Assembly: GCA_015345905.1 (NCBI GenBank)
Contig: JADDTR010000018.1
Span: forward strand, 496,361 to 560,360
Origin: Aotearoamyces nothofagi
Taxonomy: Eukaryota; Ascomycota; Leotiomycetes; Leotiales; Tympanidaceae
DNA: 64,000 nucleotides
Direction: 5' to 3'
Part shown: one piece after another, positions 1-64,000 of the stretch
Position numbering within the stretch: the first letter of the stretch is position 1
Layout: every line of letters starts with the position of its first letter
Notes under the pieces: generated by a model
Seen by the model: only the letters and a program-made list of their open reading frames with translations
Database searches by the model: none
Told to the model about the DNA's origin: nothing
Translations under genes and position numbers: made by a program

Positions 1-42
1 CTTGAGTCTTTGGTGGCTACTGTAATTAGTCTCTGTTTCTAC

Positions 43-359
43 CTATTGTGTTTTGGATAGTATACTTCGGGGTCGGTATTTGAGGCCTCGACGTTGCGCG
101 TAACGCCTAGAAGCTCTTGTATCTCGTCCCTTTCTAATCCCTTACCCTCCAAGAATGCTATCTTCTTGTCGGTGGTAGAATTCTGAACCTCGTCTTCTTC
201 TAGGAACTTCTTGGCCTTCTCGATGATGGATGCGCGCGTGGGAGTCTCTTGGACTGAATCGATTGGGGGTTGGCTTTCATCGCTCTGCTCCGTCGGCGAA
301 GGCTTCAGCTGCCATGACGGCACTCCCAAAGCCTTCTTATCTTGATCACCTTCTCCCAT
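43..359 (-). CDS. Pex14-like peroxisomal import protein, 5' exon only (cut by window edge)
   Basis: The first exon of a Pex14-type peroxin, a docking protein for PTS receptors at the peroxisome membrane. The translated exon starts MGEGDQDKKALGVPSWQ and reaches the conserved N-terminal Pex14 helices: IIEKAKKFLEEDEVQ, then KIAFLEGKGLERDEIQELL. This spacing (helix, short loop, FLEGKGL helix) matches the Pex14 N-terminal domain that binds WxxxF motifs in Pex5. I chose the ATG at 359 because the preceding in-frame residues are not conserved. The frame meets a stop at 39-41, but a donor-like GTAGAA lies at 42, so the coding sequence probably splices onward outside the window to the membrane-span and coiled-coil part. 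Family call fairly sure; whether it is Pex14 itself or the shorter fungal Pex14/17 paralogue cannot be told from this exon. Confidence 0.62.
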
Positions 360-1236
360 TGCATAAACCCGGTATGACTTGAATATCCGGGGAGTGAGGC
401 TCGCGCGAGACGTTGTATACACGCATGCCTCGGCTCTACCCCGGATTCGATCAGGGCTGACGTAATCCAGAGAATGTTTTTGATTGGGCAAAGCTCAACT
501 CCATCGCACCCCGACACCTCACGTACAGCGATTGCAAGGGCGTATCTATCGAGAAACGAGTGTCTTTGCCGTTGCTAGCAATCGCCATCCTATCATTATC
601 CATTCATCTCAGCAATATCTCACACAGCCACGTCCGCCCCGCACTGTCGCCCTATCAAAGCTTGACGTGTCATTTTCACGCGCACCACGCCGCCCGCCCC
701 CAATCAATCTGCAAGCAGGCGTGGAAAACAGGACCTGAAGCCGGAGAAGAGAAAGAGAGGAAGAGTGAGACGACCTGCAGAAAGGGCTGACGCTGAGGGA
801 TCCCTTAAGCGATCCGGAGGGATTGTCTCGTGTCTGGGCACTGAGCCGGCAAACGACGGAGCGGAGCACGTTCCTACTGGGAAGAGATAGAGGACAAAGG
901 CAGATCCGGAGTCATGTGAGTAGCATTCTATGTGTAGAGCACCGGCCATGTCCAAAAGGCTGCATGGCAAGATAGTGTTGTGCAAGAGAGCCACCGCCAT
1001 AATAAACACGTGAATAGACCCTGCAGTGGTTGGCGGAAGGCGCGCCTGCAAATAGGTGCCCCGCGCATAATTGGAGTGACCTTCATTTCTATGCTGCAGG
1101 TCTATCTCTGAACTGCTCGCGATCTGATGTCCTCCACTTGTCTTCGCCTTTGTTAAGCATCTGTACCCTTCTCGCGTTCTGTAACGTTCCCTGCACCCTT
1201 TGCATCATCAAATCTCGTTACACACTACCACTTGCC
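360..1236. other. Divergent intergenic region, pex14-like / ies2
   Basis: 877 bases between two divergently transcribed genes, so it must hold both promoters. Short open frames on both strands overlap each other and show no family resemblance. No RNA gene or repeat seen. Confidence 0.6.
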
Positions 1237-2575
1237 ATGTCACCTCGTCGCAGTCGCCGGAGTGCGGCAATAAGAGCATCTGAAGCTATTGCTGACAGCT
1301 CCGATAGCATGTCGCGCCCGCGTCGAGCAGCCAGTGGTGCGGATCCCGTATCGGCCAGGCTGTCTCGTGACCCTCCATCGTCGCCTTCAAATCCGCAATC
1401 TCTACGTTTCACAGTAAAGCTACCATCTAGCAAGCTACGAGCAGCCACCGGAGGGCCTTCATCCTCACGTGGGTCTAGGCCGTCTGTTAGTGTCAATAGT
1501 AGAAATCACTTCGTTGGCGGAGAAATCTTGGAAGGCAGGAGAGCCCGCAATGTCAAGAAGAGCTACGTGCTCGACTCCGATAGCGATGAAGAGGATGAGG
1601 AGATGGATGATGTAGTCGATGACGAAGATGTTGAAGGGGATAGCATCGAGGAAGACGAAGACGACGACTTGGACGAGGACGAGGATGCAGACGGGGATGG
1701 GGATGTCGATATGGATATTCCAGCTGCAGCTCCTACCATAAAAATTTCCAAGGCAGAAAGGGGTAGCAAGTCTGTCGTCTCGGTTAAGCCAACTAGCAAG
1801 AGCGACGGAAAGACTGCACAGCAAAAGGAGATCGCTGATGCTAGTGATGATGAAGAATTGAGCGAATTGGATAGCGACATCGAAGATGATGATGAGGGTA
1901 TGCAGCTTGGCGGCGAAGATGACGCCGAAGGAGACGATGAAGAGATTGAAGTTGTGGAAGAGGACGACGAGGATGAAGATGAAATAGATAGCGATGATGA
2001 AACACCCGGTGAAGGCAGTAGAGCTTCTACTCCTGATCCCTCAAAGATGACGAAAAGACAAAGAGCAAGGCTTGAGGACGGTGGCAGTGGGCATTTACTT
2101 GCTCTTCCCGATGGTTCATTTTCCCCGTACACATAGTTTCAAGATATCTGCTAATATTCATTCTAGAAGTACAAGTGAAAAAACACCTTACAGCTGAAGA
2201 GCATGCCATGCGTCGCGCGGAAATGGCCAGGAGGCGGAAAAATTTGAGCGAGAAGCGGAACGAAGAGGAAAAGGCAGGTCTCTCTTTTCATCAAGTTGTG
2301 TTGCTGTTGCTAATCTGTGTCATTGATAGATGGAAACAATCAATAAGCTTTTGAAGAAGCAAGCACCAAAGACAAACGCTCGACGTAGAGATCTGAATTC
2401 CGAGCTGGGCCCAGATGGAGACCCTCTAAAGCCGAATCCTATCTTCGTGCGATGGGTGAGTAATAAGGATGGGAACCGAGTTGGTGTTCCTGAAGAATAC
2501 CTTGACGCTCCGGTAGGAAAAATCTTTGGGAGTAAAGGATTGAACACTGGAAAGTTGATAGAGGAAGTGCCGTAA
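1237..2575 (+). CDS. ies2: INO80 complex subunit Ies2 (PAPA-1 domain)
   Basis: Three exons: 1237-2113, 2167-2273, 2330-2575, giving 409 residues in one frame. Ies2 is an activator subunit of the INO80 nucleosome-remodelling ATPase in the nucleus. The N-terminus is basic and Ser/Arg-rich, followed by a long Asp/Glu-rich stretch (roughly residues 110-270), then the PAPA-1 signature: LTAEEHAMRRAEMARRRK, a coiled run, METINKLLKKQAPK, and a C-terminal RWVSNKDGNRVGVPEEYL module. The ATG at 1237 was chosen because the reading frame upstream codes for nothing conserved. Intron 1 is GT-AG (53 bases). Intron 2 can keep the conserved EEKMETIN junction only as a GC-AG intron with donor AAG|GCAGGT. Acidic chaperone-like tracts are normal for this family. 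Identification is strong from the PAPA-1 block. Confidence 0.9.
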
Positions 2576-3185
2576 TCGAGGTAGACATGCTTAGGGTGGC
2601 GTACTGTACGGGGGTATTTGCATCGGGGCTCTTTCCACCACCCAGAGGTACTAGGCGCATTGCTAGAATATTAAGCTACAGTTCCGTTTGTTTAAAATAA
2701 TAGGTGATGTCTTGCCAAAACTGCGAGAAGCGATGCCCGCCCTGAGCAGCGGACTTCAACGTTAGATGGTAGTGGCTTGGCTATTTGGGGCGCGAAGAAG
2801 CCGAATACCATATAAAACATTTCCCACTAAATCGTTGCAGCACAAAACATGTAAATACGCCGTTTACAAAGCCTCTTGTGCCCTTTTTGTTGTATTGCGG
2901 GCAACTGGCCTCCGTTACTCCATTGATTCACGTGCAAGCCTCAGCCTCACCCTCGCGCCTTCCCCACAAACCGGCAGTGTGATCGGTGATCGATCCAGGG
3001 ATGTTCAAAAATATCCGGCTGCAACGTTCAGCACCCACGGCATTATCAACTTCTGTGGCCACGAAGAAGCATCGCCATTATCATTATCACTATCACTAAT
3101 CGATATCGCAATTGCCCCTGTGCTGGCATATGCGAAATGCCCCTGGCCATCTCTGGTGGTGCTTCAGCCCCTGGTGAGCGCCGCA
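2576..3185. other. Intergenic, ies2 to Gag1-like gene
   Basis: 610 bases holding the ies2 3' end and the promoter of the next gene. An open frame runs into the next gene from 2766, but it begins with a cryptic hydrophobic stretch and I see no conserved residues before 3186. Confidence 0.45.
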
Positions 3186-4759
3186 ATGCCCCGAGCGAAC
3201 GTCACCTCACGAGATGCCGTGCAGCCGGCCGGGAACGACGGTTGCTGGCAACGTGCAAAAGCCATGCAAGATGCTAGCCCCGCCACCGAAAACAAAGGCG
3301 GCCAGGAACGTCGGATTGGCGCAGTATCATTCTCCATCCCCGGCCATAACGGTATAATTACACCTCATATCCCACCTGGCAATACATCTGAAAATTTCTC
3401 AGTCGCCACTTTCGCTGCTACATCTTCAACGACGCAAAAGCAGGAGGCGGACATTAATAGCTGTCCAAATCTGCCAAATGACCAGCGTAAGCTTTTACAG
3501 TGCTTGATCTGCACAATACCAAGCTCGATTGTCACGTCTCTGTTAAAAGCTGAGCCCATGCTGTTTGTATAGTTGCACCATCGCCACTCGTACGATCAAA
3601 CTTCGCCGCGACTGTCATACTTGGCTCAACATCCAATGACCTGCTATCGAAACACATATACCTCGCTCCCCCAGAGCCGCTCATCCCCGACGGAACGGAG
3701 ACACCATCGTCATCGACTGTGCCAAAGAACAATGCGATGATGTTCAGCGACAAGAAGTCTGCAGAAGCTCATCGTCGACGGGCGATGGCTACAACCAGTG
3801 CGCTCACAACCTACGAGGCAGATCTTACAAGTAAAGATCGACAAAAGCAGAAGGAAGCTATAAGGCGGGTGCTGGCTGAGAAAATTAGAAGCGACTTCAT
3901 ATGGGAGTGGCCTAGAGAAGAAGGCGACATAGAGACACCGGCTGTAAATGACAGCGAAGAGGGTCTCTCTGAACACGAGTGGAGAGAGCGGGACGATTGG
4001 GCAAGCGATGTTTCGGAGACATATGATGGTTTCCCACATGAGACACTTAATGCTCCTCCAAAGGCAGCGATTGTCAAAGAGGACATTCAACTAGATTTAG
4101 GTGCCATTTCAGAAACGCCTCCCAACGTTGCAAAGATTGCAGAGATTGCAGAGAGTCGGAAACTTCGACGGAAAAAAAGATTACAAGCGGACCTTAAATG
4201 GAACGATGGCGCCCGGTGCTTTGTAAGTCGACGGAATGCATGGACTGGTGCAAGATATGTTCGCCGACGTGAACCCAGAGGCTCTTCTCAGAAGGTCGAG
4301 GGCGATGAATCCGAAATTTCAATAGATATAAAAATACCTATTGCCCCGCCAATATTACCACCTGATACACCCATGCGCAAAGGCATCAACGAAAAGGCCT
4401 ACGCGACTATCTACGACAAAGTCGTTATGCAAGCTCAAGCACCCTTATGTCCTATAAATCTCAGCGTCATTACCAAATGCTGTGTTGAAGGGTGGAAACG
4501 AAGTGGCGAGTGGCCGCCTAAACCTGGAGAAATCCAGCCATCGATTGCGAGTCGAAAGACATCTCCAAGGTCTTCCAGAACCATGCCGTGGATCCTCGAG
4601 AAGGATGGCGAGGCTAGCAAGGACAAAGGCGTCATCAGGAGGGGCTTCCAGAAAGTACTTGGCGTTGTCCAAGGCGGGAAGGGTAAGGAGGTGGAGAATG
4701 CGAGCAGTAGCGCAAGACCTGGCTGTAAGGATGACGATAACGATACCGTAATGGGCTGA
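3186..4759 (+). CDS. Gag1-like clamp domain protein (DUF4050 family)
   Basis: Two exons, 3186-3486 and 3573-4759 (86-base intron, donor GTAAGC), giving 495 residues. The second exon is open upstream of its first ATG and reads on smoothly across the junction, which supports the intron. The recognisable block is near the middle and C-terminal third: WTGARYVRRREPRG, then IPIAPPILPPDTPMR, YATIYDKVVMQ, CPINL and a GWKRSGEWPP end, the pattern of the fungal DUF4050/Gag1-like clamp family. Upstream is a conserved DRQKQKEAIRRVLAEKIR helix. No signal peptide or membrane span; likely cytosolic. The start is the least certain part: 3186 has a good context (gccgcaATG), but a later ATG is possible. Function is not established for this family in filamentous fungi, so I give none. 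Confidence 0.72.
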
Positions 4760-5136
4760 ATCTTGTGTACAGAATTGGCATGAAGGATTGGTGTAGTAGG
4801 ATTACCCATAGACTGAATGCTACTTAGGCATCAGCTGGCGTCTGGATAATAACTTAATAAACATAATTCTCATAAGCATACTCATTGGCCGGCACTAAGT
4901 GTTTAGGATATGTATAAGGACACGATTATCAAAGACTTTGGTTCACATTGTAGTCGTTACATTTTCATGAATCATGCTAGTCTCTATATGCTTTCGTATA
5001 TACGGATATCTATCAAATGCGAAATGCTGCACCCCCCGAATGCCAATCATGCAGCCATGCCGACTGCCAAACCAATCCCAAGAGCTCACATCAGTCATAT
5101 ATGGCACCCCCCTTCCGAACCCGTCAGTTGTCATCA
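4760..5136. other. Convergent intergenic region
   Basis: 377 AT-rich bases between convergent stop codons; expected to hold two 3' UTRs. No conserved frame, repeat or RNA gene seen. Confidence 0.6.
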
Positions 5137-7074
5137 TCAAGATTTCCTCTCCGACTCAGAGATCTGTGCGCTTTCGCAATCGCTGGACTGGCCCGTCGCT
5201 ATAACGGCTGCTGTGGGCGGGGTATGAGCGGCGGCGGCCTCTTCCTCTTTCGGCTTCGCGTCGCCCATTAGGGTCTTGTCTTTGACGAAGAGGCATCCGA
5301 CCAAGCAGAGTCCCATCAGGGGGACGAATGTTATGAAGACGACGTGCATCCCTTTCATCTTTGCGTCTAGTATACTGGATGTCCATTGAGGGTAATCTGT
5401 TGTTTCGGCTTGCCAGCTGCCGTTAAGTACTTGTGCTCGTAATGATGGAGGAAGTGCTGAGGGTAAGGATCCTTCCATGACGCCGTACTGTATTGCAGTA
5501 GAGACGGCAACACCGATGGCGGATCCGATTGCTCTGAGCAGGTTTCTCGTTGATGTCACTACAGCTCGATCTTCTGGTTTGGAGAGAGCTTGGAGAGCAA
5601 CAAGAGCTGAGAAGTATAGTTAGAGTGTGATTATCCTTGGAGCTTTGGCATTGCTCACTTGGTTGAAAGATGAATCCAACACCCGCACCTTCTACGAGTA
5701 ATGCAACAACATAGACTGCTACTGAAGAGGTTCTAGAAAACATGATTTTTAAACCAGTTCCAATGATCCACAAAATAAAGCCAAGGTACATAATTGGGCG
5801 AAATCTATTCACGGTCAGTTACTGCTGTGGTGGGTGATGTTGCAACTCATACCTGGCTAGAAGACTCATCAATGGCCCTGATAGGACTCCAAAAAGGCTT
5901 TGACAGAGCAGTAAAGGAAGAATCAGTGTTGCACTGCGTATTGCTGAATACTGTCGAACATCCTGAAAAAATATTGGAAGAAAATATAAGTCTGCTTGCC
6001 ATACAAAGCCGAAGAGCAAATTCTGCGTGAACACCGTGGCCTGCGATAAAGAATGGAAGAGACGTAGTGGCATCATTGGTAGTCTCGCGATCTTCCATTC
6101 AGTGCATAGGAAAACAACCAGAGAAATGGATCCCAGGGTTAGTAGGGCTATAACAGTCGCACTATGCCAAGGCCAAATGCTTCCTCCTGAGTTGACCGGA
6201 ATCTGGTTGAGATGTCAGTTTGCATTTCTCTTACAATTAAACTAAGACATACCAAAATAAAGAGCATTGCTACTACAGAACTACCCAGACCTAACCAATC
6301 GATTTTACGCACTTTATCCTGCCAAGTCCCTGTAATTGGTTTCGCTGGTAAAAAGAAGACAAGAAAGGGCACACAAGCAGCGGCCAACATGGCAGGCGTC
6401 CAAAATGCCCATCGCCATCCTTCGGGGCCAGTTTCAAGTAGCCCTGCAGAAACGAATGGACCGGTACCAGCTCCAAGACCAATCGCGGCACTTAACATTC
6501 CTTGGTACTTTCCTCTCTCTTTCAGCGAGACCAGATCGCTGACTATGATCTGTACTAAAGAGCTTATACCTCCGCCACCAATTCCACCCAAAGCTCGGCA
6601 CACGTAGAGCCATGTGGAATTTCTGGCGAAGCCGCAAAGGATATCACCAAAGATTAGCATACCCACGGAGAACAACAGAATAGGTTTTCGTCCAAAGATA
6701 TCTGACATACGGCCATACAAGACTTGGAAAGCGGCATACGCGATGAGATAGGACGTTCCTGCCCATGTTATGCTATTCTGGGCACTTAGAGACTTTGCAA
6801 TGGCCGGCAGAGCAGTCGCCGTTGAGTTGAGGTCTAGAAAAGAGACGAAGACGCATATTGCAAGACATAAATAAACCGTTAGGAGGCGTGCGAATGGCAA
6901 TCTTTGGTTCTGGTCATCTAGCCGAAACCTCTTGGAGGTAATCGATGGTGACGGCGCCGACCTCGGCGGCGGCAGAGATGTTGATAATGGTGTACCAGAG
7001 TTGTTCTTTTCAGAGGTCATTTCAAACATTTCTGATGGAGATGGCCCGTGATCTATACTCATCTCCGTAGCCAT
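5137..7074 (-). CDS. MFS drug:H+ antiporter, DHA2 family (14 spans)
   Basis: Four exons on the minus strand: 7074-6253, 6202-5853, 5804-5659, 5606-5137, with 48-52-base GT-AG introns, giving 595 residues. A cytosolic Pro/Ser-rich N-terminus precedes 14 predicted membrane spans. Motif A appears as GRMSDIFGRKP in the loop after span 2, motif B region as RALGGIGGGG, and the motif C-type Gly-rich helix as AIGLGAGTGPFVSAGLL, which marks antiporters. The C-terminal tail is acidic and Glu/Ala-rich. DHA2 members export toxic small molecules or fungal metabolites across the plasma membrane. No biosynthetic core enzyme (PKS, NRPS, terpene cyclase) is adjacent, so the substrate is unknown. The exon phases sum exactly to an open frame, so the gene looks intact. 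Confidence 0.9.
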
Positions 7075-8191
7075 AGATAGAGGATTACGAGAGCAGCGTC
7101 GGCCTCTTCTTCCTTCGTAATCATCATGGAAAATGGAAGAAGGGCAGCAAAATAAGTCGAGGTAGCATCCCCAAACGATAAAAAGTGGAGCGGATCAAGC
7201 TTCAGAGTAAGCAATTGGTGATCTACAAGAAAGAAGTATTTTCCGGAAATAACAACGACGAAGTCGGAGATAATCCAATGGCGACAGAGTCAATTCATAT
7301 TGCCATTCCGACACTAGCATGGGGAGAGCCGGTTAGCCGCGATATAGCCCAGAGGAGCCAGACTGTCACGTGCCCATCATCGGGGAGAAGGAGGCTCCTT
7401 GACATGGGACCATCAAAGGGTTCTGGACATATTAAGCCCCGGGGCCTTTGAGAAGCCTCTGATGCTCTGTTCGAGGGCATAGTTGCGTCTCGGGGCCGTG
7501 CCGGGATCTGGGAAGGGGCCAACATAGGAGGGCACGTGCCCAGCTTTGTTTGGGGTAACAAGCACAGCTGTGAGATTGCATTGGATTTTACAGTAGTCTG
7601 AGGGATAAGATAGGAAGAGTTAAGGTAGTGATTAGGCTATGGAGCATCGAGTATGTATAAGATGGAGTATGTACAAGAGAGAGTATGTACAAGAGGGAGT
7701 ATGTATAAGGAATCAAGATGGTCTGCAAGGGGATATAGGAATTAGCCTTAAAGTACCTGCCAAGGAGCGACGGATCCCCCCCGTCATCGGGCAGGGCCCG
7801 TTGTGGGGAGGGAGCGAGGCGTTTAGATTGGCTTCCACTCCTAGACTCCGCCGCGGAACCACTGGGCAGCGGAACCTGCCTTTCAAGCCATCTTTCCGAT
7901 ATTGTGTTCAGGTTGTCCTTTCGATACGGCACACGACCCCTTTGCCCGACATTCCACTTATACAGTCTGGTTGAGGAGTTCGCTGTTCTGTGAGTACTGG
8001 CCACAGTCTTCCGTTGTACTTGTAAAGTACATGCTGGATTGTGCTCTGCCGAAAACCGCGTCAGCTCATGCCGGGATCTATAGCTAATCTACACAGCCAG
8101 ATAACGAAAACTCCTAAATCTCGAAATCGCGTTTTGCTTCGATGTTGTCACGGTCCTGCATTGCCAGACCTTCTTCTTTCAGCCAGCCATA
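7075..8191. other. Divergent intergenic region with a small minisatellite
   Basis: 1.1 kb between divergent genes (DHA2 exporter and the type II membrane protein), so it holds two promoters. Apart from the 16-base repeat at 7650-7713 I see no structure; open frames here are short and start on non-ATG codons. Confidence 0.55.
7650..7713. repeat. 16-bp tandem repeat, 4 copies
   Basis: Four tandem units of the form GAGTATGTACAAGAGG, differing at one to three positions (TATAAGATG in the first, TATAAGGA in the last). A simple slippage-type minisatellite in the shared promoter region. Confidence 0.85.
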
Positions 8192-10057
8192 ATGCCTGTC
8201 CAACACACTCTTTTCGGCAGGCCTCTTCCTCGCATACCTCCGCGACGAGTAGCTCAACTGCTTGGGGGGATCGCCATCTTTGCGGTCATCACACTGGTCT
8301 TCACACTGCCAAGCTCAATACCCACAGGGCCTTCACTGTCAAAGTTCACCGATGCTCATCATATTTCTATACCGAAGATACCGACAAAGCTACCATCCCC
8401 AAGCATCCTCAATCCCTTCCGACCCGTCGCACATGCACCACCTGTCCAGAAGAATAGCACAAGCGGAGACTCCAGCTGGTATAGCGATTGGAACTGGCTC
8501 AGTCCATTTTCATCCTCTGTAACTCTCGACGAAAATCGTTCTCTGCTGCCACCGCTCGAAGTACGTCCTCCTATCTACACATATTACGACCACACAGTCA
8601 AGAAAGATTCTGCGACGAAGGATGCTGAAAATGCTGTCCTTGTCACTTGGAGACGGGCTTGGTGGGCTCAGGGATTTAAGCCAATTATTCTAGGACCTGC
8701 TGAAGCGATGAACAACCCCCTCTACGGTGAGGTACAACGGCTCGAGCTTTTTCCACAGACAAAGGTCGAGCTGTCACGATGGCTAGCTTGGGAAAATATG
8801 GGTACAGGACTCTTATGCCACTACCTGGCAGTACCAATGGGTTCGCATGAGGATGCCCTGCTTTCGCATCTACGCCGTGGCAAGTATCCTGCTCTCACTC
8901 GATACAAAGGTTTAGACAACGGGCTCTTCTCGGGTGCAAAGGCGGACATAACTGCTGCGCTCAAGATTGCTTTGGCTTCTCCGGAGCTGAGCAAGGCTAA
9001 GGACTTTATATCGGCAGTCCCAGACGATACCTTCAAGGTTGAAGAGACCCCAGATGCAATTGCCTTCTACAATTCGGATATTGTGAAGGTTAAATATGCT
9101 AAAGTAGGAGATGACATTGTGGCGACTGGGCCCAAAGGCCTAAAAACGTTGAACCAATTGATGAACGCACATCTCCATAACACATGGCAGAACATATTCT
9201 CTGATGGCATTGCTGTATTGAAGCCGATTCGAAACCACATGACTGCCATTGTTGAGCCTGCATTGAATTTGGCTCAATTCCTTGTGCAGTGCCCCAAGTC
9301 GCCTATCGTCTCGTCATGTCCACCAAACCGTCCCAAGTGCAGGCCTTGCGTCGCTTCCAGTCCAATGAGGATTACTACGCCTCCTCACTACAGAAACAGA
9401 ACAACGCTCTTCACCATCGGCACAATCCCTCACCCTTACACTCTCACTTGCTTACAAGCGTTTCGTGATACGATCGACATCCCATTCATACGTCGGAGAA
9501 CCAATCGAGATTACTGGATCCTAGAAACTACGAGAGAGCTTCTTGGCAATGGCTTACCGAGCTCTTCACGTGTCGTAAAGTTGAAGGAGGCAATTGCCTC
9601 ACCTTATGGAACTGCCCATACAATTTGGTTCACAGCCGAAAAAGACTTACCAGCCGATCTAGATTGGCGTTTTGGGTTTTCTGTTCCAAAGAATACAACG
9701 GATAATGGCAAATCTGAGACGCCAGTCCCAGGTCCAGAGCGACGACCCCCTCCTCCCACACCGGATCGTGTCGACGGACCACTCCCAGCCGCAGATGAAC
9801 TATTGCGAGAAAGGCAGCTTCTAGAGCAGGCGAAGCTGACGGGGAAGAGCGACTCGCCGGAGCTGGTTAAGCTTAGAGCAGCTACCGAAGCATGGAGTCT
9901 TGCAGATGTTGAGGCTTGGAAATTTGCTAGAGCATTCCTGGCACGTGGCCGAGTCGAGAGATTGAGTTGGGAAGAGGAAGAAAAGAAATATGCCGGTGGT
10001 GCAGGTGCCGATCGTGCAGGGAGAGAGGGGTGGGGAAGATGGTTTGATCGTATATGA
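8192..10057 (+). CDS. Fungal type II membrane protein, probably Golgi/ER-lumen
   Basis: Single-exon gene, 621 residues. After a short basic N-terminus (RIPPRRVAQ) there is one hydrophobic span, LLGGIAIFAVITLVFTLP, and no cleavage site, so the bulk is predicted to be lumenal. The lumenal part has a block VLVTWRRAWWAQGFKPIIL followed by ELFPQTKVELSRWLAWENMGTG, reminiscent of nucleotide-sugar transferase folds (a W-x-x-AW...GF.P start followed by a W-centred helix), then Cys-rich and Pro-rich linkers and a charged C-terminal helix (WSLADVEAWKFARAFL). I recognise this as a conserved fungal protein but not a named one. A glycosyltransferase role is only a guess; no DxD motif is clearly placed. Confidence 0.72.
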   Translation: MPVQHTLFGRPLPRIPPRRVAQLLGGIAIFAVITLVFTLPSSIPTGPSLSKFTDAHHISIPKIPTKLPSPSILNPFRPVAHAPPVQKNSTSGDSSWYSDWNWLSPFSSSVTLDENRSLLPPLEVRPPIYTYYDHTVKKDSATKDAENAVLVTWRRAWWAQGFKPIILGPAEAMNNPLYGEVQRLELFPQTKVELSRWLAWENMGTGLLCHYLAVPMGSHEDALLSHLRRGKYPALTRYKGLDNGLFSGAKADITAALKIALASPELSKAKDFISAVPDDTFKVEETPDAIAFYNSDIVKVKYAKVGDDIVATGPKGLKTLNQLMNAHLHNTWQNIFSDGIAVLKPIRNHMTAIVEPALNLAQFLVQCPKSPIVSSCPPNRPKCRPCVASSPMRITTPPHYRNRTTLFTIGTIPHPYTLTCLQAFRDTIDIPFIRRRTNRDYWILETTRELLGNGLPSSSRVVKLKEAIASPYGTAHTIWFTAEKDLPADLDWRFGFSVPKNTTDNGKSETPVPGPERRPPPPTPDRVDGPLPAADELLRERQLLEQAKLTGKSDSPELVKLRAATEAWSLADVEAWKFARAFLARGRVERLSWEEEEKKYAGGAGADRAGREGWGRWFDRI

Positions 10058-10294
10058 TGGATCGATATTTGGGTTCATAAATAGACAGTGCATCATGCCA
10101 GGCGTTTGACAGGGGTAGTTGTGTGCAATAGATCTAGTTGTAAGTTGGGGGGACTGTAGATAATGGTTCCCTTATGTCGGAGACTTAATATAAATAAACT
10201 ACAAGCTTCACAACTCTTCTCGCAGATGTTGAATCTGCAGATTTGAGACGTCGTCTCCTCTCCTCTCAAGCGTTGAGCTTCTCCGACACCACCA

Positions 10295-11137
10295 CTAGAC
10301 AGTGGTGGTATCACCTCCCATCTCTCCGCTCAATTCGCGTGACGTCGGGCCTCCTCTGGCTGCGCCAGATGGCACAGCTGCACCGGTCCCATTAGCAACA
10401 CTATGATGCTGGGTCTTTCCATTCAGTTCCCGTCCATTCTCCCCCTTCTTCAAGCCAACACCATTCTTCGCCCCCAGCCTCTCACGCGCACCACGCTCCT
10501 CGATCATATCACGAATATAGCCATTCAGCCAGATCCCCTCGAGCTGCCCGGGGGCCATATCGCTCGCGCCGGCGATGCGGCCGCGGCAGGTTTTGGTGCC
10601 GCAGAAGCAGTCGAAGGGCTGGTCCATGCGCCATTCGGTGCTGGGGTAGAAGAAGGAGAGCTCGTCGCCGGGCTGCAGGCCGGTCGGGCCGGCGAGGATG
10701 GAGAGCGTGGCCATGTCGAAGATCTATTCCTGGAGACAATTTGAGGCGTCAGATGGGTGCATTGGTGTGGAGGGCTTTTAGACCTTTCTTTACCTGCTCC
10801 TGTCTGGCAGAAGGACGGGAGGGGATGGGAGGGGGAAGGAGACGGGGTGACCCGGAGGGGGGTGGGGATGGGGACTAACCAAGCTCGGCTCACAGCTGTG
10901 GTTTATATAGACCAGGTCGCTATTCAGGTTCAGATGTACGTTCCGGCCTCTCTGCACCGTTGCATAAGTCGGCGTGGCTGCGTCGGTGCACGGCGGGAAC
11001 GTCATCTTGGCGTAAAGACCGAACGGGGCGACGGAGATTCTCGAGAGGGATTTGGACGTGAAAGCCGCATTGTTGATGATGACTTCTTGGATTTCGGGAT
11101 GGGAGGGCTGTTGCCAATGCGGGACTAGAGGAGCCAT
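10295..11137 (-). CDS. SET-domain protein (small fungal type)
   Basis: Two exons on the minus strand, 11137-10880 and 10723-10295, separated by a 156-base intron (GTTAGT ... ATAG), giving 228 residues. The SET core is visible as LVYINHSCEPSL (the NHS C signature), then a splice, then GLQPGDELSFFYPSTEW (the ELxFxY motif), and a Cys-rich post-SET-like C-F-C-G-T-K-T-C-R-G end that normally binds zinc. The N-terminal part of a canonical SET domain is short, as in the small fungal SET proteins of unknown substrate. The C-terminal tail is polar and disordered. Methyltransferase activity toward lysine is likely from family; the substrate is unknown. ATG at 11137 chosen because upstream frame begins on a non-ATG codon. 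Confidence 0.78.
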
Positions 11138-11733
11138 TTTTCTTTTTCCTTTTTTAAGCTTCCAGATGAGGACTTTGAAGAAAATCCTAGGAGTCTTGTA
11201 GTTTTTGAATGTTTGGGAGGGAGTGTAGTGGTTGGGATCTATTGTTTGCTTGCTTGTGATCTGGAATGATGGGTAAGATGGTGAGCTCAATTAGTGGTGG
11301 GGAGATCGTCTCTTTGTTCTCTTTTTTTCGTGCCCGGACCGAGGGATGTATGACTGCTTTGCATGCCACATGCAAGGTACCCGGCTAAAGAACATATGAC
11401 GAGACGCGGGGCGGCAGAATTGCTGACTTTGGTAGGCGGTGAAATTGCCGGGTACTGGACGGCGGTGGAATATCACGTGATATGGCTATAATCTAGCGGT
11501 GAACAGTGAAAGGAAAATACTTAGCAATAGAAGACGACAGAAATTCGTTGAGCACTCATTCGCTGGCTCAGTCAAATCTGCCGCTTTAGGCTGAGGCTGG
11601 GTGAGCTTTAGTGAGCCTCATCCAATGTTTAGACAATCATCCCCAAATACTTCAACCTTTGTATAGAACTTCTACATCGGCGCTTAAAAGTCCATCTATT
11701 ATATACTCTACAACCCAACTTCTCTGCATCGAG
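11138..11733. other. Intergenic, SET gene to DUF7924 gene
   Basis: 596 bases upstream of the SET gene and downstream of the DUF7924 gene. No conserved frame or repeat seen. Confidence 0.5.
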
Positions 11734-13467
11734 TCACTTATAGTGCTTGCGAACGGTTGCTTCCTGAATGCCCATGGTCGGAAAATTCTTCCGCTCGTCC
11801 TCTTTTTGGAATGTAAGCTTTTGATATGCTCTTCCCTTCCGACGCTTGGCTGCTATGAAGTCGGGGAGAGCAAGCTCATCTGCAGAGCTTACTACTTCTT
11901 CGACATCTCGTACATCTGTGGTATCTGCAAGGTCCTTGGAACAAGGGTTTAAAGTTGACAGGTCTCCGTTAGCATACTCTTTTAAAAGAGTACTTGTAGA
12001 GTCTCCATCAAGCCGCGACCTCTGGGAATCATAGTCATCTATAGCAGCCTTAGACAATGATTCAACCCCGGCCTTGCCCGCTGTGCTATCTAAGGCAGGG
12101 TGCGCTTTGAGGGATAAGGGGTCACAGCTTATGCTCCTAGCCTTTTCATTTGCAGTGGAGATAAACATGTCGCGTTGTTCCTTCGCCCAATCTCTGGCAT
12201 TTCGAAAAGCTGTAGCACCCTGCCGAAAGGCCTCAGAGGTACCAGTCATGTCCCAGCCGCTGAGATATGTCATATGATACTCCGGCGGCTGATTGGGATC
12301 AACTGGTTTAGAAGGATGAGATGTATACATCTTGAGATTACCGTTCTGATATGTTGATGTTATCACATAGGCGTTATCGAAAGTTAATACACCTGTACCA
12401 TAGGATTGTAGTTGCTGCATGGCTCGAGCACCCACAGCGCCGTTGTAGCAAGCCTGCCGTTTTGCCACTGCACCAGAGCCATCTGGCCCTTTTGCCTCTA
12501 GATAGAAATTTGGCACCATTGGCTTGTCTTCCATAGTCGATGGGATTATATAGCTACCAAGCATGTTGCGGACACGGCGGTCAAGTTCTTCAGCTCGAGA
12601 GCCATAGTATAGGTCTGGTGTAGCGGCGACTATAGTGTTGTCTGTAAGTGGTTCGAGATTGCTGAATTTTGTATTCCTGGCCCAAAAGTAATTATTTTGA
12701 TCTGCACTTGAGATTATAGGAATAATGTCAATAGCTATATCGTCCTCATCCTTCGCTCGGGAATCGGTTGTCCGAAAGTCTTTAAATGCAGACTCGGAGA
12801 ACTTCGACGGCGAAAGTGAAGGTCTCGGATTTGCTAGAGTATTGGTTATCTCATCCATGTTTTCAGGTGTCTGTGCTCTGTTTTCCAAGAATACACCATG
12901 ATCGATGAGATTCTGTTCGAAATTACGGTTATAAGGCGTAGTCCTCCGGCTACTAGTTGTTGTCCTCCGTCGCTTAGAGCTGGACTGGCTTGAGCTAAAG
13001 TCACGTTTAGACTCCTGGTACTGATTAAATACAGCGATTAGCGATAGACCTATTCTGCATTGAAGAATAATACGCACTCCTCTCATGTCTGTCAAGTCTG
13101 GGCCACCTCGTCTAGCGAAGGCCTTGATTTCTAGTTCAGAAGCCTTCGACCAACAAGTAGTTAAATAACGTTGGATACTTTGTTTTGGGTTACAAACGGC
13201 GGCTCGTGTACGTGGACGTGGTGTCCTGATTTTAGAAGCAGACTGAGCGTTTCTCCGATCCAGCTCCTCCAGAGCCTCATGCGTCAAGAAGATTCGGGAT
13301 AGCCCGTCCCAGAATGCTGGCGGTGGACGATGTACAGCGCGATGGATGTCTTCTGTTGACTTAATTCTTTTTGCTGGCTGCGATGAATATGAATTGCTAG
13401 GTGACAGATTTACCTCCCTGTAAAGTCTCTTTCGACGCGGTGGTATGCTTTCACCACTGCTAGACAT
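11734..13467 (-). CDS. DUF7924-type protein, possible PD-(D/E)XK fold
   Basis: The frame is open from 13467 to 11734 without interruption (577 residues), but it contains a likely 57-base in-frame intron at 13021-13077 (GTGCGT, GCTAATC branch, AATCAG) whose removal gives DMRG-YQESKRDFSSSQ and 558 residues. The conserved core is TPDLYYGSRAEELDRRV, then STMEDKPMVPNFYLEAKGPD, then an MQQLQSYG helix and a C-terminal FRNARDWAKEQRD helix, which I recall from a large multi-copy family in Helotiales and other Pezizomycotina. Asp266, Glu305 and Lys307 (spliced numbering) have the D...ExK spacing of PD-(D/E)XK nucleases; this is my inference. N-terminus basic and probably nuclear. The first ATG in frame is at 13467. 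No known role. Confidence 0.7.
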   Translation of the reverse strand: MSSSGESIPPRRKRLYREVNLSPSNSYSSQPAKRIKSTEDIHRAVHRPPPAFWDGLSRIFLTHEALEELDRRNAQSASKIRTPRPRTRAAVCNPKQSIQRYLTTCWSKASELEIKAFARRGGPDLTDMRGVRIILQCRIGLSLIAVFNQYQESKRDFSSSQSSSKRRRTTTSSRRTTPYNRNFEQNLIDHGVFLENRAQTPENMDEITNTLANPRPSLSPSKFSESAFKDFRTTDSRAKDEDDIAIDIIPIISSADQNNYFWARNTKFSNLEPLTDNTIVAATPDLYYGSRAEELDRRVRNMLGSYIIPSTMEDKPMVPNFYLEAKGPDGSGAVAKRQACYNGAVGARAMQQLQSYGTGVLTFDNAYVITSTYQNGNLKMYTSHPSKPVDPNQPPEYHMTYLSGWDMTGTSEAFRQGATAFRNARDWAKEQRDMFISTANEKARSISCDPLSLKAHPALDSTAGKAGVESLSKAAIDDYDSQRSRLDGDSTSTLLKEYANGDLSTLNPCSKDLADTTDVRDVEEVVSSADELALPDFIAAKRRKGRAYQKLTFQKEDERKNFPTMGIQEATVRKHYK

Positions 13468-14305
13468 TGAGATGATCAAGAGGTAAATGGAACAGGGAAG
13501 AGATCATGCGATTTAGGCAAAGAGAAGATGCCGAAGTGTTTGAAGGGAGTTCGAGGGTGTAAATATGATTGGGTAGCCGTATCCCGTACCCCGTCTGAAT
13601 TTGTCGCCGTACAGCTTGAAGAGAGCTTCATCATTATGCCAAGAAAGTTCCTAGTGAATGGTTAGCGTGCGGAGCGTGCATCGATCCAGCTGCCCACAGA
13701 GATTTACCTAGCTTGGGAAAAATTGCGCGGCTCCAATTCTGTAGAGACTCAGGTAGGCATAGAATTCCCAGTGGATAATGCAGTTGTATGTCCTAAGCAT
13801 GCTTTCTACCTAAGAACGCTCAGACCCGATGTTGATGCCTCGGCGCCTAAGACCCTACAGCTCCACGCGCCCGCCTACTTTAGCTTAAACACCTCCAACC
13901 TTCGGTACATCGGGCTAACGAATAATGCGGAGTATCGTTACGCCGTCGGACCCTTTGATATAGGAATGCCCGGACGAAACAACCCGTTGAAGAATTGAAT
14001 GTATAAGATATTTTTGTAATCTGGCCAATTGACCGCCGGCGATCCGAAATGTAGTTCATAAGGTTATTCAAGGAGAAGGATTGTAAAGTCACAACAAGTA
14101 GAGCAGCACTTGAATTATTCATAAGACACCTTGAGATTCTACATCTAAGATGATGCCCTGGGCAGAGGGCCGGGTGCCCAGATGCAGCGCTCGCGCCCAT
14201 CCTTCCCCCTTGATCCTCTAGATCCACGGATGCATCCGTTATTGAAAATCCGACTCCAAAAATATTAGCATATTTCCGACTAGCTCTATCCAGACAACTC
14301 GTCGA
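13468..14305. other. Intergenic, DUF7924 gene to NtaA-type gene
   Basis: 838 bases: the promoter of the DUF7924 gene and the 3' end of the NtaA-type gene. A 91-codon frame at 13723-13998 starts on a non-ATG codon and resembles nothing I know. Nothing else seen. Confidence 0.5.
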
Positions 14306-16035
14306 CTATTCCGCTCTCCATCTATAGTTGGCACCCGGATGGCCCTCGCGCAGATTCGGCCCCTGCCCATCACCCAGGAAGTTCTCCCGCATCGTGCCTC
14401 CTACCTTATCATAATCGGACCAGAAAACGCCGCGTTTGCGGAGTTCGGGCCATAGATATTTGATCAAGTCTTCGAATTGTCCTGGCGAGACGGCGTACGA
14501 CAGGTTGAAGCCGTCGACGCCTGCGATGTCGACCCAGCTCTGTAGGATGTCTGCTACGGTTTCGGGAGACCCGATGGCCTTTGGGTGGGCCCCACCGATG
14601 GCGAGTTCTTGGAGGACTCTTTTCTTTGTCCATTTTACTCCGTCGGTGCCAGGGATTGTGCTGGACCACGTCGTTACCATGGACTGGATCGCGGTGCTAC
14701 CTGTGAACTTGAAATCCTCATCATCGCTGAACTTAGACAGATCGTGGCCGGTCCATCCTCCAAATAAGGTTGCCGCACCCTCTACGTCTGCGTACTTGAG
14801 ATATTCTTGATACTTTGCCAATGCCTTCTCATCCGTCTCATCGACGATGACTAGCATACCTGCGAGCAACTTTAAGCTATTTGGATCTCTACCCTGCTCT
14901 TTTGTTTGTGTGCTTGATTCTATCAGTTTGAAGTCTACGTGCTGAAATGAGTGAAATCGACATACCGAATCTCATCGACAAGGTCTCGGACTTTGATAGG
15001 TTCCATGCCGGGAAGAAACATTGCCTCTGAATGTCTGGTTGCAAAATCCTTTCCTGCGCTAGGATAAAAGTCAGTAAACGCATTCTAATAGATGTGAAAA
15101 ATATCCAAAAGAAATCTTACGTAGATGCACCGGCTTGGAGAATAAATGGCGTACGTTGAGGCGAAGGGTGAAGCTGGTGAGTAGCAACACACTTGAAATA
15201 TTTTCTACAGAAACTAGTTAGCCACATCAAGTTATCAATCCCACAATCAGTCAAACCTACCCATGATGTTCAATCGCTCTAACCTTGTCCGAAGCACTAT
15301 AGCGTCCACTTTCCTTATCCATAAGATACGCATCATCTCTCCAGCTTCCTTCCAGCAACTTATAAACCAGGCGCAAATATTCCTCGGCTCTCTCATATCG
15401 CTCATCATGAGGGACCTGCTTGTCAAGCCCGAAAGCCTTTGCAGCGCTGTCTAGATATGACGTTACCACGTTCCATCCTATACGTCCTTTGGTAAGATGA
15501 TCTAGGGTAGATAATCTCCGTGCAATCGAGTAGGGATTTTCGTACGTCGTCGACGCCGTGACTGCAAACGATAACGACTTTGTCGCTGCTGCCATTGCTG
15601 ATACTAGTAGGCTGGACTCTGGTTAGACAGGGCAGTGTCTTGACCGCATAGAACTGAACACTCACAAGGGATCGCCCAGAGGAAACTGAGCACCAGACTC
15701 CAGCGCAGGCACACTGTTGGTCGGCCCCTTGTACACATCATAGATGCCCAGATGGTCAGCCAGGAAGAGGCCGTGAAACTTGCCAGCCTCGAGAGTCTTG
15801 GCCAGCCCAACCCAGTATTCCAGGTCGGAATAGTCGCCAGCCTTGTCGTCGGGGTGTCGCCATTGCCCTGCCACGGTCAGTGTTCCACGTTCCACACACA
15901 GAAGAAGGCCCCCTCAAAAGAGCTCCAGGCCAGCAGCCAGGCAAGCCGCAGTCACTCACCTGGCGACAGATGCCCCGGCGTGAACATGGCAAAGGCATTC
16001 ATGATCCATTGCTTCTTGGGCGGCTGCTCAGCCAT
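14306..16035 (-). CDS. NtaA/SnaA/DszA-type FMNH2-dependent monooxygenase
   Basis: Six exons on the minus strand: 16035-15960, 15867-15666, 15611-15261, 15204-15121, 15058-14966, 14888-14306, giving 462 residues, the usual family length. This luciferase-fold family uses reduced FMN and O2 on nitrilotriacetate, sulfones, nitrogenous or alkane-like substrates. Visible signatures are FHGLFLADHLGIYDVY near residue 70, SAMAAATKSLSFAVTASTTYENPY, the LSTLDHLTKGRIGWNVVTS motif, HPSPQRTPFILQAGAS and a C-terminal GFNLSYAVSPGQFEDLI. It needs a partner flavin reductase, which I do not see in the window. One junction is awkward: the exon 5/6 acceptor that fits the usual branch distance (after GATAG near 14935) throws the frame into a stop, so I used the later acceptor at 14889, which drops about eight residues that relatives have. 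Divergent from the Baeyer-Villiger-type gene. Confidence 0.88.
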
Positions 16036-17586
16036 GGCGATGTCGTCTCTGTTAATCTGGCACGCAATAAACTCTAGTCTCTTCTCAGCATAAGTCCTCG
16101 GTCCTCAGTCGTCACGTTTAGATCGAGCGTACGGCATACAGCGTACAACGTACAACACACAATAAAAGTAGAAGTAGAAGTAGAAACAGAAGCAGGTCAC
16201 AGCAAAGTTTACTAAGAAGACAGAAATTTCGTCCCCGAGCTCATTCATCGACCATCTAGTGGAACTACTGCACCCTCCACGTCTCTCTCTCGCCCTCGCT
16301 CGACTGGCCTCACTTTTCTCTGCACTGAGCGACAGCTTTGTCTAGAGGACCCGCTGGGTCTTTTAGGGTCTGACGAGACGGGCAGGATGCTGCCCTGGAT
16401 CTCGGGCAGCCACGGCCGAGCGTGTTGGCCGCCCGCGCAGCAAACCCCGAGTGCACCAATCAGCGGCGCCGTCGGGGCGCGGCCGCCGCGGGAGCAGGCG
16501 ACTAGGCGGTTCTGGGGAATAGGACCATAGTGCCCCGCTATGGCATCATCGCCCGATGCCACCTAACGGCAGTGGCAGCGTGGAGGACCGACGACAATGA
16601 GGCGACGAGGGAACGAGCGACAGCGTCACGGCACACTGCAATGGCAAACGGGATGCACGTGGCGCTGCGTCAACTTCGGCTTCGGCGCATGTCGTCTTCC
16701 GCTGGAGTGCGGCGGAGCGGGCGGGAGAGGCGGAGGGGCGCTGTGGCAGCGCGGCCACGGACGAGCCTGAGGCTGCCGGCGGGAAGCATGCCTGTATGCC
16801 TGTATGCCTGCATGGCCGCCCTTATCTTATCTCTGCCCTCCCCCGTGCCGCCTTCTTCAGACTCCAGGCCACCTTCTCGTCGCTAATTGGCCCAGAAGCC
16901 GAGGCCATACCCCAGACGAGCTCTTCTTGTTCCTTTTAGGTCCTACGCCAAGCCCGAGAGTAAGCAGGACTATACAATCATTAGCTCCGCTGTGATTCGC
17001 CAGCCATTCCTGTCGGCCTCTGCACCGTAACAAAAAATACGCTCCGCTGGCCCTCCGGGGGCGGCTGCCGCAGAGGCCGACAGGTGCAATACAGGTGTAG
17101 AGACGGCTATTCGTCTGGGGCTCCTGGTCTGGCTGTAGCTGCTCTTGCTGTGTCTCGTTTCGGGCAAGGGAGGTCACCTGATGAGGGATTTCCTTTGAAG
17201 CGTGCGAGATGGAATTGGTAATGAGTATATTTAGTACTGTATTAGGTAGGTCTATCTGACTTCTAAGGCGGCCCAGGATGCTTGCTGTTCTTAGCCAATG
17301 TGCAAATATCTAATGTGTGCAATCAATGGTATCATCCAGTCCATGCCATGGCGTGCTCCTTAGCGACTTCGCCTCGTGCACGTGCTTTGCCAGCAACATA
17401 TCAGACACGCCGCGATGGTCTGTATTGAAGCACTTCCCGGCCGTGGCAGGAGAGTCGAAAATCCGGATAGATATTCCTCGCAGCTCTGCATGCTACCCGT
17501 ACACACGCCGGAGTCGGACATCAAGGGAAGAGAATATACAGGACATAGAAGACATAGACGACATAGAATATATAGAATATATCAAG
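16036..17586. other. Long divergent promoter region between two monooxygenases
   Basis: 1.55 kb between the NtaA-type and Baeyer-Villiger-type genes. The centre (about 16.25-17.15 kb) is clearly GC-richer than the flanks. Open frames on both strands overlap one another and have biased Arg/Ala/Pro composition, typical of chance frames in GC-rich DNA. No RNA gene recognised. Confidence 0.5.
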
Positions 17587-19437
17587 ATGGCCCCGCATGC
17601 TGAGACGGCGGCGACGGCGACGGAGACCAATGGAGCCTCTAAACATGACGAATCGAGACCTGCGACGGCCCCGCTGAGAACCATCTTCCCCATTCTGGAA
17701 CTCGAGGACCATGCTATTGACGAGACTCCTGAACCCACAGCTGTAGTTGTTGGCGCTGGATTAGCAGGAATCACCGCCGGCATTTTACTACCTCAAAAGG
17801 TCCCCGGACTCAAGCTGGCTATCTACGAGAGGACGTCTGATATTGTAAGCTCACATGCCGTTCCTCTCGGGACAGAACACTAACTTGAACAGGGCGGTGT
17901 TTGGAATACCAACATCTATCCGGGTGTGCGCTGTGACGTGCCAGCGAATGTGTACCAGAGCACATTCGCTCCCAACACCAAATGGTCAAATGCGTATGCA
18001 GTAGGCGCAGAAATCAAGGATTACTGGAAAGGACTTGCCGAGAAATTCGGTGTCACAAAGAACATCCATTTCAACACCCAGGTCCTGCGTGCCGAATGGT
18101 CTGCAGAAAAGGGGAAATGGGTTCTGGACATCCTCAGCAGCGGCGTAAGACGTGTCGAAGAAACAGACTTCTTGATCAGCGCCACGGGGAATTTCAGTGA
18201 CCCTCGTCTTCCCGATTATCCTGGAATCAATGAATACGAAGGCCATCTCCGGCACTCGTCGAATTGGGATCCGGAATTCGAGCCGCAGGACAAGAGAATT
18301 GCTGTTATTGGAAACGGAGCTTCCGGCCTTCAAGTCGTACCTCCGCTCCAGAAAGTTGCCAAGCATCTGTACCATTTCGCTCGAAGCCGGACATGGATCG
18401 CTGGCTCTCTTGCTGGCGAGGTGCTGAATCGCGATTATACGAAAAAGGAAGAGCTGCCGCCGCAGGATCCCGAGGAATATTACAAGTTCCGAAAAGAACT
18501 TGAGAATAAATTCTTCAGCAAGTATGAAGGCACGTTTAAGGATTCCGAGCGGAGTAGATTGGCAAAACAGGATTTTGAAGGTCTCATGGCGAATCGGCTT
18601 GGAGACAGAAAGGATCTTTTGGATGCCATAAAGCCCGACTTCTCGCCCAGCTGCAGAAGATTAACTCCTGGTCCCGGCTACCTTGAAGCTCTCCTCCAAG
18701 ATAATGTCGACTACATCCCCGAACCAATTTCTAAATTCACCAAAACCGGCATTGAGACCATTAGCGGCAAGCAATACGACGTCGACGCTGTAATCTGTAG
18801 CACTGGCGCCGACATCTCTTTCTCCACCGCCTTCCCAATCGTCGCGCACGGTATCGATCTCCAAAGCGCATGGCGTCCCGGCGGCAACCCTGGCTTCCCA
18901 GACACGTACCTAGGCATCGCAGCACCGGGCTTCCCAAACTATTTCTACATCCTCGGCCCCAACTCGACTGCTCAGGGCGGCACCGTGCCACACGCCTGCG
19001 AAACGCAGACTACCTACATCGCCAAAGTCCTCCGCAAGGTCTCCTCCAACGGCATCCGGTCTATCACCCCCAGCCGCTCCGCAACCAACGACTTCCGTGC
19101 CTACTGCGAGTCCTTCTTCCCGAAGACCGTGCTGAGCGAACAGTGCAGCTCCTGGTACAACGGCGGCATCATCGGCGGCAGGATCCACGGTCTCTGGCCC
19201 GGAAGCGCCATCCACATGACCATCGCCCGCCGCGACGTGCGATGGGAGGATTTCGACTACGAGTATCGATCGCGCAGCGGGAATCGCTTCGCTTATTTTG
19301 GAAGTGGTAGGGCGAGGAAGGATGTCCTGGCTGTTGGCGATCCTCAGAGGGCGGCTGGGATTGATTGGACCCCGTATCTTAGGCCGGAGGGGAAGGTGGA
19401 TCTGAGATCGTATCATGAGGATTGGTTTGAAGTTTAG
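17587..19437 (+). CDS. Baeyer-Villiger-type flavin monooxygenase
   Basis: Two exons, 17587-17844 and 17893-19437 (48-base intron, GTAAGC, ACTAACT branch), giving 600 residues. The first Rossmann motif is VVVGAGLAGITAG near residue 55, followed after the intron by GGVWNTNIYPGVRCD. The class signature appears as YEGHLRHSSNWD, matching FxGxxxHxxxW[PD] with Tyr for the first Phe. The second nucleotide-binding motif is IAVIGNGASGLQ. So it should bind FAD and NADPH and insert oxygen next to a ketone or act on a related carbonyl. Spacing between motifs and total length match fungal Baeyer-Villiger enzymes rather than N-hydroxylases. It stands back-to-back with the NtaA-type enzyme, suggesting a shared oxidative pathway; substrate unknown. 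Confidence 0.9.
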
Positions 19438-19840
19438 ATGTTTTGTGTTTCTAGATATATGAGCTATATATATGGAGTTCACTGTTATCGCTCGTTTGGA
19501 GATCGAACTTGACAATTTCTTGTAAATTAATTTAAGTCTTGCTAGATTTTTATACATGCACGTATGATATAACATCGGATTTAAAACCCAAAAGTAGAAT
19601 AATCGTAGCAGAACTTGAAAAAGTAGAAATTAAGAGCTTCTATTGAACGCTATCAAATACTAATGTATTTTTAAGATAATTGTTAATTCTCAGCGTCTTT
19701 ATCTCCTACTGCTTTTATCATACTACCATATACACCCCATCGCAAGCAGCGCACACGCACTGACACCGCTCGCCAATTTTGAGGAAAAACCGTTGCCATA
19801 ATCATAAGGTTAAATAAGCCCATCCTCTCCAACAATAGCA
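19438..19840. other. Intergenic, upstream of tRNA-Trp
   Basis: 403 AT-rich bases: the 3' flank of the monooxygenase and the 5' flank of the tRNA gene. A TAAATAAG element lies about 30 bases before the tRNA. No gene seen. Confidence 0.5.
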
Positions 19841-19966
19841 GGACTAGTGGCGCAACGGTAGCGCGTTGTAAGTACATCTCAAACAACGATCATCTCCAAC
19901 TTATTCTAACACATCATATAGCGACTCCAGATCGAAAGGTTGTCCGTTCAAATCGGGCCTGGTTCA
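19841..19966 (+). tRNA. tRNA-Trp(CCA) with a non-canonical 54-base insert
   Basis: Exon parts 19841-19867 and 19922-19966 give a 72-base tRNA. Acceptor stem GGACTAG pairs fully with CTGGTTC (one G-T), D-stem GCGC/GCGC with loop AACGGTA, anticodon stem TTCGA/TCGAA (five Watson-Crick pairs), loop CTCCAGA with anticodon CCA at 19927-19929, variable loop AGGTT, T-stem GTCCG/CGGGC with loop TTCAAAT, discriminator A. A-box (TGGCGCAACGG) and B-box (GTTCAAATC) are both good. The two halves of the anticodon stem are separated by 19868-19921, between positions 28 and 29; nothing is inserted at the normal eukaryotic site 37/38. The insert boundaries cannot slide without breaking the stem. Decodes UGG. 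Confidence 0.88.
19868..19921 (+). other. Spliceosomal-type intron inside the tRNA-Trp gene
   Basis: 54 bases that must be removed to form the cloverleaf. They begin GTAAGT (perfect donor), contain TTCTAACAC 12-16 bases before the end (perfect fungal branch site) and end CATATAG. Length, AT content and branch-to-acceptor distance match the protein-gene introns of this window (45-60 bases). The expected mechanism for a eukaryotic tRNA intron, a bulge-helix-bulge cut by tRNA endonuclease at 37/38, is not evident here. Confidence 0.75.
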
Positions 19967-19978
19967 ATCCCAATTATC

Positions 19979-19984
19979 TTTTTT
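19979..19984 (+). terminator. RNA polymerase III terminator of tRNA-Trp
   Basis: A run of six T residues 12 bases after the discriminator base, the normal place and length for a Pol III stop. Confidence 0.8.
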
Positions 19985-20536
19985 GCATTTCTTCTCGGGG
20001 AAGTTCGTTTTTGGGAGGGGGGCTTTGGAGGGGTTTTTTTGTTAAGCGGGAATTAGGGTGTGCTTTTTTTAATTCCTGCGGGAAGATTGCTTGTAGGATG
20101 ATTCTTCGCTAAGGGCTCGTCGCTAACAGCCGAAAATAGTACTGGACGATATATACTTTGTAGGTCTATTAATTTATTTAATATGCTGTAATAAGCTGTG
20201 GATTGTAAAGTGATCCTTTTCTATAGTTTATCCAAAGAACTTTTATTCATATCTTGTTATAACCAGTGTTCCGGTGGCCTCTGTATAATGGTTTTACATA
20301 TGTGTGTCTATAGTATAATGCCTCGGCAGCCTTGCGACTATCGCGATAATGAGCTCAGTAGCGAACCGCCAGACCTTCAGAGTGAAACCGCACCACGCAA
20401 TTGATGATGGTTGCTCGCAGACCCACGTAGTTGTATGGTCTCAAGTCACTGATGTGGTCCAATTGACAATACGATATTCAAGTACGCAGCAGAAATCTAG
20501 TGGTTCTCTGAGTACATCACATGACCTACAATTTCG
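19985..20536. other. Intergenic, tRNA to LCCL gene
   Basis: 552 bases forming the promoter of the LCCL gene. Early part G/T-rich, rest AT-rich. No gene or repeat seen. Confidence 0.5.
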
Positions 20537-22438
20537 ATGGCCGTGGGACGAGATGAAGAGTCGAGCAGATATGGACCTCTAGAGAGCGACTTCCATCAAG
20601 AGGATGCTATCGCTGAAGAGCTTCATTTACGACCCGGAGATGCTGGCGTGGACGACGAAGAGGCAGCTACACCTCCTCGTGTCTACCATGAACGCGACCT
20701 CCTCCGCCGCTCCCGCTGCTTATCTCTCCCTCAACGCCTTGCCAACGCTGTTGTATCCTACACCAAAGGACCACAGCCACCTCAAATTCAAACCATCAAG
20801 CCATTCTTTCCTTCTATTCAAGAAGCACCAATCAGGCTTCTACATCGATTATTCCCAGGCAAGAAAGCCAAGATAGTTCTGCTGCTGACTTTCTACCTCT
20901 TATGGATCTTATCTTTCGGGACCTTGCTGCTCCAAAGTACATACGTATCACCAGTTGAGGGATACGGAGATCCTGTGTCCGTTGGGTGTACAAACACACT
21001 CTGGAGTCCAGGTAACTCATGTGGCATAGACGGGATTGACTGTCGGCCCTTCAATGGGAGCAGCTTCGCCTTTCGCTGTCCTGCAAACTGCGCATCAGTA
21101 AAAGTTCTCAATACCCGTCCTGTGGGTGAACAGGAAATCATCTACCGGCCTTTTGTTATTGGAGGGCCTGTTTATCGTGGGGATTCCTTTGTATGCGGCT
21201 CTGCAATCCATGCCGGTGCCATTAGCAATACCAAAGGTGGCTGCGGTATCATTTCACGCGTTGGAGAGGCGCAAGACTATCCAAGTACACTTCAGAATGG
21301 CATAAAGAGTGTTGGATTTGATTCTTCCTTTCCTCTCTCCTTTACCTTTCAACCCAGCACCTGCGATGCAAAGGATCTCCGGTGGCCATTGTTAATCGTC
21401 TCAATATTCTTTACTACGGTCCTCTCACTCTTCACCACCTCGCCGCCGGTCCTCTTCTTCACTGTTTTCACCGCACTCTTCATCCACGTCGGTCTCGTTT
21501 CCGACCCACCCTCTATAGCACTTCTATCAGAGCGCTTCTCCAACATCATTGGAAAGCTCCTCCCTTCCGCATTCTGCGCCTTTGTCGTTTATCGCTACTG
21601 CACTAGGCTCCATGGTCTGACTGCACAGATAGAAAAAACCATTCTCTGGCTTGGAGGATGCTGGATAGGTGCATTATCAAATTACACATTTGATTGGATT
21701 CCAATTGAGCGCCTGACAGGCCACGATCTGGCGCAACAACCTGGCGCGAAGCTCGCCCTCGCCATAATCGTCATCATCCTTAGTATAATTGTAGCGCAAC
21801 AAGTTTATTATTTCAGACTCGAAGGGAGACTGAGACGATACTTGGCTATTTATGGGATTTTCACTGCAGCGATTCTGTTCATGGTTGCGATTCCCGGATA
21901 TACTCTCCGCATCCATCATTATGTCCTTGCGCTTCTCCTCCTCCCAGGAACAAGCATGCAGACTCGTTCATCATTGCTTTACCAGGGCTTGCTGATTGGG
22001 CTATTCATCAACGGCATCGCACGATGGGGTTTCGATCCCATCCTGCAAACGGACGGCGCGTTACGCGGTGACGGGCAATATAACTCCCTCCTCCCCATCG
22101 TCGCAAGCCCCGTAATATCTCTCGCCTCTTCATGGGACATCACATTCAACCTCGCCTTCCCAACCACACCGGAACATTCACCATCAACGGGCACACTCGA
22201 CGGCATTAGCATTCTGGTTAATGACGTCGAGCGCTTCCGAAGCTATAGGGATGACGGAGAGCTGAAATCATTTACCTGGACTAGAGATACTGATGATGTG
22301 CTGCGCGAGTATTTCCGCTTCGGATATATGCAGGGAGGCAGAAGTTTCGACTATACCAAAGCGGGGGTCTGGGATCGCGATGGCGTGTGGATTGATATGT
22401 TGCCTGGACCCAGTAGACGAGACGGGTTGTTGATATAG
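20537..22438 (+). CDS. LCCL-domain membrane protein
   Basis: Single exon, 633 residues. The N-terminal 100 residues are acidic and cytosolic, then a span (IVLLLTFYLLWILSFGTLLL), then the LCCL domain around residues 145-270: Cys-bearing start GCTNTLWSPGNSCG, FAFRCPANCASVKVLN, EIIYRPFVIGG, YRGDSFVCGSAIHAG and GGCGI. About eight more hydrophobic spans follow (for example ALAIIVIILSIIVAQQVYYF), and a soluble C-terminus. LCCL domains are extracellular, disulfide-bonded, and may bind lipid or polysaccharide; fungal versions are multi-span proteins of unknown role, probably in the secretory pathway or plasma membrane. ATG 20537 gives a normal family N-terminus. Confidence 0.9.
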   Translation: MAVGRDEESSRYGPLESDFHQEDAIAEELHLRPGDAGVDDEEAATPPRVYHERDLLRRSRCLSLPQRLANAVVSYTKGPQPPQIQTIKPFFPSIQEAPIRLLHRLFPGKKAKIVLLLTFYLLWILSFGTLLLQSTYVSPVEGYGDPVSVGCTNTLWSPGNSCGIDGIDCRPFNGSSFAFRCPANCASVKVLNTRPVGEQEIIYRPFVIGGPVYRGDSFVCGSAIHAGAISNTKGGCGIISRVGEAQDYPSTLQNGIKSVGFDSSFPLSFTFQPSTCDAKDLRWPLLIVSIFFTTVLSLFTTSPPVLFFTVFTALFIHVGLVSDPPSIALLSERFSNIIGKLLPSAFCAFVVYRYCTRLHGLTAQIEKTILWLGGCWIGALSNYTFDWIPIERLTGHDLAQQPGAKLALAIIVIILSIIVAQQVYYFRLEGRLRRYLAIYGIFTAAILFMVAIPGYTLRIHHYVLALLLLPGTSMQTRSSLLYQGLLIGLFINGIARWGFDPILQTDGALRGDGQYNSLLPIVASPVISLASSWDITFNLAFPTTPEHSPSTGTLDGISILVNDVERFRSYRDDGELKSFTWTRDTDDVLREYFRFGYMQGGRSFDYTKAGVWDRDGVWIDMLPGPSRRDGLLI

Positions 22439-22899
22439 GAATCTGGATATATATGGTTTTGATGATATGATATTATATATAGAGAGGAATCTGTATGGTA
22501 TGTTCGTGGCGCTTTTAAAGTTGGTACTATATTTATTGTATTGTACAGTACAAGTATAAACTTGGATAATTTTATGATTATTCCTACGGGTGATTATTGA
22601 GATGATACTGTGAAGAACTTAGCTTGCTAGAACGGTACTGAAGAATCATTAGTGGTAAGAGAAGACGATCTGTATCCATAAATGCCTAGTTACAGTTACA
22701 TTTTTTTCTTCTCGAAATGACGAGGCGGTCGAAGGGAGTTTCAGATCTATCAACAGAGGGGTTTTTTATATAGATAAAGTTATTCACATAAAGTAGTGGG
22801 TTCTGCTTCCGATAGCAGGTAATAGAGGATACATCCTCCCGGAAATCTATTTTTATCTTCATATCTATCGGTACAAGTACACACTATTCTAGCCCCTTT
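22439..22899. other. Convergent intergenic region
   Basis: 461 AT-rich bases between convergent stop codons. No gene, repeat or RNA seen. Confidence 0.6.
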
Positions 22900-23961
22900 C
22901 TAGTCTTCCCTTGATATACCAGCCACCATCTCCAGAATCATAGCATGAAGTCCCTCGGGCGCGGCAACGAACCCGCGGTTATTTTCAAGTCTTCTTCCAG
23001 CGCCAAAATCCATCTCCTTCCCATCGACGTCGGTGATCTTGCCGCCCACCTCGGTGAAGATCAGCTGCGTTCCGGCGTGGTCCCAGACATAAGAGATTTT
23101 GCCCTTCTTCGCTGGGATGCGCACTTGGACGTCGCCGCCGCCGACTATGAGGGCTACATATCTCATGTGTGCCGACCACACGTCCGTTCCGGGATACGTC
23201 GCGCCTAGTCTTTCGGCAATGCGGCGTGTCTTTTCGTGCGCCCACGCCGTGCCGGCTGTTTGATCAACAAAGTGTAGGTCTTTGAGATCCGGAGGCGCGC
23301 CTCGGAGTCTCTCAATCTGGCGCCCTGGCAGAAGACCTCCCATCGCCATCGGGCGTATAATCGCGCCTTCGCCCTTCACAGACGATAGCATCATCCCCAT
23401 CCCATCCGCGTCGACGCTGTCCTCAGAAACCCTCCCAGTCCGGAGACTCAGGTTCGGACAGCCCAGCACGCCGATTACTTCCTTGCCATTGTCTACAAGA
23501 GCCAGAGAAACTGCGTACTGCTCGCCGCGTAGAAACGTCGCCGTCCCGTCGATCGGGTCAAGCATCCAGACTCGGCCTTCCCGACCACCAACACCTCGAC
23601 CACCCAGGTCAATAATCTCAAGCATCTCCTCCACAGAAGACGGAGCAGCTAAGAGTGCCTCGCTCTTCTCATCATCGAGGTGCGTAGAAGTCACGAGATC
23701 CCAAACCCGCTTCTGCAGCACGAGATCTTCCCGCAGGGCATCGGCACTCTCCTCGCCGACAAAGCTGTCGGACGGGAAGGCATGGTGAATAGCACTGATC
23801 AGGAGCGCCTGGGCGGCAAAATCGGCAATGGTGACGGGCGTGGAGTCGGCTTTGGATAACTCGCCCTTATTTACCGACGAGAGGACCTTTTTGGTGAGGA
23901 TCGAGGCTCGCTGCACGGCCAGCTCTGCAAGGAGGCGCTCATGCGCGAATGGAGCTGGCAT
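22900..23961 (-). CDS. met22: 3'(2'),5'-bisphosphate nucleotidase (Met22/Hal2 family)
   Basis: Single exon, 353 residues, the normal length. The enzyme removes the 3'-phosphate of PAP and PAPS, protecting sulfate assimilation and RNA exonucleases; it is Mg-dependent and inhibited by Li and Na. Visible metal-site motifs of the inositol-monophosphatase superfamily: FVGEES (residues 67-72), WMLDPIDGT (132-140) and YVWDHAGT near residue 295. TPVTIADFAAQ (residues 41-51) is the conserved helix start. Start at 23961 gives the family N-terminus (FAHERLLAELAVQ). Inner acidic loop around SSVEEMLEII is variable in the family. Confidence 0.93.
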   Translation of the reverse strand: MPAPFAHERLLAELAVQRASILTKKVLSSVNKGELSKADSTPVTIADFAAQALLISAIHHAFPSDSFVGEESADALREDLVLQKRVWDLVTSTHLDDEKSEALLAAPSSVEEMLEIIDLGGRGVGGREGRVWMLDPIDGTATFLRGEQYAVSLALVDNGKEVIGVLGCPNLSLRTGRVSEDSVDADGMGMMLSSVKGEGAIIRPMAMGGLLPGRQIERLRGAPPDLKDLHFVDQTAGTAWAHEKTRRIAERLGATYPGTDVWSAHMRYVALIVGGGDVQVRIPAKKGKISYVWDHAGTQLIFTEVGGKITDVDGKEMDFGAGRRLENNRGFVAAPEGLHAMILEMVAGISRED

Positions 23962-25411
23962 CCTTGTGATATCTCACACCTGTCGAAGCCGAGTTTACTA
24001 GATTATTGAAAGATTGAGCGCTGGCTCGAATTGTCGGCTACAAGAGCGGCCGTACTAAAACTACTTCCTGCCCCGTCTCGAGGACTTGGATCCGAAGTTA
24101 AACAAGCGCGTCTCGGCGGCTAAAACAGTATGTATGCTGAGTACTTGCTCCTGCTTTTTCAAAAGCGGTTTCATGTATCTGTATGTGTAGGTCACGTGTC
24201 ACTTACATAATTTTTGGGGCGGACTGAAAAAGGAAGCACCGCCGTATTATGTCAGCAGCCGGACCGAACGGCGTCCGGGCGGAGTATGTATTGGGACTGG
24301 AGTAATACTACGTCCTCTCTCTCTCTGTCTATCTGAATAACCGTACCTCTGTTTACCAAGATCGGTAATAGGGGACAGCCTTCAAATTGAAAGTTTAGTA
24401 TACGAAAACTGAATCTCGAAATTACTCCGCTACGGAAGAGCCTATGATTTTGTATGCTGACATAGTAGTATCTCGCACTTAGACTTGTGGAGGCAAGATA
24501 TGCATTCAAATATCAGCTATCGCCTTTTTTAGAGACACCAGGACCTTTAACTAGAACACTTGATGCATTTCAAAGATACTCGCGTCATCCGTGATCTCCT
24601 TGATCTCAGGCAAGTATAAATAGCGTCCGCCATAGATATTCTACATGATGATTGGGATTATATTGTTCTCAAAGATTTAGGAGCTACACAACTCTTATAT
24701 ACTACATCTGGAGCTGTTTATAGTTGCAAGGCTAGTGTATCTTGGGTCTTGTACCTGACTATCACTACTGCATCTATCCTCTACGAATTTTGTCTTGGGA
24801 CTTGTCGGCTGAAAAGTTGGGAAGACAGCAAACACTAACAGTGTCTCACTGCAGCTGTGACGATGTTGTTCCTGGATTGTCGTGATGGACTGACCGCCGA
24901 TCAAAGTCACGGGCCTTTGGCCAATCACGTTACACATGGAGAGCACGTGCCGGTTTAACGACAACCACCCCGCCCAGCGATAGAGTCAGCAATATCGTGC
25001 TGCCTCCATAACATCTCAAGCAGATACTGAACGTATGATATTGCTTCTAAGCGGCGGAAGATGGGATCCGACGCTTATATTTCCGTGGCTATATGCTTGC
25101 TTTGCATTCGCCACAGGGATTGACAGGCATCTTCTCACGCAACCTCAAGTACTACGATGCAGGATGTAGAATGCCGTCACGTCTCTTAATTGTCCAATGC
25201 AAGTAGCCGAATGAAGCACGAGAACTGGTAGCTGGGGATGATCTGCGTCACCGCCCCCCAAACTCAAGCTCCGCACCCCATCTGATAAGACTATAAGAGA
25301 CAATCGGCGTCTCTCGAATTCCCGGACCTCGAATTCTCAGCCAGCAGTTATAAGATCGTCATCTATATATCGCATAAGCTACTTCTTCTTGTTTCATTTT
25401 GAGATTTGATC
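23962..25411. other. Divergent intergenic region with a 5S-like fragment
   Basis: 1.45 kb between met22 and the SurE-like gene. Apart from the 5S-like segment near 24.03-24.13 kb, I see only short chance frames and AT-rich sequence. Confidence 0.5.
24034..24128 (+). other. 5S rRNA-like fragment, probably a relic
   Basis: A stretch reading GGCTACAAGAGCGGCCGTAC ... CCCCGTCTCG ... GATCCGAAGTTAAACAAGCG ... CGGCGGCTAAAAC resembles the 5' two thirds of a 5S rRNA (GGCCATAC, CCCGTC, GATC.GAAGTTAA.CAA, CGGCTAGTAC). The 3' third (loop E, helix IV, GGGTGACC) cannot be found and there is no tight T-run. 5S genes are dispersed in Pezizomycotina, so a truncated copy is plausible. Chance similarity cannot be excluded by eye. 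Confidence 0.35.
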
Positions 25412-26789
25412 ATGCGTGTCACGAACGTACCCTCGTTTATTGCTACCGCTCTCCTTGTGACCTCTCTTGCCAATGGCCTGAATATCCTCGTTACTGTGAG
25501 CTAAACGGAGATTAGCTAGATGTTAGACGGCATATCTAACGTTTCTAGAATGATGACGGATTTGGTGCTTCCAATATCAGAGAATTCTACAAAGCCGTCA
25601 AAGCCTTTGGCCACCAGGTTTATCTCGTTGCAGCTACCTCGAACGAAAGTGGCACTGGCGGAACGAATGTGTTCACTACCGAAGCCAATCTAACAGCTGA
25701 TACTGAGTTTGGTATATACTCAATCTTCTAGTAATGGAATTTTATTATTTGCTGATGATATCCAGGCCTCGTAAAGAAAGGCGCTCCATCAGTCGGCACA
25801 GATCCTACTGACAGCCATATCTGGTCCGTCTGTTATACATATTCTCAGCATAAGCGACTAATGACCTACCTTGTAGGTATTATAATGGTACTCCTTCGGC
25901 CACCGTCCAAGTTGCCCTCGACTACATCCTCCCAACATTCGCCAACTTCTCCACTCCAGACCTCGTCCTTTCTGGCCCAAACTTTGGCCTCAACCTCGGA
26001 CCCTTCCTCTACACCATCTCCGGCACAATCGGTGCAACCTACACAGCAGTTGAGCGCGGCATTCCAGCCATAGCCTTTTCCGGCGCCTATTCTGTGCAAA
26101 CATCTTACAAGTACGTCAACACCACCACGGCAGCCGGTCTCAAAGATCCCGCTACAATCATTGGCGAGCTATCTGCCAACCTTGCTCAAACTCTGATCAC
26201 GAATACCAAGGCAGGCTCTAGGATCCTGCCTCTTGGGTATGGCATTTCGGTTAATATTCCTTATATCACTTCCTTCACAAACTCCTCTTGCGTCGATCCG
26301 CCGTATATCCATACTCGCCTGACCGGTGGGGCGGATGTTTATAAAGCCATCTTCAATGCATCAAGCGGCCTCTTGACATCCGGCACTATCGTCCCGGACG
26401 GAGCAAACACTTATATCAACGGTGACGCCTCGCTTCCTGGGGAGACGAACGTCCTAAACAGCGGATGCCTGTCTTCAGTCTCGGTCTTCACAGTCGATTA
26501 CGACGCCCCAATTGGCTGCTCAAATGGAACGGTCACGGAGGATGTGCGAAAGGCGCTGGAGCCGTTGGTGCAGTCGATTAATTCGTCGACCCTGGTCGGA
26601 GGCTTGAATGGCACGTCGGCTGTCTTTGGTTCTGTTAATGGAACGAGCGCGAGTGGCACTGCTACGACGACTGTTGCAGCGATCACGACAACCAGTGCTG
26701 CTGCAGTGTTTACTGGTGCTGCGACGAGAATTAATGGTGGCTCTGTCATGGCATTAAGCGCTGTATTGGGGGCTATGCTTATGATGTAA
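25412..26789 (+). CDS. Secreted SurE-like acid phosphatase, probably GPI-anchored
   Basis: Four exons: 25412-25495, 25549-25711, 25766-25823, 25877-26789, introns 53-54 bases, giving 405 residues. A signal peptide (SFIATALLVTSLANG) is followed directly by the SurE signature ILVTNDDGFGASNI, whose two Asp residues bind metal, then LVAATSNESGTG, and LVLSGPNFGLNLG (SurE S-G-x-N-x-G-x-N loop). SurE proteins are nucleoside/acid phosphatases; secreted forms are common in filamentous fungi. The C-terminus is Ser/Thr/Ala-rich and ends in a hydrophobic tail (SVMALSAVLGAMLMM) after small residues, which suits a GPI attachment signal. N-glycosylation sequons (NSS, NGT, NAS) are frequent. The first intron splits right before NDDG. 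Confidence 0.88.
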
Positions 26790-27313
26790 ATAAAGCAGAT
26801 TGATGTTGTTATAAGTATATATTACACCGCATGTTTGAAAGTTCAATATATACTTTACTTGGCTATACTTTCTTTCCCTGCCAGTCCGATGGCTCTTAAC
26901 TGCTGTAAGACCGTGTCATGATTCATCTTTTCACTATACCGTCTTTACTAAACACGGTCGTCCCGGCTATATAATCGGAACCCCGAATTTCGTCTTTCGG
27001 AATCCCGAGTTCAATTCTATAACGGCCATATGCAGCTGGTAGGTCGATGTCAGATTTTGTCAGATTCGAGGAGACAGTAGAGCGGCTCGATAATGGAGAA
27101 CTACGGAGAGAGTTTGTGGGTATCATTTATAATGGAGAACTACGGAGAGAGTTTGTGGGTATCATTTATTGTGGGTTCTAGCTAAAGACTGTTCTTGCGC
27201 ATCTCGTATATCCAATTCCTCTGTAGGGGCATGCCGTTCTCACGGTAGGTAAAGTGTGTTTGATGTGTTGTAACTTACAATTGCTGACCGCATCTATATC
27301 ATCATATCATGGT
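26790..27313. other. Convergent intergenic region with a duplication
   Basis: 524 bases between the SurE-like gene and threonine aldolase; holds the 39-base direct duplication described separately. No gene seen. Confidence 0.55.
27091..27168. repeat. 39-bp direct tandem duplication
   Basis: Two adjacent identical copies (period 39) starting TAATGGAGAACTACGGAGAG and ending GTATCATTTA. The perfect match suggests a recent duplication. Confidence 0.92.
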
Positions 27314-28698
27314 CTAAAAGTATCCATGTGGCGAAGCATGCTGCACCGACGACAGCACCTCATCAAACACCAATCCAAGTCTCCGAACAGCCTCTTCGCT
27401 GATTTGGTTATGTAGAACCAACCTTGGAACATCGAGTTTAAGACCGTACTTTATCCCAGCCTCGTTGACAGCTCGCCCGGCGAGCCCCGCGCCAACCAGG
27501 TCAATCCAGACCTGATTCGTCTCGACGCGCCTCCTCAGCTTCCCTCCTCTCAGCACCCACATATCTGCCACCCGCTTGGCCACTTGATGCGTCTCCCGCA
27601 ACGTCCCTCCGCGGCCCCAAACACCATGTCCGAAGGTCTCATCGACCGCCGCCCTGGCTGCCGAGCTCAGAACCCCCGCCTGGCGCATCCCTCCCCCTAC
27701 CGATTTCCGGATCCTGCGTGCCTGCGCAACGAACGCTCGAGACCCGACAATGACGGCCCCCATCGGCGCCCCAAGGTTCTTCGAGAAGTCTAAACCTACG
27801 CTATCAAACAACTGCCCGTAGTCTTTCAGACTGCCAGCTCCAGTAGCAACGGCCTCCCACAGCCTCGCGCCGTCAAGATGCATTTTTAGACCATGCTGTC
27901 TGGCCCAGGTCGAGATCCTCCGCGTCTCTTCCAAAGGCTGGACGATCCCCGCAATAGTGTTTTCTAGAGCTATCACGCGCGTTGGGCTTTTGTGCACGTC
28001 ATCAGTAAGGACTGCGTTTCGTTGAACGTCTTCCAAAGTTAGATAGAGGCCGTTCCTGGGCCGGGAACTTTGGACCATGGCGCCGCACCAGCTGGCTATC
28101 CCGCCAGCTTCCCAGTGGATGATGTGGGCTCGTGCGTCGCAGAGGATACTGTGAGGAGGCTGGGTGAGATGGGTTCGCAGAGCAAGCTGGTTTGCCATGG
28201 ATCCGGAGAGCACAAAGATCCCGTCCTCTTGGTCGGTGAGAGAGGCCATGTGGGCTTCCAATGATTTCGTTGTTTCGTCTTCTCGGTAGACGTCGTCCCT
28301 AAGTGTGGATTTGATAATGGCAGCTAGCATCCTGAGACTTGGTGTTGTGACCACATCACCTAGAAGCGTCTATGTCAGTATGTTGAATAAGGTAATAATC
28401 TTATATTATTCAAGACGTGAATCCCTAACAATCCGGACTTACTTCGAAAGTCGAATTGGGCCGGGCCTGGTTTGTTCCATGCTATAGATTTTGTGCTCAG
28501 GAGGGACAGAACATCATCCAGAGCATCAACCTCGTCCTGGTCACTTTCTAGCCCCTGAACAGCGCTGCTCATAGCCGATAATCGTCCATGACAACGCACA
28601 ATCGTGCTCCCTAGAGGTAGTCGAAATAAACTCTTTCCGGCTCGCTGATAGATGTCTCTTTTGAGCAGGACGGCCGGCATTCTCATACTGGAGGGCAT
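27314..28698 (-). CDS. Low-specificity threonine aldolase (PLP)
   Basis: Two exons on the minus strand, 28698-28443 and 28359-27314 (83-base intron), giving 433 residues. The junction rebuilds the classic FDFRSDVVTTPS start of the fold. The cofactor lysine lies in VGLDFSKNLGAPMGAVIVG; other marks are DEDDVYREDETTKSLE-type start (DDVYREDETTKSLEAHMA), the MHLDGARLWEA motif that holds the PLP Asp, and SVGGGMRQAGVLS. It cleaves threonine/allo-threonine to glycine and acetaldehyde. The first exon adds about 70 residues before the fold; parts are basic and could be a mitochondrial presequence (MPSSMRMPAVLLKR), but a later ATG (MSSAVQG) is an alternative start that would give a cytosolic enzyme. Confidence 0.92.
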
Positions 28699-29512
28699 TT
28701 TCAAAACTCGTGATTCCTATCTCTCAGATGACTATGGCAGTATCACCCTTGCAACGAGGAGCGTAAGTCTAATATACAAATTACCACTACGATAAAGGCA
28801 TTTCAAATTCGCCTTACATGTGAGCCTTGAATTTCACCCTGTCTCTCGAACAAAAATTGCAAAGACGTCGTATATACATCCATACATGACTCTCCATTAC
28901 CCCGTCAGAGCACGGAATCCCATGTCTCTCCCTTCATAGCGTAACTAATACAGCTTAGTAATACGACGGAGTCCGTCTGCTTACTTATTCCGCATTGTCA
29001 GCCCGGATCGCCGCGACTGCAACGTTGTAGAAACAGCGCTTGCTGAGCCGCATCGCCAGAACGACCCCGGGATTCGTGAACTGTGTTTCGGCCGTGCGCG
29101 GCTCACCGTGACGACAATCAAGGCGTCTGTCAAGAGATCTCGCGGCTTCCTAGTGCTTTCTGCCGACATTATGACAGATTAGCTCGCCCGGGAGCGCTGA
29201 GATATAGTGCGCGGAATTCGACTTTGCGACCTTGATGGTTGTTGTCGCCATTTCACCAGCTAGCCGTGGCGGACCCCCTTAGAGATGCCGCTGCTTCGCT
29301 CACGATCGGGCAGAAGACGCGTGAAGATATGTTGGCATGCTGGTTGATATCTAAATAACTAATAGCTATGTGTCGTTGCGATAGCTGAGATCTTGATTGC
29401 CAAACATCGTCCGATTTTCTAGAAGCTCCACTTATTCCAGCAGAAGACGATACGGGGCATGAAGACGAGGCTTGGAGACGAGACGTGCATGTTTTGAATC
29501 GTCGCCGTGAAC
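28699..29512. other. Divergent intergenic region
   Basis: 814 bases between threonine aldolase and the DHA1 exporter. No conserved frame, repeat or RNA gene seen. Confidence 0.55.
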
Positions 29513-31275
29513 ATGGCGTCCAAAGAGCAGCCAGCCGGTTCCCAGCCCGAGGTTGTGCTTTTGCCCATCCCTTCGCGACCCATTACTCCAGATGCTTCAT
29601 CTCTCGTCTCGACGGACTCGATAGAAGAGAGGTTGCTGGACCTGGGACTAAGGTTAGAAGCCGATGGCCATATCAAATGGCGAACAGACGCGCGCGCCCA
29701 TCCTCGCAACTGGAGCGTGGCAAGGAAGACTTATGATATTTCTCTACTGATCCTCCTTGATCTCTTCACGTGAGGAGATATCCTGCTCCCGAAAGTGGCC
29801 GTTGGCTGACTCATAAACAGCACTGCAGTTAGCTCTGCGGGAGTATGCCCTCAGTTCCCTTATCCTCGTCTTCCTGTGAAAACAGGAGCTGATCCGTACT
29901 TTCTAGCCTTCTATAGCTCCGCATGCCAGAGCTGAGCTCGGATTGGGTAGGACTATATCCCTATTAGCCTTCTCTTCCATGTACCAGTTTGGGCAGGCAA
30001 TAGGCGTTGTTACATTTCCCCCATATTCAGAATCGTTCGGGCGGAAATCTGTATATATCGGCGCCTCCCTCTCATATTGCGTGTCGTGCGTAATAGTCGC
30101 AGCAGTACCACACCCAGCAGGCGTATTTGTGGGACGTTTCACCTCAGGATTCATGTCAGCCGCGCCGTCTGTCATCGTCGAGGGTAGTATCGAAGATATG
30201 TTCAACATGAGAAGCCGCGTATGGATGATATTTCTGTGGGCTTGTGCCACGACAACTGGCGTGGCCACAGGGCCTATCTACGGCGAGTTTATTACAGAGG
30301 CAATTGGATGGTGGGTTATATTATAACCAAACAGCTGAGCCAACACAGTCAATGACTAATAAACTAGCTAGGAGATGGGCATTCTATATTGCTGCAATAG
30401 TCACCGGCCTCTTCGCCATCATTCTATTCTCAATCCGCGAGAGCCGACCAAGCCAGCTCCTTTCTCACCGTCTCACGATGCTCGAGAAACAGACAGGCCT
30501 AACCTTTCCAACCCGCAATCCCGATTATTCTCCCGACTTCCGCACTTTCTGCAAAGTCGCTCTCATCCGGCCTCCCAAGCTTTTCTTCACCGAACCAATC
30601 GTCTTCGCTGTCTCAATCATGAGCGGCATCTCATGGGCACTAATCTACTTCTTCACTGAATCTCTTTCTATTGTCTACAGCTCCTTCGGATTCTCTGATA
30701 AGTCAAACGCTCTGGCCTTTCTCGCTATTGTTCTCGGCGTTGGCTTCAGCATCATCCCTCGGTTCTACGACCAACGTGTTCTCGTGCGTCGACAGGAAGC
30801 CAACTTGCCCTTACGTCCAGAAGATAAACTCGTCGGGTTCGCATTCGCTGCTCCTGCACTGGCGATCGGACTTTGGTGGTTTGCGTGGACGATCCCTCCA
30901 GCCGTCACGCATCTGCATTGGGCGGTATCCATGGCCGGACTTGTCTTCGTAGGCTTCGCAACAAATGAATTCGCAAGCACACTCTCAGGTTACTTGGCGG
31001 ACAGCTATACGATATATGCATCGTCTGCTTTTGCTGTTTTATCATTTTTGCGATCTATACTTGCAGCTATCTTCCCGCTGTTTGCGACCCAGATGTATGC
31101 GGCCCTCGGTGCAAACAAGGCCTCGTCGGTTTTGGCTGCTGTGGCTACGGTGTTTTGTGTTAGTCCAATTTTGTTTTTGAAGTATGGCAAGAGAATTAGG
31201 CAGAGGAGCAAGTTTGCGAGGTATAGCTTGCAGGTCAACAGGGAAACACAGGTTCAGGATGATAATGTTGAGTAA
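29513..31275 (+). CDS. MFS multidrug transporter, DHA1 family (12 spans)
   Basis: Four exons: 29513-29769, 29821-29842 (a 22-base micro-exon), 29907-30310, 30372-31275, giving 528 residues. The micro-exon encodes TAVSSAG of span 1; skipping it would break the frame. After an acidic cytosolic N-terminus with RNWSVARKTYDI come 12 spans. Motif A is PPYSESFGRKSVYI, the loop after span 4 has FVGRFTSGFMSAAPSVIVEG, and the central loop is long and basic. The protein resembles fungal polyamine/fluconazole-type DHA1 exporters (the family of CYHR-like genes) that use the proton gradient at the plasma membrane. Substrate unknown; neighbours do not point to a metabolite cluster. Confidence 0.88.
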
Positions 31276-31567
31276 GACTATCACTCGTAGTTGAAGTCGT
31301 AACGAATGATTTATTTCATTATATGATATTGATGCACAACAGTGATCAATATTGGTGTAGTGATCGTGAGCACGAAAGACCCGCTCTGCAGCATTGAAAG
31401 CTTATGCAACCATCATGAATCCCTAATTTGGGGGAAAGTTGGCCTCTAAACGCCATTCATAATGTGCTAGAGTACCTGGAAAAGCCAAGTTGCCATCCTG
31501 GTGATAAGATTCACACCTAATCTAGGGAACAAGAAGTTGTAAACTGATTGTTCTCTAGCTTTGATGT

Positions 31568-32645
31568 TTAAGCTTTGACCTTTCTTATTGGGAAGGCGAT
31601 ACCGGGCGTCAAAGGATACTTCTTCGCCTTATACTTGTCGCCAAATTCTTGACGATACCGTTTCTCCTTATCCACTGACCACTGCTGCATTTGCCACCAC
31701 CCCGCAGCCAAAAAGACGACTGTGCTCAAGCTCCTGGTGACTAGAGAAATCCCAATCCATGCTAAAATCTCTTCTGCATAATTTGGGCATGTAAACTGGT
31801 TGAATCCAAAGCCTTTGGGAATTCCTCGTTCTGTTCCACCTGGACTCCGCAAATTACTGAGCACAATATGCGTGTAAAGGTTGGAAAGCTCCCCAAAGAC
31901 ATACAGTGCGATACCGAGGTAGACCACGATTTGCGATGAGCCTGTGAGTGGCTTTGCTGCCTCGGCATTTGGTGAGAGGACCCAGTATGCAATATTTAAG
32001 CCAGCCAGAGCCCAGTAGTGGGTAGAGTTCTTGAAAATATTGAATAGTGGCATCGTGTTGTTGGAAAACTTGTGGACGAAGAGAGTTTCGAATTCGCGTT
32101 TTAAAAAGTGGACTATGATTAACCCCAGAGCCAGAAGTTGTGTCGAAGAGAGTGAATCAGACTTGGTGACTCCTTTGTAGAGATAAGGTCGAAGAAGGAC
32201 AGTGGCTAGATAAATGGCTATGGGTCCGGCATATTCGATGATGAAGACAGTCTTCCATGATATTTGAGGTCCTGATATGTTAATTATTATCACTGTAACA
32301 GCATCCCTCATCCCTTAGGACGTACCAAGATCTTTCACTAGAATTTGCTGGCAGTCTGTTATAGACTTTTGATCAATAAGCAATGCCTTCCGATCCTTGA
32401 AGATTGACTGCATGACCGGGTCTAGAATGGCAATTCGGTTGTGGTCTGACACACCAGCAGCCTTTGCGATCTGCATCTTTGCATCTTCGATGGTCGTTGT
32501 CGTGTTAATCACTATCGATTCCGGGAGACTGCGGATTGATTTCTTGCCAGCTGTTCAAGCGTGTCAGCGACTGGCAATTCAGTACTTGCGATCAATTGTA
32601 CTTACGACGATTGGAGACCTTGATAGAGGTCAACTTTGAAGCCAT
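31568..32645 (-). CDS. tsc13: Very-long-chain enoyl-CoA reductase Tsc13
   Basis: Three exons on the minus strand: 32645-32606, 32550-32327 (end at 32326), 32271-31568, introns 54-55 bases, giving 322 residues. It catalyses the last step of the ER fatty-acid elongation cycle, trans-2-enoyl-CoA to acyl-CoA, feeding sphingolipids. The N-terminal 90 residues form a ubiquitin-like domain; then come about six spans with the steroid 5-alpha-reductase C-terminal domain: LKREFETLFVHKFSN, PLFNIFKNSTHYW, GIPKGFGFNQFTCPNYAEEI (contains catalytic-region residues and NADPH site), and the final QEFGDKYKAKKYP. The C-terminal KVKA is close to an ER dilysine-type retrieval signal. Exon 2 ends at 32326 in the frame-consistent model. 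Confidence 0.93.
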
Positions 32646-33993
32646 ATTTGCTATACAGATCAAAGATCCTGCTAGTCTTTATGCTCTTGGGAGTGTGAAG
32701 TTGACAATGTCTACTAGAGAGGTAAGGACCAGTTGAGCTGCATCAAATAATGTTGAGCTCGGGCCCTGTCTGATACACCAGGGTGCGCGCGAAGTGAAGT
32801 TCGCGTCATTATTGTCACCGTTCTTGTTGCCACGTGATTTCTACAACGTTACTCTCAACATCGATTTTTACTCGGGAGCTTTCAGTTTGTGGAATGAATG
32901 TCGTTAGAGGCCGCACTCAGGCTTACTGAAAAGCTCATATGTTTCAATTCCCGTGATATATTCCAGTGGCCAAAATCGTGTTGTTTACACTTTTATCGCA
33001 TCTTCAGGGCACGCCCCCCTGTACGGAGTATATGCACTGCAACTGTACGCGTCAAGCCACCGGAATATGCCTGTGCTCCGTGGAGCTGAAGACCGCGAAT
33101 TCTGATTAAACTTTACGCCAAAGAGTTGTGACATTCCAGCTGGCCGAGGTCCAGCTTCATCACACAAATAGCCAAGTTTGAAAACCGTAGGTCAGCAAGC
33201 AGAGCAAATCAAGTCCATAATGAGAGCACAGTGACCAACCTCTGTGGCGTACAGTATTTGTACGCCAGTCTCGGTATTGAAGCATCTTACAGAATTGCCC
33301 ATTCACAAATCTCTCATCTTTCATTATCTTTCGATCTGCAAGGCATACGGCATACAAGGATGGGGTGCATACACCCGACCCGTTAATTGTTTATCACAGA
33401 GACAATGTGCAATATGTCCAAAGCAATTCACGAGGATCCACGTCCAATGAAATCTGTATAAGTCCTCCCCGCCTTCATGCGGTGTAATGGAAAGGTTAAG
33501 CTCCCACAGACTCACACGGACGTGCATGAGACACGTCGAATCAGCACATAGGAGATGTCATCCGCCATTCTCTTTTCTGGAAGATCAATGGAGCACATAG
33601 CAGCTTGGCATCGGTGCAATGCCAATTGGCCTGCTGTACCACTGCGATCACATGAGTGGCTTCGTCCTGGCTTGACAATGTCTGCTGAATACGCGCGACC
33701 TCTTTTTATCGGGATCTCCACACACCCATTCGACTTTGTAGACATTGAACAAAGCCCTGGCTCTATCGTCATTCAAATAACATATTTCAATTGCAAAGTA
33801 TATCCTATATATGAGTGGTAGCATTTGCAAATTTCAGCTGACGCTTCATCTATAATAGAGTAGCCTGTAACAATAATTCATCGATTCCCGGGATAAACTC
33901 TTTCCAAGGTGAGCTATTTGTATGTTCCTGAGCTAAAATCAACAGTGGCTAACAGTGGGAGAATACTATCGTATCAAGTTTGCAATATCAAAC
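32646..33993. other. Divergent intergenic region with possible 5' UTR intron
   Basis: 1.35 kb between tsc13 and the Ppo gene. Near its right end, 33909-33955 starts GTGAGC and ends AACAG after GGCTAAC, so it may be an intron in the Ppo 5' UTR. No other conserved frame, repeat or RNA seen. Confidence 0.45.
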
Positions 33994-36900
33994 ATGGGCC
34001 AAGACACGACCCCTTTCAACATGAAGAGAATCTCGAGTATTTTCAAGAAAGACAAAGGTAAGGATATCGACGCCAGCGGATCTTCTCGCACAATTGTAAC
34101 AAAGGCTTCCGCCCAAACTCGTCCTCAGAACAGACAAAACTCCTCTGGTATCGGCAAAACCCAACTTAACGGGGGCACAACCTCCCAGCCAGACCAGCCA
34201 GACCAGCCAGACCATAGCGTGTCTCGCGATGGAATCGCAGTAACCTTTGAGAAATACGCTCAGGTCATTCATTCTGCACTCCGTCCTCTACCAAGTCAAA
34301 CTGGGGATGGGTCCTATAACGTCGAAAAGGAACCAACCGGTCTCTGGGAAGACCTTCAATCTCGTAAGTAGATAAAATGTAGGGTACGCACATTTAATGC
34401 AATGCTACTAATTATCATAGTCCGAATTAAGGATCTACAAACCCTCGAGATGACTCTGAAACAGGAGTTGAGCGGGTCGAAGCTTACTGACGATCGGACA
34501 ATGTTGATGGAGAAAACAATTCAAGTACGTAATGCTACTATTTGATCGTAGCTCTTACCCTTTAATAACAATCACTCAAACAGCTCGTTTCCAATCTTCC
34601 TACCAATTCAGCTGGCCGAGTCAAGCTTACCAGTGCTTTCATCGGCACACTTTGGGATACCCTGACACATCCACCATCACCCCAAAGTCATCTTGGAGAT
34701 CAATATGTCTTCCGTCAACCCGATGGTTCTCACAACAATCCTCTCTTCCCCGATATTGGCAGGGCTGGAACTGTATATGCACGTAGTGTTGCACCTACTA
34801 CCATGCAACCTCCAAGCCTACCAGATCCAGGGGTGATCTTCGACTCGATCATGGACCGTGAAAGATTTGGATTTCAACCACATCCTAACAAAGTCTCGTC
34901 AATGCTCTACTATATTGCTAGCATCATTATCCATGTTTGATATATCCTATTTGATAAACTCTAGGGTTCTGCACTGACCTGAATTCTAGGACTGCTTCCG
35001 GACTTCTCATGAAGATTTTAATATCTCTACAACGTCTTCATATCTTGACTTGAGTCCATTGTACGGCAGTTCTCAGGAAGAGCAAGATCAGATACGTACT
35101 TTCAAGGATGGCTTGATCAAACCCGACTGTTTTTCGGAGAAGCGTCTACTAGGCTTCCCGCCTGGAGTAGGCTGTATCCTCATCGTAAGTCTCACTTGCC
35201 GTTCACGTGTCCCATGCTTGTTCCAAATGAAATCATTAGGAACAGTTAACCACATTTTCTAACGCAGTTTCAATAGATGTTTAATAGATTCCATAACTAC
35301 GTCGCTGAGCAGTTAGCACTAATCAATGAGAGCTCACGGTTCACCAAACCCAGGGATTCATTGGTCGGCGATAAGAAGAAGAATGCTTGGAAGAAGTATG
35401 ATAATGACCTCTTCCAAACTGCCCGTCTTGTAACTGGCGGACTGTACATCAATATTATCCTTCTAGATTATCTTCGGTATGTCATCAAATCTGTCTACGT
35501 TAGGCGACGTTGGTGATATTGACCCAGCTATAGTACCATAGTCAATCTGAACCGTACCAATTCCACTTGGACTTTAGATCCGAGGGTCGCAACTGGCAAT
35601 GACGGTGCTCCAAGAGGAACTGGTAATCAGGTCTCATGCGAGTTCAACCTAGTATATCGCTGGCATTCATGCATCTCGCAGCGGGACGAGGAATGGACTA
35701 AAGGACTATACAAAAAGCTGTTTGGAAAAGACTCTAGTCAGGTCAATATGCGTGAACTGTTGACTGGCCTTACCAACTTAGAGAAGGCGATACCAGATGA
35801 TCCGCTGAAACGTGACTTTGATGGCCTGAAGAGAGGCGAGGATGGAAAATTTGATGATGATGATCTAGTAAAGATCCTCACTGAGAGTATCGAAGACTGT
35901 GCAGGAGCTTCCGGCGCAAACAACATCCCGTAACTAGCACCCACAACCCGTGTACGACCTCTGTGCTAATTCAGACCTAGTACTGTTCTTAGAGCTGTAG
36001 AAATCCTAGGAATGCAGCAAGCTCGGGCGTGGAAATGCGCATCTTTGAATGAATTCAGGAAATTCTTCGGACTGAACCCATATAAAGAGTTTTCCGATAT
36101 AACTCCCAATACATACGTCGCTGATCAGCTCAAGCGGCTGTATGACCATCCAGACTTCGTAGAACTTCATGTCGGACTTGTGACGGAAGCAGCGAAAGAG
36201 CCAATGGTGCCGGGTGTCGGAATTAGTCCCACATATACCATTTCTCGTTCGATTCTGAGTGATGCGGTTACCCTTGTACGGGGTGATCGATTCTTCACTA
36301 CTGATTATCACCCTCGGAATTTAACAAATTGGGGCTTTAAAGAGGCGGAGTATGACATAAATATCAACCAAGGATGTGTTTTTTACAAGCTCTTCCTTAG
36401 GGCTTTCCCCAACCACTTCAAGTACAATTCTATTTACGCACACTACCCTCTAACTATTCCAGAGGAGAACTTTGAAATCATGAAGACCCTCAAAAGGACC
36501 CAAGATTATGTTTGGGACCGGCCAGCAAGGACTCCAACCCGGATCAATGTCACATCGTACAAAGGCGTCATGGCGGTCTTGAATGATCCGGATAGTTTTG
36601 CAGTTACTTGGGGTGAAGGCCTTGGCTTTCTTATGGGCAAGCCTGGTCGCAACTTCATGCTGTCGGGTGATGGTCCTTTCTTCGCAGAACGCCGGGAAAT
36701 GATGGGTAAGTGCTTATACCAATCCCAGTGGAAGTCGAAGATTCGAGCGTTCTATGAAGACATCACAATGAAGTTACTACGCCAATGGTCATACAAAATT
36801 GGCGACGTCAGCCAGGTTGATATCATCCGTGATATCGGTAACTCTGCTCATGTCTACTTTGCTGCAAACATTTTCCACCTACCGCTGAAGACCGAGGAAA

Positions 36901-38113
36901 ATCCGCGTGGTGTGTTCACCGAGCACGAGCTCTATATGGTTCTCGCTGTGATTTTCACAGTTATCTTCATGGACTTCGATGTAGCCAAGACTTTTCCTCT
37001 TCGAATTGCTGGTCTTGAAGTCACTCAAGCTCTGGGTCAACGTGAGTATTCTATCGAGAGTTAGATGTTTTGAATACTCTCTAACTTATAGCTAGTCATC
37101 GAAGCTACTGTTGAAACAATTAATACCACTAAACTAATTTCCGCTATTGTCGATCCCTTCATGGAGGAGAACAATGCGCTCAAGGATTATGGTGTCCATA
37201 TGGTTCGACAGCTATTAAAGAGCGGCTTGGGCGTCCACGAGACAACGTTGGCACTCCTACTCCTGAATCTTGTATCATACTAACCTCTATAGATGGTCTC
37301 AAATCCTACCCACCGCTGGAGCCATGGTTGCCAATCAAGCCCAAGTATATCCTTCAGCCTCTTCCTAGTAATTAACACTGACAAGAGAAGGTATTTGGGC
37401 AGGTGATCGATTTTTATCTGTCGAATGAAGGCAAAGTGCACCTTCCAGACATCAATCGGCTTGCCAAACTCAATACCGATGATGCTGATGATAAGCTGTT
37501 GCACTACTTATTGGAGGGAATTCGTAAGTCACAACTCGAACATTACTTAAATTTAGGCTACCGCTCACAATTCAGGTCTGAATGGGACATTTGGGGCTTA
37601 TCGTCGAGCTACGAAAAATGTAACCATCGATGATGGCGATAAGAAGCTAAAATTTGAACCTGGTCGAAATGCTTTCGTTAGTTTTGTAAGCCAATAACCA
37701 TCAACAAGATGAATCTATTGCTAATATAATTAGCTACAAATTGCTCGAGACCCAAACATCTATCCCGACCCGGATATAGTCCGTCTAGATAGACCTATTG
37801 ATAGCTACATCGTCTACGGGGAAGGTTCTCATGCTTGTCTTGGTAAGGAGGCCAGTCGCGTTGCACTGACTGCAATGTTCAAGGTCGTTGGAAGACTTGA
37901 TAATCTTCGAAAGACGGTTGGTCCTCAGGGAGACATGAAGAAGATTCCACGTGAGGGTGGATTTTATTGCTACATGGACGACCTTCAAAGCCAATACTGG
38001 CCATACCCAACAAGTAAGTATCGCAAGATATGCTTTTATGCTCCTTTACTGATGTATGCGCAGCCATGAAGGTCAACTGGGATGGAGAGATCGGCGAGTC
38101 TTTTCTCCACTGA
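33994..38113 (+). CDS. ppo: Psi-factor-producing oxygenase (fatty-acid dioxygenase-P450 fusion)
   Basis: Thirteen exons: 33994-34363, 34421-34524, 34584-34934, 34990-35184, 35277-35476, 35534-35929, 35975-37041, 37096-37246, 37293-37344, 37391-37523, 37576-37685, 37734-38013, 38064-38113, giving 1152 residues in one frame. The N-terminal half is a cyclooxygenase-like haem peroxidase: distal-His exon junction SIIIHDCFRTS, TSSYLDLSPLYG, and the catalytic YRWH at 448-451 (radical Tyr plus haem His). The C-terminal half is a P450 with ExxR as EGIR and haem loop YGEGSHACLGKEASR (Cys1078). An A-N-Q triad at 958-960 matches 5,8-linoleate diol synthases, where it directs hydroperoxide isomerisation. 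So it should turn oleic/linoleic acid into 8-hydroperoxide, then diols that control sporulation. PpoC-type enzymes lack the Cys; this one keeps it. Alternative start 34021. Confidence 0.93.
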
Positions 38114-38466
38114 GCGCAGTCCTATCAAGCTGCTTGGAGCTCAGCCCTCTTATGAAAGGGTTGCTTAGAATGCTAACTATTGTGCTGATTTCTCGTAATT
38201 TCATTATGATTGGTAGCTATGTGCAGTTATCATATAGTTCAAAATTCATGAATTTTCGGCAGAGAACAACGAATGATATGATTCTAGCCATGCAGGCCGA
38301 CTAATGCAGCTGCGTCAGGTTATGTGTATACATGCATACCCCTCACGCAGCCTCGTCGATAAGTCCTCTATAGAATGTGTTAGAAGATGTGAATGATTTA
38401 TAGTGAGCTTATACCAAGATGCGATTCCTCTTTTCAGTGAGTACTAAAATTTATCAGTGAAGACCC
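38114..38466. other. Intergenic, ppo to STAND-N-type gene
   Basis: 353 bases, AT-rich, expected 3' UTR and promoter. No gene seen. Confidence 0.5.
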
Positions 38467-39875
38467 ATGGCGGAGATTGTAGGGATCGTAGCCAGCGCAC
38501 CAGCCCTCACTAAGCTAGCATTCTACCTCTTTAGCATTGCGCGCAAATATGCTGCGGCTCGTAACGAAATGGAAGCGCTAGGGATGGAATGTCATTGCGG
38601 CTCCTCAGCTATAAAGGTGGCGTATAAATCTGTTACTGAGTATTGCTCTAAACAATCAAATTTGAAGGTTCTCAAATACATTCTCAAGTCAAATGTCCTT
38701 GACTGCTTAGCTGTGCAGTCTGAATACATTGGTACTCTGACTGATAGAGTTCTGCCTTGGGTGAAGCATTTTAGAGATAGCTTTGGTCTGGGAGCTCGAT
38801 TCAAATGGTTTTTGAGGAAATCTCAAGTGCAAGATGTGGTCACTCAAATGAACGGTCTCAAGACTAGCCTTTCGCTGGTAATAGACACAATCCGATTAGG
38901 GATATTGCAACATGGCGAAAGTTCCGAAAAAGGTCGCAAGCAGATGTGAGAGGCATTTAGATTCAATGAAAATATTTCACTAACTATAAACCTAGTAAAG
39001 CCCTAAAACGCGAAATCAAGCTTCACATGGAGACAATATCGATTCTCAAAGAACGGTGGAAGCAACGGAGCTTTAGGGCATTTTCTGAACTCGATAACCG
39101 CCATGCCTTACAAGGCTTCAGTGCACAAGATATCCTTTCAGAACTTGGTGAGAGAATGATTAAAGGTAGAGGCGTCCCTAGACGAGCGTATCCCACCTCT
39201 ATACATCACAATAGCCACGATACAACGTTAGTCCAAGCTCGAGCTGCAGAACTACCCAGTACTTTACGTCCATCACGCGCATTAGTTGTAGTTGATCCAA
39301 GCTTATCTATCACACCACCTTCGGCTTCATCAAATTCACATAGAATACCGACGGCGAGTAGTTCTCAAACTTCTCTGTCCGATTCTACCTCGAGAAATTC
39401 GGCAGACGAACCTCAACGCAATACCGAAGGTGCTGGAGCTATTAGTTCCAATATCCAAGCTAATGACGACGGAGACTTCGTCGCTGTCCGTCCAACTTCA
39501 AGCCGCTACATTCTACACCCAGAAGACGACGATTCCGTGAGAAGCGTGGCTGGATTTATAAAGGATAAACCAGTTACTGCTCTCCTTAAACACTCCTTTG
39601 AGCAAAATATCATATCTTATAGCGACGCGAAAATACTCGGCCTTGAAATTGAGCCTCGAGACGAATCTGCAGAGCCCATCTTTATCGAGTCCGGCAATAG
39701 CCATCTGGAGGAAATTATAGGCCAAGTCAAGTTTAAGTGGAAAGACGGACCTTCTTCGCATCTGAAACCATTTGTAGTACACTGTTTGGTCTGGAGGTAT
39801 AATACCGGGCCTATCATTTTCGGTCAACCATTTCTGGAGCGGTATAAACACTACTGGAAACGTCTTCCATACTGA
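38467..39875 (+). CDS. Fungal N-terminal (NLR/STAND-type) domain protein with retropepsin-like C-terminal fold
   Basis: Two exons, 38467-38945 and 38996-39875 (50-base intron, donor AT|GTGAGA), giving 452 residues. Residues 1-150 (start MAEIVGIVASAPALTKLAFY) match the all-helical fungal N-terminal domain found on STAND/NLR and related proteins, the start of many heterokaryon-recognition and signalling proteins. After a coiled region (EIKLHMETISILKERWKQR) there is a Ser/Thr-rich linker, then about 110 C-terminal residues with a beta-rich pattern: NIISYSDAKILGLEIEP, IIGQVKFKWKDG, IIFGQPFLERY, resembling a retropepsin-like fold as seen in other Helotiales proteins with this N-terminus. No reverse transcriptase, integrase or terminal repeats are nearby, so I treat it as a host gene. 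No NACHT/NB-ARC ATPase is present. Activity is not claimed. Confidence 0.7.
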
Positions 39876-41686
39876 TGTTTTATCGGGTGGCCATATTACT
39901 GAAGTGGTTGGCAAGTCTGAAAATATCGGGCAGTGAAAGAGGGACAAGGCAAGAAAGGTAAGCGATACAAGTAGTATATTGAAATGAATGCAGAGTAAGC
40001 TAATATGTTTTGAAGAGCTAGGAGTAGGACTGGGAGGATTGTGAAATTTCCGCGTATTGTATCAGGAGGTTGTTATTATTAGGATATCCTACCTATTCCT
40101 AACCATATGTCGTCCATAGCTTGGACTCGCGAACAATGAGCTTTGTAGCTACTTCACATCAAAAACCGGCTGCTCCAACGTGCTTCAATTGACATGCATT
40201 TGAGACCATACCTTACGGATCCTATAATGATAAATTCCAAACCAAATACATTAAGAGATTTGCCTTGCGAAATTGTTTCAAACAGTCTAGCTACCGCCTG
40301 TCTTACACCTAGAGCGGCGACGCCAATTAACCGCATGCGAAGCGAAGTCGGTCAGATCTCGTCGCAAACAATGGGAGATCACATGGCGCCCAATTCTCCT
40401 AGGGTTGTTGGAGTTTCTGCTCTTGGTCCAGCCCCTAAAAACTCATCAGATGTATCCTCGTAGCCATTACATCGGATTGGTTGCTCTTCTGAACGAGTAC
40501 AATAGATATTGTCTAGGAACGTCTAGACCTAGGATACAGTATATCAGTATACTATATAACCTAGTATCTCATTGCCTACTCTCGGTTATCAGACAAATGA
40601 GAAGTATATACCTCTATCCTGATCCTGTTGTTTTGTATTAACAGTACAGCCAGCTTACACCCCGTCTGAGGATGCAGCTTGACCTTACAGTTCCCAATCA
40701 CAACAGAGACAATCCCCCTTTCTATATATCTGGTCATCTAGTACTCTACTACTCTAGTACTTTGTTTCTCAAATAGCGTTTTGCCTGATGCTATATTCTA
40801 TGCCTTTACGGTACCTTGGAAGTTCGCTGCAACTGCAACTGCAAGTTGTCTATTACAAGAGAAGCTGCAAAGATTAGTATTCATTTGTATATCTACCTTA
40901 CTTCTGTTCCTAAAGCTTTCTGATTCGGGAGTGGCAATCTCGTTATGCTACATCATTCTTGGAACGCTTGCAGCCCATCACTTTCTATTCTTACAACATC
41001 TATATTACCAAACCCTCGTCTACATTATTTATTGCAAATTGAGTAATGGCTATAGTTGAAAGAATGCTATACATTATTATTGTACAGAGAATGAATCTCG
41101 GACATGGCACTGTCTATTTAAGTATTATGCAGCGGAATGTCTTGGAATATTTCGGTATCAGGTCTGGAAGTCTTCAGAGTGTTGATATTCTAAACCAAAT
41201 ACTACGAAGCCAAATTAATTATTGGAGTGATCGAATTGATGCAGGTAACATATCAAAGTTCAGTCACGTGTTTGGTTTATTGAGCATCGGTGATGAAGTC
41301 ATCATGGGGGCGATATCTTACCTTCCGAATATTGTACGGAAGTACACTCCATGCTCTTCCTTGACACCCTGGCTGGGGCCAGGGTGCCAAACCAATCGCA
41401 AACTTTCAGGGTAGGGATTCCGTGGTTCTATTTCTTCACCGTACAACCCAATGATGGCAGGTGATCTCTAGGTGGGGGCTGAAATTATAATATTGCGATG
41501 TTCCGCGCTGCGTGTCAGCGAGACGAGCCTTGCTGCTGGCTAATAAAGCCCAGCTATCTCTAGCTGAAGAACTGTGAGCTTCTGACTTTCTCTTCGTATT
41601 TCGCAAACTTCACTTCTTGGTATCTACTTTATCGACTCAATTTGGAACAAAGCGCGACCAGTTGTACGATATCCTACATCGCAAAG
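39876..41686. other. Long gene-poor stretch
   Basis: 1.8 kb, AT-rich, with short unrelated frames on both strands (for example 40781-41059, which looks hydrophobic only because of T-rich codons). Several short tandem/inverted ATAC/TATA tracts around 40.52-40.58 kb. I find no conserved protein or RNA; it may hold the promoter of the giant gene and decayed sequence. Confidence 0.45.
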
Positions 41687-44600
41687 ATGACGCAAGAGGC
41701 ACCCAGCAATCAGCTTTCTGACGACGTGACGACAGCAGACAAGGCTGCCGAGAGAGATAAGTTATTCTTGGTGAAAAGGACTTAGTAAGCTTTGCTAATC
41801 TTATTGGAAGATGTCGAGCCTACGTTCCGGACGTTCAAGCTCCAAGACAGCGAGATTTTGTCATCACCAGCGGGGAGAAAGGCCAAGGTTGACCTGACTT
41901 TCGGTGCCAATGGCACGACAGGATGTATCAACGAAGCTGGCGAGCTGCTTATGATAAGAAAGTATGTTGGATTGGGAGACACTGGGATGATTACAGCAAC
42001 TGCAGCAGGTAACGAGTGGAATTTGGAGCCGGACTTTATCAGCATGATTAAATCAGTACAAAAGGGCATAGGATTATATGTCAAGACCGGTCGATCTATT
42101 GAGAATCACCATGTACACTATGCTCATGATCGGTGGCCTAGGGTGACTTACGATGTCGGTAAGAAAGATCTAATTGGTACTTAACATGCCAATGGGCTAC
42201 ATGGAAATGACCTAGGCAAATTCCATATTCCATAGGTTGGAACAACATTACATTTATCTTTGGTGTTATTCCGTTTGTGTTATGTTTTTTAATAATAATT
42301 AGAGGCTAACAAAGTCGTGTACAGTAACCCCCCCGCTGACAATTGAGGTTCAGATGATTATTCAGGATGGCCAGGTTATCCAGCAGTACGTGATATCTAA
42401 GCGCGAAATATTGGCTGAAACGGCGAATCTTGGCTTTTGTCTGAATCTCGATATCATCCCTCGACCCGTATTGTGTTGGAATATGGATTACAAGGTCTAC
42501 GAGGCCAATAAAGTTGGGCCTTTAAAACACGGGCCCAGCGTCGTGATTGAAAACACGCCCACATCTGATACTATGGAAGCCATTGGAAAGTTGCAACTAA
42601 CAGTCTCTCTCTATGAAAATGGAGAGCCGGTCATTATCAACTCTGATGAAGACTCTTCCTATTTTCACAATGTTTCATTGACCCGTGATCCACTGGAATT
42701 AACCGTAGTCTACGACTTGAGAGCGGATGGTACCAGTTCTGAAACGCGGGAAAGCGGCAGTGCTAAGATACCAGAAATTGATACAGGATCCTACATCAAC
42801 GTTTGCAAATTTCTAAAGGATGAACCCCATGGAATATGGGAATCTGACTGTGTCTCTGCGAATGCATCCTTGCATTCCTTCGTTTTACGGCGGAATTTGG
42901 AAAATCTATTATCTGTTTGCAGTATACCTATCCTAGGAAAGGCTAAGCATCTTTGAGGGGTTGCTCTCATAAGTGATGACCTGATTGAGTCTTGTTCGTT
43001 TTCTCGAGGAAGTTTGTAAGATCGCACACTTTTTTCCTACATTAATATGGCGCTTATTTGACTTAGTTTTCAATTCCGGTATCTTCTAATGATGTATAAG
43101 TATTTGGACACTGGAGTCGTGAAACCACAGTTATTTCAAGTTGCAAAAGCGCATCAAAGATACATGCATACAACACCTTGAAGTATGTATGCCTTTTGAA
43201 AATGTAAAACTAACTCTAAATTTTGGCAGTGGTGTTATGAAATTGCCAAAGAGCAGGATCGAGGTGGATGGTACTTTTGGTACTATTGCTCAGGAGAACC
43301 CTACGGTCTAGAGGAAAAGGACACAATAAGTCGCGTTTCAACGTGGTATATTTTAAAACTCGAAGAATCTTTCGCGGTCTTTCCGAGTGAGGCCGGAGTT
43401 ATCGCGGAAACGGTGAAAGGGCGACTAAAGAACTGGCTCGAGATAATGCGAGTGGAGAAGGATTCGAAGTCCGGACTCTGGATCACATCAATGAAAATGC
43501 AGCATATTGAATGGTACGACCCTGAACACCGGCAGGATGAGGACATCGAATTTCCATCATTTCGTCTATCTGATATGCTGAGAATATGGAGGGCCCTTCA
43601 ATTTTTTCAGAACTTCTGCGATGGAAATCTCCGCCCTATCAAACCAGATACATCGCGCCGGAATAGCACTGCTAACCCAAGTGTAACTGATGCAGCCTCC
43701 GATGGTAGACTAGTACTGGCAACAGATATTGGGACAGTGAATGGCAACTCTGCGTCAACACCAAACATCGTTCTCGGGTCTGAAGATCACTCGACACATA
43801 TTGACCATGAACTCCTGTACGATGATTTAAGAGAGTCTCTAAATTATCTTAATCCGAGCTTAATCCGAGCGAAGATACTTGACCGCTTCACATGTATTCC
43901 GAATTATGAGTCTGGGGCGATCAATAAGAGGAAGTCGATTGCTGTATGTCGTACGGCGAAGAGAACCCGGTTTCATTTTCACGCTACGGACGCAATGATA
44001 TTTGAAGCGCTAGAGCTGGGGTTCTTTGATGGTGGATCTAATGAAGAGAGGCTATCTAGTTGGATGGAAACTATGAAAGTCCAGAGGACGTGGGATCAAG
44101 AAAAACAGGCTTGGCATGATCCCCTACAGTACGCCCTTATGCTTATTAGGATGAAGCAAGATGAACTGCTCAATAATCAACGAGATGAAGCTGTCGGTAC
44201 AAACCAGGAGAAACACGCCCAAAAATCCTTTTCAGCTATTCAGCAGACACTGTTTGACTCGGTACTTACGAATGGCTTATTCCCAGATGAACTAGAATTT
44301 TTCAGCAAACAACCTAGACGATTCGTAGTGGTGGATAATTCCCAAGCCCGATATGAGACGCCTTGTATCCTACTGCAAATGTATTGCCCTGAGTCTTCAA
44401 TAATTAAGTAAGTTATGACCATGAGATCCTGGACAGATGCTAAGGAACTCGCAGATCGTATCAGAAGGATTGGATCAAGAACGGTCAGCCCTTAGTGTCA
44501 AACCTCAAGGATGATCTGGAAGAAAAAGAAAAGGCCTGGAAGCAGCATAGGAAAATGAAAGAATCCAGAGATCTCACAGGCTGGAGTGTGGTTGGAGACA

Positions 44601-47201
44601 AGAGACGCATTAATGAATGTATGTCTACTTTCTTCTATTCTCAGTTTCCATTCGTTTTTGAGACATCAAACTTTATCAGCACTCATAAAGTGAATGCTCG
44701 ATTAATTAATATCCGTAACGGAAGAACACTTCGGCTTTTTTATTTTATCTCCCGCGCTGCTAGCACCTAGGTGCTTCTGGGTATTAAAGGATTTGCCCTT
44801 CCATTGCAAACATCGTCTTCAAGAATAGGCAGAGAGAGCAAATAGGAGAAGGCTATAATAATGATTTCTTTTTTCACACTATGAAGTCTCGCAGCGTTGT
44901 AGTAATACTCACCGTTGTCATAGACTCCGAACCCGACTGGCTGTATTCTGATCCTTCTTTTTTTCATGCAAAGGACGAGGTGCCATTCTTCGAAAAATTT
45001 TGCTCGATGTCTCTACCTGCCCCTTTACAAGGAGTAGATCTCCTATTTCCGACGGTCACGCTTAGAGATACTAGCAAGTACTTGAGAATTGATGTACCTA
45101 GGAAAATGCGGATTCCAAATAAGCCTAAGCAAGTCTTGAAGGTGATAACCCTTGATGACACATCTATATGGGATCATGATCTCCGACAGTTGAGAAACAG
45201 AGAAGAAGCAAAGAAGAGATTCATGTGTGTTCAAATCTCATATATATTAAATGTAGCATGGCCTAATTTTACACAAGTATAATCATGTCAGCCCCGCTAC
45301 AAGCGGCTCAAATATTATATATCCGTTCACCCGAGTCAGAAAGGGATGCAATCGCAGGATTTCTGACTCGTCACCGAAATTTCGAAAACTCTTTCTCCGA
45401 AAACGTATGCAATTTCAAGTTCCTATTTTATGGGGTCACTAAGTGAATATAGGCAAGCTTACTGGCCAATCTGTGGACGACGGAATTTCATATCAGCTTC
45501 CTGGATATTCTTTCCGAGGAGGAGTTGAGACTGAATCGAGCCGATCCGAATAGATTCGTTGAACCTGGAAATTCGCAGTCAAATTTTACTGCGATTCCAA
45601 AATTGAATCTCTTCAAGGTTACTAGAGGATTTAGAATTGTAGGAGATATGTATGATCGCTCCTGGACCTGCTGGTACTTGTCATCAATTAATGACCCAGG
45701 CCTCTGGCGCGAATGGACCAAGGATGAGGATGAATACCGTCAACCAAAAGAGAATCCAGACACCTTCCATAAGCAGAGGAGAATCTTAGAACTTCGAATC
45801 TTCCAGAACATACTAGGAAAGCTGTATAACAGCAACAAATTAGTCCTGGACACATTGCTCGAGAAACTGCCCCAAGATGTAAGTCACTATACCTGTTTAA
45901 TACTCATTATATTGTTAACGCTCTTGGGCAATAGGAGATCAAATTCTCGGGTGTACTCACAGACACAGATGCCGAAATTCTCGAGCATACAAAACTATAT
46001 GATAAAATAAAAGCCATCTTACTAGAACTAGAAAATGTCAACAAGTCTATCGCGAGTTCTGTTAAAAAGTGGAACGACCGAGAGCTTCGCCGGGCTAACA
46101 ATAAACCACGTTGGTCAGAGTCGGATGAAAGGAAACATGGTAAAGTGTTGGATCAAGAACAACGGAAAAATCAACAAATCTGCGAGGATCTACAAGCACA
46201 GGTAGTCAGGATACATACAGAAATGGAAAGAGTGAAAAGTGATGGCGAAGCAGTAAGTCTAGATATTATTTTCTTTCTGTACTATAGTTCATTAACATGC
46301 TTGCTAGATCAGAGTCGATCTCAACCTTCGAGCAGCTATAATACAGACCAGACTGTCCCAAGATGTGCGGCTGTTTACATATGCTACTGTCGTTTTCTTG
46401 CCCCTTAGCTTCTCGTCGGTATGTTTACCTATCCAGTGCATCCATATATACCTTCTGTACAATACAGATAGGCAAAATGCCCCATCATCATTTATTATAT
46501 GAGCAAATCTACTAACATAAATTCTTAGAGTTTGTTCAGCATGTCTAGTAGCCCGTAAGTAGATTTAACTCTTCGTTCCAGCCCTTTTTAACTCGAGTAG
46601 GGAAGGGCACATAATCAGCTCTTTCTCAAAAACTGCCATCGTCGCCTTAAGAATCACCATTTTCCTCCTAATAGCAGTCATTAATTTCGTACGCGTTTTG
46701 GGCGCTTTCACCGCTACGGATAAAGAACGGCACAAGAACCAGCCAGAGTCAGACATGATTCACGTTCGGCGGCTCGGAAGACTGATCCGGACGCTATTCA
46801 TTACCTTTCCCGTTCAGCGAGTGTCGCTGGCGTTGAATGCAGCTTCTTTGCTCGGCACTCGAAGGAAAATGCCCGTTGTTCTTCGAATATCCCGGATACT
46901 TATCGGCCTCCTTGTCTTTCCCCTGTTCGCCATCATCCACGTTGTTTATTTTGTCTTCGCAAACATAAAAGACTTGATTCTGCTAGTGGTTGATTCTGTA
47001 AGAGATTGGAGTACGCAAAAGGGCGAGGATGCTGTCTCCGATGGAGATCCGGCCGATGTAATAGTAGATGAAGAGACAGCGGAAAAGGGACAGAAGCCCA
47101 AGCCAACAGCTAGCTTAGTCCGGATAGCTGAAAAAGACGAGATCCAGGAAGCGGTAGTCAAGCTGTCTCGGCCTGCTCGTTTGAGTAATTGGCGAAAATG
47201 A
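41687..47201 (+). CDS. Giant fungal protein with CorA-like two-span C-terminus
   Basis: One gene of about 1,480 residues. Resolved exons: about 41795-42158, 42325-42921, 42958-43015, 43067-43139, 43230-44407, 44455-44618, about 44790-45224, 45278-45404, 45453-45878, 45935-46252, 46308-46418, 46529-46554, 46601-47201. N-terminal part VEPTFRTFKLQDSEIL...LTFGANGTTGCINE is beta-rich; the middle has GWYFWYYCSGEPYG, DWIKNGQPLVSNLKDDL and GWSVVGDKRR; then DTSKYLRIDVPRKMRIPNKP, RNREEAKKRF, NLWTTEFHISF, VGDMYDRSWTCWYL, a coiled coil, and DVRLFTYATVVFLPLSFSS plus FLKTAIVALRITIFLLIAVI as membrane spans, as in fungal CorA-like proteins. The extreme 5' exon (ATG at 41687) and the 44618/44.8 kb junction are not settled. 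Function unknown; membrane anchored, likely cytosolic bulk. Confidence 0.68.
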
Positions 47202-47553
47202 TCAAAAGGTTCAGCGCGGCGTCAAGGAAAATAGGGATTGATATAAGTTGAATATAAGAATGTTGGAAAGCATGAAAATAGATATATCAGCTCTACTATT
47301 CACGGGCCGATCCGGAGGTCGGCTGTAGTTGTCAAGTTATCAATTATCAGCCCCGCTAATTGCCACAGGGGGCATGTGGGGAAGTTCATACGTGGACGTG
47401 CAGGACAGCCTATCTCTTATCTCGTACCTTTCTACCCTTATGGCGTCAGCCGTCTTCTTCAAAATCTGCTCACCTTCTCTTCTCCTTCTTCTCTTCCTCC
47501 CGTCTTTCTTTGACGTTCACTGTACCGCGTATATATTCCAATTGATCGATCGC
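47202..47553. other. Intergenic, giant gene to P450
   Basis: 352 bases; 3' UTR and promoter. T/C-rich tract (CTTCTTCTCTTCC type) at 47455-47510, common in fungal core promoters. Confidence 0.5.
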
Positions 47554-49406
47554 ATGGCGCCAGTACATCTGCTTGCGGGAAGCCTGGTGCTGTTTGTAAG
47601 CTGAAAGACCACTCGTTTTCTGTGTTCAATGTTGTGCAGACAGCACAAGAGATGCAATTTCAATATGAGGAATTGGGGAGATACAAATAGAGAGCACCAG
47701 CTAATAAATGATGCCAGGCCGTTATATATTTCGTTTATCATGCTGTCTATAACCTCGTTGTCTCGCCTCTCTCGCTCTTCCCCGGCCCCAAGTTATGGGC
47801 CATCTCTCGAATCCCGTCTCAACTTTCAGTTTTACGTGGGCACACACACCTAGACATCACGGCTCTCCACGAACGCTATGGGCCTGCTGTCCGCATAGGT
47901 CCAAATGAACTTGCCTTCAATTCGGCTCAGGCTTTCCGAGATATTTACGGCTCCCGCGCCGGCAGGGATAGCTTTGCAAAGGATCGAAGCAAATACGTCT
48001 TTCCTCCCAATGGCGTAGACCACATGATTAGTGCTATAGATACTGCTACGCACTCGAGGCAGAGAAGGCTACTATCATACGCTTTTTCTGAACGTGCTCT
48101 GAAGGAACACGAAGTCTTAATCATAGCGTATGTGGATATGTTACTCCAGAAGCTGAGGAACCAGCTTAAACCAGAAAGCGGCAAACTGCGGGGGAAAGTG
48201 GACATCAAGAGCTGGCTCAACTATACCACTTTTGATATCACAGGAGACTTGATGTTTGGCGAGTCATTTGACTGTCTCGACCATAGCGAGTTGCATCCAT
48301 GGATTTCCCTGATCTTCAATTCCATGAAGGCTATGGCATTCATGGGTGCGGTAAACCAGTTTCCGTTGCTCAACGCCGTGCTGCAAAGATTGATTCCGAA
48401 GAGTGTGAAGCAGCAAGAACTGGATCATTTTAATTTGGGAGCAAGAAAGGTAGATCGAAGATTGGAAAAGGGGATGGCCAGGCAGGATTTTATATCCAAT
48501 ATACTAAAGAACGGGTTGAGTGAGAAGGATGGCCAGTTTGAAGAGAATAGCAAGACCATGAGCAGGGCGGAACTACATTCCAATGCTTTCATGCAAGTCT
48601 AGATACATCTATTATTGGCCCGGACTCACTAACTTTCACCTAAACAGTTTTATTATTGCTGGGAGCGAAACTTTAGCAACTCTTCTTTCGGGCAGCATCT
48701 TCTACCTCTGCAATGAACGGTCCATTATGGATAGACTTGTTAATGAAATCCGTGGAGCATTTACAGCAGATGACGATATCACATCCGCCAAGGCGGCAAA
48801 GCTTCCGTATGTCACTGCGGTTATTGAGGAATCGTTACGGGTATATCCTCCGTTTGTCACGAGTCTCGCGCGACTTGTACCTCTGGGTGGTTCGACTGTT
48901 AATGGGGACTGGGTTCCTGAGAATGTGAGATCCTGAATTTTCATGAATACTTCGAGGCTCACTGCTGACTGTACGTTTAGACAATAGTTGCATGCCACCA
49001 CTATGCCTCCTATCACTCCTCCGCCAACTTTAGACTTCCTAACAGCTTCATTCCAGAACGCTGGCTTGATGGTGACACACAATTTACATCTGACAAAAAG
49101 GACACCCTTCAACCCTTCAGCCTCGGGCCACGAAATTGTCTTGGGAAACAGTAAGTGTGACCTCTACGTGATGCAAAGCTGAAACTATGCTAACAAGTAA
49201 ATAGTCTTGCCTATTCCGAAATACGCGTAATTCTCTGCAAGTTGCTTTTCAACTTTGACATTGAACTATCTCCAGAAAGCGCGAATTGGATCAATCAAGA
49301 CGTCTATTTTGTCTGGGATAAGCCACCGCTTAAGGTAATCTTAACCGAGCGGACGTACGAACAAGATGTGTCAGCAGAATGCAAATTAGATGTGGTAGTG
49401 ATTTAG
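47554..49406 (+). CDS. Cytochrome P450 monooxygenase (class II, ER)
   Basis: Five exons: 47554-47595, 47718-48592, 48648-48924, 48981-49150, 49205-49406, giving 521 residues. The tiny first exon (MAPVHLLAGSLVLF) is part of the membrane anchor, joined across a 122-base intron to AVIYFVYHAVYNLVV, then the Pro-rich hinge SLFPGPKLW. P450 marks: C-helix region HSRQRRLLSYAFSE, I-helix AGSETLA, ExxR as EESLRVYPP, PERW (IPERWLD), and haem loop FSLGPRNCLGK. Overall resembles CYP families near trichothecene C-15 hydroxylases (CYP65-like), which act in secondary metabolism. The second intron has donor AT|GCAAGT: only a GC-AG intron keeps the FIIAGSE reading frame. Close to the Ppo gene but 9 kb away; a joint pathway is speculative. 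Confidence 0.9.
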
Positions 49407-51745
49407 AATGAGTTGGTAGGATCGGTGTCATCTACATGAAGGATTTCTATTTAGTTAAGAGACTGGGCGATTGGTATGTGCACATGTGTGGCCGCTACGG
49501 CGAATTTGAGTATGATTGCACTGGGTTCGATATCTAGAGGAGATTTTGCTTCAACGACTATATCTAGATTCTTTACTATATTGTGAATGAAGCACTTTAG
49601 CATATTCATGGTTGATGAACGATACGAATTATACGATCTTTTACCCTCAGAGGTATTCTATAGCTCAATATTGTTATGTGTACTGTAGCAAGTAAATCTT
49701 AAGCTATTCGGTTCAAGTGTGCTGTACATTTACTTTGCAGTCTCTCAAAATATATAAGCTTTCTTCTAATATCTCTCTGTGCAAATATCCTCGCCTATCA
49801 GGGAGCTTTACGTCTATCAGAGCTCTCTCAATATCCCAATCTCACCTACATATATTCCAAGTGAATATATCAACCCACCAAAGGGGGTCACCGCCTCCCC
49901 TTCCGACAAACGAGAATCCCCCCCCCAAAAAAGCCAAAACAAATCCAAAAAGCAGCCTCAACAAGCAGTACACAAGCAGTACAAAGCCCCCCAAAAAATA
50001 TAAAAGTGATAAAGCATGCCATCAAGCAGCAAAAGGTCTACCACCCCGAGAACGGGATGGTAGCAGAAACTCGCCCCAGAGGGGGTTGGTTTTCTACCAA
50101 GCGAATGCTTGGGGGGATAGCGGAGTGTAACTAAGAGATGATGAACCTACCGTTCGCCCACGGGGCCACCCCGGAGGGCGGCTCCCGTTGGGCGGTGGTG
50201 CAGTTTTGCTTATTGGGGTATATATGTGAGGTTCTGGCGCGGTGTTGCTGCCTGAGGTGGAGGGGGAGAGGGCGCGCCTGCGAGGCGAGTGACGCGCGCT
50301 TGGGGTTTTTTTGATGGGTTGGATGGGAGGGGTTTTTATAGAAGGGAATATGGATGATGCCGCGGTGTCTTGTTTAATTACTCTAATTATTTATTTATAT
50401 ATATATATATAGACGGCAGACTGGATGTCTACCAATTGCCCGTCAACTCCATATATATCACTGCACTGTCATCATCGACTCGCTCTTCAACAGCTCAGCA
50501 AGTAGAAACTTAAGCACTGCTAAATCCTCAAATAATGCCCATTAAGGAAATGATACTGTAAATCGAAACAGCGACAGTATAGATACTACCTTGATATAGC
50601 ACGAGACCGGGATTATAGCAGAGTGCTAGCTGTCCAAGTCTCAGTACCGTTTCAAGACAGCCGATAGATAGCTCTAAGCTTCATATACTACCTCTACTAC
50701 ATCTGCAGACCAAAACCCAGTCACGTGTCTCAAGTCCAGCCACACCTATGTACGGTACAATACAAATACTGTACTTGCACAGTACAGCCCTCTCTTCCGC
50801 CACGACAACCACGGATCCCCCAACCCCCCCTTTCTACCAAACCACCAAAAAATCCAGATCCCATCCCCGTCTCCAGAAACCCGAAGCCCAAACCTCCCCA
50901 GCCTTCTAAGGGCACATATCTCGAACAAGTCATCACCAGCCTCACGATATCGAGGAGGCCTCGCTTCGCAAATCAAGGTCCCGGCCCCTGTCCTGTCAGC
51001 GACCAGCCCCGATGCGCGCCAGCTCACGGCCCCGCGATTGCGCATGACGACGGTTTCTCGACCCGTCGTCACCGGCACGTCCTGTACTCCCTTTAGCGAC
51101 TTTCGTTGTTCTCGTTGCTGCAGCGTTGTCCGCTCGAGATCCGCGCTGCAGGCCTACGCCATCGGCCCTCCAAACCCCTCCTGAAGCAAGATTTCTCTCT
51201 CTCCTTCTCCCAGAGCCCGCCGGAACCAAAACCACACGGATCCCTACGGATCCATCTCTCTCCAAGCCGCGACCCCTGTCCCGGCAACCCATCACAGCAG
51301 CTAGCTGCCTCGTTGCGCGCAGGGCACCGCGGAGCCTTGATTTGCACCACGCAGGCACGGTATTCCCGGTTTTGGACGGGCGAGGGAGGCGGATGTCCGG
51401 GTTGGTGTGCGGGTAGTGAGCGGTGCTGGTCGGCGAGGGAGGAGAGGAGTGCAAGGCTGGGGTTTCTCGCGTGCTTGCATGAATTGATGGGGTGCTGAGC
51501 AAGAGAAGCATGGTTGATGGTGATATGATGGCATTTATCTAGTATCTACTACAAGCAAGCTTCAGGCGGTATTCAGGCTGGAAGGGGATAAGAGGTGCAA
51601 GTTTCCCACTCGTTGTCTGTCTCCTCCAGCCTATCCATCCAGTCTCGATCTCCGACGACCTCTTCACGAAACGAAGAGAGGGACAAAGACCGCTTCAGTC
51701 TCTCGTTCAGTCAAGGACTGACTGACTGCAAAGCCACTCACAGCA
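49407..51745. other. 2.3 kb gene-poor region
   Basis: Holds the hairpin-rich segment at 50.04-50.20 kb, a short (TA)n run near 50.40 kb, and a C/A-rich stretch at 49.9-50.0 kb. Frames at 50.7-51.5 kb on both strands overlap with Pro/Arg-biased composition; I do not accept them as genes. A transcript without a protein is possible. Confidence 0.4.
50038..50194 (+). ncRNA. Candidate structured RNA (four strong hairpins)
   Basis: Four local hairpins in 157 bases. First, 50038-50063: CTACCA/TGGTAG closing CCCG AGAA CGGG. Second, 50074-50084: CCCC AGA GGGG. Third, 50097-50112: CCAAGC/GCTTGG around GAAT. Fourth, 50155-50194: CGCCCA/TGGGCG then CGGG/CCCG with one bulged T, then GCC/GGC and CCC CGGA GGG. 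The loops AGAA, GAAT, CGGA are of the stable tetraloop size. An RTGATGA-like element (GATGATGA) lies between the third and fourth. No match that I recognise to U3, SRP, RNase P or MRP RNA, and strand is chosen only because hairpins exist on both. Lies between genes. Confidence 0.35.
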
Positions 51746-52532
51746 ATGAATCTCATCACCCAAACCCTTCCTCTCATCCTCCTGGCCGCCCATCTCTCGG
51801 CCTTCCAAGCCGTCGTCTCGGCCTTCCTCAGCACCTCGACCACGACAGAGCTCACAGGAGTGATAACCACAACAACAGTCACAAACCCAACTTCCGCCAC
51901 CTCGGGAGTGGCCAGCATCTCATCACCTATTAGCAGTTTCCTCAGCACCTCCACCACAACAGAGGTCACAGAAGTGATAACCACAACAACAATCACCAAC
52001 CCAGCTTCCGCTACCTCGGTAGTGGCCAGCATCTCGTCGGCTGTTAGCAGCGTGATTAGCGCCGAGGTCAGCAGTATCTTGAGTGCTGAGACGGCAACAA
52101 AGTCGTCTAGTACAAGCGCGAGCACGAGTACTACGACGACGTCGACTACAAGTATAGTCTCGGCGACTAGTACTGTGACTGCCTGTAGGTGCTTTGAAGA
52201 AGTGAGACTTGGACTTCTATCTGACTTGCTTGGTAGCCCTGGTTACAGCTTCCGTGCCGCGTGGGACTTCGGCATCACTAACCACCTCTTTCTCAACCAC
52301 CGCAACTAGCGTTGCTGTTGCTACAGTCAATTCCACTATCAGCCCTGGCGGACCCGAGGTTACTCAGACAACTGTTTTACCAAGTGGAATTGCTACGGCG
52401 ACAGGGGGAGGGGCTACAAACGGAACCACGAGTAGCCCGGCACAATATACGGGTACTGCTGTAAGGGCTGATGCAATCTGGGTAGGTGGCCTTGTTGGTG
52501 CCTTGATGATTGTAGTATTCTTCGTCCTGTAA
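51746..52532 (+). CDS. Small secreted Ser/Thr-rich protein, GPI- or tail-anchored
   Basis: Two exons, 51746-52184 and 52237-52532 (52-base intron), giving 244 residues. A signal peptide (LITQTLPLILLAAHLS) is followed by a Ser/Thr-rich mature part that would be heavily O-glycosylated. It contains a 37-residue duplication: FLSTSTTTELTGVITTTTV and FLSTSTTTEVTEVITTTTI, each followed by a similar ATS(G/V)VASISS end. The C-terminus ends in a hydrophobic stretch (WVGGLVGALMIVVFFVL) with a small-residue run before it, either a GPI signal or a single span. Cell-wall/adhesin-like architecture; no enzymatic domain. No Cys-rich CFEM pattern. Confidence 0.78.
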
Positions 52533-52991
52533 TGTGATAACGTTGTTGCGAGATGTCATGATGCATGATTTGATGATTGCACGTATGAAAATTCATGGGA
52601 GCTGGGAGCATTGCATGTTTGTATATATCATATTCAAGGCTAGCGTATTTAATGTATGAACTTGGCCAATCGAATTGTCCAAAATAGAAGATATTGTTGC
52701 ATTGACCTGATATAATTGTTAGTTATATTCTTTGGAAATGATCCACGAAAAGTTGAGAGTAAGGAATTTTGATCAGACAGCAGTTGGTACTAATTTGCGT
52801 CCACATTGAATTCGGAACAGGTCTGTGAATAAGTGCTTTCATCATGTCAAGGTAAGGAGGAGAACAGTATGAAAATTTTGACTAACCATTCATAGGACAA
52901 AGCTTGTCTTAACGACAAGCTTGGTAGCAGATCCAGCTAAGGACCACCACTCTTGATGCATTCTTCCTAGAGACTGGTTGCATAGAACCTC
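52533..52991. other. Convergent intergenic region
   Basis: 459 AT-rich bases between convergent genes. GACAAAGCTTGTCTTAACGACAAGCTTGG at 52.90 kb is a short inverted pair (AAGCTTGTC / GACAAGCTT), possibly a terminator-like hairpin. No gene. Confidence 0.45.
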
Positions 52992-53963
52992 TCAACCGAG
53001 TCTTCTCTTCTTGAAGAATGATTCCATTGTCTTCTGACCTTCATCATGCTTCGAGCTTCCAATGCCACCTCTAGTCTTCTTCAGGCCCTTCAGATGCTCA
53101 AGACTATTCACCGCTTTTACCACGAGTGATAAGCCAGGTAGCTTAGAGTGCTCTACTTGACTAGAGGCGGGAAAGGCTTTCGGGATCGATAAGGTCTCCA
53201 AAGTCTCGAGCGCAGGCGGTGGTATGCTGGGAGTAGAGGTAGCCTTCGCAATTGACGGTGTCTTGAAAGTCGCGACAAGAGGCGGTACGGGTTGAGTTTC
53301 ACCAGCTTTGGACTTAAGCTCTAGCTCTAAATATCCCGTGTTTGACCAGCTACCAAGTTGTTCAAGTCTGAAAGCTCGCCCTGCCGGGAGCACACTCGGC
53401 GCGGCAGTTACGTCCTGTGGGTGGAAGCGATGTAGAATCGAGAGCCAGAGATGTGATAGTATGATTCCATGAGCGACGACGACGACAACATGCTCTTCAG
53501 AGCAGGTTCTGAATAGATCTAAGAGGTGCTGATTGATGAACGTATTTGAGCGAGCTCGCATAGCATCCTTCGACTCAACGTCTTTGAAGTCTGTATCTTT
53601 CCCATGGGGTTCCGAGTGCGCCTCTCTCCCAGTCTTCTTCCAGCTGCTCGGTCGCTCATGGAATGCTTTGCCCTCGTAGAAGCCATAGTCTTGCTCTCGC
53701 AAAATTTCAAGCTTCTTGATCTCGAGCGCCGCGTCGACATCAGGCTTTAGCTGGGCAAGTCTGACAGCCTCGGCAGTCTTGAAGGCTCGAGCTAAGTCCG
53801 AGGAGAAGATGTGTGTGACTGCAACACCTGTGCTAGCCAGGTGCTGCCCAAGTCGATTTGTCTGGAGGACACCATGGTTGGTCAAGGCAGAGTCGGTGAT
53901 GCCAGCATAGACTCCTGCGACGTTGTCGACAGTCTCGCCATGCCTGATTAGAAAGAGTCTCAT
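52992..53963 (-). CDS. Histidine phosphatase (phosphoglycerate-mutase fold) with a C-terminal PIP box
   Basis: Single exon, 323 residues. Start at 53963 gives MRLFLIRHGETVDNVAGVY, the family opening with the catalytic His in RHGE. Supporting: ITDSALTNHGVLQTNRLGQHL, FSSDLARAFKTAEAV, REQDYGFYEGKAF, and the second catalytic-site His in VVVVVAHGIILSHL. Substrates of such fungal proteins are unknown; they dephosphorylate small molecules or phosphoproteins. The region 210-310 is a disordered Ser/Pro-rich linker. The last residues are QKTMESFFKKRRLG, which fits a PCNA-interacting (PIP) box, Q-x-x-[ILM]-x-x-F-F, followed by basic residues that often act as a nuclear signal. This would place it at replication or repair sites. 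That role is inference; the motif itself is visible. Confidence 0.85.
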   Translation of the reverse strand: MRLFLIRHGETVDNVAGVYAGITDSALTNHGVLQTNRLGQHLASTGVAVTHIFSSDLARAFKTAEAVRLAQLKPDVDAALEIKKLEILREQDYGFYEGKAFHERPSSWKKTGREAHSEPHGKDTDFKDVESKDAMRARSNTFINQHLLDLFRTCSEEHVVVVVAHGIILSHLWLSILHRFHPQDVTAAPSVLPAGRAFRLEQLGSWSNTGYLELELKSKAGETQPVPPLVATFKTPSIAKATSTPSIPPPALETLETLSIPKAFPASSQVEHSKLPGLSLVVKAVNSLEHLKGLKKTRGGIGSSKHDEGQKTMESFFKKRRLG

Positions 53964-54363
53964 CTCTCCGCTATGGGAGAGGGAGTATCTTGGCTCAGCT
54001 GCACATAATGTGATGTTGAGAATTCGTGTTGAATATCTTGAGAAGAAAGATTTCAAGCTGTGGGAAATTTGGTAAGTAGTTAATTTGCTCGGAAAAATAT
54101 TAGTCCGGATTTTAGAAGCGAAATAACTGTCCTGTCCGAAAGCTCTCACCGATATTTGACAGAACCTTTATGTTATTCACTTTATCTTATGTTTTTTTTA
54201 AATTTACCACTATATAAATAGAAGATTCCTGCTATTTTTTTTTTAGTACTACATCTAAAAAAACATCCTTCCCCTAGTAAAGATGAGTGCTGTTCTGTTC
54301 TAGTTTGGAGATATTTATTAACTATCCACTGTCAGCTCTGCCGACTATAAATCTCTGTTCTTT

Positions 54364-54570
54364 GTCGTTTCAATATCGGCCACCGTTTAAATATCTACTG
54401 CCGTTTAGTCTGTCGTCGTTTTAATATCGACCATCATTTAAGTATTCGCGGTTGTTGAGATTGTTGCCGTTTCCATTATCGACCACTGTTCAAGTATTTC
54501 CGTCGTTGGTTTGTCGTCGTTTCAAACCACCGTTTAAATATTTGCTGTCGTTGAGTTTGTCGTCGTTTTT
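54364..54570. repeat. ~50-bp degenerate tandem repeat, 4 copies
   Basis: Four units of 46-51 bases built on GTCGTCGTTT-(C/A)-AATATCGACCACC-GTTTAAATAT-TTGCTGTCGTTGAGTTT. Units differ by many C-to-T/G-to-A type changes and short indels, so the array is old or was exposed to RIP-like mutation. Confidence 0.75.
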
Positions 54571-55087
54571 GATTGTGTTGTCGAAGATCACTACTCTACA
54601 CTTCTACAACGGCCGGTCTGACCTTTACTAAGAGCCCTGCTGTTTACTGTATCCAGTATGATCTAATCGCCTGGCGATATCTTTGACTCCTCCATTGCAT
54701 TACTCCTCTAGCAGTTGCATATCCCTATATATATAGTCGTCTTTGTCGTCTTATTCCTGCTATCGTTTAAGTATTTACGGTAGTTCGGTTTACTTTTCTT
54801 AACAACCTTTACTCGATGAGTCTGGAACTTATGAGCTTTTACTATTCTATAAATATATAGTTATTACTCTTTCCTAGCTAGTAAATTGTCTCGGTGTTGC
54901 AACTATCTATTTATCGAGTATGTCGTTGCCTTATGTTTCTACTAGGTAGTATATATTGCTGCCTTATATCCATACCAGGTAATGAATACTCAGTATCCTT
55001 CTAAGTTCTACCTATATATAAAATCCCAAAGAAGCTTTACAGTTACTCGAAAATCTAATTTCTTACCTTTCTTTCTTTCACTATTCC

Positions 55088-55231
55088 ATGACAGAATCTT
55101 CAGAGGAAGCTTTGCTAAGTATTAAGTACAAAGACCCTTCAACTGATAGTACATATGACAACGACCACCTTGTTGTATCCTCAGATGTCTCTAAAACCAA
55201 TTATAGTAAGTCTGAACATCTATTCAGCTGA
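55088..55231 (+). CDS. Possible small protein or first coding exon (47 residues)
   Basis: An ATG frame of 47 codons (MTESSEEALLSIKYKDPSTD...) with normal acidic composition, unlike the surrounding AT-rich repeats. A GTAAGT donor sits within it at 55206, so it may be the first exon of a longer gene whose later exons I cannot find. No family recognised; it might be chance. Confidence 0.2.
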   Translation: MTESSEEALLSIKYKDPSTDSTYDNDHLVVSSDVSKTNYSKSEHLFS

Positions 55232-55589
55232 CGAGGTATATTTCTATTCTAATAATCTAGCCACTATCTTCTGCAGTATAGTGATGGCTAATATTCCGTG
55301 ATACTCTTACGAGTGTACACTGTCAAGTCTCTCTTGAGAGCCTCGCTTGTTATACATTCAGACATCTTCAACACCACTCGTTAAAAGCCTATTATTCTTA
55401 CACCTAATGAAGTATATTAATATGCCATCATCTCTTCCAGCCTCTTCTAAGCTAATCTAACGTTTGTAGTTACGATAGATGCATCATATGGAGATCGGGA
55501 GCTTATATACTATCTGATATCGAATTCCTACTTCTCTAAGAGGTAACTTGTCCTTCTGCGACACTACTCGTTGAAAGTCTATCATCTAT

Positions 55590-56262
55590 CCGTCTGATAG
55601 TGTAAGTAAGGATCCTACTACCCTAATACCCTTCCAATCCCTTCCGCAGATCTTCTATCTTTATCCGGCTGTGATCAGAGGCTAACGTTCAGATTCAAAT
55701 CCCAACGCTCAGATTCAAAGCTCACATTCAAATTCAAATCCCAACATTCAAATTCAAAGCCTAACGTTCAAAGTCAAGGAATAACGTTCAAAGTCAAAGC
55801 CCAACGTTCAAATTCAAATCCCAACATTTAAAGTCAAAGACCAACGCTCAGAGTTACAATCGCCCTGGGACGTAAAAAGCCGTCATCTATACGTCCGTCA
55901 TCTGTCCGTCTTCCATCTGATAGTGTAAGTACACCACTCTACTACTACTCTACTATACTTCCAATCCCTTCCGCGGCCATTCTACCTCCTTCTACACTGC
56001 AGTCGAAGACCAACGTTCAAAGTTACATCACCTAACATTCAAAGTCAAACGCTGACGTTCAAAGTCGAACCCCAACGTTCAAAGCACCTTCTCCGGTACA
56101 TAAGAAGTCGCTATCCTTCCGCCCGTCTTCTGTCTGGTAGTGTAAGTACATTCCAACCCCGCCTATCCCATTCTACGCTGCGGTCAACGCCCAACGTCCA
56201 AAGCTACAACGTCCAAAGCTACAACGCCCAACGTTCAAAGTCATACGCTAACATCCAAAGTG
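55590..56262. repeat. Higher-order repeat: three copies with ~20-bp sub-repeats
   Basis: Three copies of a module: CGTC(T)TCTGTCTG(G/A)TAGTGTAAGTA, a C/T-rich link with CTTCCAATCCCTTCCGC, then a run of about 19-21-base sub-units of the form AACGTTCAAAGTCAAAGCCC. The module heads lie near 55.60, 55.91 and 56.14 kb; the sub-unit runs at 55.69-55.86, 56.00-56.09 and 56.18-56.26 kb. It lies immediately upstream of the zinc-cluster gene. Each head contains a GTAAGTA, a donor-like sequence. Confidence 0.7.
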
Positions 56263-56392
56263 GCACGCCTTCAATACACGCCAGTATCAAGATCCCTCAC
56301 AAGACATCTCGACCTCTACTTATCAAGTCCGCCCGCCCCTCAAGTCCGTCCGCCCCTCAAGTCCCCCCAAGAGGTCCCACGCCGCCCAGACA

Positions 56393-59128
56393 ATGTCCTC
56401 GATATTCGGCAAGCCCAGACCGGCCACCACCGAGGTCCCATCTTCGCCCCCGCCAAGCCGGCCAGTCGATCTCGAAAACCAACCGCCCAGTCATACGAGC
56501 GAGGACGGCGACATCGAGATGGCTTCCGATATCGATCCTCCCTCCGCATCGGGTCTTGGATCCGCGCCCGGCTCCCCTGCGCGGCAGGAGGCAGGCCGTC
56601 GAGCAGCGGCGTCACCGATGCTCGGAGACGAGCCCCGATCAGAAGCAGAGATTCTAGCAGCGGCATCAGCGATGCTCGAAGACGAGTCCCCATCGTCGCG
56701 CGAGCACCGCTCTCCCTCCCCACCAATAGACCTCTCCTCGCCACTCGCCCTCTCCCAGTTCCGCGTCAGCCTCTCCTGCCCACCCAGCCGCCGCGCGCGC
56801 CCCCCAGCCGCCGTCCTCGCGCAGCTCCAGTCGCAGAACCGGCCCTACCACCTGCGCACCGGCATCGAGCGCTGCGCCTTCCGCGGCTCCGGCTTCCAGG
56901 ACCTCGACGGGAGCGGCACCTACGACCCGGCTGCCGAGGCCGCGAGGACGGCGCGCGGCGCGCTCAAGAGATCGAGGCCCGGCGATGGCGCCGAGCCGCG
57001 CGCGAAGAGGACGGGGGCGAGGCCGCTGAATCGTGGCGTGGGACGGAGGCTGGGGGTGGGTAGGATCGTCGTGTTGGTTGCGAGGGGAGAGACGGTCATG
57101 GAGCTGCTGCGGTCGTTGGCGAGGATGGATATGGATATGCAGGATCGGGCGGGGCTGAGAGATGGCAGTAATAAGCTCGCTCAGGGACCAGTCGCTGGAT
57201 CTTCGGGGAGAATCAGTACGAGAAGCAGAGCTGCTGTGGATGTGTAAGCTCCTCGCTCCCATCCCCCCTATCTCCCCCATCAGCTTCCCCAAACTAACTC
57301 TCCCAGCGCACCCCCCTCACCAGAAGGCGCCGAAATCGACGCCCAAGACGCCCACCTCCTCAACCACCCCTCCGCCCGCGGCTGCCGCGCCTGCCACTCT
57401 CTCCGCCTAACCTGCCCACTCACCGCAAGCGGCCTCGCCTTCCCCTGCGCGCACTGCGCCTCGGACAACATCGAGTGCATCCCGATCCAGCAGCCCTGCA
57501 CGCGCTGCACCAGCAGGAATCTGCGCTGTTCTCTTGCCGAGACGTGCGGGGTGGGCGAGGTGGCGTGCGCGGCGTGTGAGAGGGCGGGGGCTGGCTGTAC
57601 GGCGGCGCCGTTCTGGCCGGCGGGGATGGACGAGGCGGCCTCTGCGAGGGACGTGGGGATCGAGCCGCTGCTTCCGTCGCCGAGACGTCTGGGTGGTGGC
57701 GCGCTCGCTCTTGTCGATGGGGATGCTGCTGCCGGTGGCCGTCTTGCTGCCGACACGTCTGGTCTGGTCGACGCTCGTCTTGCCAACGACACCGCTGGCC
57801 CTGCCGATATGCCAAGTCCCGTCGCCACGTCCTGTCCTGTCGACGCGCACGCAGCCGGTAAGATATCCCATCCCAGCAATCCAAGCATGGCTAAGTATGC
57901 TGTAGGCCTCCTCAGTGCGCACGCGTCCGGCCCCTCCCCCGCCCCTGACGCGCCCAAGACGCGAGATCACACGGCCTGCACGCCATGCCGCAAGGGAAGA
58001 CACCGCTGCTCTCTCAGATCCAACCTCGACGCCGGGCCGTGCAGGCGCTGCCAGGTGGCCAGCCACCCGTGCACCTTCGAGGCCCTCCCTCGACGCGCCA
58101 GGGCCGCAGCGGGAGCGCGAGCGTCCAAGCCAGCAGGGCGTGCCGGCGCCAGAGGAGCCGCGCGGGAGGCCGACCCCGGCAGCTCGTCCGGAGAGGACCT
58201 GGCCGGCGGCGGCACGGTGCGGCGCATCACGACGAGCTTCTGCCACCCCATCGCCTTCAACCACGTGGCGCCGCGGCACGGGGCGCAGGGCCAGTGCCAC
58301 TTCTGCACGGCGCCGGGCCCCAGCTACGGCCTGCTCGGGCTGGGCGAGAAGCAGCCGCGGGTCGTCGAGTGGAGCGCCGCAGCCGGGCCGGGCCGCGGCC
58401 GCGGCCGCCACGAGCTCGGCGGCGGCTGGCGCGAGGCGGGCGCCGAGCCGACGCGCATGTGCGAGCCGTGCACGCTCGACCGCGTCGCCACGGCCGCCTG
58501 CCCGGCCCACGCCCTGCGGCCCATCCGCGGCCTGCGCGCCGACACCTTCGACTTCGACGCCGCGTACGCGGCGCTGCTGGGCGCGGCGCGCCTGCTGGGC
58601 GTGGGCGGTGGTGGGGGGGAGGGGGAGGGGGAGGCGGGGGTGAGAGAGGAGGAGGAGCAGAAGCAGCAGAAGAAGAAGACCGCAGCGACGCGCTGGTGCT
58701 CGGTCTGCATCGCGCCCGCCTTCTACGAGTGCGCCGTGCCGGCTCCGTACGACCGGTACGGCAACCCGTCTGCCTCCTCCGCCGGCTGCGGTCTGCAGCT
58801 CTGCGACATCTGCGCGGTGCGCATGGCGCCCGGGCTGGTGGTGGCGTCAGCGGCGGCGTCAGTCTCCAGGCCCGGTGCTGGTGCTGGATCGGACCAGGCC
58901 CAGGCGCCAACGCAGGCACAGCTCAGCCTCGACGCCCTGCTCCGCAGCGCCGCCGCCGACGCCCGAAACTACCCCGACGGCCTGCGCGCCGACGCCGCCT
59001 TCCTCGCCAGCGACGGCGAGCTGCTGGCGTGCGTTGGTGCTGGTGGTGGGGGTGGGGGGTGGTGGGGGGTGGGGATAGGGGTTGAGGAGGAGGAGGAGGG
59101 GGAGGAGGGGGAGGAGGGGAGGGGGTAG
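56393..59128 (+). CDS. Protein with three tandem Zn2Cys6-like clusters (GC-rich gene)
   Basis: Two exons, 56393-57243 and 57307-59128 (63-base intron), giving 890 residues. The N-terminal 280 residues are disordered, acidic then Arg-rich. Then follow six C-x2-C-x6-C half-sites: C310..C320 + C331..C341; C348..C358 + C371..C381; C508..C518 + C529..C539. Pairs 1 and 3 have the exact C-x2-C-x6-C-x10-C-x2-C-x6-C form of a fungal binuclear zinc cluster. More CxxC pairs follow (CHFC, CEPC, CSVC, CDIC), the last as in zinc knuckles. Most fungal factors have one cluster; here I see three in a row and no fungal-TF middle homology domain. Predicted nuclear; DNA binding not assured. Exon 2 is very GC-rich and ends in a Glu/Gly tail that may vary. 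A chromatin or ubiquitin-type role is equally possible. Confidence 0.78.
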
Positions 59129-59767
59129 GGTGGAATGGGATGGGGATGGGGATAGGGGATAGGGGTTGAGTAGGATATGCTCAAGGACGGGGAGATGGGT
59201 CTTTTTTATACTTATTTATATTTATTGATTTTATACTTATTGATCTTGCTCTCCTCTCCTCTATATTCAAGGTATAATTCAAAGCGTGACAGCATATCAA
59301 AAGCATAGTGATTTCTAGTCACGGCAATAAATCAGAAGCATAGTGATTTCTAGTCACGGCAATAAATCAGAAGCATAGTGATTTCTAGTCACGGCAATAA
59401 ATCAGAAGCATAGTGATTTCTAGTCACGGCAATAAATCAGAAGCATAGTGATTTCTAGTCACGGCAATAAATCAAAAGCCCAAGATATCCTCAACGTCAT
59501 GTCATCTTCTATTTTTGGTGATTCGGAAAAGAAGAAGAAAAGATTCCGGCCCTCAAGCTAATTTACAGGAGAAGTTTCTGATGGACCATATTTAATGGGT
59601 TTTGTACCATAATCTCTCTGTTCAACGCCATATGCCATGCACATACCCCACCCCCTTTGTCAATTGATCGACAGGATTAAGCCCAGCTAAAAAAGAAGAA
59701 AAAAAGCAAGAAGAAAAAAATATACCAGCAAGATGCTCTCGTAATGGTCGTGACAGGTGGCTGCTGT
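59129..59767. other. Convergent intergenic region with exact tandem repeats
   Basis: 639 bases between the zinc-cluster gene and PFKFB, both pointing inward. Holds the 35-base array, an A/G-rich polypurine run near 59.69-59.72 kb and nothing that looks like a gene. Confidence 0.6.
59302..59477. repeat. 35-bp exact tandem repeat, 5 copies
   Basis: Five nearly identical direct copies of AGCATAGTGATTTCTAGTCA + CGGCAATAAATCAGA with no spacers; the last is slightly cut short. Each unit holds GTGATTTCTAGTCAC, an imperfect inverted repeat. Copies show essentially no divergence, so the array is young or kept homogeneous. Confidence 0.95.
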
Positions 59768-61332
<1,565 letters not shown>

Positions 61333-61855
61333 TGCTGCGGACGTAGTGATTCCCGAGGTCTGTGTGGAATCTCTGCGCGCACATGGGACCAACCACGGGT
61401 TACGTGGCGGGGAGAGAGAGGGAGTGAAGTTTCGCAGCGCTTCTGGTTTGATTTGATTTCGCGAGAAGGGTATAGAGGAGATGGAGATGTGAAGTATTTG
61501 AAACGGGCGGACGAGTGCTGTTGCGGGAGGGAGCGGTAGCAGTGTACCAGCTTCCAGGCAAGCGCTTCAGCTCGAACAGGTGCCCTCTGAGCCTGCAGTG
61601 CCTGTGCCGTTTGCTTCAACGGCAGGCTTGTGTGTATATAGAGAGGATTGAAGAGGAGGATTGAAGAGGAGAAGAGAGGAGGAGAGTGGTGAGAATGAGA
61701 CTTGGAGGGATTATGGGGAGCAGAGAAGCAGAGGAGCAGAGAAGCAGAGAAGCAGGAGATTCGGGAGGTCTGGCGGGGTGGATGACAGAGCTGCTGCTGC
61801 TCGGAATTCTAGGGCCGGGGGGAGGAGGAGATGCTGCAACAGCGGTCAAGCCCGC

Positions 61856-61883
61856 TAAGCTAAGCTAAGCTCGGCTCGGCTGG

Positions 61884-61915
<32 letters not shown>

Positions 61916-61916
61916 G
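61856..61916. repeat. (GCTAA)n then (CTGG)n microsatellite
   Basis: Three GCTAA units pass into CTCGG and then about seven CTGG units. Confidence 0.9.
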
Positions 61917-62112
61917 GGGCCCCGCAACAAGCGAGCGAGCAGGGTTGCAAGGACGCGGAGCACGGCGGCACTAGAAGCTCCGACGGGGGCACGGGGAACG
62001 GAATGCTGCTGCTGCGATTGCGATGTGCGATGTGCGCTGCGGGAAACGGGGAATGGGAGATGGGAGATGGGGGAGTGCAGAAGTGCGCAGCAGGAAACAA
62101 GAAACAAGAGGA

Positions 62113-62160
62113 TCTTTCTTTCCTTCTTTCCTTCTTTCCTTCTTTCCTCTCTTCCTTCTT
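62113..62160. repeat. (CTTTC/CTTT)n pyrimidine microsatellite
   Basis: Unit CTTTCCTT repeated in a pure pyrimidine tract of about 48 bases. Confidence 0.9.
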
Positions 62161-62497
62161 GGCCGCGACGACAGCGCGGTGGCCGAGGACAGAACAGATG
62201 CTCGCGTGCCACCGAGTGCCTCCACCTCGGCAGTCGCTTCAGTCGCTCAGTCCATGGACTGGCGCGAGGGAAGGGGAGGGAAGGGACGGGATGGGATGGA
62301 ATGGGTGCAAAGCGCAAGACAAGTACAAGGGATGGGAGCACGGGTGCTGTGTGCAGTCGAGGCTCGCGGGCGGTGCTTCTCGCTTCTCGCTTCTCGCTTC
62401 TCCATAGACGGCCGTGGATGTGGTGATGCGCAGAGTGGCCTCACTTCTCGACTCCCGCAGTCCCATCCCCTGGCTGGTTCTCCCCGTGATCTCGGGC

Positions 62498-62580
62498 GTG
62501 CGTGCAGCGTGCGTGCAGCGTGCGTGCAGCGTGCGTGCAGCGTGCGTGCAGCGTATGCGCAGCGTAGGTCCAGCGTGCGT
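62498..62580. repeat. 11-bp tandem repeat, 7 copies
   Basis: Unit GTGCGTGCAGC: five exact copies (62498-62552), then GTATGCGCAGC, GTAGGTCCAGC and a partial unit. The reverse complement reads GCTGCACGCAC. Confidence 0.92.
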
Positions 62581-62632
62581 CCACTGCACGCCCACTGTAT
62601 ATCCAGCGTACGCCCACTGGCGCACTGCGGGC

Positions 62633-62650
62633 AATCAATCAATCAATCAA
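62633..62650. repeat. (AATC)n microsatellite
   Basis: Four and a half perfect AATC units, followed by TGGGG. Confidence 0.9.
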
Positions 62651-63469
62651 TGGGGTTCCCGCATCAGAACCAGAATCATCCCACACTGCCCGCACTGCCC
62701 GCACTGCCCGCACGCCCCTCGCACTCCTGCCACCCCCTCCCACGCCGGTTCTGCGGGGGCAGCCGGGCTGGTCTGGTCTGGAGACGCTCGTCCGGTCTTG
62801 TCTCTTGCGCTGCGCCCGTCGGCGGATGCGACGCACACGTCCACGCCTACTGTACTGTATGCACTGTACACAGAACAGCCTGACACTGCGATGCAATACG
62901 CATCGCCATGCTAATTTAATCCCAGGTGCACCCGGGGACAGACACGGTCCTCGCATCACTCGCAAGGAGAGAAAGAATGAGAGAAACAGAGAAAGAAAGA
63001 AAGAAAGAAAGAAGAACAGGCCAGGCCGAATCACTCGAATCGTGGGCCCAGAAAACCCTCGCTCCCACCATCAATCAGCCCGTCTCGCCCGTCGCGGGAC
63101 CTGGCATTAAATTGTGCATGCTGTGCTGTGCATGCTGTGCACACTGTGCTATGCTGTACCGTGCCGTACCCTACCGCACTGGCTGCTGGCTGGCTGGCTG
63201 GCTGCACACACACTGCAGCAACAGCAACAGCAGCAAAATAAACACGCTGTGCGCGTCAGCCGCTGCCGCTTCCGCTTCCGCTTCCGCCGACCCATTCCCC
63301 CGACTTCCCGACCTCCCGACTTCCCGGCTTCCTCTTTTAGCCGGATCTCGGCATGGCCAGGCCAGGGCAAGACGGCGCAAGCGAGTGTGTGTGTTTGCCA
63401 CTGCGGATCGAGCCATCAACCGCCGCTGGGCAGAGATGGGGAGGCCTGGGAGGGTGTTGTAGGCGGTAG

Positions 63470-63753
63470 TAGGCAGTGTTGTAGACAGTAACTGAGTAGT
63501 AGACTGTACAGTAACTGGACAATAGACAGTGCCACTACTATAGTAACTGAACAATAGACAGTACCACGACAGTAACTGAGCAGTAGACAGTACAGTAGAG
63601 AGTACTGTAGACAGTAACTGAACAGTAGACAGAACCACCACTACAGTACTGTAGACAGTACCCACGCCTACAATAACTGTGCAGTAGACAGAACCACCAC
63701 TACAGTACAGTAGACAGTAGACAGAACCACCACTAAAGTAACTATACAGTAGC
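63470..63753. repeat. ACAGTA/GACAGTA minisatellite
   Basis: Roughly 280 bases of GTAGACAGTA, ACTGAACAGTAG, ACAGAACCACCACTACAGTA modules. A ~45-base unit (GTAGACAG-AACCACCACTACAGTAC) recurs at least three times, with an ACAGTA heptad-like sub-repeat. Confidence 0.8.
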
Positions 63754-63880
63754 AACAACACCTGCCACCTGCCTCCCGCCACAGCCGCCACAATGCCCAC
63801 GCCCCACGAAAAAAAAAGCACATGGCCTACATCGATAGAAGACGAGGTGCAAAAGCTTATATATATATATAAACCCACAC

Positions 63881-63881
<1 letters not shown>

Positions 63882-63933
<52 letters not shown>
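63882..63933. repeat. (CT)n microsatellite
   Basis: About 25 uninterrupted CT units, preceded at 63857-63871 by a short (TA)n run. Confidence 0.95.
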
Positions 63934-63935
<2 letters not shown>

Positions 63936-64000
63936 TCCGAGAAATCCCCCCCTCCAGCACCGACCGACAGGCGCAGGAGCGAAAAACACAAAAGAAGAAG

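Follow-up and report, generated by a model that had tools for sequence, protein, structure and literature searches.

Spliceosome-type introns outside position 37/38 interrupt a tRNA-Trp gene and at least 14 other tRNA genes of Aotearoamyces nothofagi

In the fungus Aotearoamyces nothofagi, a gene for tRNA-Trp is interrupted between nucleotides 28 and 29 by 54 bases that carry the signals of an mRNA intron, and the same kind of interruption recurs in at least 14 further tRNA genes of this genome. Judged from their sequences, these inserts are, with a probability of about 85%, short U2-type spliceosomal introns that lie outside position 37/38 in precursor tRNAs made by RNA polymerase III (Pol III) and that would be removed by the major spliceosome. 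With tRNA-Trp and at least 14 other tRNA genes interrupted by mRNA-type introns, the mRNA-splicing machine of this fungus probably has tRNAs to splice.

In a passage of a 2026 review (PMC13149111), tRNA splicing is treated as a process separate from the spliceosome, and eukaryotic tRNA genes are described, in an excerpt of PMC8450103, as limited to one intron. Non-canonical eukaryotic tRNA introns are known from nucleomorphs and a red alga, according to parts of PMC4090602, the main text of which does not contain the word stem "spliceosom." A search of the open-access literature, which covered titles and the openings of abstracts, found no report of nuclear tRNA genes with spliceosomal introns.

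The Interrupted tRNA-Trp Gene

The tRNA-Trp gene lies on the forward strand of the window, i.e., the 64-kb stretch of DNA that was analyzed (C18:496361-560360), in a genome of 25.5 Mb and 55 contigs. For two proteins encoded in the window, metagenome proteins were the best matches, at identities of 70% and 74%; high-ranking named matches included proteins of two Leotiomycetes, Stipitochalara longipes (69%) and Coleophoma crateriformis (69%), consistent with an ascomycete host in or near that class. A long open reading frame on the minus strand (11737-13503) had a weak match to DUF7924 that fell under Pfam's cut-off.

Exon 1 of the tRNA gene (19841-19867, nucleotides 1-28) holds the 5' strand of the acceptor stem, the D arm and the first two bases of the anticodon stem, and exon 2 (19922-19966) holds nucleotides 29-73, including A73. 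Joined, they form a full 72-nt tRNA-Trp(CCA) with a complete cloverleaf, which is recognized by ARAGORN and in the drawing of which every stem pair is standard or G-U; the CCA anticodon (19927-19929) and A73 of a functional-type tRNA-Trp are both present. The original prediction held that the tRNA is intact only when the 54 bases between positions 28 and 29 (19868-19921) are removed, that the boundaries cannot slide and that position 37/38 is clean, and each of these claims was borne out. When all excisions of 40-85 bases were scanned, this one was the single best for the cloverleaf; moving both boundaries together by 1-6 bases in either direction altered the joined exons every time; and ARAGORN found no interruption at 37/38 of the spliced sequence. 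The locus is easily misread, as ARAGORN named it Trp after excision and, with introns allowed, falsely called the unspliced locus tRNA-Pyl. Runs of ARAGORN and of Rfam (gathering cut-off) over the whole window reported no tRNA.

The insert begins with the 5' splice site GTAAGT (19868-19873) and ends with the 3' splice site ATAG (19918-19921), and between them lies the branch-site motif CTAAC (19906-19910, within TTCTAAC), the likely branch A of which, at 19909, is 12 nt before the intron end. Scored on GTAAGT, TTCTAAC and ATAG, the insert ranks at the 94th percentile of a set of 79 candidate mRNA introns from the same genome, which are predicted introns that join open reading frames, were themselves picked by splice-like motifs and include 27 inside the window. 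Among 7330 random GT..AG pieces of the window, 0.04% scored as high. The length of 54 nt lies within the 5-95% range of the mRNA candidates (46-93 nt), and the likeness to protein-gene introns that had been noticed in both signature and size holds on both counts. The insert is not due to chance.

Fifteen Interrupted tRNA Genes at Ten Positions

Scanning the whole genome with the Rfam tRNA model (RF00005), for which 63 of 791 candidates were scored, gave at least 36 matches, 31 of them above the cut-off and several partial; the partial matches, once read, revealed the same intron architecture again. The census was then widened with patterns for the T arm and the D arm, one pattern listing covering contigs C1-C7. 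Most pattern matches were judged on the matched letters alone. Among the loci that were retrieved, 28 were excluded as not tRNA (24 by eye and four since the scan gave no cloverleaf), and in one further search five of six matches were excluded by eye. A scan for GT-branch-AG pieces revealed the locus L030 as a tRNA-Ala(AGC) gene with an intron and also settled the reading of L072. Among the 49 genes assigned, at least 15, at loci spread over 13 contigs, carry a spliceosome-type intron and 34 do not, so that roughly 30% of the tRNA genes identified are interrupted in this way.

Tandem tRNA-like copies at L118 and the loci L086 and L092 make up four loci without a convincing reading and were kept outside the 49. 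The two tandem genes of L118 (C19:381350-381880) are a few hundred bases apart, and each carries about 80-95 extra bases close to the anticodon loop. At L086 (C9:146060-146340, minus strand), good acceptor, D and T arms are followed by a T6 run, and a long extra stretch without a clear anticodon lies in the middle of the gene. No tRNA-Phe or tRNA-Asp gene was assigned in this incomplete census, though both must exist; they may be hidden by introns in the T arm or A box, or may simply have been missed.

The introns of the 15 genes occupy ten different sites and never 37/38, so that none of them has the position of a canonical tRNA intron. The sites are 8/9 in Gln-UUG, 9/10 in the second copy of Leu-AAG, 10/11 in Cys, 13/14 in Arg-UCG, 18/19 in Thr-UGU (L031) and Lys-CUU, 19/20 in Gly-CCC, 24/25 in initiator Met and Ala-AGC, 51/52 in the second copy of Asn and in Ser-AGA, and 53/54 in Arg-CCU; 28/29 is used three times, in Trp, His and the second copy of Ser-GCU. 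We presume the Met gene to be the initiator from its A1-U72 pair and the three G-C pairs of its anticodon stem. Recurrence of sites exceeds chance, with six coincident pairs among the 15 genes against 1.46 under the null (P = 0.007). Comparison of the first 13 introns found no common sequence beyond matches of 9-14 bases, which gives no sign of an introner family, and the idea that the introns are copies of one element was set aside for these 13. The introns may stem from repeated gain at favored sites or from old gains that have diverged past recognition. Reverse splicing, which had been proposed as the origin of the tRNA-Trp intron, was neither favored nor contradicted by the data.

Splice Signals, Cloverleaf Controls and the Endonuclease Alternative

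All 15 introns, as read, have GT..AG ends with the 5' splice site consensus of the host, the reading for His not being the top cloverleaf excision. Their lengths are 50-76 nt, compared with the 46-93 nt that span 5-95% of the mRNA candidates. In the 13 introns measured, the branch A lies 9-12 nt from the intron end (median of the mRNA candidates, 12), and the branch motif is also present in Ala-AGC and Arg-UCG. The 13 tRNA introns that were scored range from the 8th to the 95th percentile of the 79 motif-picked mRNA candidates, and each of them beats at least 98.9% of the 7330 random GT..AG pieces.

A control scan that excises any piece of 40-85 bases, ignores splice signals and scores only the resulting cloverleaf placed the GT-branch-AG piece among the top excisions in 14 of the 15 genes, with 1-24 excisions tied per gene. 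Ties were numerous in Thr (24), Lys (23) and Gly (15) because the D loop allows the cut to move. The sole miss was His, for which the top excisions lie at shifted positions and score 59; excision according to GT-AG scores 55, with T27.T43 left mismatched. For Ala-AGC and Arg-UCG, which had been found by the signal-aware scan, the splice-blind scan is the independent test. With the letters of the introns shuffled, the GT-branch-AG piece was never among the top excisions (0/180 runs). None of the 34 ordinary tRNA genes gave a cloverleaf on removal of any GT-branch-AG piece of 45-90 bases, a control limited by the fact that only eight of the 34 hold such pieces (72 in total). ARAGORN returned the expected isotype for all 15 spliced sequences and for none of the unspliced ones, among which it reported nothing in nine and a wrong name in six (e.g., "Arg" for Ala-AGC). 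That chance or an assembly artefact accounts for such a pattern is extremely unlikely, given the 15 separate loci on 13 contigs, the splice signals at the top excision in 14 of them and the shuffled runs. The spliceosomal-type reading first made for tRNA-Trp stands, and the 14 other genes lend it more weight.

Canonical 37/38 introns resemble the inserts described here in that they interrupt nuclear tRNA genes, and the two kinds co-occur: nine of the 15 interrupted genes hold an additional ordinary insert at 37/38 and would thus need ordinary tRNA splicing too. They differ in position, and it is the A. nothofagi inserts outside 37/38 that bear the GT, branch and AG signals. Ectopic bulge-helix-bulge introns, as found in archaea, nucleomorphs and Cyanidioschyzon, also lie outside 37/38 and are sometimes accompanied by a second intron, according to sections of PMC4090602. 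If the A. nothofagi inserts were of this type, they would be cut by the tRNA endonuclease at unusual sites. The occurrence of non-canonical tRNA introns in some eukaryotes (parts of PMC4090602 and PMC3978253) and the heavy use of 37/38 inserts in this genome, read in 28 of the 34 ordinary genes, lend this alternative some plausibility. The strict bulge-helix-bulge geometry, however, with a 4-bp central helix and 3-nt bulges, was found in none of the 13 genes tested (all except Ala-AGC and Arg-UCG), even with both cuts slid together by up to 3 bases, and all 15 introns as read have GT..AG ends and a branch motif, neither of which the tRNA endonuclease needs. Removal by the endonuclease, which had been named as a possible refutation, is very unlikely.

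Signals of Probable Pol III Transcription

The DNA around the interrupted genes has the look of Pol III genes. A motif, AAATAAGCGAA, located near -28, was learned on 27 ordinary tRNA genes (L030 excluded), 24 of which pass it; we take it to resemble the TATA-like element of tRNA genes in fission yeast. By eye, this element is often accompanied by a TATATA-like stretch farther upstream. Of the 15 interrupted genes, 11 have the motif at p < 0.05 (combined p = 5e-18), and Lys, Ser-AGA, Leu-AAG and His show no significant match. In tRNA-Trp, the matching element is AAATAAGCCCA (19812-19822, at -29; p = 0.0006 vs. 8000 random window positions). Downstream, 14 of the 15 genes have a T-run that begins no more than 40 nt away. 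Some of the genes were found by patterns that require a T-run; it is present in all nine genes that were found as RF00005 matches, for which none is needed. By comparison, TTTT occurs within the next 40 nt of 11% of random window positions. The candidate terminator of tRNA-Trp is a T6 run (19979-19984) 12 nt 3' of the tRNA.

The internal promoter is also legible in the unspliced DNA. The A box of tRNA-Trp, TGGCGCAACGG (19848-19858), matches the consensus at 8/8 positions both spliced and unspliced; its B box region, CGTTCAAATCG, covers nucleotides 52-62 (19945-19955), and the best B-box match anywhere in the gene is 9/10 spliced and 8/10 unspliced. In the unspliced DNA of 13 genes, the best matches are 7-8/8 for the A box and 8-10/10 for the B box, and in all 13 tested both boxes are matched within one position. 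This preservation is no better than that expected of random insertion (four positions lost vs. a null mean of 3.66 in the 13 genes), so we rejected the idea that insertion sites were chosen to spare the A and B boxes. Selection against TTTT within the introns was likewise set aside: TTTT occurs in one of the 15 tRNA introns vs. 19 of the 79 mRNA candidates, which is in the right direction and not significant (p = 0.12). The one exception is the intron of tRNA-Thr(UGU), in which TTTT lies shortly after the 5' splice site; it should trouble Pol III and makes this gene a natural test case for Pol III read-through.

That TTTT, the normal coupling of spliceosomal removal to RNA polymerase II (Pol II) and the four genes without a significant upstream element are what can be said for Pol II transcripts, arising by read-through or from promoters of their own, spliced in the ordinary way and trimmed at the ends later. 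Against such transcripts stand the element of ordinary tRNA genes in 11 of the 15, the nearby T-run in 14, including the nine found without a T-run requirement, and the A and B boxes of the 13 genes tested, and we consider a Pol II origin unlikely. Among the three routes that had been offered for tRNA-Trp, i.e., the spliceosome acting on a Pol III transcript, a Pol II-made tRNA and an unknown cut-and-ligate route, the first fits best, because the upstream element and the T-run are shared with ordinary tRNA genes and because U6 genes of the same genome have introns.

Introns in the U6 Genes

According to passages of PMC8917221, the U6 gene of S. pombe, transcribed by Pol III, has a spliceosomal intron. 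In A. nothofagi, both U6 matches above the Rfam cut-off, two weaker matches being left aside, hold a GC-AG intron before the ACAGAGA region: L121 (C3:1443380-1443560, minus strand) and L122 (C1:1441060-1441260). The introns, GCAAGT...CACTAACAATTATCAG and GCAAGT...TTACTAACAATTACTAG, are 48 and 47 nt long and lie between GAAACG and ATACA, and upstream of them lies what is presumably a U6 5' half resembling the S. cerevisiae one. Over the 30 nt of exon 1 that were compared, the two copies are identical; the introns, aligned without gaps, mismatch at 19 of 47 positions, and one is a nucleotide longer than the other, as expected of introns. Such an intron is easily missed, since Rfam takes its sequence as the 5' end of the RNA; a reading of these genes as intron-free, based on match length, was wrong for this reason. 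In L122, ACATAGA stands where ACAGAGA is expected, and this copy may be dead.

The U6 introns indicate that the spliceosome of A. nothofagi probably already handles a Pol III transcript. The tRNA introns share with the U6 introns of fission yeast and other fungi the combination of a Pol III transcript and a spliceosomal intron; they differ in that the host of the latter is itself a spliceosome component, whereas here the hosts are 15 tRNA genes with introns at ten positions. Spliceosomal introns are also known from rRNA genes of ascomycetes, for which PMC11889510 cites Cubero 2000 and lists Bhattacharya 2000. These too interrupt non-Pol II transcripts in related fungi, and they differ in that the transcript is rRNA made by Pol I.

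On the reading that we prefer, spliceosomal introns in Pol III-made precursors, the precursor would be transcribed from the usual tRNA promoter, and the major spliceosome would recognize GTAAGT, CTAAC and AG by intron definition. The intron would leave as a lariat, with no need for a cap, as for the U6 intron of fission yeast. RNase P and tRNase Z would finish the tRNA, the order of the steps being our assumption, together with the tRNA endonuclease and ligase in those genes that have a 37/38 intron too.

Paralogs and the State of the Interrupted Genes

The interrupted copies might instead be dead genes or relics of insertion, with intact copies supplying the tRNAs. In accordance with this, a review (PMC4090602) treats tRNA genes of eukaryotes that have odd insertions as mostly pseudogenes, intron-free paralogs with the same anticodon exist for Asn, Ser-GCU and Leu-AAG, and the genome has another tRNA-Trp-like gene (L097). 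The differences between these paralogs, however, are mostly paired. The Asn copies differ by two base pairs in which both bases are changed and pairing is retained, and one of these pairs (50-64) spans the intron; the Ser-GCU copies differ by five such pairs and by one more in which a single base is changed; the two differences between the Leu copies fall outside the checked pairs. Neither copy has lost pairing at any pair that was checked, and some of the divergence may be older than the intron. Between Gly-CCC and Gly-GCC (L016), eight pairs are changed on both sides and none is broken, a comparison not counted because the anticodons differ.

For tRNA-Trp, the presence of other intact genes had been named as a possible refutation. 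BLAST with the spliced tRNA-Trp as query matched the Trp locus alone. A second, weaker candidate does exist, and that condition applies in part: L097 (C8:688320-688560, near 688460; 46.8 bits in Rfam) is tRNA-Trp-like with a 12-nt insert at 37/38, but, as read, it has C73 and an A31.C39 mismatch. The letters that we take to be those of eukaryotic tRNA-Trp in the D arm, anticodon loop and T loop are present in the window gene and not in L097.

In the incomplete census of 49 assigned genes, 11 of the 15 interrupted ones, with initiator Met, Cys and His among them, have no companion of the same kind; the CAT anticodon of initiator Met is shared with an elongator Met gene (L008). Together with the cloverleaf regained on excision in all 15 and the paired changes in the paralogs, this makes it very unlikely that the interrupted copies are dead. 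The mature tRNAs are presumably functional.

Implications

Under the spliceosomal reading, it is likely that a large share of the tRNAs of A. nothofagi, among them those encoded by the single initiator Met, Cys and His genes found, can arise solely through action of the spliceosome on Pol III transcripts, and that introns were gained repeatedly in tRNA and U6 genes, in some cases more than once at one site. Because such genes escape tRNA finders or are given the wrong name, further cases may lie unseen in other fungi. The short, well-understood genes and their intron-free paralogs would provide a natural system for tests of intron gain. If the reading is true, the spliceosome of this fungus works in bulk on uncapped, structured Pol III precursors, and the separation of tRNA splicing from the spliceosome would be broken by fifteen genes in one fungus. 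Translation in A. nothofagi would then depend on the spliceosome through the supply of tRNAs as well as that of mRNA.
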